A stretch of DNA of 64,000 bases. Source: Hydrogenophaga sp. (lineage in GTDB: Bacteria > Pseudomonadota > Gammaproteobacteria > Burkholderiales > Burkholderiaceae_C). The stretch spans positions 62,001 through 126,000 of the forward strand of contig JAABQK010000003.1 of the NCBI GenBank assembly GCA_011391495.1, in the 5' to 3' direction. The notes beneath the pieces were generated by a model. It did not search any database. It was not told the origin of the DNA and saw nothing but the letters and a program-made list of their open reading frames with translations. Within the stretch, counting starts at the first letter, position 1; every line of letters starts with the position of its first letter. Positions 1 to 64,000 of the stretch are shown piece by piece. A program made the translations under genes and the position numbers.

Positions 1-12
1 GAAGGCATTCCC

Positions 13-750
13 ATGAGCGATTTCATTCGACCCGGCCACCGGGCCGCAGACGCCCTGCGCCCGGTGCGCATCACGCGCGGCTACACCATCCATGCCGAGG
101 GTTCGGTGCTGATCGAGTTTGGCCACACCAAGGTGCTGTGCACCGCTTCGGTGGAAGAAAAGGTGCCGCCGCACAAGCGTGGCAGTGGCGAGGGCTGGGT
201 GACCGCCGAATACGGCATGCTGCCGCGCGCCACCCACACGCGCAGCGACCGGGAAGCCGCCAAGGGCAAACAGAGTGGTCGCACGCAGGAAATCCAGCGT
301 CTGATCGGCCGTTCGCTGCGCGCGGTGTTCGACCTCAAGGCGCTGGGCGAGCGCACCATTTCCCTGGATTGCGACGTGCTGCAGGCCGACGGCGGCACGC
401 GCACCGCCAGCATCACCGGTGCCTTCGTGGCCGCGCACGATGCGGTGAGCAAGCTGCTGGAAGAGGGCAAGATCGCTGCTTCGCCGATCAAGGACCATGT
501 GGCGGCCATTTCGGTGGGCATCCTGCATGGCACGCCCTTGCTCGATCTGGAGTACATCGAAGACTCGGCCTGCGATACGGACATGAACGTGGTCATGACC
601 GGCGCCGGGAACTTCGTCGAAGTCCAGGGAACGGCCGAGGGCGTGGCGTTCAGTCGCAAAGAGATGGACGCCTTGCTGGCACTGGCCGAAAAGGGCGTGG
701 GTGAACTGGTGGCGCTGCAGAAGCAGAGCCTGGGTCTGCCCTTGGCCTGA
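13..750 (+). CDS. rph: Ribonuclease PH
   Basis: Full-length 245-aa ORF with RNase PH motifs ([47 protein letters not shown]). Confidence 0.97.
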
Positions 751-766
751 GGGCCAGGCCGTCCGC

Positions 767-1390
767 ATGAAACTGGTTCTCGCTTCCAACAACACCGGCA
801 AGCTCGCCGAGCTGCAGGCACTGTTCGCGCCGCTGGGTGTGGAGCTGGTGCGCCAGTCCGATCTGGGTATTCCCGAGGCGCCGGAGCCGCACCGCACCTT
901 CATTGAAAATGCATTGGCCAAGGCTCGCCACGCCTCGCAGATCAGCGGTCTGCCGGCGCTGGCAGACGATGCGGGGCTGTGTGTGGAAGCGTTTGGTGGC
1001 CTGCCTGGTGTGGACACGGCCTACTACGCCACGCAATTTGGATACGAGAAGGGCGATGCCAGCAACGTGCGCGCCCTTCTGGAGCAGCTGGCGGGTCAGT
1101 CCGACCGGCGCGCTGCGTTGGTGAGCACGCTGGTGGCGGTTCGCCGTGCCGACGATCCCGAGCCCCTGGTGGCCACTGGTCGCGCGCCGGGGCTGATCAC
1201 GCAGCAACCGATCGGTGACAACGGCTTCGGTTTCGACCCGGTGATGTACCTGCCCGAATTCGGTCAGACCTTTGCCCAGCTGCCCACCGACGTCAAGAAC
1301 GCCAACAGCCACCGTGGCAAGGCGGCGCGCCAGATGCTGGAACTGATGCGCGAGCGCTGGTTCGCACCGCCGCCGGCCACACGCTCATGA
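767..1390 (+). CDS. rdgB: RdgB/HAM1 family non-canonical purine NTP pyrophosphatase
   Basis: Starts MKLVLASNNTGKLAELQ; contains ADDAGLCVEAFGGLPGVDTA and FGFDPVMYLPEFGQTFAQL; start moved inside ORF 701..1390. Confidence 0.95.
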   Translation: MKLVLASNNTGKLAELQALFAPLGVELVRQSDLGIPEAPEPHRTFIENALAKARHASQISGLPALADDAGLCVEAFGGLPGVDTAYYATQFGYEKGDASNVRALLEQLAGQSDRRAALVSTLVAVRRADDPEPLVATGRAPGLITQQPIGDNGFGFDPVMYLPEFGQTFAQLPTDVKNANSHRGKAARQMLELMRERWFAPPPATRS

Positions 1391-2676
1391 ACCGCGAGGA
1401 GGGGGTGCGGGTTCCGCTGCCGGTCAGCCAGAAGGCGGTGGCCGATCAGGCAGCCCGTGCCAGCGAGGCGCGTTGGAACGACATCCAGCACTGGATGCGC
1501 CCGGGCACCCTGCAGCTGACCAGCCTGCCGCCGCTCTCGCTCTACATCCACCTGCCCTGGTGTCTGAAGAAGTGTCCGTACTGCGATTTCAACTCGCACG
1601 AGTGGAGTGCCACCAGCGAGCCGGGTCAGGCCTTGCCCGAGCAAGCCTACCTGGAGGCCTTGCGTGCCGATCTCGAGGCATCTTTGCCGTTGATCTGGGG
1701 CCGCACCGTGCACAGCGTGTTCATCGGTGGTGGCACGCCCAGCCTGTTCTCTCCCGAGTCCATTGACCGCCTCCTGGGCGATGTGCGCGCGCTGCTGAAG
1801 CTGGATGCCGATGCCGAGATCACGCTCGAAGCGAACCCAGGCACGTTTGAAAAAGACCGCTTTCGCGCTTTCCGCCAGGCCGGCGTGACGCGCCTGTCCA
1901 TCGGGGTGCAGAGCTTCAGCGACGCGCACCTGAAAGCGATCGGGCGTGTGCACAACCGCGCCCAGGCGATCGCGGCGGTCGAAGAGGCGGCACAGGCCTT
2001 TGACACCTTCAACCTCGACATCATGTACGCGCTGCCGGGGCAAACGCTGGCGCAGTGCGAAGAAGACATCCGCACCGCGCTGTCGTTCAGGCCGCCGCAC
2101 ATCTCGATCTACCACCTGACGATCGAGCCCAACACCGTGTTTGCCAAATTTCCACCCCGGGTGCCGGAAGACGACGACGCCTACGCCATGCTCGACCGCA
2201 TCACCGAGCTGACTGCCGAGCAGGGGCTGATGCGGTACGAGGTGTCGGCCTACGCGCGTGCCGGCCATCGCTGCTGGCACAACCTGAACTACTGGCAGTT
2301 TGGCGACTACCTGGGCATCGGCGCCGGCGCCCACAGCAAGCTGAGCTTCGCGCACCGGGTGGTGCGCCAGGTGCGTGCGCGCGAGCCGCGCCTATACATG
2401 GACAAGGCGCGCGCCGGCGATGCGGTGGTGAGGGTGGAGGAAGTGGCGCGGCGCGACCTGCCGTTCGAGTTCATGCTCAATGCCCTGCGCCTGCGGCACG
2501 GGTTTGAGCTGCAGCGGTTCATGGAGCGCACCGGTCTGCCGCTTTCCAGCATCCAGCCCGCGCTGGATCGCGCATTGGAGCAGCAACTGATCGAGTACGA
2601 GGGCGACACAGTGAAACCGACCGAGCGCGGCTTCGATTTCCTCAGTGACCTGCAGGGGCTGTTCCTCACGGACTGA
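1387..2676 (+). CDS. hemW: Radical SAM heme chaperone HemW (coproporphyrinogen III oxidase-like)
   Basis: LYIHLPWCLKKCPYCDFNSH radical SAM motif, IGGGTPSLFS, LGIGAGAHSKL. Confidence 0.94.
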   Translation: MNREEGVRVPLPVSQKAVADQAARASEARWNDIQHWMRPGTLQLTSLPPLSLYIHLPWCLKKCPYCDFNSHEWSATSEPGQALPEQAYLEALRADLEASLPLIWGRTVHSVFIGGGTPSLFSPESIDRLLGDVRALLKLDADAEITLEANPGTFEKDRFRAFRQAGVTRLSIGVQSFSDAHLKAIGRVHNRAQAIAAVEEAAQAFDTFNLDIMYALPGQTLAQCEEDIRTALSFRPPHISIYHLTIEPNTVFAKFPPRVPEDDDAYAMLDRITELTAEQGLMRYEVSAYARAGHRCWHNLNYWQFGDYLGIGAGAHSKLSFAHRVVRQVRAREPRLYMDKARAGDAVVRVEEVARRDLPFEFMLNALRLRHGFELQRFMERTGLPLSSIQPALDRALEQQLIEYEGDTVKPTERGFDFLSDLQGLFLTD

Positions 2677-2695
2677 GACCTGTCCAGAAAGCAGA

Positions 2696-2716
2696 AACCC
2701 GGCGCGAGGCCGGGTT
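2696..2716. terminator. Candidate bidirectional terminator between hemW and tRNA-Ser
   Basis: AACCCGGC-GCGAG-GCCGGGTT hairpin between convergent transcription units. Confidence 0.5.
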
Positions 2717-2725
2717 CTGCTGACT

Positions 2726-2813
2726 TGGCGGAGAGCCAGGGATTCGAACCCTGGAACCCTTGCGGGTTGCCGGTTTTCAAGACCGGTGCAATCGACCACT
2801 CTGCCAGCTCTCC
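2726..2813 (-). tRNA. tRNA-Ser (anticodon TGA), CCA encoded
   Basis: Reverse complement GGAGAGCTGGCAGAGTGGTCGATTGCACCGGTCTTGAAAACCGGCAACCCGCAAGGGTTCCAGGGTTCGAATCCCTGGCTCTCCGCCA folds as a class II tRNA; TTGAA anticodon loop. Confidence 0.96.
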
Positions 2814-2851
2814 AAGACGTGGATTGTATGTGAGCGCAGGGGGCCAGGCGC

Positions 2852-3529
2852 TCAGGCCAGGTCAGCAGCGGGCTGGCTTGCCTTCAGCATGCCGCGCTGC
2901 TCGATGAAGCGCACCACTTCGTCCAGGCCCACCAGCGTCTTCAGGTTGGTCATCACCCAGGGGCGGCGTGCGCTGTCGGGCCGCATGCGGGCCGTGTCGG
3001 CTTTCATCACCTCCAGATCGGCGCCCACATGGGGCGCGAGGTCGGTCTTGTTGATGACGAAGAGGTCGCTCTTGGTGATGCCGGGGCCGCCCTTGCGCGG
3101 GATTTTTTCGCCCGCTGCGACGTCGATCACGTAGATGGTGAGGTCGGACAGCTCGGGGCTGAAGGTGGCGGCCAGGTTGTCGCCACCGGATTCGACGAAC
3201 ACGATGTCGGCATTCGGGAACTCGCCCAGCATGCGGTCGATGGCTTCGAGGTTGATCGAGCAGTCCTCGCGGATGGCGGTGTGCGGGCAGCCGCCGGTTT
3301 CCACACCCATGATGCGCTCGGCCGGCAGCGCGCCGCTGACGGTGAGCAGGCGCTGGTCTTCCTTGGTGTAGATGTCGTTGGTGATGGCGATCAGGTCGTA
3401 CCGCTCGCGCATGGTCTTGCAGAGCATTTCCAGCAGCGTGGTCTTGCCGGAGCCGACCGGGCCACCGATGCCCACGCGCAGCGGCGGCAGGTGTCTGGTG
3501 CGGTTCGGGATGTGGTGCAGGGTGGTCAT
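2852..3529 (-). CDS. ureG: Urease accessory GTPase UreG
   Basis: [22 protein letters not shown]-loop, [15 protein letters not shown]. Confidence 0.97.
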
Positions 3530-3544
3530 GGCAGGGCTCGGTGT

Positions 3545-4267
3545 TCAGGAACGGAAGAGGCGGGAATATTGCGATTCGTGGCGGGCCGAGTGGATGGCCA
3601 GCAGTGGCGTGAAGGCCTGGCGCGTGTCATCGGTCAGCGTGAGTGCGTGGTCCACCGCAGCCGGGATGTCCTGTGCCAGCCGAGCCAGCATGCGCTGGCC
3701 CGCGCTCTGGCCCAGCGGCACCGACTTGATGGCTGCCTGCACCAGGTTTTCGGCCCAGCCGAAGGCAAAACCGAGCAGGCTGTCGCGCACCGTGGCATCG
3801 TAGCTGGCGGCGGCGCAGGCCATGGCCACGGGGTAGCTGGCCGGGTCGAGCCGGGCCGCCTGCAGGCGCTCGAACACACCCGCCCCGAGTTCGCCCAGTT
3901 GGCGTGCCCATTCCACCAGCGAGCGGCCCATCTGCTCGGTCTGCAGGCGGAATTCATGGGTCTCGCGGGTGGTCAGTACCCATTGGTTGAGCGCCTGGAT
4001 GCGGGCCAGATCGCCCTGCCGCCAGGCGGGAATGGCCTGGGCCACCACGGCCAGATCGGCGCGCGCGAGGCCCAGGTGCAGCTGGTCGGTGAGCCACACC
4101 TTGGCGCTGGTTTCGTCGTGGACCTGGCCGGCGTCCACCGCGGCTTCCAGGCCTTCGGAGTAGGAGAACCCGCCCACCGGCAAGGCCGGCGAGGCCAGCC
4201 ACAGGATCTGCAACAGACCGGCTGCCGAGCGCGCCGGCGCGGCGGTGCCTGTGTCAGCCGTGTTCAT
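3545..4267 (-). CDS. ureF: Urease accessory protein UreF
   Basis: [24 protein letters not shown]; start chosen at MNTADTG, overlapping the ureE 3' end. Confidence 0.93.
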
Positions 4268-4832
4268 GGCCTGCAGCGTGGCTGTGTCCGTGGTGTCCGT
4301 GCGCGGCAGGGCCATGGCCCTGCGCAGGTCCGCCATGGGCATGGCCGTGCCCGCCCGCATGTGGCCCGTAGGCGCCGCCCTCGGGTTCGAAGGGTTCGCG
4401 TGCCGCCACCACCGTCAGGTGCATGGCACGCAGCATGTCGGCCAGCACGTGGTCGGGTTCGATCTTCAGGTGGTCGGGCTGCAGTTCGATGGGCACGTGC
4501 CGGTTACCCAGGTGGTAGGCCGCGCGCATCAGGTCGAAGGCGCTGCTGTGCCCATGGTGGTGTCCATGGTCGGGGCAGACGGTGATGCGCAGCACGGCTT
4601 GCGGCGCGGCCACCACACGCACCAGCGTGCCGTCCCGGGTGATCAGCACGTCACCACCGCGCACCACGGTGCCGCGGGGCAGGAACACGCCAACGTGCCG
4701 GCCATCGGACGTCGTGGCGTCGAAGCGGCTTTTCTGCCGCACGTCCCAATCGAGCTCCAGGTGTGGTGCGCGCCGTACCAGCACGGGCGCCAGTCCCTGG
4801 CCTTGCGGGATGAGTTTGGAAGCTTGAAGCAT
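4254..4832 (-). CDS. ureE: Urease accessory nickel chaperone UreE with His-rich C-terminus
   Basis: UreE-like body ([29 protein letters not shown]) and tail [35 protein letters not shown]. Confidence 0.94.
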
Positions 4833-4852
4833 CAATGGTCGATCGAAAAAAC

Positions 4853-6601
4853 TCAAAACAAAAAGTATCGCTGGGCCATGGGCAGTTGGCTGGCGGGCTC
4901 GCAGGTCAGCAGCACGCCGTCGGCGCGCACGGTGTAGCGCTGCGGGTCGATTTCCATCTTCGGCAGATGGCTGTTGTGCACCATGCTGGCCTTGGTGACG
5001 CTGCGGCAGTTCTGCACCGCGACGGTGGTTTTCTGCAGGCCATAGCGCTGCGCCACGCCGGCCGACTGCGCGGCCTGCGACACGAAGGTCAGGCTGCCCC
5101 TGGCGAGCGCGCTGCCGAAAGCGCCGAACTGCGGACGGTAGTGCACCGGCTGCGGCGTCGGGATGGAGGCGTTCGGGTCGCCCATGGCGGCCAGCGCGAT
5201 GCTGCCGCCCTTGAGCACCAGCGCCGGCTTGACGCCGAAGAACGCGGGTTTCCAGACCACGAGGTCGGCCCACTTGCCCACTTCCAGCGAACCGACGATG
5301 TGCGAGATGCCGTGTGCGATGGCCGGGTTGATGGTGTATTTGGCGATGTAGCGCTTGACGCGGAAGTTGTCGTTGCGCGAGTTGCCTTCGGACACCCCGC
5401 TGCCGGACGGCTGCGGGTTCGCAAGCCAGCCGCGCTGGCCCTTCATCTTGTCGGCCGTCTGCCAGGTGCGGATCACGACCTCACCGACACGGCCCATGGC
5501 TTGGCTGTCGCTGCTCATGATGCTGATCGCGCCCATGTCGTGCAGGATGTCTTCGGCCGCGATGGTCTCGCGGCGGATGCGGCTTTCGGCAAAGGCCAGG
5601 TCTTCGGGGATCGACGCGTCCAGGTGGTGGCAGACCATCAGCATGTCCACATGCTCGTCGAGCGTGTTGACGGTGTAGGGCATGGTCGGGTTGGTGGACG
5701 AGGGCAGGAAGTTGGCCTCGCCGACCACGCGGATGATGTCGGGTGCGTGGCCGCCGCCCGCGCCTTCGGTGTGGAAGGCGCAGAGCGTGCGGCCTTTGGT
5801 GGCAGCGATGGTGTCTTCCACGAAGCCCGACTCGTTGAGCGTGTCGGAGTGGATCGCGACCTGCGTGTCGGTTTCTTCGGCCACGTCCAGGCAGTTGCTG
5901 ATGGCGCTGGGCGTGGTGCCCCAGTCCTCGTGCAGCTTCAGGCCGATCACGCCGGCGTCGATCTGCTCGCGCAGCGGCGCGGGCTGGCTGGCGTTGCCCT
6001 TGCCCAGGAAACCCAGGTTCATGGCGAAGCCGTCGGCCGCCTGCAGCATGCGTTGAATGTGCCAGGGGCCGGGCGTGCAGGTGGTGGCGAAGGTGCCGGT
6101 GGCCGGTCCCGTGCCGCCACCGAGCATGGTGGTCACGCCCGATGCCAGGGCTTCGTCGATCTGCTGCGGGCAGATGAAGTGGATGTGGCTGTCGATGCCA
6201 CCCGCGGTGACGATGCTGCCTTCGCAGCTGATGACCTCGGTGCCCGGGCCGATGACGATGTCCACGCCAGGCATGGTGTCCGGGTTGCCCGATTTGCCGA
6301 TGGCCACGATGCGGCCGTCTTTCAGCCCGATGTCGGCCTTGACGATGCCCCAGTGGTCGATCATGAGGGCGTTGGTCAGCACCGTGTCCACGGCGCCTTC
6401 TGCGCGCGTGCGCTGGCTCTGAGCCATGCCGTCGCGAATCGTCTTGCCGCCGCCGAACTTGGCCTCTTCACCGTAGCCGCCCGCGGCGAGCGTGAAGTCC
6501 TTTTCGACTTCGACGATCAGGCCGGTGTCGGCGAGGCGCACACGGTCACCCACGGTGGGGCCGAACATGGCGGCGTAGGCGCTGCGGGGGATTTGGGTCA
6601 T
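4853..6601 (-). CDS. ureC: Urease subunit alpha
   Basis: [28 protein letters not shown]...; [33 protein letters not shown]. Confidence 0.98.
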
Positions 6602-6808
6602 GGCAGTGGTCGTTTTGCGATGGTGTGGGTCCGGCCGGGCTGGTCGATATGTAACGGACTCACACAACGTTGCACATGGAGACATGCCCGGGCGGGACCT
6701 CTGGGGCGGAAATCGGCTTACCCTCAGGGTTCAATTGACAGCACGGATCGTGCCAGCCACCAGACCCTCAGCGCAGCGGCCCGGCGGCCGCGATCCCCTA
6801 TTTCAACG

Positions 6809-7957
6809 ATGGACCGATTCATGCCCAGTACCCCGTTTCAACCGCCGTTTTCCCTGCGCGCCAGCGCCCTGGTTTTCGCACTCACAGGCAGCCTGGCGGC
6901 TTGTGGTGGCGGCGGCTCTTCGGAGGCCGAGAGTATCGGAACCACGGTGGGCACCGAGACCACTGTCATCGCGGGGACGACCAGCGGACAGGTTCCCGTG
7001 CCGGCGGCGGGCCTCGCGGTCGACACCAGCCAGCCCGACCAGGTGGTGGGCTCGGGAACACCCGCCAGTTGCACTGGCCAGGCCGTGGTGGATGCGGTGG
7101 CACAGGGCGGCAAGATCCGGTTCAACTGTGGCCCAGACCCGGTCACCATCACCCTGGGCAGCACCGCCAAGGTGTTCAACAACCGCCCTGATGTGACGCT
7201 GGACGGCGGTGGCCTGATCACGCTGAGCGGTGGCGGCAGTGTTCGCATCCTGTACCAGAACACTTGCGACGCGGCCCAGGTGTGGACCACCGCGAATTGC
7301 GACAACCAGGAAACGCCCCGGCTCACGGTGCAGAACATGCGCTTTACCCAAGGCAACGCCACCGGCCAGTTGACCGATGGCGGTGGAGGTGGCGCGATCT
7401 TTGTGCGGGGCGGTCAGTTCAAGATCGTGAACAGCGTGTTCACCAACAACCTCTGCGACAGCACCGGACCCGACGTGGGTGGTGGTGCGGTGCGGGTGCT
7501 GAGCATGTTCCAGAACCGCCCGGTTTATGTGGTGCAAAGCACCTTTGGCGGCGGGTCGGGCCTGGGCAACCGCTGTTCCAACGGTGGTGCGCTGAGCAGC
7601 ATCGGCGTGTCTTACAGCATCTACAACAGCCTTCTTTCGCACAACGCAGCGCTGGGCAACGGCGCCAACCCGCAACGTGCCGGCACCCCCGGCGGCGGCA
7701 GCGGGGGCGCGATCTACAACGACGGGAACACCTTCAACTTGTCGGTCCACGGTAGCCAGGTGACCGACAACTCGGCGTCTGAAGGCGGTAGTGCGGTCTT
7801 TTTTGTGAGCAACGACCTCACCGGGCACATGACGCTGAGCGACTCGGTCTTTGTGCGCAACCCGGCCACGCGATTCGGCACCGACGGACTGCCAGGCTTT
7901 TTTGTCCTAGCTGCGCCGGGCCAGCCAGTGGTGACACGCACCACCATCTCGCATTGA
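6809..7957 (+). CDS. Secreted lipoprotein with right-handed beta-helix-like repeats
   Basis: Signal peptide plus lipobox (GSLAACGGGG), then NSVFTNNLC / AIYNDGNTFNLS / SDSVFVRNP beta-helix-type repeats; alternative start at 6821. Confidence 0.75.
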   Translation: MDRFMPSTPFQPPFSLRASALVFALTGSLAACGGGGSSEAESIGTTVGTETTVIAGTTSGQVPVPAAGLAVDTSQPDQVVGSGTPASCTGQAVVDAVAQGGKIRFNCGPDPVTITLGSTAKVFNNRPDVTLDGGGLITLSGGGSVRILYQNTCDAAQVWTTANCDNQETPRLTVQNMRFTQGNATGQLTDGGGGGAIFVRGGQFKIVNSVFTNNLCDSTGPDVGGGAVRVLSMFQNRPVYVVQSTFGGGSGLGNRCSNGGALSSIGVSYSIYNSLLSHNAALGNGANPQRAGTPGGGSGGAIYNDGNTFNLSVHGSQVTDNSASEGGSAVFFVSNDLTGHMTLSDSVFVRNPATRFGTDGLPGFFVLAAPGQPVVTRTTISH

Positions 7958-7981
7958 GGGTCTTTGCGAGGCGGAGCGGCC

Positions 7982-8290
7982 TCAGGGCAGCGGACCCTGG
8001 GTCAGGCCGCGAAAACCGTGGACGATGCGGTCGCCCGCGAAGTCCACCAGTTCCACCGTGCGTTGCTGGCCAGGCTCGAAGCGCACCGCTGTGCCAGCTG
8101 CGATGTTCAGGCGCATGCCTTGCGCAGCCGCTCGGTCAAAGCTCAGCGCTCCGTTGGTCTCGGCAAAGTGGTAGTGCGAGCCCACCTGCACCGGGCGGTT
8201 CGCGCTGTTCTGCACCACCAGCGTGAGCGTGCGGCGGCCGGGGTTGAGCGCGTGTTCGCCTGCGTCGACAAAATATTCACCGGGGATCAT
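7982..8290 (-). CDS. ureB: Urease subunit beta
   Basis: [46 protein letters not shown]. Confidence 0.97.
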
Positions 8291-8300
8291 GGCCACTCGC

Positions 8301-8462
8301 TCACTTCTTTGACAGCCAGACCGCCAGCGCGATCAGTCCGCCAACGACCACAAAGCCCAGCGCGTCCGTGGCGTGCCAGTGGCTGCCGAACAGGCCGTGG
8401 CCGTCGTGGGCGAAGGCTGGCAGGGTGATCAAGGAGGTGGCAATGGTGAGTAGCGATTTCAT
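8301..8462 (-). CDS. 53-aa His-rich small membrane/exported peptide between ureA and ureB
   Basis: [53 protein letters not shown]: signal peptide, His-rich segment, one TM helix. Confidence 0.7.
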
Positions 8463-8509
8463 TTCAAGGCTCCAGCAGCATGTGAGTGAGGTGTCTGTTT
8501 CAGGGGTGC

Positions 8510-8581
8510 GGTGGAACCGGCTCTGCCGGGCCACTCGCATCGCCCCCTGAAGGGGGTCGCGCACGGCGCGGCGGGGGTGTT
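8510..8581 (-). repeat. Intergenic dispersed repeat, copy 1 (downstream of ureA stop)
   Basis: GGAACCGGCTCTGCCGGGCCACTCGCATCGCCCCCTGAAGGGGG...GGCGGGGGTG; related to 12485..12562 and 23712..23799. Confidence 0.7.
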
Positions 8582-8884
<303 letters not shown>

Positions 8885-8924
8885 GTCGGTGCGTGGGCGG
8901 GGTGTGTCGTGTGAGGGTGGTGGG

Positions 8925-8940
8925 AGCAATTCCCGTGCCC
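8925..8940 (-). promoter_or_regulatory. Predicted sigma54 promoter of ureA
   Basis: Minus strand GGGCACG-GGAA-TTGCT versus consensus TGGCACG-N4-TTGCW, 41 nt upstream of the ureA ATG. Confidence 0.75.
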
Positions 8941-9118
8941 TTGAATCCGACGGTCCATCGCCCTGCCGTGCAAGCCGCATCGCGCCCGGTGTGGGCCCGG
9001 ACACCATGGCTGCCCCGAACAGCGCCGCAAATGAGCCGCCGACGTGCCGTCCCCTGGTGGATCGCACCCTTCGGGGGAGATGCCACGCGCGGCGGCGCGT
9101 ACGCTTGAGCCCGCTGCA

Positions 9119-9135
9119 TTCTCCAAAATGGTGCG
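9119..9135 (-). promoter_or_regulatory. Possible NtrC-type half/degenerate site upstream of ureA
   Basis: TTCTCC-AAAAT-GGTGCG; good right half of TGCACC-N5-GGTGCA. Confidence 0.4.
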
Positions 9136-9172
9136 TCGAGGCGCCTGGGCTGGTCCAGCCCCGGTGGTGGAT

Positions 9173-9189
9173 AGCACCTGATTGGTGCC
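9173..9189 (-). promoter_or_regulatory. Predicted NtrC binding site upstream of ureA
   Basis: aGCACC-TGATT-GGTGCc, perfect 5+5 inverted repeat with NtrC consensus half-sites and spacing. Confidence 0.65.
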
Positions 9190-9301
9190 GTTCTCACGGC
9201 AGGCATCGCGCCCGTCATACCGACGGACGTGCAGGCCGCACTTTCGGCCTTCACGCCCGCGCCGGATTCCGGCAGCGGCTGCACTGCTGCTGGTTTCGCT
9301 T

Positions 9302-10987
9302 CTACACCGCGCTGACCTTGGCCAGCAGGCCATCCGGGCTGGGCGGCTTGTAAGCGCCCGGCAGGGAAACACCGCCAGCGGCGCGCCCCGTGTGGCTCTG
9401 TTCGCCCAGGCCGGCGTGGATCTCGGTCGTCCGGTAGCGCTCGCGCAGGTTCTGGGCGCGCTCATTGAGGGCTTCGTGATCGGCAATGCGCTCGGCGTAG
9501 CGGTGCAGCACCAGGTGGGCCGATTCGATGAGCTTGGCGTTGAGTGTCTGTTCGCCGTCCAGCAGCAGTTTCTCCACCGCACTTTGCGGGTTGCCCTTGA
9601 TGCTGAGCGTCATGGCCTGCTCGGTGAGCTTGAGGATCTGCGAGTGCGCGGCGCGGATGCGCTCGGCGAAATCCGGGCGCCCGACCGCTGCGCAGGCGAG
9701 CAGCTCGGTGAGTGCGCGGCTGGTGCAGAAGCGAAGGCCCATCGCGTCCACCGCGGCGTCCACTTCGTAGAGCTGGATCGAGCGCATGGCCAGCTGCGTC
9801 ATGAGCGCGAGCAGGTTGCAGGCCGACTCGAAGTCGAACTCGGGGTTGTGGATCGTCTTGGCCATTCTCCGGATGTCATCCAGCGCGCGCGCGGTCTGGT
9901 ATTCCTGGATCGCGACCAGGGTCTCGATCACTTCCAGCAGCCGCTGCGGGCGGCTGTTCTCCACGCTGCGCTCGCGCAGGTGGGCAAGTTGTTCGGTGCA
10001 GCGCAGCAGGCCGCGCTGGTCGTTGTTGGCCAGCCGCGCAAAAGCCAGCAAGACCAGGGCTTGAGGGTCGTAGAGCTTGGATTCCAGGCCGATGCGTGTG
10101 GCCCGGTCGAGCAACTCAATGCCTTCGCTGCGGTCACCGGCGTAGTAGGCCAGCATGCCGTGCTTGAGCAGGCGGTTGACCGACGACGGTGTGAGCTGGG
10201 TCGACATCCTGAAGGTGGACAGCGCGTTCTCGAAATTGCCCAGCTCGAACTGGGCGCGCCCCATCACATCGTAGGCGTCGGTGAAGCCGGGCTCGCTGTC
10301 GATCAGGCTTTCCAGGGTGGTGGTGGCGCGCTGTGGATAGCCGGCCTCCAGCTGGGCCCTGGCCACCCCCAGACGGGCCCAGGGCAGGGTCTTGGCTTCC
10401 ACCACCGCCTCGTAGAGTTTCTGGGCCTCTGCCAGATGGCCGCCCCGCAGCATCAGCTCGGCGCCGATGCGCGCCGCATACAGCCAGTAGGGCTGGCGCG
10501 ACTCGAAGTGCCGCTTGCACAGCTCGCCAGCGTGCTCGAAGTTCTCCTGCTCGATGGCCACGAAGATGCTCTTGAGTGCCTGCTTGCGGTCGCGTGCCTG
10601 GTAGATCCGCTCGGCCAGCCGGGCCGCCGTGTGCGGCTTGAGCAGGTAGGCGTCGAGGGCCGACTCGGCAGCTTCGGCCACCTTGCTGTAGGCCGCTTCG
10701 GCCGTGACCATGACGAACACCGTGTAGAACGGCAGCAGCTGGTTGCGGCGCAGGTCGTCCAGCAGATCCTGGCCCGAGATGTCCTCGCGCTCGAAGTACT
10801 GCTCGCAGATGACGATGTCGAAGCTGCCCATTTCGAGCCTGCGCCGCGCGTCGACCAGGCGCGGGCATTGCACCACGGTGCCGATGCCGAACTCGCGCAG
10901 CTGCATCACCAGAATGGAGCGCGATTGCGGATTGCCGTCGATCACCAGCGCACGGGCGTCGTGAAGGGCGGTGGGTTGGGCAAACAT
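9302..10987 (-). CDS. Response-regulator-like receiver domain fused to TPR-type repeats
   Basis: N-terminal receiver fold (ARALVIDGNPQSRSILVMQLREFG, FDIVICEQYF, FVMVTAEA, YLLKPHTAARL) and helical repeats. Confidence 0.85.
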   Translation of the reverse strand: MFAQPTALHDARALVIDGNPQSRSILVMQLREFGIGTVVQCPRLVDARRRLEMGSFDIVICEQYFEREDISGQDLLDDLRRNQLLPFYTVFVMVTAEAAYSKVAEAAESALDAYLLKPHTAARLAERIYQARDRKQALKSIFVAIEQENFEHAGELCKRHFESRQPYWLYAARIGAELMLRGGHLAEAQKLYEAVVEAKTLPWARLGVARAQLEAGYPQRATTTLESLIDSEPGFTDAYDVMGRAQFELGNFENALSTFRMSTQLTPSSVNRLLKHGMLAYYAGDRSEGIELLDRATRIGLESKLYDPQALVLLAFARLANNDQRGLLRCTEQLAHLRERSVENSRPQRLLEVIETLVAIQEYQTARALDDIRRMAKTIHNPEFDFESACNLLALMTQLAMRSIQLYEVDAAVDAMGLRFCTSRALTELLACAAVGRPDFAERIRAAHSQILKLTEQAMTLSIKGNPQSAVEKLLLDGEQTLNAKLIESAHLVLHRYAERIADHEALNERAQNLRERYRTTEIHAGLGEQSHTGRAAGGVSLPGAYKPPSPDGLLAKVSAV

Positions 10988-11107
10988 GGGGAACGGGCAG
11001 GCGTGAGCGTGAAGGCGGGGACGTTGTTCCGCATTCTGCTCAAGCGCGGCGGGTTCAAACCATCAAACAGCGCAGCGAAAGCGGCGCTGTTCCAGCGGGG
11101 AGGCCCG

Positions 11108-11938
11108 TCAGACCCGCCAGATGCGCGGTGGGATGGCGCCCAGGCCCCAGGCGGCGGGACGCAGATCGGACCAGACACGCTGGAACAGGGCCATCAGCGG
11201 CTCCACCAGTGGCGCCACGGCACGCAGCACGAGCAGCTGCGGGTTGGGGCAGGTGGCGCCGGCGAGGACGCCGGGCGTCTCGCCCTCCAGCGTGGCGCGC
11301 ACCACTTCCAGCAGGTGTTCGCGGCGCTCGCGCGTGAAGGCGGTGCCACTCGCCAGGAACAGGGTGCCCAGGCAGCGCTGGCCGCCCAGTCCCAGCGGCG
11401 ATTCGAGCAGCCGGGTGTCGACCGCGTTGATGCGTGCCTGCTCCAGCCACAGGCCGGGAATGTCCAGCCGCTGGCTGAAGCTTCCATGGTCAAAGGGCTG
11501 GTGTGCGGTGGGCAGGCCGAGCGCCGTCACGTCCCAGGCCAGCAGTTCGGCACCTTCCGCCAGCGTGGCGCGCAGCGTGTTGTGCGCCTGGCAGCCAGGG
11601 TAGGCAATCGTTTCCAGCGGCAGCCACTCCAGTCGAGCGCCCGCGTCCAGGCGGATGTCCACCTGCTGGGTGGTGGACAGGCCATCCGACGCATAGAAGC
11701 GTGTGGCGCCGGGCGTACTGATGAGACCGTGTGCGCCGCTGGCCACGTGGACCTTCACGTCCAGCACGTCTCCTCCGACCAGGCCGCCCGGCGGATGGAT
11801 GATGACGTTGTGGCAGATGCCGTCACCCTCGGGGTAGAGGCTCTTGAAGATGCGCAGCGGGCCGTCGTGTTCGTGGCGCAGCACGGTGCGCCGGGCGTCG
11901 AGGCGGTAGTCGAGATTCAGGCGGGCTTGCCAAGGCAT
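11108..11938 (-). CDS. ureD: Urease accessory protein UreD
   Basis: LRIFKSLYPEGDGICHNVIIHPPGGLVGGDVLDV, TPGATRFYAS, WLPLETIAYPG. Confidence 0.95.
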   Translation of the reverse strand: MPWQARLNLDYRLDARRTVLRHEHDGPLRIFKSLYPEGDGICHNVIIHPPGGLVGGDVLDVKVHVASGAHGLISTPGATRFYASDGLSTTQQVDIRLDAGARLEWLPLETIAYPGCQAHNTLRATLAEGAELLAWDVTALGLPTAHQPFDHGSFSQRLDIPGLWLEQARINAVDTRLLESPLGLGGQRCLGTLFLASGTAFTRERREHLLEVVRATLEGETPGVLAGATCPNPQLLVLRAVAPLVEPLMALFQRVWSDLRPAAWGLGAIPPRIWRV

Positions 11939-11960
11939 GTGGGGAGTGTCGGGGCCGGGC

Positions 11961-12437
11961 TTACCGGCTTTTCCAGAAATCGCGGTGCGGCGCCAGCAGC
12001 TCGGCGTTGAGTTCGGGCACCGGTCCCACCACCTCGATGGTCTTCTGCCCGCGCGCGATCACCTCGCGGCAAGGCAGTGACAAGGTGGGGTTTTCTTCGT
12101 GGGCGCCGGTGAGCGCGAGCAAGGCTTCTTCGCTCGCGCCATAGACGATGCGACCGATGTTCGCCCAGTAGACCGTGCCAGCACACATCGCGCAGGGCTC
12201 GAAGGTGGTGACCAGGGTGCAGCGCGCCAGGTAGTCACCAGGCCAGTTGTCCGCCGCGGTGCGCGCGAGCGTGGACTCGGCGTGGTTCACGGTGTCGATG
12301 TTGCCCTGCTCGGCCAGCACCGTCTCGCCATCGGGCGCGACCAGCAGCGCACCGAAAGGGTGGCGGCCCATGCCGGCGGCGCGGATGGCGACCTCGTTGG
12401 CATGGCGCAAATGGCGAAGGGCTTGTTCGTGATCCAT
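11961..12437 (-). CDS. Nucleoside/nucleobase deaminase family protein (CDA fold)
   Basis: NHAESTLA and TFEPCAMCAGTVYWANI zinc motifs. Confidence 0.88.
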   Translation of the reverse strand: MDHEQALRHLRHANEVAIRAAGMGRHPFGALLVAPDGETVLAEQGNIDTVNHAESTLARTAADNWPGDYLARCTLVTTFEPCAMCAGTVYWANIGRIVYGASEEALLALTGAHEENPTLSLPCREVIARGQKTIEVVGPVPELNAELLAPHRDFWKSR

Positions 12438-12484
12438 GGCAATTCAGACAGAGCGGCCGGAGTGAGTGGCTGTCCATTCAAGGA

Positions 12485-12562
12485 CACCGCGGAACCGGCT
12501 TCGCCGGGCCGCCAGTGTCGCCCCCAAGTGGGGGGTGGCGCCGCAGGCGAAGCGGGGGGTGT
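12485..12562 (-). repeat. Intergenic dispersed repeat, copy 2 (downstream of ABC permease stop)
   Basis: CACCGCGGAACCGGCTTCGCCGGGCCGCCAGTGTCGCCCCCAAGTGGGGGG...GGGGGGTG. Confidence 0.7.
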
Positions 12563-13324
12563 TCACTCTGCACGCCTGTGCGCCCAGCCCGTCGTGTGTT
12601 TCTCGACGAAGCTGAACAGCTCGTACATGGCCATGGCCATGGCGCCCACCACCAGCAGGCCGCTGAAAGCCAGGCCCATCTGCATGGAACTGCCAGCCGA
12701 GATCAGCAGGTAGCCGATGCCTTCGTTCGATGCCGTCATCTCCGACACCGTGGTGCCCACAAAAGCCAGCGTGATGGCGACCTTGAGCGAGCCGAAGAAG
12801 TAGGGCATGGAGCGCGGCAGGCCGACCTTGGTCAGCACGTCCCAGCGCCGGGCGCCGAGCACGCGCAGCACATCTTCCAGCTCAGGCTCCAGCGTGGCCA
12901 GACCGGTGGCGATGTTCACCATGATGGGGAAGAAGCTAATGAGAAAGGCGGTCAGGATGGCCGGGCCGACACCGATGCCGAACCACACCACCAGGATGGG
13001 GACGAAGGCCGCTTTCGGCAGCGCGTTGAACGCGGTCATGAGCGGGTACACCGCGGCGTAGGCCAGGCGCGAGCTGCCGATCAGGAAGCCCAGCAGCACG
13101 CCGACCACGATGGCGATGCCAAAGCCCGCCATCGTCACCCAGTAGGTGCGCCAGGCATGGCCGAGGATGGTGACCTTGTGCTCCAGCGTCTGTTCCCAGA
13201 TGCGCGAGGGGCTGGGGAAGATGAACTCCGAGACGCCGAAGCCGCTGGTGATCACCTCCCAGATCACGATGATCGCGATCAGCAGCAGCAGCGGAGACCA
13301 GCGCTCCATGTGTTTTTTGTTCAT
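12563..13324 (-). CDS. ABC transporter permease (nitrate/taurine/sulfonate-type family)
   Basis: MNKKHMERWSPLLLLIAIIVIWEVIT...; multiple TM segments, ALPKAAFVPILVVWFGIGVGPAILTAFLISFFPI. Confidence 0.92.
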   Translation of the reverse strand: MNKKHMERWSPLLLLIAIIVIWEVITSGFGVSEFIFPSPSRIWEQTLEHKVTILGHAWRTYWVTMAGFGIAIVVGVLLGFLIGSSRLAYAAVYPLMTAFNALPKAAFVPILVVWFGIGVGPAILTAFLISFFPIMVNIATGLATLEPELEDVLRVLGARRWDVLTKVGLPRSMPYFFGSLKVAITLAFVGTTVSEMTASNEGIGYLLISAGSSMQMGLAFSGLLVVGAMAMAMYELFSFVEKHTTGWAHRRAE

Positions 13325-13335
13325 GGTGTGGCGCC

Positions 13336-14175
13336 TTACTGGTTGATGGGTGTGCCGGCTTTGCGCATGGCACCAATGTGGCCTCTGAGCTCGTGCACGA
13401 TGTCGGTGAACTGCGGCGTGTAGGTCACTTCGAGGTCGCGCGTGCGCGGGATGTCGACCTCGCGCTTGACGACAAAGCGCCCCGGGCTCTTGCTCATGCA
13501 GTACACCGTGTCGGCGAGGAAGACACTCTCGCGCAGGTCGTGCGTGACCAGGATGACGTTGAAACGCTGCGCTTCCCACAGGTCGCGCAGCGTGCACCAG
13601 AGTTCTTCGCGGGTGAAGGCGTCGAGTGCGCCGAAGGGCTCGTCCAGCAGCAGCATCTTGGGCTCGTGGATCAGCGCGCGGCAGATGCTGGCGCGCTGCT
13701 GCATGCCGCCCGAAAGCTCCCAGGGAAACTTCTTTTCCATGCCACCCAGGCCGACGCTGGCCAGCAGTTTCTTCGCGCGTTCCTCGAACTCCTTGCGGCG
13801 GTCCTTGAACTGGCTGCGGAAGGGCTCCACGATCTCCAGTGGCAGCAGCACGTTGTCGAGCGTGGTGCGCCAGGGCAGCAGCGAGGGCGCCTGGAAGGCC
13901 ATGCCCGAGATCTTCAGCGGGCCGGTCACCGGCTGGCCGTCGATGGTGATCTTGCCCATGCTGGGCATCTTCAGCCCGGTCGTGAGCTTCATGAAGGTGG
14001 ACTTGCCGCAGCCCGAGGGGCCGACGATGGCGATGAACTCGCCCTTCTTCACCTGGAGGTTGATGTCCTCCACGGCGAAGAGGTTCTTGGCCAGCAGCTC
14101 CTCGTTGTAGGCGAGCCAGACCTGGTCGAAATCCACGAAGGGCTTGTCGGTGTCGGTGGTGATGGGGTCGGGCAT
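13336..14175 (-). CDS. ABC transporter ATP-binding protein
   Basis: GPSGCGKST Walker A, ELSGGMQQRASICRALIHEPKMLLLDEPFGALD. Confidence 0.96.
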   Translation of the reverse strand: MPDPITTDTDKPFVDFDQVWLAYNEELLAKNLFAVEDINLQVKKGEFIAIVGPSGCGKSTFMKLTTGLKMPSMGKITIDGQPVTGPLKISGMAFQAPSLLPWRTTLDNVLLPLEIVEPFRSQFKDRRKEFEERAKKLLASVGLGGMEKKFPWELSGGMQQRASICRALIHEPKMLLLDEPFGALDAFTREELWCTLRDLWEAQRFNVILVTHDLRESVFLADTVYCMSKSPGRFVVKREVDIPRTRDLEVTYTPQFTDIVHELRGHIGAMRKAGTPINQ

Positions 14176-14187
14176 GTCGTGGTCCTG

Positions 14188-14220
14188 AAAAAAAGGCCAG
14201 CTCCTCAAGGGAAGCTGGCC
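14188..14220 (-). terminator. Candidate intra-operon terminator/attenuator between SBP and ATPase genes
   Basis: Minus strand GGCCAGCTTCCCTTGAGGAGCTGGCC followed by TTTTTTT. Confidence 0.65.
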
Positions 14221-14251
14221 CAGGCCAATGGAAACTGGCGCGAGCCGGGTC

Positions 14252-15283
14252 CTATTTCTTCGCGGGTGGCAGCACGTTGAGTTCGGCCACGCTGGGCAGC
14301 ATGGAGCCGTTCCACACCAGCTTGGGGTCGATGCGGGTCTTGGTGCCGTAGGCATCGGACACCTGCGAGGCCATCAACGAGAGGCGGCCGGGGTTGACCT
14401 GGCCAAAGCCTTCCTTGCGGGCGTCGGGGCTGGCGACGACCGAATCGACCGCCAGCTGCAGGCGGCGTGTTTCCAGGGCCACGTTGATGATGCCGTCGCG
14501 CGCCTTGACGGTTTCGATGGCCGCCGCCGGGTTGGCCATCACCTCTTTCGCTCCCTTGGCGAACGCGCTCAGGAAGGCTTTCACCGCGGCCGGGTTGTCC
14601 TTGATCAGCTTGGGGCTGGCGATGATCACGTTGCCGTAGAGCTTCACCCCATGGTCGGCATAGGGCAGGATCACCACGTCCTCGGCCTTCACGCCGCGCG
14701 CTTCCAGGTTCAGCAGCGAGGTGAACGAGAAACCGGTGATGGCGTCGATGTCGCCACGCACCAGCATGGTTTCACGCAGTGGCGGGTCCATGGAAGTCCA
14801 GGCCACGTTGCTCACGGCGTTGGCTTTCTGGAAGATCGGAAAAGCCTTGCGGCCGGCGTCGAACACCGGGGCGCCGAGCTTCTTGCCACTGAGGTCGGCG
14901 GGCTTGGCGATGCCACTCTTCTTGAGCGCCAGCACGGCCGCGGGCGTATTGTTGTAGACCATCATCACGGCCACCGGCTTGTTGGGGGCGTCCGGGTTGT
15001 TGGCATGGAACTCCATCAGCGCGGCCATGTCGGCAAAGCCCATGTCGTAGGTGCCGGAAGCCACGCGGGTGACGGTACCGCCCGAGCCGTTGCCGGAGTC
15101 GATGGTCACGTCCAGGCCGGCGGCCTTGAAATACCCCTTGGCGGCCGGTTGCAGGAAGAGGGCGGCCGGGCCTTCGAAGCGCCAGTCGAGCTGGAACTTG
15201 ATGGCGGTCTGTGCATGGGCGCTGCCGAAGGCGGCAGCAGCGGCAAGGGCGGCGGTGGTCTTGAGGAAGTGGCGCTTGTTCAT
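14252..15283 (-). CDS. ABC transporter substrate-binding protein (NMT1/THI5-SsuA-like)
   Basis: Signal peptide MNKRHFLKTTAALAAAAAFGSAHAQ, then IKFQLDWRFEGPAALFLQPAAKGYFKAAGLDVTIDSGNGS. Confidence 0.92.
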   Translation of the reverse strand: MNKRHFLKTTAALAAAAAFGSAHAQTAIKFQLDWRFEGPAALFLQPAAKGYFKAAGLDVTIDSGNGSGGTVTRVASGTYDMGFADMAALMEFHANNPDAPNKPVAVMMVYNNTPAAVLALKKSGIAKPADLSGKKLGAPVFDAGRKAFPIFQKANAVSNVAWTSMDPPLRETMLVRGDIDAITGFSFTSLLNLEARGVKAEDVVILPYADHGVKLYGNVIIASPKLIKDNPAAVKAFLSAFAKGAKEVMANPAAAIETVKARDGIINVALETRRLQLAVDSVVASPDARKEGFGQVNPGRLSLMASQVSDAYGTKTRIDPKLVWNGSMLPSVAELNVLPPAKK

Positions 15284-15340
15284 GGGTTCTCCGTTGGAAA
15301 GCGGTTGGCGCGGGCCAGCGGCCGGTGCTCGGTCTTCCTC

Positions 15341-15356
15341 AGCAAAATCGGTGCCA
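15341..15356 (-). promoter_or_regulatory. Predicted sigma54 promoter of the ABC importer
   Basis: Minus strand TGGCACC-GATT-TTGCT versus TGGCACG-N4-TTGCW, 58 nt upstream of the SBP ATG. Confidence 0.75.
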
Positions 15357-15383
15357 GGAAGGGTGGGTGCGGTCGCCGTGAAC

Positions 15384-15404
15384 ACAGAATGTGTATACAG
15401 ATTT
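15384..15404 (-). promoter_or_regulatory. GTGTATACA-type operator (site A)
   Basis: Contains GTGTATACAG; minus strand CTGTATACACATTCTGTGTTC. Confidence 0.65.
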
Positions 15405-15437
15405 TTGGCGGGAGCGGCCCATTGCGTCATCCGGAGC

Positions 15438-15454
15438 AACCCTGTATTGGTGCA
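15438..15454 (-). promoter_or_regulatory. Possible NtrC-type site 1 upstream of ABC SBP
   Basis: AACCCT-GTATT-GGTGCA, perfect right half-site. Confidence 0.45.
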
Positions 15455-15468
15455 TTCGATCGACGGGC

Positions 15469-15485
15469 TGCACCAAACATGATGT
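15469..15485 (-). promoter_or_regulatory. Possible NtrC-type site 2 upstream of ABC SBP
   Basis: TGCACC-AAACA-TGATGT, perfect left half-site; about 31 bp from site 1. Confidence 0.45.
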
Positions 15486-15494
15486 CGGCGCGCA

Positions 15495-15520
15495 CAAAAA
15501 TGGGCCCCGAGGGGCCCATT
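15495..15520 (-). terminator. Terminator downstream of NCS2 permease
   Basis: Minus strand AATGGGCCCCTCGGGGCCCATTTTTG hairpin plus T-run. Confidence 0.65.
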
Positions 15521-15542
15521 CTCTGGTGTGGCGTCTGCACGC

Positions 15543-17030
15543 TCAGTGTGCTTCGGCCTGTCTGGCGGCCGCGATGGCGGCGCGGTCGTCGGCCTGGCTG
15601 CCGTTGAAGAACAGGTTCAGCAGCACGGCGGCAATGGACGCCAGCAGGATGCCCGACTCGATCAGCGGGTGGATGCCGTGGGGCATCCACTGTTTGAAGT
15701 TGGGTGCGATCAGCGGGATCATGCCGACGCCGATGGAGATCGCCACGATCATCGCGTTGAAGCGGTTGCTCTTGAAGTCGACGCCGGCCAGGATGCGGAT
15801 GCCGGTGGCCGCCACCATGCCGAACATCACCAGACCGGCGCCGCCGAGCACCACGGTGGGCAGCGATTCGACCAGCGCCGCCATCTTGGGCAGCAGGCCC
15901 AGCACGACCAGGATCACGCCACCGGCCACGCAGACGAAGCGGCTCTTGACGCCGGTGACGGCGACCAGCCCCACGTTCTGCGAGAAGCTGGTGTAGGGGA
16001 AGGTGTTGAAGATGCCGCCGATCAGCGTGCCCAGGCCGTCGGTGCGCAGGCCCCGCGTGAGCGCGGCGCGGTTCACCTGGCGGTCGGTCATCTCGCCCAG
16101 CGCGAGGAACATGCCGGTGGACTCGATCATCACGACGATCATCACCAGCGTCATGGTGAGGATGAGGATGGGGTTGAACACCGGCGCGGCGATCTCGAAC
16201 GGCAGCACGATGTCGACCCAGTGGGCCTTGGCGACCTTGTCGAAGTTCATCAGGCCCATGGCCGCAGCGGCGACGCCACCGATGACGATGCCCAGCAGCA
16301 CCGAGATGTTGGCCAGGAAGCCCTTGGCGTAACGGGCGATCAGCATGATGGACACCAGCACCAGTGCGGCGATGCCCACACCGGTGAGGTCCGCGTATTT
16401 GGGGTTGGGCAGCTTGGGCACCAGGGCCAGATCCTTCGGGATTGCGGGCAACAGCGAGCCGGGCGCACCCGCGGTGGCGGTCACCTGGGCCAGCCACTGG
16501 GCGTGCTCCGGGTTGACGATGGCAGGTGCCGTGGGGCCGACCGGGTTGCCGAAGATCCAGTTGATGCCCACCCGCATGAGGCTGATGCCGATGACCAGGA
16601 TGATCGAACCCGTGACCACCGGCGGGAAGAATCGCAGCATGCGGCTGACCAGCGGTGCGATCAGGATCGAGATGACGCCCGCACCGATGATGGCGCCGAA
16701 GATCAGGCCTGCGCCCTCGGTGCCCGGGTTGCTGTTGGCCATGGCCACCATGGGCGCGACGGAGGCAAACGTCACGCCCATCATCACCGGCAGCTTGATG
16801 CCGAACCACTGTGTGGCGCCGAGCGACTGGATCAGCGTGACGATGCCGCAGCAGAACAGATCGGCCGAGATCAGCATGGCCACCTGCTCGGGGCTGAGCT
16901 TGAGGGCGCGGCCGACGATCAGCGGCACGGCGACCGCGCCGGCGTACATCACCAGCACGTGCTGCAGGCCCAGGGCCGTGAGCTTGCCGGCGGGCAGGAC
17001 CTCATCCACTGGATGAACCGTTGTTGTCAT
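15543..17030 (-). CDS. NCS2 family nucleobase:cation symporter (uracil/xanthine/urate permease)
   Basis: LGLQHVLVMYAGAVAVPLIVGRAL, QSLGATQWFGIKLPVMMGVTFASVAPMVA, NTFPYTSFSQNVGLVAVTGVKSR. Confidence 0.95.
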   Translation of the reverse strand: MTTTVHPVDEVLPAGKLTALGLQHVLVMYAGAVAVPLIVGRALKLSPEQVAMLISADLFCCGIVTLIQSLGATQWFGIKLPVMMGVTFASVAPMVAMANSNPGTEGAGLIFGAIIGAGVISILIAPLVSRMLRFFPPVVTGSIILVIGISLMRVGINWIFGNPVGPTAPAIVNPEHAQWLAQVTATAGAPGSLLPAIPKDLALVPKLPNPKYADLTGVGIAALVLVSIMLIARYAKGFLANISVLLGIVIGGVAAAAMGLMNFDKVAKAHWVDIVLPFEIAAPVFNPILILTMTLVMIVVMIESTGMFLALGEMTDRQVNRAALTRGLRTDGLGTLIGGIFNTFPYTSFSQNVGLVAVTGVKSRFVCVAGGVILVVLGLLPKMAALVESLPTVVLGGAGLVMFGMVAATGIRILAGVDFKSNRFNAMIVAISIGVGMIPLIAPNFKQWMPHGIHPLIESGILLASIAAVLLNLFFNGSQADDRAAIAAARQAEAH

Positions 17031-17099
17031 GGAGATCTCCTCATGTGACGGGTGGTGGCTGGATGACCGGGCACCGTGCTTCCCGGATGGCATGCAAAA

Positions 17100-17120
17100 C
17101 TGTATACACATTATGTGTAC
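17100..17120. promoter_or_regulatory. TGTATACA-type operator (site B) upstream of NCS2 permease
   Basis: CTGTATACACATTATGTGTAC; overlaps perfect palindrome TACACATTATGTGTA. Confidence 0.65.
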
Positions 17121-17185
17121 CGATGAATGCCGATCCGACAGGGAAAACCCTGAGGGGGAGGGATCATCCGCCCGGCGGCAGACCG

Positions 17186-17210
17186 AAAAAAAGGGACGCT
17201 GCAGCGTCCC
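17186..17210 (-). terminator. Terminator downstream of malic enzyme gene
   Basis: Minus strand GGGACGCTGCAGCGTCCC followed by TTTTTTT. Confidence 0.8.
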
Positions 17211-17233
17211 TCCGGGTGGCGGGTAAAGACCGC

Positions 17234-19540
17234 TCAGCTGTGCAGGCTGGCGGCAGCCGCCAGGGCCGTCATGTTGAGCACCCGGCGCACCGTGGCCGCA
17301 GGCGTCAGGATGTAGGCCGTCCGGGCCACGCCCATGAGCACCGGGCCCACGGTCACGCCGCCGCTGGTGGTGGTCTTGAGCACGTTGTAGAGGATGTTGG
17401 CCGCGTCCAGGTTCGGGCAGATCAGCAGGTTGGCCGAGCCGCTGAGCGTGGAGTCGGCCAGGTAGGTGCTGCGGATTTCGGGCTGCAGCGCGGCGTCGCC
17501 GTGCAGTTCGCCGTCGCATTCGATCTCGGGGTGCTGCGTCACGAAGAGGTCGCGCGCGGCCCGCATCTTTTTCGCCGAAGCGCGCTTGGACGAGCCGAAA
17601 CTCGAGTGCGAGAGAAAGGCCACCTTGGGCGGAATGCCAAAACGCTGCACCTGCTGCGCGGCCATCCAGGCGATCTCGGCCAGCTGCTCGGCACTCGGGT
17701 CTTCGTTGACGTAGGTGTCGGTGATGAAGAGCGGGCCGCGGTCGGTCATGAGCGCGTTGACGGCGGCGTAGTTGGTCACGCCGGGCTGCTTGCCCAGGAT
17801 GGCGTCGATGCGTTCCAGGTGCGTGGCGTAGGTGCCGACGAGGCCGCAAATCAGCGCGTCGGCATCGCCCAGGGACACCATCAGCGAGCCGATGATGGTG
17901 TTGGAGCGGCGCACGGCGGCCTTGGCCACCTCCGGCGAGGCGCCGTTGCGCGCCATGAGCCTGTGGTACTGCTCCCAATACTGGCGGAAGCGCGGGTCGC
18001 CCTCGGGGTTGACGTTCTCCACGTCCACACCCAGGCGGATGCGCAGGCCGGCTTTCTCGATGCGCGCGGCGATCACGGCCGGGCGGCCGATCAGGATCGG
18101 TACCGCCAGGTTCTCGTCAATCGCCATCTGTGCGGCGCGCAATGCGCGCTCGTCTTCGCCGTCGGCGTAGGCCACGCGCTTGCGGCTGCCGGGCAAGGCC
18201 TTCGCCGCGTTGAAGACCGGCCGCATGAGGATGCCGGTCTGCGTGACGAAACGGCTCAGGCTCTCCTTGTAGGCCTCCATGTCGGTGATGGGGCGGGTGG
18301 CCACGCCGGAGTCGGCCGCGGCCTGCGCCACGGCGGGCGCGATCTTCAGGATCAGGCGGGAATCAAAGGCCTTGGGGATGATGTAGTCGGGGCCGAAGAC
18401 CAGTTCCTGCCCGGCGTAGGCGGCGGCCACCTCGTCGCTGATCTCGCTCTTGGTCAGGTCGGCGATCTGGCGCACGCAGGCCATCTTCATTTCTTCCGTG
18501 ATCTTGGTGGCGCCGCAGTCGAGCGCGCCGCGGAAGATGTACGGAAAACACAGCACGTTGTTGACCTGGTTCGGGTAGTCCGAACGGCCGGTGGCGATGA
18601 TGCAGTCCGGGCGCGCGGCCTTGGCGATCTCGGGCCGGATCTCGGGCTCGGGGTTGGCCAGCGCCAGGATGATGGGCTGAGTGCCCATGCTCTTCACCAT
18701 GTCGGCGTCCACCACACCAGCCGCGGAGCAGCCGAGGAACACGTCGGCGCCGTTCATGGCATCGGCCAGCGTGCGGGCGGCGGTGCTGCGGCAGTAGCGC
18801 TGCTTGGATTCGTCCAGCTTGCCGGCCAGGGCGTCGGCGCGCTCGGTGTGGATCACACCCTTGGAGTCACAGACCAGGATGTTCTGGATGGCCACGCCCA
18901 GGTTGACCATCAGGTCCAGGCAGGCGATGGCCGCGGCACCCGCGCCCGACACCGCCATCCTGATCTGGCCGATGTCCTTGCCCACCAGCTCCAGACCGTT
19001 GATCAGCGCCGAGCTGGAGATGATGGCCGTGCCGTGCTGGTCGTCGTGGAAGACCGGGATCTTCATGCGCTCGCGCAGCTTCTTCTCGATGTAGAAGCAC
19101 TCGGGCGCCTTGATGTCTTCGAGGTTCACGCCGCCGAGCGTGGGCTCCAGCGCGGCGATGATGTCGACCAGCTTGTCCGGGTCGCGCTCGGCGAGTTCGA
19201 TGTCGAACACGTCGATGCCGGCGAACTTCTTGAACAGGCAGCCCTTGCCCTCCATCACCGGCTTGCTCGCCAGCGGGCCGATGTCCCCCAGGCCCAGCAC
19301 GGCGGTGCCGTTGGTGATCACGCCGACCAGGTTGCCGCGCGAGGTGTATTCGGCCGCCAGCGACGGATCGGCCTCGATCGCCAGGCAGGGATAGGCCACG
19401 CCGGGCGAATACGCCAGCGACAGGTCACGCTGGTTGGACAGCGGCTTGGTCGGGTTGACGGAAATCTTGCCCCGGTTGGGCGAGCGGTGGTATTCGAACG
19501 CGGCGTCGCGCAGGGCTTGTTCGGCGGGGGTCATGCTCAT
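17234..19540 (-). CDS. maeB: NADP-dependent malic enzyme with C-terminal phosphotransacetylase-like domain
   Basis: [48 protein letters not shown]-terminal PTA-like region ([25 protein letters not shown]). Confidence 0.95.
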
Positions 19541-19636
19541 CTCCTGGATTCGGAAAAAGATTGTGTCACGCAAGCCCCACTGCATCGTTCCGAGGGCCTT
19601 TCGGCAGGGGTGCCGGCATCCCTGCCACAGGGGCGT

Positions 19637-20890
19637 TCAGGCCGGCTGCAGCAGGTCGTACAGCGTGCGCGCGATCACCTTGGTGGCGCGCCGCAGGTCT
19701 TCGAGCTCCAGGTGCTCGTCGGCGCGCTTGGCATTGGACTCGCGCACCGTGCGCGGGCCGGCGCCGTAGATTACGCCCGGGATGCCGTGTTCACCGTAGA
19801 TGCGCACGTCGGTGTACAGCGGAGTGCCCACCGCCGGAATGGCTTCGCCAAACAGCTCGCGGCCGTGCTTCTGGATCGCCTGCACCAGCGGTGCGTTGCC
19901 GGGCAGGGGCTTGAGCGCGCGCGCCAGCAGGATGCGTTTCACGTCCACACTGATGGCGCGCCCGCCACGTGGCGGGTTGAAGCGGGCAGCGGCTTCTGCG
20001 ATGGTGTGGCGCAGGGCCGCTTCCACCTCGGCCGGGTCTTCCTCGGGGATCATGCGGCGGTCGATCTTCAGCACCACCTTGCCGGGAATCACGTTGGTGT
20101 TGGTGCCGCCGCTGATCTGGCCCACGTTGAGGTACGGATGGGTGATGCCTTCCACGCTGGAGCAGATCTTCAGGTAATCGGCGTTCAGCGCATAGAGCGC
20201 GTTGAGGATGTGCACCGCGCCCTGCAGCGCGTCGGTCCCGCTGTCGGGAATGGCGGCGTGCGCCATGTCGCCGTGCACCGTCACCTCCAGCTGCAGGCAG
20301 CCGTTGTGCGCCACCACCACCTGGTAACTGAAGCCGGCGGCGATCATCAGGTCGGGCTTTGTCAGGCCGTTCCTGAGCAGCCAGTCGGGTCCGACCTCGC
20401 CACCGTATTCCTCGTCGTAGGTCACGTGCAGTTCCACGCCGCCTTTGAGTTTCGCGCCGAGCGATTCGAGCGCGCGGATGGCGAACGTGAAGTTGGCGAT
20501 GTCGCATTTGCTCACCGCGGTGGCGCGGCCGTAGATCCTGCCGTCCACGACCTCGCCGCCGTACGGATCGTGCGTCCAGCCTTCACCGGGTGGCACCACA
20601 TCGCCGTGCGCGTTGAGCGCGATCGTCCTGCCGCCGTCGCCGAAGCGGCGGCGCACGATCAGGTTGGTGATGGTTTCCAGGCCGGCGGCTTTCACCTCCG
20701 CCTCGGGCACCGCGTGTTTCTCTGCGGGCAGGCCCATGGCGGCCAGCAGTTCGGCGGTGCGCTCGGCGTGTGGCGCGTTGTTGCCGGGCGGCGTGTCGGT
20801 GGGCACGCGCACGAGCTCCCGCAGGAATGCCACTTCTTCGTCAAAGTGGGCGTCGATCCAGGCGTCGAGTTGTTGTTGCGGTGTGGTCAT
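19637..20890 (-). CDS. M20 family ArgE/DapE-like amidohydrolase
   Basis: LNAHGDVVPPGEGWTHDPYGGEVVDGRIYGRATAVSKCD, TYDEEYGGEVGPDWLL, GTPLYTDVRIY. Confidence 0.9.
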   Translation of the reverse strand: MTTPQQQLDAWIDAHFDEEVAFLRELVRVPTDTPPGNNAPHAERTAELLAAMGLPAEKHAVPEAEVKAAGLETITNLIVRRRFGDGGRTIALNAHGDVVPPGEGWTHDPYGGEVVDGRIYGRATAVSKCDIANFTFAIRALESLGAKLKGGVELHVTYDEEYGGEVGPDWLLRNGLTKPDLMIAAGFSYQVVVAHNGCLQLEVTVHGDMAHAAIPDSGTDALQGAVHILNALYALNADYLKICSSVEGITHPYLNVGQISGGTNTNVIPGKVVLKIDRRMIPEEDPAEVEAALRHTIAEAAARFNPPRGGRAISVDVKRILLARALKPLPGNAPLVQAIQKHGRELFGEAIPAVGTPLYTDVRIYGEHGIPGVIYGAGPRTVRESNAKRADEHLELEDLRRATKVIARTLYDLLQPA

Positions 20891-20897
20891 GGGGTGT

Positions 20898-22682
20898 TCA
20901 ACCTTGGTGTTCGGTGGCGAGTTGTTCAAGCAGGTGCGCGAAGGCGCGCACGCAGAGGTCCATGTCGTCGCTGGTGCTGGACTCCAGCGGGTTGTGGCTG
21001 ATGCCGCTGTTGAGGCCACGCACGAACAGCATGGCCTGCGGCATCAGCTCGTGCAGTTTCATCGCGTCGTGGCCGGCGCCGCTGGGCAAACGGTGCAGCG
21101 GCAAGCCGAGGGCAGCCACGGCGGCCTCCCAGCGTGCCTGCCAGGCGGGGGCGCTCGGCGCGGCGGCGGCACGCATGGTCTCTTCCAGCGTGTGGCGTAC
21201 ACCACGGCGGGCACAGATGGCCTGCAGCTGTGCCACGATGTCGCGCGCCAGTGCGTCTCGCTGGTCATTGCTTGGCGCGCGCAGGTCGAGAGAAAACTTG
21301 CAGGCGCCGGGCACCACGTTGATGGAGCCGTTGGGCACGTGCAGCAGGCCGATGGTGGCCACCGAGTCGCCGTCGTCGGCCGCACGCTGCTCGGCGTAGA
21401 GCGCCAGCTCGGCCACCGCGCAGGCCGCGTCGCGCCGGCGGTCCATCGGCGTGGTGCCAGCGTGGCTGGCCATGCCGATCACCTCACCCAGGTAACGCAC
21501 GCTGGCGTTGATGGAGGTGACGATGCCCAGCGGCAGGTCCAGTTCGTTGAGCACCGGGCCTTGTTCGATGTGCACCTCGACGAAGCCCAGGTATTTCGAA
21601 GGGTCGCGCTGCAGTGCACCGATGGCCTCCAGCGAGGCGGGCAGGCCGGCGTGCTGCATGGCCGCGCGCATGGGGACGCCGTCGGCGTCGCGCTGGTCGA
21701 GCCAGGCCGGGTTGAAGTGGCCGGTGAGTGCACCCGAGCCGAGGAAGGTGGCCTTGTAGCGCTGTCCTTCTTCTTCGGCGAATGCGACCAGTTCGATGGC
21801 AAACGGCAGGCGTCGCCCGCTGGTGTGCAGCTGCTGCACACAGGCCATGGGCACGAAGATGCCGAGGCGCCCGTCGTATTTGCCGCCGTTGCGCACCGTG
21901 TCGTAGTGGCTGCCGGTCAGCAGGCTGGGCGCATCGGGCGCACTGCCGTGGTAGCGGCCCACCACGTTGCCCACCGCGTCGATGTGCGCCTCGTCAAAGC
22001 CCAGCGCCAGCATCTGCTGCTGCAGCTGGGCCGCGCAGGCGCGGTGCGCATCGGTCAGGTAGGTCACCGTGAGCTGGCCGAGTTCGGCGTAGCCCGGGTC
22101 GGTGTGGCGCGCCAGGTCTTCGTGCCAGTCCCAGACCGCGTTGCCCAGCCTGGGCTCGAAGCCGAACTTGTCGTTCAGGCGGATCTCGGCGATGCGGTGG
22201 ATGTTGCGCAGGCACTCGGCGCGCTCGAAGTCCACCGGGTTGTGCAGGCGGCGCTCGAAGGTGGCGATGATCTCTGCCTTGGTCAGGCCCGTGCCGCGCG
22301 GGCCGCGCACCGCGAGGATGAAGGGGAAACCGTGCTTCGCGTTGTAGTCGGCGTTGAGCCGCTGGATGTGCGCGAACTCCTCGGGCGTGCAGTTCGTCAG
22401 GCCGGCCTTGGTCTGCTCATTGGTCGATTCCGCGGTGAGCGACTGGCTGACCATGGCCTTGCCCGCGAGCTCGGGGTGGGCTCGGATGAGCGCGAGTTGC
22501 GGACCCACGCCAGCTGCATCGAGCACGCGCACCATGGCGTGCTTGAGGGCGGCCAGAGAGGCGAACGGCCTGTGCAACAGCGCCTGCTCGGCGATCCAGG
22601 GCGAATGCTCGTACAGGCCGTCGAGCAGCATCGCGGCTTCGGCCGGCGGCGCGGCGTTGAGTTGGTCCAGGGTGATGGGCAT
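20898..22682 (-). CDS. Fusion of OHCU decarboxylase (UraD-like) and allantoate amidohydrolase (AllC-like)
   Basis: N-terminal LIRAHPELAGKA and HGFPFILAVRG (OHCU decarboxylase); C-terminal TGSHYDTVRNGGKYDGRLG, FAEEEGQRYKATFLGSGALTG, SHAGTTPMDRRRDA (M20 allantoate amidohydrolase). Confidence 0.93.
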   Translation of the reverse strand: MPITLDQLNAAPPAEAAMLLDGLYEHSPWIAEQALLHRPFASLAALKHAMVRVLDAAGVGPQLALIRAHPELAGKAMVSQSLTAESTNEQTKAGLTNCTPEEFAHIQRLNADYNAKHGFPFILAVRGPRGTGLTKAEIIATFERRLHNPVDFERAECLRNIHRIAEIRLNDKFGFEPRLGNAVWDWHEDLARHTDPGYAELGQLTVTYLTDAHRACAAQLQQQMLALGFDEAHIDAVGNVVGRYHGSAPDAPSLLTGSHYDTVRNGGKYDGRLGIFVPMACVQQLHTSGRRLPFAIELVAFAEEEGQRYKATFLGSGALTGHFNPAWLDQRDADGVPMRAAMQHAGLPASLEAIGALQRDPSKYLGFVEVHIEQGPVLNELDLPLGIVTSINASVRYLGEVIGMASHAGTTPMDRRRDAACAVAELALYAEQRAADDGDSVATIGLLHVPNGSINVVPGACKFSLDLRAPSNDQRDALARDIVAQLQAICARRGVRHTLEETMRAAAAPSAPAWQARWEAAVAALGLPLHRLPSGAGHDAMKLHELMPQAMLFVRGLNSGISHNPLESSTSDDMDLCVRAFAHLLEQLATEHQG

Positions 22683-22703
22683 GGGAGAACCTTGCGTGTG
22701 GCC

Positions 22704-23681
22704 TCAGGCCGCGTTGACGGGGTGTGTGGCCTTCCAGTGGCGCGCGATGTCCAGGCGGCGCGCCACCCAGACCTTGTCGTGCGACTGGATGTGGTCCAGG
22801 AAACGCTGCAGCGCGGTGATGCGGCCCGGGCGGCCGAGCAGGCGGCAGTGCATGCCGATGCTCATCATCTTGGGGCGGTCCAGCCCCTCAGGGTCGCCCT
22901 CGGCATACAGCGCGTCGAAACTGTCCTTCATGTACTGGAAGAAGGGGTCGGCGTGCGAATAGCCCTGGGGCAGGGCGAAGCGCATGTCGTTGCAGTCCAG
23001 CGTGTACGGCACGATGAGCTGATGCGCGTCCGTCCCGTCGGTCTTGCGCACCTTCATCCAGAACGGCAGGTCTTCGCCGTAGTAGTCGCTGTCGTATTCG
23101 AAGCCACCGAAGTCGGCCACCAGGCGGCGCGTGTTGGGGCTGTCGCGGCCGGTGTACCAGCCCAGGCCATGGATATGGCCTTCCCCTCCCCGGCGTTCGC
23201 CGGTGATGCGCTCAAGGATCGCCATCGCCTCGGCCATGTGAGCGCGCTCGGTGGCTTCGTCGATGGCCTGATAGTGGATCCACTTCAGGCCGTGGCAGGC
23301 GATGTCGTAGCCGAGTTGCTGGAACGCGGCGGTCAGTTCGGGGTGCCTTTCCAGCGCGGTGGCGACGCCAAACACGGTGAGCGGAAGGCCACGCTTCTCG
23401 AACTCGCGCAGCAGGCGCCAGACACCGGCGCGCGAGCCGTATTCGTAGATGCCTTCCATGCTGATGTGCCGGTCCGGGAAGGAAGCCGGGTTGAACATCT
23501 CCGAAAGGAACTGTTCCGAGCCGGCATCGCCGTGCAGCACGCAGTTCTCGCCACCTTCCTCGTAGTTCAGCACGAACTGCACCGCGATGCGCGCACCGTT
23601 CGGCCAGCGCGCGTGCGGCACGTCACGGCCATAGCCAACCAGGTCGCGGGGGTAGGGGGCGGTGGAGTCGTAGACGGTCAT
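22704..23681 (-). CDS. puuE: Allantoinase PuuE (polysaccharide-deacetylase family)
   Basis: YPRDLVGYGRDVPHARWPNGARIAVQFVLNYEEGGENCVLHGDAGSEQFLSE, ACHGLKWIHYQ. Confidence 0.95.
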   Translation of the reverse strand: MTVYDSTAPYPRDLVGYGRDVPHARWPNGARIAVQFVLNYEEGGENCVLHGDAGSEQFLSEMFNPASFPDRHISMEGIYEYGSRAGVWRLLREFEKRGLPLTVFGVATALERHPELTAAFQQLGYDIACHGLKWIHYQAIDEATERAHMAEAMAILERITGERRGGEGHIHGLGWYTGRDSPNTRRLVADFGGFEYDSDYYGEDLPFWMKVRKTDGTDAHQLIVPYTLDCNDMRFALPQGYSHADPFFQYMKDSFDALYAEGDPEGLDRPKMMSIGMHCRLLGRPGRITALQRFLDHIQSHDKVWVARRLDIARHWKATHPVNAA

Positions 23682-23711
23682 GTCGGTCGGAGCGAGGAGG
23701 TTGATCCAGTA

Positions 23712-23799
23712 GCACCGCGGAACTGGCTTTGCCAGGCCGCTGGTGCTGCCCCTTGAGGGGCGGAGCGGCTACGCGAAGCGAGCAAGCGATGGGGGTGGT
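23712..23799 (-). repeat. Intergenic dispersed repeat, copy 3 (downstream of GntR gene stop)
   Basis: CACCGCGGAACTGGCTTTGCCAGGCCGCTGGTGCTGCCCCTTGAGGGGCGGAGCGGC...GATGGGGGTGG. Confidence 0.65.
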
Positions 23800-24465
23800 C
23801 TAGGAGAGCGCCAGCGACAGGTCGTTGGTCGGCAACTTGCGGTCGAAGGTCAGGCCCTCCTCCACATGTTGCAGGTGATCGTTCATGAGGCGCACCGCCA
23901 GTTCCTCGTCCTTGGCGGCCAGCGCCTTGACGATGGCCACGTGTTCCTCGTTGGAGTGTTCGGCCGCGTTGGTGCTCTGGTACATGAGCGTGATCAGCGC
24001 GCAGCGCGAGATGAGCTCGCGCAGCAGCTCGGCCAGCACCTGGTTGCCCATGAGCTCGGCCATGCGCACATGAAAGTCGCCCAGCAGTTCGGTGCGGCCG
24101 GGCACGTCCTGGTTGTCCACAGCCTGCTTTTCCTGCGCCACGTGTTCGCGCAGAGCCTTGATCTTGCTTGGGGTGACCTGGCGCACGAAGGCGCGGGTCA
24201 TCTCGGCCTCGAGCATGCGGCGCACGGCAAACACCTGCTTGGCCTCGTCCACCGAAGGCGCGGCCACGAAGGCGCCGCGCGCAGGCTCCAGCCGGATCAG
24301 GCGGTTCTGCGACAACTGGAACAGCGCCTGGCGCACCAGCGTGCGAGAAACGCCGAAATGGTCGGCCAGTTTCTGTTCGGCCAGCTTGGTCCCGGGATGC
24401 AGCCGGTGCTCCACGATGGCTTTGGTGAGGGACTCGACGATCTGGCTGGTGCTGGAGGTTTCCAT
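23800..24465 (-). CDS. GntR family regulator, FadR/FCD type
   Basis: wHTH ALTKAIVEHRLHPGTKLAEQKLADHFGVSRTLVRQALFQL-like N-terminus and FCD-like C-terminus. Confidence 0.93.
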   Translation of the reverse strand: METSSTSQIVESLTKAIVEHRLHPGTKLAEQKLADHFGVSRTLVRQALFQLSQNRLIRLEPARGAFVAAPSVDEAKQVFAVRRMLEAEMTRAFVRQVTPSKIKALREHVAQEKQAVDNQDVPGRTELLGDFHVRMAELMGNQVLAELLRELISRCALITLMYQSTNAAEHSNEEHVAIVKALAAKDEELAVRLMNDHLQHVEEGLTFDRKLPTNDLSLALS

Positions 24466-24490
24466 GCGATCATCATATCCAGAAAAACAA

Positions 24491-24506
24491 AAAGTGTATA
24501 CACTTT
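24491..24506. promoter_or_regulatory. GntR operator candidate (site C), gntR-hiuH intergenic region
   Basis: Perfect 16-bp palindrome AAAGTGTATACACTTT. Confidence 0.75.
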
Positions 24507-24537
24507 CAGTCGACTGTCATTTGAAAGGATGCACCCC

Positions 24538-24891
24538 ATGGGCCTGAGTACCCACGTTCTGGACACCATGCACGGCTGCCCTGCCGCCGGCATGGCCGTC
24601 GAGCTCTACACCACCGAGGGCGATCAGGCCACGCTGGTCAAGCGCTTTACGCTCAATGCCGACGGCCGCAACCCCGACGGTCTGCTCTACGACAACGCCA
24701 ACCTCAAAGCGGGAACTTACCGCCTGGTATTCGATGTGAAGGGCTATTTCGCGCGCAAGGGTGTGGCCTTGCCCGAGCCCAATTTCCTCAACCGCGTCGC
24801 GCTGGATTTTGGAGTAGCGCACGCCGACCAGCACTACCACGTGCCCCTGCTGGTCAGTCCCTGGAGCTACTCTACCTACCGCGGCAGTTGA
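24538..24891 (+). CDS. uraH: 5-hydroxyisourate hydrolase (transthyretin-like)
   Basis: MGLSTHVLDTMHGCPAAGMAVEL ... VPLLVSPWSYSTYRGS, the C-terminal YRGS hallmark. Confidence 0.97.
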   Translation: MGLSTHVLDTMHGCPAAGMAVELYTTEGDQATLVKRFTLNADGRNPDGLLYDNANLKAGTYRLVFDVKGYFARKGVALPEPNFLNRVALDFGVAHADQHYHVPLLVSPWSYSTYRGS

Positions 24892-24894
24892 TGC

Positions 24895-24922
24895 AAAAAA
24901 AAGCCCGCGCGATGCGGGCTTG
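24895..24922. terminator. Terminator between uraH and convergent lipoprotein gene
   Basis: AAAAAAAAGCCCGCGCGATGCGGGCTTGT hairpin with A/T flanks. Confidence 0.65.
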
Positions 24923-24949
24923 TCAACCTCAGAGAAAAAACATTTCGGT

Positions 24950-25501
24950 TCAGCGGTCGCTCTGTCCTTCGGTGAGCGTGTCGAGCTGGAACTTGCCGCT
25001 CTTGTCCCACAGCCAGGTGTCGGTGTAGGTGACGCCGCCCAGGCGAACGGGCGCGGGGAAAGGTGCGGCGGCGTGCACGGTGCGCTCGATGGCCATGCGG
25101 CTGGCTGCGTCGCTCGGTGGACGCATCCAGTTGAGGCGCTTGATGTTGCCCCGCCCGTCGATGTCAAGCTGCATGACGCCCACACCCAGCAGCAAGGGTG
25201 GCATTTTCCCTTTGTAAATGCGGTCGCCATTCTTGTCGTAAATATGGCGGGCACCGTGCTGGCGGTAGTCGCGGGGGGAAACGGCGTTAGAGATCAGCAA
25301 GGGTGCAGGCTCTGCCGCCACCGGTGCGGCCGGAGCCGGTGCGGGCGCCTTCGCGATGGGCTTGGGGGCGGGTGCGGGCGGCACGGGCGTTGCGCAGGAA
25401 GCGAGCAAGACGGCGGTCAGGCTGCCCAGCAGACCCCAGACGGTCTTGCGGTTGCTGGCTGCGCCGGTGTCGGCTTGCGGTGCGTGGGTGATGTCTCTCA
25501 T
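24950..25501 (-). CDS. Putative lipoprotein with Pro/Ala-rich linker and TonB-C-like domain
   Basis: Lipobox AVLLASCATPVPPAPAPKPIAKAPAPAPAAP; C-terminal LGVGVMQLDIDGRGNIKRLNWMRPPSDAA. Confidence 0.65.
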   Translation of the reverse strand: MRDITHAPQADTGAASNRKTVWGLLGSLTAVLLASCATPVPPAPAPKPIAKAPAPAPAAPVAAEPAPLLISNAVSPRDYRQHGARHIYDKNGDRIYKGKMPPLLLGVGVMQLDIDGRGNIKRLNWMRPPSDAASRMAIERTVHAAAPFPAPVRLGGVTYTDTWLWDKSGKFQLDTLTEGQSDR

Positions 25502-25677
25502 GATGGGCCTCATCGTTCGGTAAGTGATCCGGTGCGTGGCGCGTGTCACCGGAGATCGGCCCGTCAAGCTCCATGTGGGCGGGCGAATGCAGTGTATGGT
25601 GGTTTTGCACCTTTGCCGGGTGCTGGCTGACCCGATACTTGACGCCGCTGACCAGCTTTACGATTACTCACATTTTC

Positions 25678-26532
25678 ATGGCAAACGCACCACACATGGT
25701 CCGCCACCTGGACGATCTATTGCGCCGTCTGGCGTCTGCACCCGCCATGCTGGTCACGGTGGTGGATACGCACGGGTCCGTGCCGCGGGAGGTCGGAGCC
25801 TGGATGGCGGTGTTCGCCGACGCCCTGGTGGGCACCATCGGCGGTGGCCATCTGGAATGGGAGGCCCAACGCCAGGCCCGAGCCAGCCTGACCGCCCCGG
25901 GGGACGGCGTGGGCGCGCCCTGGGAACAGCGCGTGGTGCTGGGCCCCAGCCTTGGCCAGTGCTGCGGGGGCCGCCTGGTGCTGCGCTTCGAGCGGGTCGC
26001 CGCGGCCGATGGGCCCGCCTTGCGGGAACGCCTGGCGCCCACCTGGTCGCCACTGGCCCTGTTTGGTGGTGGCCATGTGGGGCATGCCATCGTGCAGGCA
26101 CTTGCGCCACTGCCCTTCTCGGTGACCTGGATCGACAGCCGGGACGGGGTGTTCCCCGCCGACCTGCCCGAGCATGTGCGCACCGAGCACTCCGAGCCAG
26201 CACAGGCTGCCGTGGGCGACATCGCGGCCGGTTCGCGGGTGCTGATCATGAGTTTTTCCCACGCCGAAGACCTGGACATCGTGGCCGCCTGCCTGCAGCG
26301 CCAGCGGGTGCGTGCCGATCTGCCTTTCGTGGGGCTGATCGGCAGCCGAAGCAAATGGGCCAGCTTTCGCCACCGCCTGCAGGAGCGCGGTTTCACCGAC
26401 CGGGAGCTGGCCCGCATCACCTGCCCGATCGGCCTGCCCGGCATTGGCGGCAAGGAGCCCGCCGTGATCGCGGCCTCGGTGGTGGCTCAGTTGTTGCATG
26501 ACCTGGCAGAACCCGCGGCCAAGTCCCGTTGA
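25678..26532 (+). CDS. xdhC: Xanthine dehydrogenase accessory protein XdhC
   Basis: VDTHGSVPREVGAWMAVF, GTIGGGHLEWEA, LGPSLGQCCGG, IGLPGIGGKEPAVIAASVVAQLL. Confidence 0.95.
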   Translation: MANAPHMVRHLDDLLRRLASAPAMLVTVVDTHGSVPREVGAWMAVFADALVGTIGGGHLEWEAQRQARASLTAPGDGVGAPWEQRVVLGPSLGQCCGGRLVLRFERVAAADGPALRERLAPTWSPLALFGGGHVGHAIVQALAPLPFSVTWIDSRDGVFPADLPEHVRTEHSEPAQAAVGDIAAGSRVLIMSFSHAEDLDIVAACLQRQRVRADLPFVGLIGSRSKWASFRHRLQERGFTDRELARITCPIGLPGIGGKEPAVIAASVVAQLLHDLAEPAAKSR

Positions 26533-26577
26533 GGGACATCCGGTTGCCCGGGTTCGTCCCGGGTTGAATGTTTTCAA

Positions 26578-26593
26578 AAAGTGTATACACTTT
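26578..26593. promoter_or_regulatory. GntR operator candidate (site D) upstream of puuD
   Basis: Perfect 16-bp palindrome AAAGTGTATACACTTT identical to site C. Confidence 0.75.
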
Positions 26594-26713
26594 CGGTCTG
26601 GTCGCAGCGGAGCGGGTGTGAAGGTTTCGCACTCAGGGCGGCCCTCAGCCGACTCAGAGCGCCCGCGGTGGTGAGTCGCAAACCCTGACGGTCGTTCCGT
26701 TTGAAGAGGCGCC

Positions 26714-27910
26714 ATGGAAACTTATCTGCTGGATTGGGCCAATCTGCTGCTGCGCTGGCTGCACGTCATCGTCGCCATCGCCTGGATCGGGTCTTCCTTC
26801 TACTTTGTCTTTCTCGACAGCAGCCTCACGCCACCGCAAGACGAGCAACTGAAGAAAGACGGTGTGTCCGGTGAACTCTGGGCCGTGCACGGCGGCGGCT
26901 TCTACCACCCGGTGAAGTTCGCGGTTTCGCCGCCCAAGCTGCCCGATCACCTGCACTGGTTCTACTGGGAAAGCTATTCCACCTGGCTCTCTGGGTTTGC
27001 GCTGTTCCTCATCTCCTATCTCTGGAGTCCGAGCGTCTACCTGATCGACCCGCGCATCATGGAATGGAGCCCGGCCGGTGCGATTGCTGCCGCGCTGGCT
27101 TTCCTGGTGCTGTTCTGGCTGCTGTACGACGCCATCTGCCGCACGCTGGGGCAGACGAAGAACGGCGAGGCCAAGGTCGGCGCGCTGGTGCTGGTGCTGG
27201 TGTGTTTCGCCGCCTGGGCGGCCACCCAGATGTTTGCCGGCCGTGCGGCCTTCCTGCTCATGGGCGCGATGATCGCCACCGCCATGAGCGCCAATGTGTT
27301 CTTCTGGATCATCCCCGGCCAGCGCACGGTGGTGGCCGACCTGAAAGCCGGCCGGCTGGTGGACCCGATCCACGGCAAGCGCGGCAAGCAGCGCAGCGTG
27401 CACAACACCTACTTCACGCTGCCGGTGCTGTTTGCCATGCTGAGCAACCACTACAGCTTCACCTACACGCACGAACACAACTGGGTGATCCTCATCGGCA
27501 TGATGTTTGCCGGCGCGGCCATCCGCCAGTTCTTCGTCATGCGCCACGGCTTCAAGCTCGGCCGCAACCCGCATCCCTGGCCCTATGCCGCAGCAGGAGT
27601 GGTCGCGCTGCTCGCGCTCATCGTCTGGCTCAAGCCTGCGCCGGTGCAGGCCGTGGCCGTGCCCGACACGGTGAGCTACGCGCAGATCCAGCCCGTGATC
27701 GCCCAGCGCTGCGTGATGTGCCACGGCGAGGCCCTGCAGTCGAAAAACGTGCGGCTCGATTCGCCCGAAGCGGTGAAACAGCATGCGCAGACTGTGTACC
27801 AGCAGGTGGTGGTCATGAAGCTCATGCCCATGAACAACGCCACCGGCATCACAGACGCCGAGCGCGCCCTGTTTGCGCAGTGGTTCCAGGGCGGTGCTCC
27901 CACCGAGTGA
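26714..27910 (+). CDS. puuD: Membrane urate hydroxylase PuuD with C-terminal cytochrome c domain
   Basis: Multiple TM helices; C-terminal QPVIAQRCVMCHGEALQSKNVRLDSPEAV with CxxCH heme motif. Confidence 0.93.
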   Translation: METYLLDWANLLLRWLHVIVAIAWIGSSFYFVFLDSSLTPPQDEQLKKDGVSGELWAVHGGGFYHPVKFAVSPPKLPDHLHWFYWESYSTWLSGFALFLISYLWSPSVYLIDPRIMEWSPAGAIAAALAFLVLFWLLYDAICRTLGQTKNGEAKVGALVLVLVCFAAWAATQMFAGRAAFLLMGAMIATAMSANVFFWIIPGQRTVVADLKAGRLVDPIHGKRGKQRSVHNTYFTLPVLFAMLSNHYSFTYTHEHNWVILIGMMFAGAAIRQFFVMRHGFKLGRNPHPWPYAAAGVVALLALIVWLKPAPVQAVAVPDTVSYAQIQPVIAQRCVMCHGEALQSKNVRLDSPEAVKQHAQTVYQQVVVMKLMPMNNATGITDAERALFAQWFQGGAPTE

Positions 27911-27995
27911 GCTTGCCGAAGTGATGGCGCGTGCCCAAAGGGCTTGTGAACTGCGGTAACCTCGCTGCCGCTTACACAACTCCTTTGAGCACACC

Positions 27996-29102
<1,107 letters not shown>

Positions 29103-29104
29103 TC

Positions 29105-29965
29105 ATGGCTTTTGACCGTCTTGAACTGCTCAGCGAACATGGCTGCTTCGGCGGTGTTCAGCGTTTCTACCAACATGCCTCCGGCGAGGTCGGCCTGCCG
29201 ATGCGCTTCGGCCTCTTCCTGCCACCGCAGACGGTGGCGGGCCAGCGCGTGCCCTTGCTCACGTTCCTGGCCGGCCTCACCTGCACCGAAGAAACCTTTG
29301 CCATCAAGGCGGGTGCACAGCGCACCGCGGCGCAGCTGGGCCTGGCCCTGCTGATGCCCGACACCAGCCCGCGCAACACCGGCGTGGACAGCGAAGACCA
29401 CCACTGGGACTTCGGCGCCGGTGCGGGCTTCTACCTCGATGCCACCCAGGCGCCCTGGTCGGGCCACTGGTGCATGGAGAGCTACCTGCTCAGGGAACTG
29501 CTGCCTGCGGTGACGGCAGCGTTCGGGCTGGACGGAGAACGCCTCGGCCTGTTCGGCCACTCCATGGGCGGCCACGGTGCGCTCACGCTCGCGCTGCGCC
29601 ACCCCGGCGTCTTCCGAAGCGTCTCGGCTTTCGCGCCCATCTGTGCGCCCACGAAATGCCCCTGGGGCCACAGGGCCTTCACCGGCTACCTGGGGCAGGA
29701 CGAAAGCACCTGGGCGGCGCACGACGCCAGCCTGCTGATGGTGGCGCAAACCTCAGCGCCATACCCCGGCGGCATCCTGATCGACCAGGGCCTGGCCGAC
29801 AAATTCCTGGCCGAGCAGCTCTACCCGGAAGCGTTCGAGGTGGCCTGTGCGCAGGTCGGCCAGCCGCTCACGCTGCGCCGCCACGCCGGCTACGACCATG
29901 GCTACTACTTCATCAGCAGCTTCATCGATGACCAGCTGCGCCACCACGCGCAAGCCCTGGCCTGA
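29105..29965 (+). CDS. fghA: S-formylglutathione hydrolase
   Basis: GCFGGVQRFYQHASGEVG, LFGHSMGGHGAL, HAGYDHGYYFISSFIDDQLRHH. Confidence 0.97.
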   Translation: MAFDRLELLSEHGCFGGVQRFYQHASGEVGLPMRFGLFLPPQTVAGQRVPLLTFLAGLTCTEETFAIKAGAQRTAAQLGLALLMPDTSPRNTGVDSEDHHWDFGAGAGFYLDATQAPWSGHWCMESYLLRELLPAVTAAFGLDGERLGLFGHSMGGHGALTLALRHPGVFRSVSAFAPICAPTKCPWGHRAFTGYLGQDESTWAAHDASLLMVAQTSAPYPGGILIDQGLADKFLAEQLYPEAFEVACAQVGQPLTLRRHAGYDHGYYFISSFIDDQLRHHAQALA

Positions 29966-29981
29966 CCCACCCAACTTCCCC

Positions 29982-30641
29982 ATGCGCCCGCGCCAATTCG
30001 ACCTCATCGCCTTCGACTGGGACGGCACCCTGTTCGATTCCACCGCCCTCATCACCCGCTGCATCCAGGCTGCGGTGGCCGATGTCGGCGGCACCGTGCC
30101 GAGCGACACAGCCGCCAGCTACGTCATCGGCATGGGCCTGATGCAGGCGCTGGCGCACGCCGCGCCCGATGTGCCGGCCGACAAGCACAAGCTGCTGGGT
30201 GAGCGCTACCGCCACCACTATTTCGCGCACCAAGACGACATCAGCCTGTTTGACGGCGTGCTGCCTCTGCTGGCCGACCTGAAAGGCCGCCAGCACTGGC
30301 TGACCGTGGCCACCGGCAAAAGCCGCCGTGGGCTCGACGAAGCGCTGCGCAGCGTGGAGCTGCAGGGCATGTTCGACGGCTCGCGCACCGCCGACGAGAC
30401 CGCCGGCAAACCCAGTCCGCTGATGCTGCACGAGCTGATGGCCGAGTTCGGCGTGGAGCCCGAGCGCACGCTCATGATCGGCGACACCACACACGACCTG
30501 CAGATGGCGCTGAACGCCGGTTGCGCCAGCGTGGGCGTGAGCTACGGCGCCCACGAGCCCGATGCCTTTCATGCCCTGCAGCCGCTGCATGTGGCGCATT
30601 CTGTGCGCGACCTGCACGCCTGGCTGGCCGCCCACGCCTGA
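29982..30641 (+). CDS. HAD-IA family hydrolase (phosphoglycolate phosphatase-like)
   Basis: FDWDGTLFDST, ATGKSRRGLD, MIGDTTHDLQMALNAG. Confidence 0.92.
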   Translation: MRPRQFDLIAFDWDGTLFDSTALITRCIQAAVADVGGTVPSDTAASYVIGMGLMQALAHAAPDVPADKHKLLGERYRHHYFAHQDDISLFDGVLPLLADLKGRQHWLTVATGKSRRGLDEALRSVELQGMFDGSRTADETAGKPSPLMLHELMAEFGVEPERTLMIGDTTHDLQMALNAGCASVGVSYGAHEPDAFHALQPLHVAHSVRDLHAWLAAHA

Positions 30642-30659
30642 GCGGAGCCGCGCGCGGCC

Positions 30660-31040
30660 ATGGACACGCCCGACCCGCAGAGCCTGCACCCGCTGTGCCG
30701 CAGCGCCGATCTGCTCGACAGCGGTCTGGCGGTGCCGTTCGACGTGGTCTACGGCGGCCAGACCTGCCGCGCCTTTGCCATCCGCTTTCAGGGACAGGTG
30801 CATGCCTACCTCAACCGCTGCGCCCACGTGGCCATGGAAATGGACTGGCAGCCCAACCGCTTTTTTGACGACACCGGCCGCTGGCTGGTCTGCGCCACGC
30901 ACGGCGCCGTTTATGCACCCGATACGGGGGCTTGCCGCGGCGGTCCCTGCCGCGGCGCGCTGGTGAAGATCGAACTCTTGGAGCAGGGCGGGGTGATTCA
31001 CTGGCGGTCACAATACAACCTCAAACCCGTGGAATTCTGA
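30660..31040 (+). CDS. Rieske 2Fe-2S domain protein
   Basis: NRCAHVAMEMDW and VCATHGAVYAPDTGACRGGPCRG (CxH...CxxH cluster motif). Confidence 0.9.
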   Translation: MDTPDPQSLHPLCRSADLLDSGLAVPFDVVYGGQTCRAFAIRFQGQVHAYLNRCAHVAMEMDWQPNRFFDDTGRWLVCATHGAVYAPDTGACRGGPCRGALVKIELLEQGGVIHWRSQYNLKPVEF

Positions 31041-31052
31041 GAAGCCGCCAAC

Positions 31053-32036
31053 ATGAACGACGACAACACCGGCCTGCCCGGCAATCTCTCCGGGGAGCGC
31101 CCCCAGGGCGTGGCCTGGGAGCGCGCGACCCTTGAAAAGCTGATCTTCGCGGCCCTGAAAGAGCAGCAGGCGGCCCGCCGCTGGAAGCTCTTCATGCGAC
31201 TGACCTGGCTCGTTGCCCTGGCCGCCCTGGCGTGGATGATCTACCACGCCGACGAGGTCAATACCGCCGTGAGCACGCCGCACACCGCCGTGATCGAGAT
31301 CAAGGGCGAGATCGCCTCGTCCGCCGAGGCCAGCGCGGCCAACGTGGTCAGTTCGCTGGTCAGCGCGTTTGAAGACAAGGGTGCCGTGGCCATCGTGCTG
31401 CTGATCGACTCGCCCGGCGGCAGTCCCGTGCAGGCCGGCATCATCAACGACGAAATCACGCGCCTGAAGGCCCTGCACCAGAAGAAGGTCTATGCGGTGG
31501 TGGAAGAAACCTGCGCCTCGGCCGCTTACTACATCGCCGCCGCCGCCGACGACATCTATGTGGACAAGGCCAGCCTGGTGGGCAGCATCGGCGTGCTCAT
31601 GGACGGCTTCGGCTTCACCGGCCTGATGGAAAAGCTCGGCATCGAGCGCCGCCTCATGACCGCCGGCAGCAACAAGGGCATGCTCGACCCCTTCAGCCCG
31701 CAAGACGATGCCCAGCGCGCTTACATGCAATCCATGCTTGGCGAAATCCACACGCAGTTCATCACGGTGGTGAAAAAAGGCCGCGGCGAACGCCTGAAAG
31801 AAACCCCCGACACCTTCAGCGGGCTTGTTTGGAGCGGCCAGCAGGCGGTCACGCTGGGCCTGGCCGACGGCTTGGGCAGTCTCGACTCGGTGGCCCGGGA
31901 CATCGTCAAGGCCGAAGACATCGTGGACTACACCCAGCGGGAAAACCTGGGCCTGCGCCTGGCCCGGCGCTTCGGTGCCAGCGTGGGTGAGGGCATGTTC
32001 CTGGCCGCGCGCAGCGCGGGCGTGCAGCTGCGCTGA
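31053..32036 (+). CDS. S49 family (SppA/SohB-like) membrane serine peptidase
   Basis: LLIDSPGGSPVQAGIINDEI, CASAAYYIAAAADDIYVDKASLVGSIGV. Confidence 0.93.
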   Translation: MNDDNTGLPGNLSGERPQGVAWERATLEKLIFAALKEQQAARRWKLFMRLTWLVALAALAWMIYHADEVNTAVSTPHTAVIEIKGEIASSAEASAANVVSSLVSAFEDKGAVAIVLLIDSPGGSPVQAGIINDEITRLKALHQKKVYAVVEETCASAAYYIAAAADDIYVDKASLVGSIGVLMDGFGFTGLMEKLGIERRLMTAGSNKGMLDPFSPQDDAQRAYMQSMLGEIHTQFITVVKKGRGERLKETPDTFSGLVWSGQQAVTLGLADGLGSLDSVARDIVKAEDIVDYTQRENLGLRLARRFGASVGEGMFLAARSAGVQLR

Positions 32037-32075
32037 GCACCCCCCGCACCGGGCTGGTCGCCTAAGCTCGCCCGC

Positions 32076-32843
32076 CTACAGCGCTGCCCGGCCCGACACC
32101 CAGTACGCCAGCAGCCCCAGGCATTCGTGCAGTGCGAACTGCCATTGCTGCACACCGCGGGTCAGCGAATAGGCCGTCCAGGGTGTGTGCTGGTTGCTGC
32201 GGAAGTCCGCCGGCCAGGGTGTCACGTTCCAGCCCTGGGCCCGAAACGCCGCCATCGCCCGCGGCATGTGCCAGGCCGAGGTCAGCAGCAGCCAGGGGCG
32301 CGTCTTGTCCACGCCCGGCAGTTGCGCGGTGAGCACCGCGTTTTCATACGTGGTGCGCGAAGCCGCCTCGTACAACACGCGTCCGGGTGGCACACCCATG
32401 CGGGTGAAAAAGTGGCGGGCCAGCACGGCTTCGGCCACGCAGCCTTCCCCCGTGTCCACACAGCCGCCGGTGAACACCAGCGCCAGGCCGGGGTGGGCTC
32501 TGGCCAGCGCCACTGCCTCCGTCAGGCGATCGGCGTGCGCATTCAGCTGCACCTGCTTGCGCCCGAGCTGCAGCGAAGCGCGCTCGAACGCGCCACCCAG
32601 CACCACGACGCCCGCGTAGGCTGAAGGGTCCTGGTTGGCCGGGGCGTGCCAGGTTTCCAGTGCGTGCATCAGCCGGTCGGGCAGGGCCATCCAGCCCAGC
32701 AGCAACAGCATCAGCAGGGCCAGGCCCACGCTGCGGCGCGCCGCAACGGGGTGGCGGCGCATCAGCCACCAGCCCAGCGCCAGCACCAACGCCACCCAGA
32801 ACAGCGGGTCGGTCAGCAGGCTCCGGGCCAGTCCGTAAACCAC
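32076..32843 (-). CDS. YdcF/ElyC/SanA-type (DUF218) membrane protein
   Basis: VVLGGAFERA, LVFTGGCVDTGEGCVAEAVLARHFF, YENAVLTAQLL, LLTSAWHMPRAMAAFRAQG. Confidence 0.85.
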   Translation of the reverse strand: MVYGLARSLLTDPLFWVALVLALGWWLMRRHPVAARRSVGLALLMLLLLGWMALPDRLMHALETWHAPANQDPSAYAGVVVLGGAFERASLQLGRKQVQLNAHADRLTEAVALARAHPGLALVFTGGCVDTGEGCVAEAVLARHFFTRMGVPPGRVLYEAASRTTYENAVLTAQLPGVDKTRPWLLLTSAWHMPRAMAAFRAQGWNVTPWPADFRSNQHTPWTAYSLTRGVQQWQFALHECLGLLAYWVSGRAAL

Positions 32844-32850
32844 CTAGGGC

Positions 32851-33885
32851 TCAGCCCCGGTAGCCGTTCGGATTGCCGCTCTGCCAGCGCCAGGCGTCGG
32901 CACACATCTGTTCCAGCGTGTGCTTCGCTTCCCATCCCAGCAGCCGCTTCGCCAGCGACGGGTCGGCGTAACACTGCGCCACGTCACCCGCGCGGCGCGG
33001 GGCGATCACATAGGGCACCAGCCGGCCGCTGGCCTTTTCGACCGCCCGCACCGCCTCCAGCACGCTCACGCCGCGGCCCGTGCCCAGGTTCACCGTGAAG
33101 CTCTCGCCCTTGGTCAGCAGCGCCTGCAACGCCGCCACGTGGCCGGCGGCCAGGTCCTGCACGTGGATGTAGTCGCGCACGCCGGTGCCGTCGGGCGTCG
33201 GGTAGTCGCCGCCGAACACGTTCACATGCGGCCGCTGGCCCACCGCCACCTGCGTCACGTAGGGCATGAGGTTGTTGGGAATGTCGGCCGGGTCCTCGCC
33301 AATCAGCCCGCTCGGGTGCGCGCCCGCCGGGTTGAAGTAGCGCAACACGCCGATGCGCCAGGCCGGGCTGGCCACGCGCAGCGCCGACAGCATGTCCTCG
33401 ATCACCAGCTTGCTGTGGCCGTAGGGGTTGGTGTGGCTGCGTGGAAAGTCTTCGGTGATGGGCACCGAAGCCGGGTCGCCATACACCGTGGCGCTGCTGG
33501 AAAACACCAGCGTGGGCAAGGCCGGAGCGCTGCCGTCGGCAAACACCGCCGCCATGGCGCGCAGCAGGCTCACCGCGCCGCCGATGTTGTTGTGAAAGTA
33601 CTTCAGCGGGTTCGCCACGCTCTCGCCCACCGCCTTGTCGCCGGCAAAGTGCACCACACCCGCCGGCTGGTGGCGGCGCAGCACCGCTTCCACCCACGGC
33701 GTGTCCAGCACATCGCCGCGCTCCAGCGTCACCGGCCGGCCGGTGATGCGCTCCAGCCGCTCCAGCACCACCGGGTGGCTGTTGGCAAAGTTGTCCAGAA
33801 TGACCGGCTCGAAGCCGGCCTCGCGCAGGGCAATGAAGGTGTGGCTGCCGATGTAGCCGGCGCCGCCGGTGAGAAGGATGTTCAT
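32851..33885 (-). CDS. galE: UDP-glucose 4-epimerase
   Basis: MNILLTGGAGYIGSHTFIALREAGFEPVILDNFANS, YGHSKLVIED, RYFNPAGAHPSGLIGEDP. Confidence 0.97.
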   Translation of the reverse strand: MNILLTGGAGYIGSHTFIALREAGFEPVILDNFANSHPVVLERLERITGRPVTLERGDVLDTPWVEAVLRRHQPAGVVHFAGDKAVGESVANPLKYFHNNIGGAVSLLRAMAAVFADGSAPALPTLVFSSSATVYGDPASVPITEDFPRSHTNPYGHSKLVIEDMLSALRVASPAWRIGVLRYFNPAGAHPSGLIGEDPADIPNNLMPYVTQVAVGQRPHVNVFGGDYPTPDGTGVRDYIHVQDLAAGHVAALQALLTKGESFTVNLGTGRGVSVLEAVRAVEKASGRLVPYVIAPRRAGDVAQCYADPSLAKRLLGWEAKHTLEQMCADAWRWQSGNPNGYRG

Positions 33886-34221
33886 GGGAGGTCGGGCGTG
33901 GTCATGCCGCGCCAGGGTTCGGGGTAGGGCCAGGCATGTCGCTCACAAGAACACTACCTGCTGGCGCACCGGGTCGAGGACGGCTGGCCACTGCTGCTGT
34001 GGTGTTCAATCAACCCTTCCGACGCAAAGCGAATCTGAGATCTGTGCCTGAGTGTGTCGCGTTCGAACGGAGTGAGGCGCATAGGGATTGGCGGGAAACT
34101 GCAATCGATGTTAGCGCATGACTTGTCTTTGCACGCCAGGGAAAAAGCCGCTGACGGGGTACACAGCGAGCAGGGCATGAGCTCTCTTTCACGAGTGCGA
34201 CCGCTTTCAGCCAGTGCGGCC

Positions 34222-34860
34222 CTAGGTGTCCTGCAGCCGCACGATGGCCTCTTCGCCGAGGTACCTGCCCGACTGCACCGAGAGCATTTCCGGTTCACGT
34301 TTGCCGGGATTGTGCAGGCGGTGTACCTCGCCAATCGGATGTTGGTGGACTGGCTTCCGGCCAGCAGGGATACATCTTTCCTGAACTTCACTTCGGCGGG
34401 GCCTTTCACCACGATCCGGTGTTCGGCGCGGCGGTGGTGCTCTGGCAGGCTCAGGCTGGTGCCGGGTTTGACCCCGATACGTTTCGCCTCGAAGCGCTCA
34501 CCCCGGTCGATGATCCCGTACCGGCCCAAGGCCGGGCCATGCAGCGGTGCAGGGGGACGGTGGCAGTCCAGCTGCGCCAGTTGGAACCCCGCGTCTTTTG
34601 CTCGTTCGGCATGGCGGCGCTGGGCTGCCTGCGTAATGGCGGTGTTGCGCGCCGCGGGCTTCAGCAGCGCTATGCCCCCGGTCCGCGCGGCCTGCAGTGT
34701 GCCGGTCACGAGAAAGCGGTGATCGTCTGCTGCCACGCGGATCACCGGCCCGGCGTTGAAATCTTGCTGCCCGCCATGGTCTCCAGCCATTTGGGGAAAC
34801 TCTGTTGGCTGAGGGGTCAGGTGCGGATGCCCGAGCCGCACCAGCCGATGACGCAGTGAT
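34222..34860 (-). pseudogene. Decayed mannose-1-phosphate guanylyltransferase/mannose-6-phosphate isomerase (manC/cpsB-like) remnant
   Basis: Minus-strand fragments in different frames: HCVIGWCGSGIRT*PLSQQSFPKW; GPVIRVAADDHRFLVTGTLQAARTGGIALLKPAARNTA; GRYGIIDRGERFEAKRIGVKPGTSLSLPEHHRRAEHRIVVKGPAEV; GEVHRLHNPGKREPEMLSVQSGRYLGEEAIVRLQDT*. Confidence 0.85.
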
Positions 34861-35126
34861 GTGGGGTCATGGGCCGTGTTCGGGCCAGAGACCATGGGAC
34901 CGTTTGGAGCTGCGAGGCAAGACGCCAGTTGCCCAGGTGGCATCCCAGCACAGAGGCCGCGATGTCCGCCTCGTTCATGACCCGAAATGGCTCACGCTTT
35001 GGCAGCGCCTTCAGCGACGTGGCCCGTTTGGAACCATCGTGTGGAGATCAGGACACACCAGACACAGTGGCCCTGATAATGGAGTTTAGGGTGTAAATCC
35101 ATCACAAACAAGGGAATGTCAAAAAC

Positions 35127-36011
35127 ATGTTGATTCGCAAAGCTGTTTTCCCCGTAGGCGGCATGGGGACCCGCTTTCTGCCTGCCACCAAGGCCATCCC
35201 CAAGGAGATGCTGCCGGTGGTGGACAAGCCTTTGATCCAGTACGCGGTGGATGAGGCGTACGCGGCGGGCATTCGCCAGATGATCTTCATCACCGGGCGG
35301 CACAAGCGGGCCATTGGCGACCATTTTGATGCGGCGTTCGAGCTTGAGTACGAGCTGGAAAAGGGCAACAAGACCGAGTTGCTGGAGCTGGTGCACGCCA
35401 TCAAGCCCGATGACATGGACTGCGTGTTTGTGCGACAGGCCAGGCCGCTCGGGCTGGGCCATGCGGTGCTGTGTGCCGAGAGTGTGGTGGGCGACGAGCC
35501 GTTTGCCGTGCTGCTGGCCGACGACCTGATGCTGGGGCGAGACCAGGCCGAGGGAGGTCCCACGGTGCTGCAGCAGATGGTGGCCGCCTACGAGACCCAC
35601 CCGGGCACGGTACTGGCCGTGCAGGATGTGCCGCGCTCGGAAACCCGTCGCTATGGCGTGGTGGACACGCACGGCGTCAATGCATCGGTGGCCGAGGTGT
35701 TTGCCATGGTGGAGAAGCCGACGCCCGAGGCGGCACCGTCCACGCTGGCGGTGGCAGGACGCTACATCCTCACGCCGGCGGTGTTTGACAGCATCCGACG
35801 CCAGCCGCGCGGCGCCGGGGGCGAGATCCAGCTCACCGACGGCATTGCGGCACTGATTGGCACCGAGAAGGTGTATGCCTTCCGCTACGACGGCAAGCGT
35901 TACGACTGCGGGAGCAAAGAGGGCTTCCTGGAAGCCACCATCGATCTGGCGCTGGCCAACCCGGAGCTGAGCGCCGCGGTGCGCGCGCACATGCTCAAGG
36001 CGCTGGGCTGA
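35127..36011 (+). CDS. galU: UTP--glucose-1-phosphate uridylyltransferase
   Basis: [42 protein letters not shown]. Confidence 0.97.
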
Positions 36012-36041
36012 GCTGGACGCCGACGCATCGGCGCGGCGCGC

Positions 36042-36857
36042 TCAGCGACCGATCAAGAACACGGCAGGGGCGCCCAGCGGCAGTTCCTGAGCCAGGCTGG
36101 CCTGTTTCCGGGGGTGCTTCCAGTCACTGACCAGCGCGCTGCGCGTGACCTGCTGCGCCAGCGTGAGCCCGCAACAAACGGCCAAGCGGGTGTGGGGGTG
36201 CAGGGTCTGCTGCAGGGCTTGCAGCAGGGCAGCGTTGCGGTAGGGTGTTTCAATCAGGATCTGTGTCTGCCCGGTTTTCAGGGCCAGGGCTTCGAGCTCG
36301 CGCAGGCGCCTGGCGCGTTCGGTGGGCTCCTGCGGCACATAGCCGACAAACGCGAAGTTCTGACCGTTCAGCCCGCTGGCCGCCAGGGCCAGCATGAGCG
36401 ACACCGGCCCCACCAGCGGCACGACCGGCAGGCCCAGTGCATGGGCGGCGCGCACGATGGAGCTGCCCGGGTCGGCAATGGCGGGCGTGCCTGCTTCGCT
36501 GACCAGACCGATGGCGTACCCCAGCAGTGCTGGGGCGAGCAGGGCGCGGGCCTGGGCGTCGTCTGCGGTGGCGGGCGCGTGGTCACCCTTCTTGTGTGCC
36601 TGTCGTGGCAGCTCGGTGATGTGTTGCGCCTGCAGCGGCGCGGCCAGGCTGTGGACCGCGTCCACCCGTTTCAGGAAGGCGCGCGTGCTCTTGGCGTTTT
36701 CCGTGATCCAGTGGGTGAGTCGGGCCGCCACGGCCAGGGTGCTGTCGGGCAGCAGCTGGCCGATGGGGAGCGGCGCCTCGCCGTCCGGCTGGCAGCCGAA
36801 GTCCAGCGGGGTCGGCACCAGGTACAACGTGCCGGGTGTGGCGGAGTGGGTGCTCAC
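36042..36857 (-). CDS. SAM-dependent tetrapyrrole-methylase-fold methyltransferase (RsmI-like)
   Basis: GTLYLVPTPL, GLVSEAGTPAIADPGSSIVRAAHALGLPVVPLVGPVSLMLALAASGLNGQNFAFVGYVP. Confidence 0.88.
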   Translation of the reverse strand: MSTHSATPGTLYLVPTPLDFGCQPDGEAPLPIGQLLPDSTLAVAARLTHWITENAKSTRAFLKRVDAVHSLAAPLQAQHITELPRQAHKKGDHAPATADDAQARALLAPALLGYAIGLVSEAGTPAIADPGSSIVRAAHALGLPVVPLVGPVSLMLALAASGLNGQNFAFVGYVPQEPTERARRLRELEALALKTGQTQILIETPYRNAALLQALQQTLHPHTRLAVCCGLTLAQQVTRSALVSDWKHPRKQASLAQELPLGAPAVFLIGR

Positions 36858-37447
36858 AACACGTGCACCCCGGCGGCACGGATCATGCGGCAGGTGCGGA
36901 TGAGCGGCAGGCCGACCAGTGCGGTGGGGTCGTCGTTGTCGATGCGCTCCAGCAGCGCAATGCCCAGGCCTTCGCTTTTGGCGCTGCCGGCGCAGTCGTA
37001 CGGCTGCTCAGCGCGCAGGTAGCGTTCGATTTCTGCTTCGCTGAGGTCTCGGAACACGACGCGCACGGCCGCGATGTCGCTTTGTTCAAAGCCGGAGGCC
37101 TGGCACACCACCGCCAGCGCGGTCTGGAAGATGACGGTCTGGCCGCTCAGGCGCCGCAACTGCGCCACAGCACGTTCGTGGCTGCCGGGCTTGCCCAGCG
37201 GTTCGCCGTACAGATCGGCCACCTGGTCGCTGCCGATCACCACCGCTTCCGGGTGGCGGCTGGCCACTTCCCGCGCTTTTTCCAGCGCCAGGCGCACGGC
37301 CAGATCGGCAGGTCGCTCGCCGGCCCGGGGCGTTTCGTCCACCTCGGGGCTGGCCGTGTCGAAGGGGACCTTCAGCCGGGCGAGCAGTTCGCGCCGGTAG
37401 CGGGAGCTGGAACCCAGAATCAGGGGGCGCAGTGGGGGAGTGGTCAT
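36854..37447 (-). CDS. Maf family nucleotide pyrophosphatase
   Basis: LILGSSSRYRRELLARL, VIGSDQVADL, YDCAGSAKSEGLGIALLERIDNDDPTALVGLPL. Confidence 0.95.
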   Translation of the reverse strand: MTTPPLRPLILGSSSRYRRELLARLKVPFDTASPEVDETPRAGERPADLAVRLALEKAREVASRHPEAVVIGSDQVADLYGEPLGKPGSHERAVAQLRRLSGQTVIFQTALAVVCQASGFEQSDIAAVRVVFRDLSEAEIERYLRAEQPYDCAGSAKSEGLGIALLERIDNDDPTALVGLPLIRTCRMIRAAGVHVL

Positions 37448-37504
37448 GGACGGGCTGTGGACGGGCATGCCGGTATTCTCCGCCCATTCTTTTACACTTC
37501 CCGA

Positions 37505-38074
37505 ATGAAACCGAACCCCAACACGGCATGGAATGCCGCCCGGCTTGACGTCATTGCCTTTGCCCGGGCCGGCGCCAGCCTGCAGGCCGACGAACCGCTG
37601 ACCGGGTTTGCGCGCCTGATCGAGGAACTGCATCCGAACTTCGTTGATGCCGGGGCGCTGTCGGTCAGCTGGACGGCGCAGGGTGAACTCCGCCCCGCAG
37701 CGAAGGGTGGCGCGCCTGCGGTGTGGCTGCACCTGCAGGCCGAAACCAACGTGCCGCTGACCTGCCAGCGTTGTCTGGGGCCGGTGGAGCTGCCGCTTCA
37801 GGTGGACCGGTGGTTTCGTTTTGTGGCCGATGAGGCGACTGCCGCTGCCGAGGACGACGACTGCGAAGAGGACCTGCTGCCGCTGGAGCCGCGCCCGAAC
37901 CTGCATGAGCTGCTGGAAGACGAGCTGTTGATGGAGGTGCCGATCGTGCCCATGCACGAGACCTGTCCGGTCCACGTGCCCATGCAGGTGGCCGACCTGG
38001 AAGTCGCCGCTGATGATCTGGAGCCACAGCGCAGAAACCCGTTTGCCGAGTTGGCGAAACTCAAAAAAAAGTAG
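37505..38074 (+). CDS. DUF177/YceD family protein
   Basis: VPLTCQRCLGPVELPLQVDRWF...DLLPLEPRPNLHELLEDELLMEVPIVPMHE; located before rpmF. Confidence 0.92.
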   Translation: MKPNPNTAWNAARLDVIAFARAGASLQADEPLTGFARLIEELHPNFVDAGALSVSWTAQGELRPAAKGGAPAVWLHLQAETNVPLTCQRCLGPVELPLQVDRWFRFVADEATAAAEDDDCEEDLLPLEPRPNLHELLEDELLMEVPIVPMHETCPVHVPMQVADLEVAADDLEPQRRNPFAELAKLKKK

Positions 38075-38137
38075 ATGGCTTCGACCGTTCAGCACTTGGC
38101 TTGTGAAGCAGCTTGGGTCAGGCGACTTGCTTCGGGC

Positions 38138-38143
38138 TATAAT
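38138..38143 (+). promoter_or_regulatory. Candidate -10 element upstream of rpmF
   Basis: TATAAT in CTTCGGGCTATAATGCTAGG; -35 region poorly defined. Confidence 0.4.
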
Positions 38144-38242
38144 GCTAGGCTTTGCGCCGGCATCGATTTCACCGAATGGTGGTCGGTGGTCCCCAGGAAA
38201 CCAGGCGCACCCGATTGACCCCACCGATTTCAGGAGCCCATC

Positions 38243-38425
38243 ATGGCCGTTCAGCAAAACAAAAAGTCCCCTTCCAAGCGCGGCATGCACCGTTCGCACA
38301 ACGCGCTGAATGTGCCCGGCATCGCTGTCGAGCCCACCACCGGCGAAGTGCACCTGCGTCACCACATCAGCCCCAACGGTTTTTACCGTGGCCGTCAGGT
38401 GCTGAAAAACAAGTCTGAAGCCTAA
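38243..38425 (+). CDS. rpmF: 50S ribosomal protein L32
   Basis: [22 protein letters not shown]...[15 protein letters not shown]. Confidence 0.97.
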
Positions 38426-38492
38426 GTCGACGGCCCGACCCGTGCCCGATCGCGATATCGCGTTCGGGGATGGGAGGGTGGTCAAGGCACAG

Positions 38493-38519
38493 GCCCGCAT
38501 GCTTCATGCGGGCTTTTTT
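38493..38519 (+). terminator. Terminator between rpmF and plsX
   Basis: GCCCGCATG-CTT-CATGCGGGC-TTTTTT. Confidence 0.8.
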
Positions 38520-38560
38520 CATTCTTGTGGTGCACCGTGCACCCGCATCAGGTAGTCCAT

Positions 38561-39622
38561 ATGATCACCATCGCAGTCGATTGCATGGGGGGGGATGTCG
38601 GTCCGGCCGTGACTTTGCCGGCCTGCGAGGCCTTTCTCGCCAGTCATCCGCAGGCCCAGGTGCTGCTGATTGGCAAGCCCGAGACGTTCGCCGCCTGGCC
38701 TCAGGTGACCAACAACGTGCGCTGTCGCGTGGTGCCCGCCAGTGAGGTGGTCGCCATGGACGACCCGGTGGAAGTGGCGCTGCGTCGGAAAAAAGACTCG
38801 TCGATGCGGGTCGCGATCCAGCAGATCAAGGATGGGGCCGCCCAGGCTGTGGTCTCGGCCGGCAACACGGGTGCGCTCATGGCGATTGCGCGCTATGTGC
38901 TCAAAACCCTGGATGGCATTGACCGCCCGGCCATCGCGACGCAGTTGCCCAACGCGCGCGGTGGCGCCACCACCGTGCTGGATCTGGGGGCCAACGTGGA
39001 TTGCACGGCCGAACACCTGCTGCAGTTTGCCGTCATGGGCTCGGCGCTGGTTGCGGCCACCACCGGGCGCAATGAGCCCAGCGTGGGCCTGCTCAACGTG
39101 GGCGAAGAGCTCATCAAAGGCAGTGAAGTGATCAAAAAGGCGGGTGTATTGCTGCGAAATGCATCCAACACCGGCGATCTCAACTTTTTCGGCAATGTCG
39201 AAGGCGACGACGTGTTCAAGGGCAGCACCGATCTGGTGGTCTGCGACGGCTTTGTCGGCAATGTGGCGCTGAAGGCCAGCGAAGGCCTGGCCTCGATGAT
39301 TGGCGGATTCATCCGGGAAGAGTTTTCAAGAAATATCTTCCGAAAAATGGCGGCCATCGTGGCCTATCCTGTTCTATCGTCGTTCAAAAAACGGGTGGAT
39401 CACCGCCGGTACAATGGCGCAGCCTTGCTCGGTCTGCGTGGCCTGGTGTTCAAGAGCCATGGCTCGGCGGACGCGTTTGCCTTTGAGCAGGCCCTGAGCC
39501 GGGCTTATGATGCCGCCCACCATGGCTTGCTGGACAACGTGCAGAAGCGCATCGCCCATGCAGCGCCCCTGCTTTCGGCAGCCGCAACGGCCAGTGAATT
39601 CAAGAGTATTCCCACCATCTAA
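38561..39622 (+). CDS. plsX: Phosphate acyltransferase PlsX
   Basis: [54 protein letters not shown]. Confidence 0.97.
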
Positions 39623-39639
39623 GCCAGTCTGTTCTCCCT

Positions 39640-40617
39640 ATGACCCAACACGCCCGTATCTCCGGCACCGGCAGCAGCCTGCCGCCCAGACGCCTGACCA
39701 ACGCCGACATGGTGGATTTGCTGGCGCAGCGGGGCGTGGAGACAAGCGACGAGTGGATCGTGGAGCGCACCGGAATCCGGGCGCGGCATTTCGCGGCCGA
39801 CGGGGTGTTCGCCAGCGATCTGGCTGCCGAGGCGTGTCGGCAGGCGATGGCTGCAGCCGGTGCCTTGCCTGCAGACATCGACCTGATCATCGTGGCCACG
39901 TCCACGCCCGACATGGTGTTCCCGTCCACGGCGGCCATCTTGCAGCACAAGCTGGGCATTGCCGGTTGCCCGGTGTTCGACGTGCAGGCGGTGTGCAGTG
40001 GCTTCATCTATGCGCTGACCCTGGCCGATTCGCTGATACAGACCGGCACGGCGACAAAGGCCTTGGTGGTAGGTGCCGAGGTGTTCAGCCGCATCCTGGA
40101 TTTCAACGACCGCACGACCTGTGTGCTGTTTGGCGATGGCGCGGGTGCGGTGGTGCTGGAGGCCAGTGACGTGCCGGGCATCCTGTCCACCGACATCCAT
40201 GCCGATGGCAAGCATGCAGAAATCCTGTGCGTTCCGGGTCACGTGTCCGGCGGCAATGTGCTGGGCGATCCGCTGCTCAAGATGGACGGCCAGGCGGTTT
40301 TCAAGCTGGCGGTCGGTGTGCTGGAAGACACGGCCCGTGCCGTGCTGGACAAGGCGGGGAAAACCGCGGCCGATATCGACTGGCTGATTCCGCACCAGGC
40401 CAACATCCGCATCATGCAAAGCACGGCCAGGAAGCTCAAATTGCCGATGGAAAAAGTGGTGGTCACGGTGGATCAGCACGGCAACACATCGGCGGCCTCC
40501 ATTCCCCTGGCGCTGGATCACGCGGTCCGGGCGGGGCAGGTCAAGAAGGGTGACACCCTCTTGCTCGAGGGGGTCGGTGGCGGTTTTACCTGGGGTGCGG
40601 TGCTGCTGGACTTCTGA
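39640..40617 (+). CDS. fabH: Beta-ketoacyl-ACP synthase III
   Basis: [39 protein letters not shown]. Confidence 0.97.
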
Positions 40618-40661
40618 GGTGCGGCGTACGTAGCTTTGCCCAACACAGACATTTCGTTGAT

Positions 40662-41612
40662 ATGAAGAAATTTGCTTTTGTCTTTCCTGGCCAGGGATCC
40701 CAGTCGGTCGGCATGCTCGACGCATGGGGTGATCATCCGGCCGTGCTGGAAACGCTGAAAGAGGCCTCGGATGCGATGGGGGAAGACCTCGGCAAGTTGA
40801 TCCGCGAGGGTCCGGGCGACTTGCTGGCGCAGACCACCAACACCCAGCCCGTGATGCTGGTGGCGGGTGTGGCCGCTTGGCGCGTGTGGCTTGCCGAGGG
40901 AGGTGAGTTGCCGGCCGTCGTGGCGGGCCACTCGCTGGGCGAGTATTCGGCGCTGGTGGCCTCGGGCGTTCTGACCTTGTCGCAGGCTGCGCCACTGGTC
41001 CGTTTTCGAGCTGCCGCCATGCAGGATGCCGTACCGGTGGGTGCGGGTGCCATGGCTGCCGTGCTCGGTCTGACGGCGGCACGGGTGATGGAGGGCTGCG
41101 CCGAAGCGCAGGCTTCGTTTGGTGCCAACAGTGGCGAGGTGGTTGAAGCGGTGAACTTCAACGACCCAGTGCAGACCGTGATCGCCGGCAGCAAGGCCGC
41201 AGTGGATAGAGCTTGCGAGCTTCTCAAGGCCCATGGTGCGAAGCGCACCTTGCCCCTGCCGGTGTCGGCGCCGTTCCACTCCAGTCTGATGAAGCCGGCC
41301 GCCGAAAAACTCAAGGAAAAACTCGCAGCCACGGCCTTCGGCGTGCCTCGGATTCCGGTGATCAACAACATTGATGTGGCAGTAGAGACCGATCCAGACC
41401 GCATCCGCGATGCGCTCTATCGCCAGGCCTTTGGCCCGGTCCGCTGGGTGGAATGTGTGGGTGCCATCAAGGCCCGCGGTATCTTGACGCTGATCGAGTG
41501 CGGACCACGCAAGGTCCTGACCGCCATGGTCAAGCGAGTCGACCACGACCTGACGGGTGTCGCCCTGTACGATACGGCCACGCTGGCCGAAGTCCAAGCC
41601 CTTCTCGCCTGA
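40662..41612 (+). CDS. fabD: Malonyl CoA-ACP transacylase
   Basis: FVFPGQGSQSVGML, VAGHSLGEYSALV. Confidence 0.97.
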   Translation: MKKFAFVFPGQGSQSVGMLDAWGDHPAVLETLKEASDAMGEDLGKLIREGPGDLLAQTTNTQPVMLVAGVAAWRVWLAEGGELPAVVAGHSLGEYSALVASGVLTLSQAAPLVRFRAAAMQDAVPVGAGAMAAVLGLTAARVMEGCAEAQASFGANSGEVVEAVNFNDPVQTVIAGSKAAVDRACELLKAHGAKRTLPLPVSAPFHSSLMKPAAEKLKEKLAATAFGVPRIPVINNIDVAVETDPDRIRDALYRQAFGPVRWVECVGAIKARGILTLIECGPRKVLTAMVKRVDHDLTGVALYDTATLAEVQALLA

Positions 41613-41629
41613 GTGGCGGAGCAAACTCT

Positions 41630-42391
41630 ATGTCTGAAATCCAATTTGCGGGCCAGGTGGCTCTCGTCACCGGCGCTTCTCGTGGCATCGGCGCTGCCAT
41701 TGCGCACGAACTGGTCGCCCGTGGCCTGATCGTGATCGGCACCGCGACCAGCGATGGCGGCGCTGCCAAAATATCGGCTTCACTGGCGGCGCAGCCTGGT
41801 GCCGCAGCGGGTTGTCGTGGTGCGAAGCTGGACGTGAACGATGGCGCGGCGGCCGAAGCTTTGATTGAAGAGATCCTCAAGGCCCACGGCGGCGTGCAGG
41901 TGCTGGTGAACAACGCCGGCATCACGCGCGACATGCTCGCGATGCGGCTGAAGGACGACGACTGGGACGCCGTGCTCGATACCAACCTCAAGGCCGTGTT
42001 CCGGATGAGCCGCGCCGTGATCCGTCCGATGATGAAGCAGCGTTATGGGCGCATCATCAGCATCACCAGCGTGGTGGGCGCCTCGGGCAATGCGGGGCAG
42101 GCCAACTACGCCGCGGCCAAGGCGGGCGTGGCGGGCATGACGCGGGCACTGGCACGCGAACTGGGCAGCCGCAACATCACGGTCAACTGTGTCGCACCGG
42201 GTTTCATCGAAACCGACATGACAGCCGCACTGCCGGAAGAGCAGCAGAAGGCCTTGCTGGGTCAGATTCCGCTGGGGCATCTCGGCAAGCCCAGCGACAT
42301 CGCGCATGCGGTGGCTTACCTCGCCAGTCCGCATGCAGCCTACGTGACGGGGCAGGAACTGCACGTCAACGGTGGCATGTTCATGGCCTGA
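41630..42391 (+). CDS. fabG: 3-oxoacyl-ACP reductase
   Basis: QVALVTGASRGIGAAIA, NNAGITRDMLAMRLKDDDWDAVLDTNL, YAAAKAGVAGMT. Confidence 0.97.
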   Translation: MSEIQFAGQVALVTGASRGIGAAIAHELVARGLIVIGTATSDGGAAKISASLAAQPGAAAGCRGAKLDVNDGAAAEALIEEILKAHGGVQVLVNNAGITRDMLAMRLKDDDWDAVLDTNLKAVFRMSRAVIRPMMKQRYGRIISITSVVGASGNAGQANYAAAKAGVAGMTRALARELGSRNITVNCVAPGFIETDMTAALPEEQQKALLGQIPLGHLGKPSDIAHAVAYLASPHAAYVTGQELHVNGGMFMA

Positions 42392-42473
42392 GCCGGCCAG
42401 ACGATTCTTTCAGGCGCCGCAAAAGCCGTCCGGCGGGCCGTCTAGGGGTGCTTCCCTAGGCCGGCTAAAATGA

Positions 42474-42746
<273 letters not shown>

Positions 42747-42753
42747 GGTCCCC

Positions 42754-43998
42754 ATGAGCCGTCGTCGCGTTGTCGTGACCGGCCTGGGTTGTATCAGCCC
42801 CGTGGGAAACACGGTGGCAGATGCCTGGGCCAATCTTCTCGCCGGGCGATCCGGTATTGACCTCATCACCAAGTTTGATGCTTCTAGCTTCGCCTGCAAA
42901 ATCGCGGGCGAGGTCAAGGGCTTTGACCTGGAGTCGTACATCAGCGCCAAAGATGCGCGCGCGATGGATACGTTCATCCACTATGGCATCGCAGCGGCCC
43001 ATCAGGCCGTGGTGGATTCGGGCCTGCCCGTGGGCGAGGCGCTGGATGAAGAAGAAGCCAACCGGATTGGCTGCATCATTGGCTCGGGGATCGGTGGTCT
43101 GCCGCTGATCGAGAACACCCATGCCGAGTATGTGAGCCGCGGGCCGCGCCGGATTTCGCCATTTTTTGTTCCGGCCTCGATCATCAACATGATCGCAGGC
43201 CACGTGTCCATGCGCTTTGGCTTCAAGGGACCGAACCTTGCTGTCGTCACCGCCTGCACCACCGGCCTGCATTGCATTGGCGAAGGTGCACGCAAGATCG
43301 AGTACGGCGATGCCGACGTGATCGTGGCGGGTGGCTCAGAAGCCACTGTCTCGCCGCTGGGTGTCGGTGGTTTTGCGGCGATGCGCGCGCTGTCGACCCG
43401 CAATGATGACCCTGCCACCTCGTCCCGCCCCTGGGACAAGGATCGGGATGGGTTCGTGCTGGGTGAGGGAGCTGGCGTGATGGTGCTTGAGGAGTACGAG
43501 CACGCCAAAGCACGCGGCGCCAAAATCTACGCCGAAGTCTCCGGTTACGGCATGAGTGCGGATGCCGGGCACATGACGGCGCCGAGCATGGATGGTCCTC
43601 GGCGCGCCATGGTCAATGCCTTGCGCAACGCTGGTGTGAATGCGGACCAAGTGAGCTACCTCAATGCGCACGGGACTTCCACGCCCCTGGGTGACGTGAA
43701 TGAGACGAACGCCATCAAGGCGGCTCTCGGTGACCACGCCTTCAAGATGGTGGTGAACTCCACCAAGTCCATGACGGGGCATCTCTTGGGTGGCGCGGGC
43801 GGCATTGAAAGTGTGTTCACCGTGCTGGCCCTGCACCACCAGAAGAGTCCTCCCACCATCAATATCTTCAACCAGGACCCGGAATGCGACCTGGACTACT
43901 GCGCCAACACCGCGCGGGACTTGAAGATGGATGTGGCGATGAAGAACAACTTCGGTTTTGGGGGCACGAACGGCACGCTGGTTTTCCGGCGTGTCTGA
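42754..43998 (+). CDS. fabF: Beta-ketoacyl-ACP synthase II
   Basis: [71 protein letters not shown]. Confidence 0.98.
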
Positions 43999-44030
43999 CG
44001 GCTGTCGGACAGAGCGGTTCGAGCTTCAAC

Positions 44031-44507
44031 ATGCGCAGCGCCCCATCGGTGGTCTATCCGGTGGGGCGCTGCGCTTTTTATGCCCGACTGTTGCTTTTTC
44101 TGGGCGTTCTTGGTCTTCTGAATCTGTGGGTGTGGTGGCAGGGGCAGATCGCTCCATTGCCCACTGCAGTGGGCTCGGGCGCCTTCCTGGTGGGCCTGGG
44201 CATCTGGATCGCGTGGGCCGTGTTCGCCTGGCGTAGCTGGTGGCGCTCACCTGAGGGGCAACTTCAGTGGGATGCGCAAGCCGCTGAGGATGATGATCAG
44301 GCCCGCGCCGGCGTGTGGCGATGGCGCAGCGAGGCCTATCGCGACGGCGTTTCCCTCAGGGGCGTGGAGCTGGTGCTGGACTTGCAGGGCTTGGCCCTGC
44401 TGAGGTTGCGCAACCGAGATGCCGCCAGCAGCTGGATCTGGGTGGAACGGGCGCGCAACCCCGCGCGCTGGAACGACCTGCGGCGTGCTCTTCGGGGCAC
44501 GCCCTGA
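44031..44507 (+). CDS. Hypothetical two-TM protein between fabF and rpoE
   Basis: MRSAPSVVYPVGRCAFYARLLLFLGVLGLLNLWVWW...; plausible TM helices, syntenic position. Confidence 0.75.
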   Translation: MRSAPSVVYPVGRCAFYARLLLFLGVLGLLNLWVWWQGQIAPLPTAVGSGAFLVGLGIWIAWAVFAWRSWWRSPEGQLQWDAQAAEDDDQARAGVWRWRSEAYRDGVSLRGVELVLDLQGLALLRLRNRDAASSWIWVERARNPARWNDLRRALRGTP

Positions 44508-44574
44508 TCCCTTCTCCCACCCCGCTGGCCGTCCGGTCCCAGGGAATGTTCGCTTAGGTTATATTTTCCCGCGC

Positions 44575-45216
44575 ATGACACCAGAAGACCACACTGCCCC
44601 GCCTCCGCCCGACAGCGACGTCATGTTGGTGCAGCGTACGCTGGCGGGGGAGCTTCGAGCGTTTGACATGCTGGTCATCAAGTACCAGCGCCGGGTGGAG
44701 AGGCTGATTGGTCGCATGGTGCGCGACACCGACCTGGTGCAGGACATCGCCCAGGAAACCTTCATCCGGGCCTATCGTGCCCTGGCGCAGTTTCGTGGCG
44801 ATGCGCAGTTCTATACCTGGCTCTACCGCATCGCGGTCAACACCGCCAAGAAACAGCTCATGGAGCTCAAGCGCGACCCGCTGGTTTTTCAGTCGCAGAT
44901 GAAATCAGCCGATGACGATGAAACTTCCTCGTCCGAACGAGAACTAAATTCAAGCGTGGCCGACACCGAGACGCCCGAGGCGGTGCTGGCCAGCAAGGAG
45001 ATTGCCCAGGCTGTCAACGCTGTCATGGAGGACCTGCCTGAAGAGTTGCGCATGGCGATCACCCTGCGGGAAATCGAGGGCTTGAGCTACGAAGAAATTG
45101 CCCAGGCGCTGGATTGCCCCATCGGCACGGTGCGTTCCCGGATCTTTCGGGCGCGCGAGGCGATATCGACTCGCATCAAGCCGATGCTGGAGCGCCAGTC
45201 GGGCAAGCGATGGTGA
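44575..45216 (+). CDS. rpoE: Extracytoplasmic sigma factor RpoE
   Basis: RDTDLVQDIAQETFIRAYRALAQFRGDAQFYTWLYRIAVNTAKK, ITLREIEGLSYEEIAQALDCPIGTVRSRIFRAREAI. Confidence 0.97.
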   Translation: MTPEDHTAPPPPDSDVMLVQRTLAGELRAFDMLVIKYQRRVERLIGRMVRDTDLVQDIAQETFIRAYRALAQFRGDAQFYTWLYRIAVNTAKKQLMELKRDPLVFQSQMKSADDDETSSSERELNSSVADTETPEAVLASKEIAQAVNAVMEDLPEELRMAITLREIEGLSYEEIAQALDCPIGTVRSRIFRAREAISTRIKPMLERQSGKRW

Positions 45217-45277
45217 TACCCACGTCCGTTTCTCTGAAAGTTGGAGCCCACCGTCCCCGGGTGTCAGGAAGTCAAGA

Positions 45278-46045
45278 ATGAACGCCGCACAGGAACACAT
45301 GAAACCATCCCCGGTCCATACGCTGGCTGAAGCGATGCAGAAGCAGCAAGACCCGTTGACGTCAGCCGACGCCGCGTTGAGCCGTCTGTCTGCCATGCTG
45401 GACAGCGAGCTCGCCAGTGAGGATACGGACGTCGCCCTGGCTGCGTTCGGCGTGCATCCCGAGGGGCGGGCGAGTTGGCACGCCTACCAGGTGATCGGTG
45501 ATGTGTTGCGCGCGTCGGGGCCGGTTGTGTCCGGGTGTGCGCCGCAGGTCTTCCTGGCTGGCATTCATGCCCGCCTGCAGACCGGGGAAGTATCCGAAGC
45601 GGTATCCGCCGGACTTCCAGAAGATCGGCCCGCCGCGCCATTGCCCGGCGTCCAACAGGTGCGTGGAGCGGCGGCCAACGATGCCGTCTTTCGCTGGAAG
45701 CTGGTGGCCGGTGTCGCTTCGCTGGCTGCGGTGATGGCTGTGAGCTGGTCGGTGCTGGGTTCTGCGCCGGGTGGATCCGGTGGGAGCAGCAACGCTGGCC
45801 CGCAACTTGCCCTCACGAGTCCTGCGGCTACCCAGGCAGGGGGCGCCACCATCGATTCTGGTCGCGCGGATGCCTTGCAGCCGGCCTCTGGCGCGGTGGT
45901 GATCAACACGGCACAGGGCCCCTTGGTCCGTGATGCGCAACTCGAAGCCCTGATGGCCGAGCATCGGCAATTCGGGGGGGTGTCTGCCCTGCAGATGCCG
46001 GCCGGCTTCCTGCGCAATGCCACCTACGACGCCCCGGCTCGCTGA
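45278..46045 (+). CDS. rseA: Sigma-E anti-sigma factor RseA-like
   Basis: ALSRLSAMLDSELASEDTDVALAAF...WHAYQVIGDVLR, one TM; follows rpoE. Confidence 0.88.
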   Translation: MNAAQEHMKPSPVHTLAEAMQKQQDPLTSADAALSRLSAMLDSELASEDTDVALAAFGVHPEGRASWHAYQVIGDVLRASGPVVSGCAPQVFLAGIHARLQTGEVSEAVSAGLPEDRPAAPLPGVQQVRGAAANDAVFRWKLVAGVASLAAVMAVSWSVLGSAPGGSGGSSNAGPQLALTSPAATQAGGATIDSGRADALQPASGAVVINTAQGPLVRDAQLEALMAEHRQFGGVSALQMPAGFLRNATYDAPAR

Positions 46046-46051
46046 ACCACC

Positions 46052-47131
46052 ATGACTCGTGCCCTGACCTTGCGCATTCCTTTCGACTTGCATGCGGTGT
46101 CTATGTCCAGGCCCAAGGGCGCACCGGCTCGCCTGCGGCGCTGGGGAGCGACGGCCCTTGTAGCGCTGGTTTCAGGCTTCTGGACGCCCTTGCAGGCGCA
46201 GACCACGCCCCAGACCGCCACGGTGCAGCGAAGTGTCAACGAGTGGCTGACCCGCATGCACGAAGCCTCGCGCCAGCGCGCCTACATGGGCACCCTGGTC
46301 GTGTCCGACGGCACCTCCATGTCAGCCGCCCGGATCTGGCATGTGTGTGACGGGGTACAGCAGATGGAGCGGGTGGACACGCTGACGGGTGCACCACGCA
46401 CCACGATTCGCCGCAACAGCGACGTCATCACCTTCGTGCCGGAGTCCAAAACAGCCTGGGTGGAGAAGCGTGAGTCACTGGGCCTGTTTCCCGAATTGTT
46501 GCGCACCCCGAGCAATGCCATCCCGTCGTATTACGGTGTGCGCGAAACCGGGGTGGAGCGGGTGGCCGGCTACCTGGCGGACCGGGTGGAGATCGTGCCC
46601 AAGGACAACTTGCGGTTTGGCTACCGCATCTGGTCAGAGAAAAAGACCGGGCTGGTGGTGAAGCTGCAGACACTGGGTGGGCAGGGTGCTGTGCTGGAGC
46701 AGGTGGCTTTCTCCGAGTTGCAACTGGATGCGCCGGTGCGCATGGACAAGCTCAACCGGCTGATGAACGACACCCGGGGCTATGAGGTCCACAAGCCGGT
46801 GTTGAGGAAGACCACGCCGGAAGCCGAGGGCTGGCGCCTGAAGGACGGTGTTCCCGGCTTTCTGCCCATGAGTTGTCACACCCGGGAAGATGAGGGCTTG
46901 CAGGGCGTGGACGTCGCGCCGATGCAATGGGTGTTCTCCGATGGCCTGGCTTCGGTTTCGCTGTTCGTCGAACCCTACGATGCCCGGCGTCATGGGCCCG
47001 AAAAGTCTGCCGTGATGGGGGCCACGCACTCGGTCACCCGGCGTATCGGCGACCACTGGCTCACCGCGCTTGGCGAGGTGCCCATGGCGACCCTGAACCG
47101 GTTTGCCCAGGCACTGGAGCGCATTCCATAG
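46052..47131 (+). CDS. rseB: MucB/RseB family periplasmic regulator
   Basis: WLTRMHEASRQRAYMGTLVVSDGTSMSAARIWHVCDG; YRIWSEKKTGLVVKLQTL; start uncertain. Confidence 0.92.
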   Translation: MTRALTLRIPFDLHAVSMSRPKGAPARLRRWGATALVALVSGFWTPLQAQTTPQTATVQRSVNEWLTRMHEASRQRAYMGTLVVSDGTSMSAARIWHVCDGVQQMERVDTLTGAPRTTIRRNSDVITFVPESKTAWVEKRESLGLFPELLRTPSNAIPSYYGVRETGVERVAGYLADRVEIVPKDNLRFGYRIWSEKKTGLVVKLQTLGGQGAVLEQVAFSELQLDAPVRMDKLNRLMNDTRGYEVHKPVLRKTTPEAEGWRLKDGVPGFLPMSCHTREDEGLQGVDVAPMQWVFSDGLASVSLFVEPYDARRHGPEKSAVMGATHSVTRRIGDHWLTALGEVPMATLNRFAQALERIP

Positions 47132-47221
47132 CCGTCTCGCTCCCGGCGGACACCCCTCCGCCCAGTCTCCCTCTGAATGGTTGAAATATTCTGTGAATTT
47201 GCGTTTGTCCAAAGGATCACC

Positions 47222-48727
47222 ATGACGCTCTGCAAACCGGCCCATCTCCCGTTTGCTGGCCTGCTGGCCAGCGTTGCCCTGGCCGTAGCCGGTGCCACAG
47301 CCTCGCTGGCACCCCTGGCCGCGTTGGCCCAGAACGCCCTCCCGCTGGCCGCGCCCAGCGTGCGTGGACTGCCCGATTTCACCGACCTGGTGGATCTGGT
47401 CGGTCCATCGGTGGTCAATATCCGGACGCTGGAGCGGGCGAGTGCCAGCGCCGGCACGGGTTCCGGCGCGGACGAACAGATGCTCGAATTCTTCCGGCGC
47501 TTCGGGATTCCTGTGCCGCCCGGGATGACCCCGCGCGGACCCCGTCCGGATGACCGTGGCCCGAGAGAGGACCCCCAGCCGCGTGGCGTGGGCTCGGGTT
47601 TCATCCTGAGCGCGGATGGCCTGATCATGACCAATGCCCATGTGGTCGACGGTGCGGACGAGCTGATCGTGACACTGCCGGACAAGCGCGAGTTCAAGGC
47701 CAAGATCGTCGGCGCGGACAAGCGCACCGATGTGGCGGTGGTGAAGATCGAAGCCACCGGGCTGGCTGCCGTGAAGATCGGCGACGTGAATCGCCTGCGC
47801 GTGGGCGAATGGGTCATGGCCATCGGTTCACCGTTCGGACTGGAGAACACCGTGACGGCCGGCATCGTCAGTGCCAAGAAGCGCGACACGGGCGATTTCC
47901 TGCCCTTCATCCAGACGGACGTGGCGATCAACCCGGGCAACTCGGGCGGTCCGCTGATCAACATGCGGGGCGAGGTGGTGGGCATCAACAGCCAGATCTA
48001 TTCTCGCTCCGGCGGGTTCCAGGGCATCTCGTTTGCGATCCCGATCGATGAGGCGGTGCGCGTGTCGGACCAGCTCAAGTCCAGTGGACGCGTGACGCGC
48101 GGGCGCATCGGTGTGCAGATCGACCAGGTCAGCAAGGACGTGGCGGAGTCCATCGGGCTGGGTACGCCCAAAGGTGCACTGGTGCGCGGCGTGGAGCCGA
48201 ATTCACCGGCCGCCAAGGCCGGCGTGGAGCCGGGCGACATCATTCTGAAGTTCGATGGAAAAGAGATCGACAAATCGGTTGACCTTCCCCGTCTGGTCGG
48301 AAACACCAAGCCGGGCAACAAGAGCAGCGTGACGGTATTCCGGCGCGGCAGCCAGCGCGAACTCTCGATCACGGTGGCTGAACTGGAGCCCGAACGTCCG
48401 GAGGCGGTTGCAGCGGCATCCGAATCGCCCAAGCCGCGGGCTGCTGGCGGTGCGCAGGCCCTGGGGCTGACGCTGGCAGAGCTGCCCGCAGCGCAGAAGA
48501 AGGAACTGGGCCTCAAGGGCGGGGTGCGCATCGAGGCCGCCGAAGGTCCCGCAGCCCGCGCGGGCCTGCGTGAAGGGGACGTGATCGTGGCCGTCGGCAA
48601 CACCGAAACGCCGGGGGTGAAAGAGTTCGAGGCGGCCTTCGCGAAGCTGGACAAATCACGCCCGGTCAACGTGCTGTTCCGCCGGGGGGAATGGGCGCAG
48701 TACGCGGTGATCCGCCCCGCACGCTGA
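47222..48727 (+). CDS. mucD: Do/DegP-type periplasmic serine endoprotease (MucD)
   Basis: GSGFILSADGLIMTNAHVVDGADE, INPGNSGGPLINMRGEVVGINSQIYSRSGGFQGISFAIP, two PDZ domains. Confidence 0.95.
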   Translation: MTLCKPAHLPFAGLLASVALAVAGATASLAPLAALAQNALPLAAPSVRGLPDFTDLVDLVGPSVVNIRTLERASASAGTGSGADEQMLEFFRRFGIPVPPGMTPRGPRPDDRGPREDPQPRGVGSGFILSADGLIMTNAHVVDGADELIVTLPDKREFKAKIVGADKRTDVAVVKIEATGLAAVKIGDVNRLRVGEWVMAIGSPFGLENTVTAGIVSAKKRDTGDFLPFIQTDVAINPGNSGGPLINMRGEVVGINSQIYSRSGGFQGISFAIPIDEAVRVSDQLKSSGRVTRGRIGVQIDQVSKDVAESIGLGTPKGALVRGVEPNSPAAKAGVEPGDIILKFDGKEIDKSVDLPRLVGNTKPGNKSSVTVFRRGSQRELSITVAELEPERPEAVAAASESPKPRAAGGAQALGLTLAELPAAQKKELGLKGGVRIEAAEGPAARAGLREGDVIVAVGNTETPGVKEFEAAFAKLDKSRPVNVLFRRGEWAQYAVIRPAR

Positions 48728-48773
48728 AGGCGGGCGCCCAACCTCTGTTGCAGCGAGCCAGGATCGCCTGGTG

Positions 48774-48798
48774 AAACCCCGAGACGTCTCGGGGTTTT
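48774..48798 (+). terminator. Terminator after mucD
   Basis: AAACCCCGAGACGTCTCGGGGTTTTT. Confidence 0.85.
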
Positions 48799-49117
48799 TG
48801 CTGGGTGGTCAATTCACCACACCGGGCGGATCGCCCGTGAGGCGAGCTTGGTTTTGAAATAGTCAGTGATCGCTCACATGTGTTCAGGCGCTGTTGACTG
48901 AATTCGATAAAATCGGATGTGTTCTGAGCTGATTTGCATGCTGCTTCACCATCCATCTTCACGATATGGGAAGAGCCGGGATGTATTCAGACTCTTCCAC
49001 AGCTATCGCACATGACTTGAGAATTTCATGTGAATATCTTGTGGATAAAAATCCTGTTGCTGCGCTGCAACAAACGGTGGCCGGCGTATCGGTGGTGTGG
49101 ATTCCGGGCTTTTTGCC

Positions 49118-49194
49118 TACAATGAAACCCCAACTATCGCAGTTGCCATTGATTGTTGGTTATGGGCGCGTCAGCAGCTGACGCGCCCTTTTTT
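49118..49194 (+). ncRNA. Candidate small RNA upstream of lepA
   Basis: TACAAT box at 49118, CAACT-ATCGC-AGTTG hairpin, then strong terminator at 49164..49194; no CDS support. Confidence 0.3.
49164..49194 (+). terminator. Strong intrinsic terminator upstream of lepA
   Basis: GGGCGCGTCAG-CAG-CTGACGCGCCC-TTTTTT, 11-bp perfect stem. Confidence 0.85.
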
Positions 49195-49253
49195 ATGGTC
49201 GCCCGGCGCCTCAGGCGCGAGTGGCCTGTTCCCTTGGTTGAGCCGTTTTCTTG

Positions 49254-51062
49254 ATGAATCACATCCGCAATTTTTCCATCATCGCTCACATCGATCATGG
49301 CAAGTCCACACTGGCCGATCGCATCATTTCCCTGTGTGGCGGTTTGTCTGATCGTGAGATGAGCGAGCAGGTGCTCGACTCGATGGACCTCGAGAAAGAG
49401 CGCGGCATCACCATCAAGGCACAGACCGCTGCACTCAAGTACAAGGCACGCGATGGACAGGTCTACAACCTGAACCTGATCGACACGCCCGGTCATGTGG
49501 ACTTCTCCTATGAAGTGAGCCGCTCGCTCTCGGCTTGCGAAGGGGCTCTGCTGGTGGTGGATGCCAGCCAGGGTGTGGAGGCTCAAACCGTGGCCAACTG
49601 CTACACCGCGCTGGACCTCGGCGTGGAAGTGGTGCCGGTGCTCAACAAGATGGATCTCCCCAACGCCGATCCGGAAAACGCCAAGGCCGAAATCGAAGAT
49701 GTGATCGGCATCGACGCGACCGATGCCATTCCCTGCTCGGCCAAGACCGGCATGGGTGTGGAGGACATCCTGGAAGCGGTGGTGGCGCGCATACCGGCCC
49801 CCAAGGGCAAGCCCGACGCGCCGCTGCGCGCCATGATCGTCGACAGCTGGTACGACGCCTATGTCGGCGTGGTGATGCTGGTGCGTGTGGTCGATGGTCA
49901 TCTGCTCAAGGGTGAGCGCTTCAAGATGATGGCGACCAACACCGTCTACAACGCCGACAGCCTGGGTGTGTTCACCCCGGCCAACGAGCCCCGCGAATCG
50001 CTGGAGGCGGGCGAAGTGGGTTACATCATCGCGGGTATCAAGGAGCTGCAGGCGGCCAAGGTGGGCGACACCATCACGCTGGAAAAGAAGCTGCCGAACA
50101 ACCTGGGCCCAGCCAGCGAAGCGCTGCCTGGCTTCAAGGAGGTGCAGCCGCAGGTGTTCGCCGGTCTCTATCCGACCGAAGCGAACCAGTACGACGGCCT
50201 GCGCGACGCGCTCGAAAAACTCAAGCTGAACGACGCAGCGCTGCAGTACGAACCCGAGGTGTCCCAGGCGCTGGGTTTTGGTTTCCGCTGCGGCTTCCTG
50301 GGCCTGCTGCACATGGAGATCGTGCAGGAGCGGCTGGAGCGCGAGTTCGACCAGGATCTGATCACCACAGCACCCAGCGTGGTCTACCAGGTGGTCAAGC
50401 CAGACGGCGAAGTGATCATGGTGGAGAACCCGTCCAAGATGCCCGAACAGGGTCGCATCGAAGAGATCCGCGAACCCATTGTGACGGTGCACCTCTACAT
50501 GCCGCAGGAATACGTGGGTGCCGTCATGACGCTGGCCAACCAGAAGCGCGGCATGCAGCTCAACATGGCCTACCACGGCAAGCAGGTCATGCTGACCTAC
50601 GACATGCCACTCGGGGAGATCGTGCTGGACTTCTTCGACAAGCTCAAATCGGTGAGCCGCGGCTACGCGTCAATGGACTACGAGTTCAAGGAGTACCGCC
50701 CATCCGACGTGGTGAAGGTGGACATCCTGCTCAACGGCGAGAAGGTCGATGCGCTGTCGATCATCGTGCACCGGACGCAGGCACAGTACCGTGGGCGCGC
50801 GGTAGCCGCGAAAATGCGCGAGATCATCAGTCGGCAGATGTTCGATGTCGCGATTCAGGCAGCCATCGGCGGCAACGTGATCGCGCGCGAGACCATCAAG
50901 GCGCTGCGCAAGAACGTGCTGGCAAAATGTTACGGTGGCGACATATCCCGCAAACGCAAACTCCTCGAGAAACAGAAAGCAGGCAAGAAGCGCATGAAAC
51001 AGATCGGCTCGGTTGAAGTGCCCCAAGAGGCTTTCCTCGCGATTTTGCAGGTGCAGGACTGA
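49254..51062 (+). CDS. lepA: Elongation factor 4
   Basis: [43 protein letters not shown]. Confidence 0.99.
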
Positions 51063-52039
51063 TGCAGGCCGCCATGAGCGCGATCACCGCGGTGATCCTG
51101 GCGTCCTTTGTGGCTTACGCAGGAGCATGGTATGCGGGCGCAGTGGAGGGCAACTTTGCCCTGCTGCTGATGCTGGCCACCGCCGTCACGGGCATCTACT
51201 GGGTGGCAGAAAAACTGGTCTTCCTGCCTCAGCGCAAGCGCGCTGCCCAGCAGTTGCTGAAGGAGCACGACCGGCGCAAGGCCGCTTTGCTCCAGCAAGG
51301 CTTCAGCGACGTGGAGGGCGATGTGGAGCCCGCTCGCCAGAAGCTGCTGATGCAGCCCTGGTGGCTGGACTGGACCGCCGGCCTGTTTCCGGTGATCCTT
51401 GCGGTGTTCGTGCTGCGCTCGTTCATGTTCGAGCCGTTCAAGATCCCGTCGGGTTCCATGATCCCGACCCTGCGGGTGGGCGATCTCATCCTGGTGAACA
51501 AGTTTCACTACGGCATACGCCTGCCGGTCTTCAACACCAAGCTGGTCGCCAACAACGAGCCGCAGCGCGGCGACGTGATGGTGTTCCGCTATCCGCCGCA
51601 GCCAAGCCTGGATTACATCAAGCGGGTTGTCGGCGTGCCCGGTGACGAAGTCGCCTATCTCAACAAGCAGCTCACCATCAACGGCCAGCCGGTGCCACGC
51701 GCCGCGCAGCCCGAGTTTTTTGACGGTGACTCCATGCGCTATTCAAGCCAGTTCCGTGAAACCCTGGGCGAGCGCCAGTACAACACCCTCAACGACGACG
51801 ATCGCCCAGCCTTTGTTCCTGGTGCTTCGGATTTCGCCCACCGGGATGGTTGCCGCTACACGGTTGAAGGGGTGGTGTGCAAGGTGCCACCAGGACACTA
51901 TTTCATGATGGGCGACAATCGGGACAACTCGCTCGATTCGCGGTACTGGGGTTTCGTGCCCGAAGCCAACATCGTGGGCAAGGCCTTTTTTGTCTGGATG
52001 AATTTCGGCGATCTTGGCCGTATCGGCTCTTTTGAGTGA
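51062..52039 (+). CDS. lepB: Signal peptidase I
   Basis: FKIPSGSMIPTLRVGDLILVNKFHYGIRLP, RGDVMVFRYP, YFMMGDNRDNSLDSRYWGFVPEANIVGKAFFVW. Confidence 0.97.
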   Translation: MQAAMSAITAVILASFVAYAGAWYAGAVEGNFALLLMLATAVTGIYWVAEKLVFLPQRKRAAQQLLKEHDRRKAALLQQGFSDVEGDVEPARQKLLMQPWWLDWTAGLFPVILAVFVLRSFMFEPFKIPSGSMIPTLRVGDLILVNKFHYGIRLPVFNTKLVANNEPQRGDVMVFRYPPQPSLDYIKRVVGVPGDEVAYLNKQLTINGQPVPRAAQPEFFDGDSMRYSSQFRETLGERQYNTLNDDDRPAFVPGASDFAHRDGCRYTVEGVVCKVPPGHYFMMGDNRDNSLDSRYWGFVPEANIVGKAFFVWMNFGDLGRIGSFE

Positions 52040-52064
52040 CCCCCTGTCTTAGGAGAATGACATC

Positions 52065-52412
52065 ATGAAACTGAAACAACAGCAAAAAGGTCTGACCTTT
52101 TTCGGTCTGCTGATCGTGGGCATCGTGCTGGCCTTCTCGGGGGTGATCCTGGCGCAGATGGTGCCGACCTATATCGAATTCCTGGCCGTGCAGAAAGCGG
52201 TGCAAAAAGCGTCCGTGGGGACCACCGTGGCGGAGGTGCGCAGCATTTTCGACAAGTCGGCACAGATCGACGACATCCGGACCATTTCCGGGAAAGATCT
52301 CGATGTGAGCAAGGACGGCGACCGTGTCGTGGTGAACTTTGCCTACAACCGCGAAATCCATCTGGCCGGTCCCGCCTACCTGGTGATGAAGTACGAAGGT
52401 GCCTCCCAGTGA
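52065..52412 (+). CDS. DUF4845 family membrane protein
   Basis: QQKGLTFFGLLIVGIVLAFSGVILAQMVPTYIEFLAVQKAV; located between lepB and rnc. Confidence 0.88.
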   Translation: MKLKQQQKGLTFFGLLIVGIVLAFSGVILAQMVPTYIEFLAVQKAVQKASVGTTVAEVRSIFDKSAQIDDIRTISGKDLDVSKDGDRVVVNFAYNREIHLAGPAYLVMKYEGASQ

Positions 52413-52455
52413 ACCGGGGTCCGGGCAGCGAACACCTGCCAGGGTGTGACTGGTC

Positions 52456-53166
52456 TTGAGTCCGGAACTGCTGGCGCTGCAAAAGCGCCTGAACCACGGC
52501 TTTGCCAATCCACGCCTGCTCGAGCGCGCGCTGACCCATCGCAGCTTCACGTCGGATCACAACGAACGCCTGGAGTTTCTGGGGGATTCGGTGCTGAACT
52601 TGGCGGTGTCGGGCTTGCTGTTTGAAAAGCTGAGCGAGTTGCCCGAAGGCGACCTGTCGCGGGTGCGAGCCAACCTGGTCAAGCAGGACACCTTGTTCCA
52701 GATCGCATCCAGTCTCGGCTTGTCCACCTGTCTGCGTCTGGGTGATGGCGAGAAGCGCTCGGGCGGTCACAAGCGCCCGTCGATCCTGGCCGATGCACTC
52801 GAGGCGATCATCGGCGCGGTGTACCTGGACGCCGGTTTCGAGGTGGCTGCAGCACTGGTGCACCGGCTCTACAGCGGCATCGAACTCAATGCCCAGATGA
52901 GCGCGATGGGCAAGGACCCGAAGACCGAATTGCAGGAGTGGCTGCAGGCGCGCAAAATGAAACTGCCGCAGTACCGGGTGGTAGCTACCCTCGGTGAAGC
53001 GCACAAACAGACCTTCGACGTGGAGTGCACGGTGACCGAAACCGGGCGCAGCGAGCGCGGTATCGGTGCCTCGCGCCGGGCCGGCGAGCAGGCTGCTGCG
53101 GCGGCCATGTTGCAGCATCTCACGGCCGCCACCGCCGAAGAACGCGCGATACATCCCGCAGCCTGA
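52456..53166 (+). CDS. rnc: Ribonuclease III (TTG start)
   Basis: [34 protein letters not shown]-terminal dsRBD. Confidence 0.97.
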
Positions 53167-53200
53167 CCGGCTGCGGCTCTCTTCCTGGTTTCCCGAATTC

Positions 53201-54256
53201 ATGTCCCGATCCAAAAAAACCCCGTCTGCGGAAACGCCACCCGCCGCTCCTGTTGCCAATGCCGCACTGGATGCCATGCTGGCGCGTGCGCTTGGCAAGG
53301 ATGCTGCCCCCGGGACACCGGCGGACGAGGCTGATGCCGTCGGCGCCGAAGACCTCGCCGCCGCGGTCGACCCTGCGCAGCAGCGTTGCGGTTTCGTCGC
53401 GATCGTGGGCAAGCCCAACGTGGGCAAGTCCACCCTGCTCAATGCGCTGGTGGGCCAGAAGATCAGCATCACCTCGCGCAAGGCGCAGACCACGCGCCAT
53501 CGCATCACCGGCTATCGCACGGTGGGCGCGAACCAGTTTGTGTTCGTGGACACGCCGGGATTCCAGACCCGGCACGGCAACGCCCTGAACCGCGCACTCA
53601 ACAAAACCGTGCTCGGCGCAGTGGAGGATGTGGACCTGATCCTGTTTGTGGTGGAGGCCGGCAACTTCAACCTGGCCGATGCCAAGGTGCTGGACCTGCT
53701 GCCCAGCAACATTCCGGTGGTGCTGCTGGCCAACAAGTTCGACCTGGTGCACCGCCGTGGCGATCTCGCGCCTTGGCTGCGTTCGATGCAGGAGCGCCAT
53801 CCGTTTGCCGAGTTCGTGCCCATGTCGGCCAAGAACACCCGGGATATCCAGCGCCTGTTTTCCATCTGCGAGAAGTACCTGCCGCAGCAGCCCTGGATGC
53901 ACGATCCGGAAGAGCTGACCGATCGCAGCGAACGTTTCATGGCCAGCGAGATGGTGCGCGAAAAACTCTTCCGCCTGACCGGCGACGAGCTCCCCTACAC
54001 CTCCACCGTCATCATCGACAAGTTCGAGCAGGAGGGGCAGCTCAAGCGCATCGCAGCCACCATCGTGGTCGAACGTGAAGGCCACAAGGGCATGGTGATC
54101 GGTGACAAGGGTGAAAAGCTCAAGCGCATCGGCACCGAAGCACGCCAGGAACTCGAGAAGCTCTGGAACTGCAAGGTGTTCCTGGAGTTGTGGGTGAAGG
54201 TGCGCTCGGGCTGGGCCGACGACGATGCACGCGTGCGCTCGTTCGGATACGAGTGA
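53201..54256 (+). CDS. era: GTPase Era
   Basis: [40 protein letters not shown] domain [36 protein letters not shown]. Confidence 0.97.
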
Positions 54257-54274
54257 AGCCTTCATAAGCGAACC

Positions 54275-55066
54275 ATGGCCACGCGCCGGTTTTCTGAAGA
54301 ACCCGCTTTCGTTCTGCACCGCTACGACTGGAGCGAGTCCAGCCTGATCCTGGAGGTCTTCACCCGGAACCATGGCCGCATAGCGCTCGTGGCCAAGGGG
54401 GTCAAGCGGCCCACGTCGCAGTTTCGCCCGGTGCTGCTGCCCCTGCAGCCTCTGCAGCTGAGCTGGGGCGGCGATGCCGAGGTGCGCACGCTCAAGGCAG
54501 CGCAATGGCAGGGCGGGCACGTCATGCCGACCGGCGAGGCGCTGCTCTCGGGCAGCTACCTCAACGAACTGCTCATGCGCCTGCTGGCACGCGATGACCC
54601 ACACCCTGGACTGTTCGATCACTACGCGCTGGCGGTGCAGTTGCTGGCCGAGCGGGGGGATGCCCAGCAGCTGATCCTGCGAGCCTTTGAATTGCTCCTG
54701 CTGCGCGACATTGGCTTGCTCCCTGATCTGGCACACGAGGGCAGCTCGCTGGCCGTCCTGGAGGGAGATGCGCCCTATGTGCTGAGTCCGGAGAGCGGTC
54801 TGCGACTTGCGCATGCCGACGATGGCCATGTCCTGTCCGGCGACCAATGGGTGGCGCTGCAGGCTTCCATGGACGCGGGCGACCCGTTCATCGCCACACT
54901 GCGTGCCTGTGCGGGTTGCCAGCAGGCTTTGCAGCTGCAGCTGCGCGGCCTGCTGCACTACCATAGCGGCGTGCGGGTGTTCAGGACGCGCCAGCTGATG
55001 CTGGATGTTCAGGCGATGAGCAGGCCGCGTGTGACCGCAGGCGTTGATGCCGCTCCAACAGCCTGA
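54275..55066 (+). CDS. recO: DNA repair protein RecO
   Basis: [40 protein letters not shown]. Confidence 0.95.
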
Positions 55067-55102
55067 GCGTCTGCCCCCTTTCCCGTCCATTTCAGTTCCT
55101 CC

Positions 55103-55888
55103 ATGACCACGCCCCGCCATTCCCCCATCCGACGAACCGCGCTTTCGGTCAACCTCAACAAAGTGGCCCTGGTGCGCAACACCCGCCACCTGGGCATCCC
55201 GTCGGTCACGCGCGCCGCCACGCTCTGCCTGCAGGCGGGTGCTCAGGGCATCACCGTGCACCCGCGACCCGACGAGCGCCACATCCGGCGCCACGATGTG
55301 TTCGATCTGGCCGAGGTGCTGCAGGGCTGGCCCGACCGCGAATACAACATCGAGGGCAATCCGTTCCACAACCTGATGGATGTCGCGCGCGAGGTGAAGG
55401 CGCGTGGTTTGCCGCTGCACCAGCTCACTTTCGTGCCGGACAGCGAAGGCCAGTTCACCAGCGACCATGGCTGGTTGTTTCCGCAGGATGCCGAACGGTT
55501 GCGAGGCGTGATCCAGGAAGCCCAGGCGCTGGGCGCGCGCGTGAGCCTGTTCATGGACGCCGAGCCCGCGCAGATGGCCGCCGCCCGCGCCGTGGGTGCC
55601 GACCGTGTCGAGCTCTACACCGAGCCTTATGCAGCCGCCTGGAACACCCCGCAGCGCTCCGGGCAGCTTGAGCGATTCCGAGCCGCCGCGCAGGCGGCGC
55701 TGGACGCCGGCCTGGGAGTCAACGCCGGGCACGACCTGAATCGGGACAACCTCGCGGCTTTCCTGCGCACCGTGCCGGGTGTCAGCGAAGTGTCCATCGG
55801 TCACGCGCTGATCGCCGATGCGCTGGAGTCGGGCTATGCCAGCACCATCGCCGACTACAACCGCTGTATCGACGAAGCCTTCGCCTGA
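55103..55888 (+). CDS. pdxJ: Pyridoxine 5'-phosphate synthase
   Basis: [47 protein letters not shown]. Confidence 0.97.
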
Positions 55889-55893
55889 AGCAC

Positions 55894-56286
55894 ATGATCT
55901 ACGGCATCGGTACCGATATCTGCGACATCCGCCGTATCGAAGCCACCTGGCAACGGCAGGGCGAGCGCTTTGTGCGCAAGGTGCTGACCGATGCGGAATT
56001 TGCCGTCTGGCAGCAGCGGAGTGCGCGCTGGCCGCAACGCGGACTGCGGTATCTGGCCACGCGGTTCTCGGCGAAGGAAGCCTTCTCGAAAGCCATCGGC
56101 CTCGGCATGCGCCTGCCGATGAGCTGGCGGCACTGCGAGATCACCAACCGGGCCAGTGGCCAGCCCACCATCGTTCTGCATGGCGAGCTCCGGACCTGGT
56201 TCGAAGCCAAGGGGCTGAGGGCCCATGTGACCGTGACCGACGAGAGCGACTACGCCGCCAGCTTTGTGGTGGTGGAGCGAGACTGA
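55894..56286 (+). CDS. acpS: Holo-ACP synthase
   Basis: [36 protein letters not shown]. Confidence 0.96.
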
Positions 56287-56320
56287 ATCATCCGAAAAAC
56301 AGACCCACGCCGAGACTGAC

Positions 56321-57412
56321 ATGAACCCACACGCTCCCCTGATCATCGATGTTGCCGGTCACAGCCTCACCCGCAGCGACCAGCTTCGCCTGGCCCATCC
56401 GCTGGTGGGTGGTGTGATCCTGTTCGCACGCAACTGGCAGAGCCGCGAACAGCTGACCCAGCTGTGCCGCCAGATCAAGGCCGTGCGCTCCGACCTGCTG
56501 ATTGCGGTGGACCACGAAGGCGGCCGGGTGCAGCGCTTTCGCACCGACGGTTTCACCCACCTGCCGCCCATGGCCGCTCTGGGTGCGCTGTGGATGTCGC
56601 CTGCGCGCACAGGCGAGATGGAGGGTGCATCTGCCTTGCGGGCCACCAACGCGGCCGTGGCCAGCGGATATGTGCTTGGTGCCGAGTTGCGCGCCTGCGG
56701 GGTGGACCTGAGTTTCACGCCGGTGCTCGACCTGGATTACGGCGAAAGCTCGGTCATCGGCGACCGCGCTTTCGCCCGCGACCCGCGTGTGGTCACCGTG
56801 CTGGCACAGGCCCTGATGCACGGCCTGCTGCAAAGCGGCATGGGCAACTGCGGCAAACACTTTCCCGGTCACGGATTTGTGAGGGCCGACTCGCATCTGG
56901 CCATACCGGTCGACAAGCGCAGCCTCAAGGTGATCCTGGCCGAGGACGCCGCGCCTTATGGCTGGCTCTCTGCCAGCCTGCAGGCGGTGATGCCCGCCCA
57001 CGTGGTCTACCCGAAGGTCGACAGCCGGCCCGCTGGCTTTTCGCCGCGTTGGCTGCAGGACATCCTGCGCCGGCAACTAGGTTTCACCGGGGCCATCTTC
57101 AGTGACGACCTGAGCATGGAGGCGGCACGCCATATCGACGGGCGGGATGTCAGCTTCACCGAGGCGGCCCTGGCGGCGCTGTCGGCGGGCGGTGACATGG
57201 TGCTGCTGTGCAACCAGTCGGTTGTGGAGGAAGGCCGGCCGATTGATGAAGCGATCGAGGCCTTGTCGAAGGCGCTGGTCCAGGGGCAGTGGCAACCCAA
57301 CCCGGCCAGCGAGGAGCGCCGCCTGGCGCTGCTGCCACGCTGCGCAGCGACGGAGTGGGATGCCCTGATGGTCAGTGAGCGCTACATGCAGGCGCTTTCC
57401 CTGCTGCCCTGA
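56321..57412 (+). CDS. nagZ: Beta-N-acetylhexosaminidase
   Basis: AVDHEGGRVQRFRTDGFTHLPPMAALG, GNCGKHFPGHGFVRADSH, FSDDLSMEAA. Confidence 0.97.
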   Translation: MNPHAPLIIDVAGHSLTRSDQLRLAHPLVGGVILFARNWQSREQLTQLCRQIKAVRSDLLIAVDHEGGRVQRFRTDGFTHLPPMAALGALWMSPARTGEMEGASALRATNAAVASGYVLGAELRACGVDLSFTPVLDLDYGESSVIGDRAFARDPRVVTVLAQALMHGLLQSGMGNCGKHFPGHGFVRADSHLAIPVDKRSLKVILAEDAAPYGWLSASLQAVMPAHVVYPKVDSRPAGFSPRWLQDILRRQLGFTGAIFSDDLSMEAARHIDGRDVSFTEAALAALSAGGDMVLLCNQSVVEEGRPIDEAIEALSKALVQGQWQPNPASEERRLALLPRCAATEWDALMVSERYMQALSLLP

Positions 57413-58093
57413 TCAGCGGTCTACCCCGATGCGGTCCAGCAGATCGGACACCAGCTCCAGCCGCAGCAACGGGTTGTCCAGGCTCATCAGGCGTTGTTTG
57501 AGTTCGGCCGGGACGGGCAGCAGTTCGGCCCAGCGGTTGGCGACCCAGCCGCAGTCGTTCCACTGGTAGGGCGGCTGCAGAGGCAGTTCGGACAGGGCAT
57601 CGGGCTCCTGCGCCAGCAGGTTGTTCAGCAGGCGCTGCAGCGCATCGCGCGTGCTCGCCAGATCCTCGGGCACCGGAACCACCGCTTCGGCCTCATCGAG
57701 GTCCACATCGGCCACCCAGAGTCCATGCGGCAGCTGGTGGCTGGCCTTCACATGAAAGCGCTGCAGACCCCGGCAGTGGATCATCATGAGCCCGGCCTGG
57801 GGGCGTTCCAGCCGTTCGATTTTCGCGAGGGTGCCAACCGGGTGAAACGCCTCGCGCGCGAAGCCGTCACCGGCAGGCGATGCCGACGGGTCGGCGCGCC
57901 GAACCTCGCTGCCTTCGGAAAGGCAGACCACACCAAACGGTGCCCCGGCCTTGTGGCAACGGCCAATCATGTCGAGGTAGCGCACCTCGAAGATGCGCAA
58001 CGGCATCCATCCACCCGGGAACAGGACAGTCTGAAGCGGGAACAGCGGGAGTTGCGACAGCGTGAGTGCCGGCTCTTCGTTGGCGTTGCTCAA
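57413..58093 (-). CDS. LON peptidase N-terminal (substrate-binding) domain protein
   Basis: LPLFPLQTVLFPGGWMPLRIFEVRYLDMIGRC. Confidence 0.9.
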   Translation of the reverse strand: MSNANEEPALTLSQLPLFPLQTVLFPGGWMPLRIFEVRYLDMIGRCHKAGAPFGVVCLSEGSEVRRADPSASPAGDGFAREAFHPVGTLAKIERLERPQAGLMMIHCRGLQRFHVKASHQLPHGLWVADVDLDEAEAVVPVPEDLASTRDALQRLLNNLLAQEPDALSELPLQPPYQWNDCGWVANRWAELLPVPAELKQRLMSLDNPLLRLELVSDLLDRIGVDR

Positions 58094-58178
58094 GGTGCAC
58101 TCCCCCTGCCCACCAGCCAGCAGAGCGTCGCTCCATGCCCGGGGACGGACATCTGGCTGGACGGGGTCTGGCGCCGGG

Positions 58179-59057
58179 TCAATCTGCGATCACCGCGTCG
58201 GCACTCTGTCGCTGCAGCATGGCCAGCGCGCTGGCGACCGTGGAGCGCAGTTCGCGCCGGTCGCAGATGAAGTCCACCGCGCCCTTGGTTTGCAGGAACT
58301 CGGCGCGCTGGAAACCTTCGGGCAGTTTCACGCGCACAGTGTTCTCGATCACGCGCGGGCCGGCGAATCCGATCAGCGCCTTGGGCTCTGCGATCACGAT
58401 ATCGCCCAGGAAGGCGAAGCCGGCCGACACGCCACCCATGGTGGGGTCGGTCAGCACGCTGATGTAGGGAAGCCCCTTTTTCGCCAGACGCGTGAGCGCG
58501 GCATTGGTCTTGGCCATCTGCATGAGCGAGAGCAGGCCTTCCTGCATGCGGGCGCCGCCGGTGGCGGTGAAGCAGACGAAGGGCACCTTCTGGGCAATGG
58601 CTTCTTCCACCCCTCGCACGAAACGCTCGCCCACCACCGACCCCATGGAGCCGCCCATGAAGTCGAACTCGAAACAGGCAACCACCAGAGGCATGCCCTG
58701 AACCGCACCGCCAATGACCACCAGCGCATCGGTCTCGCCGGTGGTCTCCAGCGCTTCTTTCAGGCGCTCAGGGTATTTGCGGCTGTCCTTGAACTTCAGC
58801 GGATCGATGGGTAGCACTTCCTGGGCCAGTTCGTATCGACCCTCGGCGTCCAGAAACGCATTCAGGCGCGCTCGTGCCCCGATGCGATGGTGGTGGCTGC
58901 AGTGCGGGCAGACATTCTGGTTCTTTTCCAGGTCGGTCTTGTAAAGCACGGCCTCGCAGCTTGGGCACTTGATCCACAGGCCTTCGGGCACGCTGCGGCG
59001 TTCGGAAGGGTCGGTGGGGGTGATCTTGGGTGGCAGCAGTTTTTCGAGCCAGGACAT
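58179..59057 (-). CDS. accD: Acetyl-CoA carboxylase carboxyltransferase subunit beta
   Basis: [33 protein letters not shown] zinc finger; [20 protein letters not shown]. Confidence 0.98.
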
Positions 59058-59232
59058 GGGGTCTCCTTGTCGGGGGGACGGGCTCGAGTGAGCCCGTCGG
59101 GAAAGCGGAATTAAACCATGCAGAGGGTGTTGCGCCGCCGGATCGCACCAGGGCGAAAACAGATGGTTTCGACAAGCCGCACACCACCAAGGGAGACAAC
59201 GATCCGCTCAGCGGTGGCGCATCGGGTCCAGG

Positions 59233-60042
59233 TCATGCGTCCAGCGCCTTTCGGATGGAGCGCAGGAAATTCGAGGCCACAGCCACCACTTTTTCATGGG
59301 GTTCGTTCTCGATCAACTGGATGATCTTGCTGCCGATCACCACGGCGTCCGCCGTGCGGCCAATGGCCTTGGCGGTCTCGGCATCGCGGATGCCAAAGCC
59401 CACGCCCACCGGCACGTTCACATGCGCACGGATGCGCGGCAGCATGGCTTCGACCTGGCCCACATCCAGCGTGCCGGCGCCTGTCACCCCCTTGAGCGAC
59501 ACGTAATACACGTAGCCGCTGGCCACGCGCGCCACCTGCTCCATGCGCTCGTCGGTGCTGGTGGGCGCGAGCAGAAAGATCAGGTCCATGCCATGGGCTC
59601 GCAGTTCGGCAGCGAATTCCTCGCACTCTTCGGGCGGATAGTCCACGATCAGCACACCATCGACACCAGCCGCGCTGGCGTCTGCCACGAAGCGCCCTGC
59701 ACCGTGTTTCTGGTCGTAGCGCTCCACCGGGTTGGCGTAGCCCATCAGCACCACCGGTGTGGTGGCGTTGCGCTCGCGGAATGTCTTGACCATCGCCAGC
59801 ACCTGCACCAGACCGATGCCGAACGACAGCGCACGGTCGCCTGCTTTCTGGATCACCGGGCCGTCGGCCGAGGGGTCGGAGAAGGGCACGCCGAGCTCGA
59901 TCACGTCGGCACCAGCGTCCACCATGCCGTGCATCAGCTCGGGCGTGATGTCCGCGTAAGGAAAGCCCGCGGTGACGAACGGGATGAGGGCTTTGCGTTT
60001 CTGGGCTTTCCGCGCGCCCAGCGCGGTTTCGATGCGGCTCAT
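59233..60042 (-). CDS. trpA: Tryptophan synthase subunit alpha
   Basis: [39 protein letters not shown]. Confidence 0.98.
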
Positions 60043-61328
60043 TTGTGGAATCCGATGGTGGAGGTCTCCGTGCCACCCTTGACGGACTGTCCACGGCAGC
60101 TGGGTCGGCAATAGAAGTCGGCATGGGACAGGTCGGCTACGGTCCCGATGTCCTTGTCACCCCGGCCCGAGAGGTTGACCAGGATCGACTGGTCGGGCCG
60201 CATGGTCCTGGCCAGCTGCATGGCGTAGGCCACCGCGTGGCTCGATTCGAGCGCCGGGATGATGCCCTCGGTCCGGCAAAGGTAGTGGAAGGCATCCAGT
60301 GCCTCGGCGTCGGTGATGCCGACGTACTCGGCCCGGCCGATGTCCTTCAGAAATGCGTGCTCGGGGCCGACGCCGGGGTAGTCCAGGCCGGCGCTCACGC
60401 TGTGCGTTTCAGTCACCTGGCCGTTGTCGTCCTGCAGCACGTAGGTGCGGTTGCCATGCAGCACGCCGGGGCTGCCTTTCTGTAGCGAGGCTGAGTGCTT
60501 GCCACTCTCCAGTCCCTCACCGGCTGCTTCCACGCCAATCAGGCGCGTGGCCGGGTGGTTGATGTAGGGGTAGAAGATGCCCATGGCGTTGCTGCCTCCG
60601 CCCACGCAGGCGACCACGGCGTCGGGTTGCTCGCCGGTGCAGCCGGCTGCCTTGAGCATCTCCGGCATCTGCACCAGGCATTCTTCGCCGATCACGCTCT
60701 GGAAGTCGCGCACCATCATGGGATAGGGGTGCGGGCCGGCCACGGTGCCGATGATGTAGAAGGTGTTGTCCACGTTGGCGACCCAGTCGCGCATGGCTTC
60801 GTTCAGCGCGTCTTTCAGTGTCCTGCTGCCGCTCTCCACCGGCACCACGGTGGCGCCGAGCAGCTTCATGCGGTAGACGTTGGGACTCTGGCGCTTCACG
60901 TCTTCGCTGCCCATATAGACCACGCATTCCAGGCCGTAGCGCGCGCAGATGGTGGCGGTGGCCACGCCGTGTTGTCCGGCGCCGGTCTCGGCAATGATGC
61001 GCGGCTTGCCCATGCGTTTGGCGAGCATGGCCTGGCCGATGGTGTTGTTGATCTTGTGCGCGCCGGTGTGGTTGAGATCTTCGCGCTTCAGGAAAATCTG
61101 CGCACCGCCTTGTTCACGGCTCATGCGCGCAGCGTGGTACACGGGAGAAGGGCGGCCCACGAAGTGAGCGAGCTCGCTCTTGAATTCGGCGAGGAACTCG
61201 GGGTCGTGCTGGTACTTCGCGTACGCAGCCTTGAGCTCGTTGATGGCGTGCGTGAGCGTTTCGCTCACGAAGCTGCCGCCGTAGATGCCGAAATGGCCGC
61301 GGGCGTCGGGTTGCTGGTAGGTGTCCAT
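60039..61328 (-). CDS. trpB: Tryptophan synthase subunit beta
   Basis: [42 protein letters not shown]. Confidence 0.98.
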
Positions 61329-61376
61329 GGGGGGTCTCGGTTCAGGGGCCCGAGCAGTCCAGGGAGGGGACTCAGC

Positions 61377-62048
61377 TCAGGCGGATCGCAGGGAGTCGGC
61401 CGCGCGAACGGCGGCGACGAATGCGTGAATCTTGCCAGCGTCCTTGATGCCCTTGGACACCTCGACGCCGGAACTCACGTCAACGGCCCAAGGCCGTACG
61501 CGCGATATGCCATCGATCACGTTTGCAGGCGTGAGTCCACCAGACAAAACGAGGCGAGAGCTGGCGTTTAGAAGCGGATGTGACCAAGGGAATGCTGTCC
61601 AGTCAAAGGATTGACCTCCACCACCAAAGGCTTCGACATGGGCGTCGAGCAGGATGGCCTGAGCGGCAGAAAAAGTCTCGGCGTATTTTAGAAGATCAAA
61701 GCCCGCACCGGCGGATCCTGTGGGTATGCGGGCAGCGCGCAGGAATGGCCGGGCCGGTGCCAGGCAGTCGGCGGGCGTTTCGTCGCCATGGAACTGCAGC
61801 AAGGCGTTGGGTACGGCGGCCACACCCTGGCTGATGAACTCGGGGCTGGCGTTCACGAACAGCAGCACGGGCGTGACAAATGCCGGAAGAAGCCTCGCAA
61901 GCTCGCCCGCGCGTTCGGGGGCGACAAACCGCGGGCTTTTCGTGTACATCACAAACCCGATGGCATCGGCACCTGCTTGCACGGCCGCTTCCACGTCGGC
62001 TTCTCGGGTCAGTCCGCAGATCTTGATACGGGTGCGAAGAAGGGGCAT
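61377..62048 (-). CDS. trpF: Phosphoribosylanthranilate isomerase
   Basis: RIKICGLTREADVEAAVQAGADAIGFVMYTKSPRFV; VLSGGLTPANV; VDVSSGVE. Confidence 0.96.
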   Translation of the reverse strand: MPLLRTRIKICGLTREADVEAAVQAGADAIGFVMYTKSPRFVAPERAGELARLLPAFVTPVLLFVNASPEFISQGVAAVPNALLQFHGDETPADCLAPARPFLRAARIPTGSAGAGFDLLKYAETFSAAQAILLDAHVEAFGGGGQSFDWTAFPWSHPLLNASSRLVLSGGLTPANVIDGISRVRPWAVDVSSGVEVSKGIKDAGKIHAFVAAVRAADSLRSA

Positions 62049-62160
62049 GTCGCGAAATGGAAGGGTTTGGGTAGAAAACACCGCGAAACCGGCGTGACCG
62101 GCTCGCCGAGCCTTTGCCAAGGGGCCACCTCTCCATCTGGAAGCGGCGAAGGAGGGAGGG

Positions 62161-62994
62161 TTATGGTAACCAGTCAAACGGCGGCGTGCGGGTGGGCAAG
62201 CCCAAAGAGTCTTCGTACACCGGCCCCAGAAAGTACAGACCGTCAGGGGAAAAGGTGGGGGCTGCCGCATCTCGACTTCTGGCCTGGAGTACCTCCGCCA
62301 TCCACTCCGCTTTTTGGCTGCCGGTACCGATGGCAATCAAGCAGCCCATGATGTTGCGGATCATGTGGTGCAGAAACGCCGTCGCCTCGAATTCAAACGT
62401 CCAGTAGGCGCCACGTCGCGCGATGCTGATGCGCAGCATATTCTTGACCGGCGAATGGGACTGGCATTGCGCTGCGCGAAACGATGTGAAGTCGTGTTCA
62501 CCTATCAAGGTGCCGGCGGCCTGTTGCATGGCTTCCATCTGGAGCGGACGGAACACCCAGCCGACACGACCCAGGTCGACACTCGGCCTCACCGCGGATT
62601 CAAGCAGCACGTAGGCGTAGCGGCGAGACTGTGCGCTGGCCCGGGCGTGGAAGCTGTGTGGGACCTTGCGTGCCCACTGCACCGCAATGTCCGGCGGTAG
62701 GAAACGGTTGGTGCCGCGCACCCAGGCGTTCTCTGTGCGGTCGACCGGGCTGTCGAAATGCACCACCTGCATGAGGCCGTGCACGCCCGAATCGGTCCGG
62801 CCGGCGCAGAGGGTGCTGATGCGATCCAGTGCGGTGAACTGAGCCAGCGCGCGCTCCAGTTTGTCCTGTACGGTGAGGCCACTGAGCTGACTTTGCCAGC
62901 CTTCGTAGGCCCGACCGTTGTAACTCACCCCCAGCGCAATGCGGGTCCTCTGCGTATCGCCTGATGCAGAGTCTGCTGTTGCGTCGGTTGACAA
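62161..62994 (-). CDS. truA: tRNA pseudouridine(38-40) synthase TruA
   Basis: ALGVSYNGRAYEGWQSQ, CAGRTDSGVHGLMQVVHFDS, FLHHMIRNIMG. Confidence 0.97.
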   Translation of the reverse strand: MSTDATADSASGDTQRTRIALGVSYNGRAYEGWQSQLSGLTVQDKLERALAQFTALDRISTLCAGRTDSGVHGLMQVVHFDSPVDRTENAWVRGTNRFLPPDIAVQWARKVPHSFHARASAQSRRYAYVLLESAVRPSVDLGRVGWVFRPLQMEAMQQAAGTLIGEHDFTSFRAAQCQSHSPVKNMLRISIARRGAYWTFEFEATAFLHHMIRNIMGCLIAIGTGSQKAEWMAEVLQARSRDAAAPTFSPDGLYFLGPVYEDSLGLPTRTPPFDWLP

Positions 62995-63020
62995 GGCTGG
63001 GCTGTGCAGGAACTGGTGGT

Positions 63021-64000
63021 TCAGACCAGATCAGCCAGGAAGGTGCTGGCCTTCGTCTTGAGCGTGCCAGAGGCCTCGGCGAGCACTTCCTCTGCCAGTG
63101 AGCGGGCTCCCTCAAGGTCACCGATGGCGCGAAATTCTTCGGCCAAGGAGAGTTTGGTATCCAGCGGACTCTCTTCGGTCAGGCCCTTGCCCGCGGTCGA
63201 AGCGTCGACTGCCTTGTCGCCAAGGTCCAGGCTGATGTCATTCAGATCAAACGACATCAGCTCAGCCGGAGAGCTGGGCTGGCTATCAATGGCTGGCACC
63301 GGCGCTGGCTCTGACGTGTCTTCATCCGGCATGGACAAGGCCATGGGTTGCGGTTCGTCAAGCGAGAAATCAGGCAAAACTTCACCATCATCGAAAGTCG
63401 GCGTGTTTTCTGCCGGCGCTGGAGACACCGACACTTCACCAGTCGCGGGCATGTCCAGTGCCACAGGCTCGGAGGGAAAGTCGAGATCAAAATCCATCGA
63501 CATGGAGGAGGGGCCAGCCTTCTCTTCCACGTTGCTGGTCAGCACTTCGGTGCTGTTGAGATCGTCCAGGCCGGACATGGCGGCTTCAGTGGGAGCGGGA
63601 AGATGGCCTGCAGAGGCAAGATCTGCGCGGGAATCGTCGATCGAGAAATCAAGGTCAAGATCCAGATCCGCTGTGCCGACACCTGGCCCGGTGGCATTCG
63701 CAAGGGTGCTGCTACCGAAGGGTATCGTGTTCATGGCACCCCCCGCAGCGATGGGTACGGCGCCTGCCTTGACGGCGGGAGCCCCGCCCGGCTGGTACAG
63801 GGGGTTGGCTGGATCAAGTTCGCGCCCCAACGCACAGGCTTGGTCCCATTCCGGGCCCTGTCCCTGGGTAAGACCATAGGCCTCGGTCGCTACCACCTCG
63901 AAGGCCTTGGCATCGCGGCGCTTGGCGTAGATCTCGAGCAGCTTGTTGTGAATGGCCACCCGCGTGGGTGTGCTGCGCATGGCTTCTTTGAGAATCTCCT
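63021..64000 (-). CDS. fimV: FimV/HubP-like protein, C-terminal part (5' end beyond window)
   Basis: Acidic linker and C-terminal TKLSLAEEFRAIGDLEGARSLAEEVLAEASGTLKTKASTFLADLV; frame stays open to window end; downstream position of truA typical. Confidence 0.85.
   Translation of the reverse strand, partial: EILKEAMRSTPTRVAIHNKLLEIYAKRRDAKAFEVVATEAYGLTQGQGPEWDQACALGRELDPANPLYQPGGAPAVKAGAVPIAAGGAMNTIPFGSSTLANATGPGVGTADLDLDLDFSIDDSRADLASAGHLPAPTEAAMSGLDDLNSTEVLTSNVEEKAGPSSMSMDFDLDFPSEPVALDMPATGEVSVSPAPAENTPTFDDGEVLPDFSLDEPQPMALSMPDEDTSEPAPVPAIDSQPSSPAELMSFDLNDISLDLGDKAVDASTAGKGLTEESPLDTKLSLAEEFRAIGDLEGARSLAEEVLAEASGTLKTKASTFLADLV

Follow-up and report, generated by a model that had tools for sequence, protein, structure and literature searches.

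The E. coli glnAp1/glnAp2 tandem places a sigma70 promoter, glnAp1, in the enhancer region upstream of an NtrC/sigma54 promoter, glnAp1 being under CRP/NtrC control. A second point of comparison is HutC of Pseudomonas, whose ligand domain differs from the FCD domain of the GntR regulator described below. This GntR-family repressor has a TGTA-N2-TACA operator and acts at a nitrogen-controlled sigma54 promoter, where the DNA that it protects overlaps the sigma54 site itself (PMC12977541). In Burkholderia cenocepacia H111, NtrC and sigma54 are already known to govern the use of purines and urea: xanthine dehydrogenase, a urate oxidase cluster, allantoicase and urease depend on them (PMC5491218). 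Synthetic quenching enhancers have been built from NtrC sites, a foreign operator and glnAp2; the report on them cites nac and glnAp2 as natural cases, describes an NtrC tandem that contains glnAp1, and names ArgR at astC as another regulator acting at an NtrC/sigma54 enhancer (PMC4740811).

The DNA analysed here is a 64,000-nt stretch (the window) of the 3.23-Mb draft genome of Hydrogenophaga sp. It carries a purine-degradation cluster and an ABC importer, and the promoter region under study, 15341-15485, separates pbuX (xanthine permease) from the gene for the substrate-binding protein of the importer. The genes that bear on this region are:

11961..12437, minus strand: cytidine/guanine deaminase-like protein, likely part of the importer unit
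12563..13324, minus strand: ABC permease
13336..14175, minus strand: ABC ATPase of the NitT/TauT type
14252..15283, minus strand, start codon at 15283: NMT1/THI5-like substrate-binding protein with a TAT signal, first gene of the importer unit
start codon at 17027, minus strand: pbuX, xanthine permease
23800..24465, minus strand: GntR/FCD regulator (FCD ligand domain)

Besides this regulator, the cluster holds genes for a membrane urate oxidase, hydroxyisourate hydrolase, allantoinase PuuE, XdhC, urease and a ureido-decarboxylase/allantoate amidohydrolase fusion, some of them named from translations. Orthologs were sampled as 100 importer loci of the same family, mostly with one or two genomes per genus. 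The purine-degradation genes and the importer are kept together in many family members, and the deaminase-like gene lies near the importer in 29 of the 100 loci. At about 15495-15521, a palindrome, ATGGGCCCC-GA-GGGGCCCAT, with a T run after it on the minus strand, was read by eye as the likely terminator of pbuX; a scan of the DNA did not list it. Within the urease region, a plus-strand reading frame resembling a secreted repeat protein (6800-7957) lies between the minus-strand genes for the urease beta and alpha subunits, so that the urease operon seems to be interrupted, and a CheY-like receiver fused to TPR repeats is encoded at 9302-10987.

The promoter region contains the following elements, given in the direction of importer transcription:

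15469..15485: distal NtrC-like site TGCACCAAACATGATGT; strong half TGCACCA at 15469-15475, other half degenerate
15438..15454: proximal NtrC-like site AACCCTGTATTGGTGCA; strong half TGGTGCA at 15448-15454, weak half overlapping the AGGGTT box
15438..15443, minus strand: AGGGTT box (plus strand AACCCT), 42-43 bp upstream of the operator
15425..15430, minus strand: -35-like hexamer ATGACG of a putative promoter P1, 18 bp from the -10-like hexamer
15401..15406, minus strand: -10-like hexamer AAAAAT of the putative sigma70-type P1; predicted start about 15393-15394, inside the operator
15391-15400: predicted GntR operator GTGTATACAG, core TGTATACA at 15392..15399, extended palindrome AAT-N-TGTATACA-N-ATT
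15379..15386, minus strand: second, degenerate GntR box TGTGTTCA, 5 bp downstream of the core on this strand
15341..15356, minus strand: predicted sigma54 -24/-12 element TGGCACCGATTTTGCT, promoter P2; predicted start near 15330

The reading that we moderately favour is a tandem promoter with three inputs, driving a purine/ureide-related ABC importer, in which a GntR-repressed, sigma70-type P1 is nested upstream of the NtrC/sigma54 promoter P2. In this scheme of expression, which is predicted from sequence, nitrogen shortage would lead phosphorylated NtrC, bound about 105-160 bp upstream, to switch P2 on. P1 would lie between the NtrC sites and P2, with the GntR operator covering its -10 and start, and would stay off until a purine-pathway metabolite releases GntR. 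A third regulator, probably an activator, would bind the AGGGTT box just upstream of the P1 -35 region; this box also occurs at the permease promoter and, in part, at the urate-oxidase promoter. Such an arrangement would resemble E. coli glnAp1/glnAp2 in having an upstream sigma70 and a downstream NtrC/sigma54 promoter. It would differ in its inputs, glnAp1 answering to CRP and NtrC, whereas P1 carries a GntR operator and the AGGGTT box. With the hut promoter (HutC; sigma54; NtrC/CbrB) the importer promoter shares a local GntR-family regulator and a sigma54 promoter in a nitrogen catabolic unit (PMC12977541). The HutC footprint, however, overlaps the sigma54 site, whereas no such overlap was found at the importer promoter: here 35 bp separate the operator core from the -24 element further downstream, and the operator is instead locked to a distinct -10-like hexamer and an AGGGTT box. 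This locking in Hydrogenophaga goes beyond the initial annotation. Literature searches on TGTATACA and GntR, and on purine and NtrC in Hydrogenophaga, found no report of the importer promoter in the literature covered. The available part of the B. cenocepacia H111 regulon study names neither the importer nor a local GntR layer (PMC5491218), and neither importer nor regulator is mentioned in the accessible text of a proteobacterial regulon survey that covers NtrC and several GntR regulators (PMC5343134).

The sigma54 element is the most secure part of the region. The minus-strand sequence TGGCACC-GATT-TTGCT lies exactly at 15341-15356, where the initial annotation had placed it, and agrees with TGGCACG-N4-TTGCW at 11 of 12 positions; the other annotated motifs likewise stand at their given positions. 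The exact pattern TGGCAC-N5-TTGCW occurs once in the window, at this position, and nine times in the genome. With one mismatch allowed, the sigma54 pattern is no rarer than chance in the window (4 seen against 3.86 expected), and the assignment therefore relies on the site matching exactly and being conserved. To score conservation, each promoter was rated, out of 12, by its best GG-N10-GC site lying no more than 250 bp from the start codon. Of 101 family promoters, 85 reached at least 9/12, compared with 5.8% of shuffled sequences; all 48 promoters of Hydrogenophaga and the nearest genera reached at least 10/12. In a matrix derived from the orthologs, built without the window and one congener (L032), the element ranked first among 127,966 window positions (25.6 bits; next best, 13.5 bits). 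Orthologs outside the family came from only three of the genomes sampled, and their sigma54 sites were weak or absent. RpoN is encoded in the same genome. Conservation in orthologous loci, on which the initial annotation had staked its motifs, was thus clear, and 15341-15356 is almost certainly a sigma54 promoter. Another of the nine exact cores in the genome (L145:1501-1516) is located upstream of ntrC, at a distance of a few hundred bases.

The footprint of the region upstream of P2 was obtained from 32 non-redundant close relatives, aligned on the operator. Directly upstream of the operator stands a -10-like hexamer, xAxAAT, whose four fixed positions (within operator -6 to -2) are kept in 29, 29, 28 and 30 of the 32 promoters. 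Above it follow 17-18 largely unconserved bases, then [AT]TGAC and then AGGGTT. The [AT]TGAC element occupies the -35 offset in most relatives, reading TTGACG or TTGACA in L220, L223 and L216. The spacing between AGGGTT and the operator is 42-43 bp in 38 importer promoters, conserved spacing inside one genus being partly shared ancestry, since congeners are not independent. The -35 and -10 hexamers upstream of the sigma54 site are conserved at the genus level; their copies in the window are weak (4/6 and 4/6) and fall below the scan threshold, so that a sigma70 consensus scan returned no promoter at P1, which is visible by footprinting only. Part of the "-10" may belong to the operator, as the AAT beside the operator pairs with the ATT opposite. 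Conservation of the -10-like hexamer and of the AGGGTT box weakens beyond Hydrogenophaga and its closest genera. A dyad, AGGG-N3/4-CCCT, was considered as a general form of the third box and was not enriched in the wider family (20 against 16.1 expected); we therefore limit the claim to the AGGGT box, and to Hydrogenophaga with its near genera. From this footprint we lean towards P1 being a genuine sigma70 promoter, and the AGGGTT box is likely to be functional.

The same unit recurs elsewhere in the cluster. An AGGGTT followed 30-42 bases on by TGTATACA occurs exactly twice in the window, at the importer and pbuX promoters, where none is expected. The further operators and their promoters are:

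17101..17108: second GntR operator, in the pbuX promoter
17101-17151: pbuX promoter, with the box AGGGTTTTCCCTG (AGGGTT at 17146-17151), CATAAT at 17110-17115 and a tandem GntR operator GTACACATAATGTGTATACA
24495..24502: third GntR operator, in the interval that separates gntR from the hydroxyisourate hydrolase gene
26582..26589: fourth GntR operator, before the membrane urate oxidase gene puuD
26550-26589: puuD promoter, with GGGTT boxes 32 and 21 bp upstream of the GntR operator

The layout of the pbuX promoter is kept in nearly all congeners examined: GGGTT lies 41-43 bp from the operator in 16 of 17, and CATAAT or CATAAA stands at the offset of the -10-like hexamer of the importer. No sigma54 site was found in the pbuX promoter of the window, and no -35 is visible there at the P1 spacing. 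Its second box, GTACACA, lies on the opposite side of the core, relative to transcription, from that of the importer promoter. At puuD, GGGTT lies 31-33 bp from the operator in 16 of 29 promoters, and the two boxes in the window are one and two helical turns closer to the operator than in the transporter promoters. A TTGA-N6-TCAA-like element adjoins the puuD operator and is also conserved in congeners.

The initial annotation had set the operator as an element between the enhancers and the sigma54 promoter, which suggests one sigma54 promoter obeying two signals. In such a model GntR, bound midway and about 65 bp upstream of the start, would block looping or activator contact until a purine signal arrives. 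This single-promoter model is possible and ranks second, although we consider it unlikely. The order of NtrC half-sites, operator and sigma54 promoter is indeed found in nearly all operator-bearing family promoters, and it is the order of the synthetic enhancers in which proteins between the NtrC sites and the sigma54 promoter quench activation (PMC4740811). Quenching in that model, however, is sensitive to helical phase, whereas the distance from operator to sigma54 site varies from 37 to 79 bp within Hydrogenophaga and neighbouring genera. A test for phasing of the operator to the sigma54 promoter detected none (Rayleigh p about 0.84, n = 15). In contrast to the foreign operators of the synthetic enhancers, the importer operator appears to serve a promoter of its own: its spacing is fixed to the AGGGTT box and the -10-like hexamer, and pbuX has the same layout without a sigma54 site, which together point to a nested, GntR-repressed P1. 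The proposal that nitrogen status and a purine/ureide signal are combined here is thus partly supported: it holds for the sigma54 element, for the NtrC-type elements at the family level and for the GntR operator, the operator being reassigned from P2 to the predicted nested promoter. The two models could also be merged, a single GntR binding event silencing P1 and quenching NtrC looping to P2, with the third regulator at AGGGTT boxes that keep helical register relative to the GntR operators at three purine promoters; we regard this as a rather doubtful extension of the tandem reading.

The NtrC-like sites required the orthologs for their interpretation. Each dyad in the window has one perfect 7-bp half (TGGTGCA and TGCACCA), with 31 bp from centre to centre; in shuffles, two such halves turn up in the region with P = 0.002. 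Neither 17-mer is within three mismatches of TGCACC-N5-GGTGCA. A consensus scan at this threshold was discarded as evidence, since its matches in the window were at chance level (74 against 68.5 expected) and did not include these sites. From window sequence alone, the dyads cannot be called complete NtrC sites. The ortholog matrix gave 8.0 bits for the distal site (P = 0.019) and 16.2 bits for the proximal one (P = 0.0007), the latter partly inflated because the AGGGTT box overlaps it.

Across the family, NtrC-type half-sites are strongly enriched 80-180 bp upstream, with a density that peaks from -130 to -80 and declines toward background beyond -180. Besides the operator, GCACCA is the most enriched word upstream of the family sigma54 sites (57 of 90, against 14 expected). 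When the strong halves were used as anchors, partner bases appeared at the canonical NtrC spacing. Since the AGGGTT box could feed the half-site signal, the strict core GCACC-N5-GGTG or its mirror was also counted, and it was present in 14 of 83 promoters (window and L032 left out) against 0.3 expected. Near-complete dyads occupy the distal place in several other Hydrogenophaga, e.g. ATCACCGTGGTGGTGCA and AGCACCCTTTCGGTGCA. The glnK promoters served as a positive control: in the same family, several combine sigma54 sites with dyads resembling TGCACC-N5-GGTGCA, e.g. TGCACCTTGGTGGTGCA. The same genome encodes an NtrC that scores above the curated TIGR01818 cut-off. The paired NtrC sites of the initial annotation keep their positions, perfect halves, 31-bp centre distance and family enrichment, while the supposed AACCCT half is the conserved AGGGTT box and the dyads are degenerate. 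Several further NtrC-like activators are encoded in the genome, and this degeneracy would leave room for one of them to bind the upstream half-sites instead; the canonical spacing of the family partner bases and the like dyad at glnK promoters make that improbable, and we consider NtrC the probable activator of P2.

Four copies of the operator core TGTATACA lie in the window, where 0.06 are expected, and six in the whole genome, so that four of the six fall in the purine cluster. Of 20 gntR orthologs, 19 have the operator in front of them, in the form AAAGTGTATACACTTT or one close to it; the twentieth locus is cut. An exact TGTATACA is present in 23 of 100 family importer promoters (0.02% of shuffles) and in 46 of 48 from close relatives. 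A degenerate second box TGTGTTCA stands 4-5 bp from the core in many relatives, and the composite of core and second box occurs in 12 of 101 family promoters against 0.06% of shuffles. These counts bear out the assignment of the operator to the local GntR protein, and 15392..15399 is, with high probability, a GntR operator.

Some FCD-type regulators are able to activate. GntR might accordingly act positively at the sigma54 promoter, or be neutral there, in the manner of ArgR at astC, and AGGGTT might be the site of a further co-activator. Repression agrees better with where the operator stands, next to a -10-like hexamer in both transporter promoters and in front of gntR itself, and we consider a positive or neutral role very improbable; GntR would instead repress the importer promoter. 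That the motifs are chance occurrences without function, as the chance frequency of the one-mismatch sigma54 and three-mismatch NtrC patterns in the window might suggest, is negligibly probable given their conservation over about 150 orthologous promoters; for the sigma54 site and the operator, that conservation is itself a refutation.

The region offers a conserved, concrete case in which nitrogen status and substrate availability would meet at one regulatory region. The natural range of operator-sigma54 spacing among close relatives could be used to test how a bound protein affects enhancer looping, and the AGGGTT box points to a third regulator of purine use. Through the operator assigned to the local GntR protein, a purine/ureide regulon is also delineated in Hydrogenophaga.

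Beyond the cluster, the genome has just two TGTATACA sites, L149:1501-1508 and L154:1501-1508, the former by the start of another GntR-like gene.
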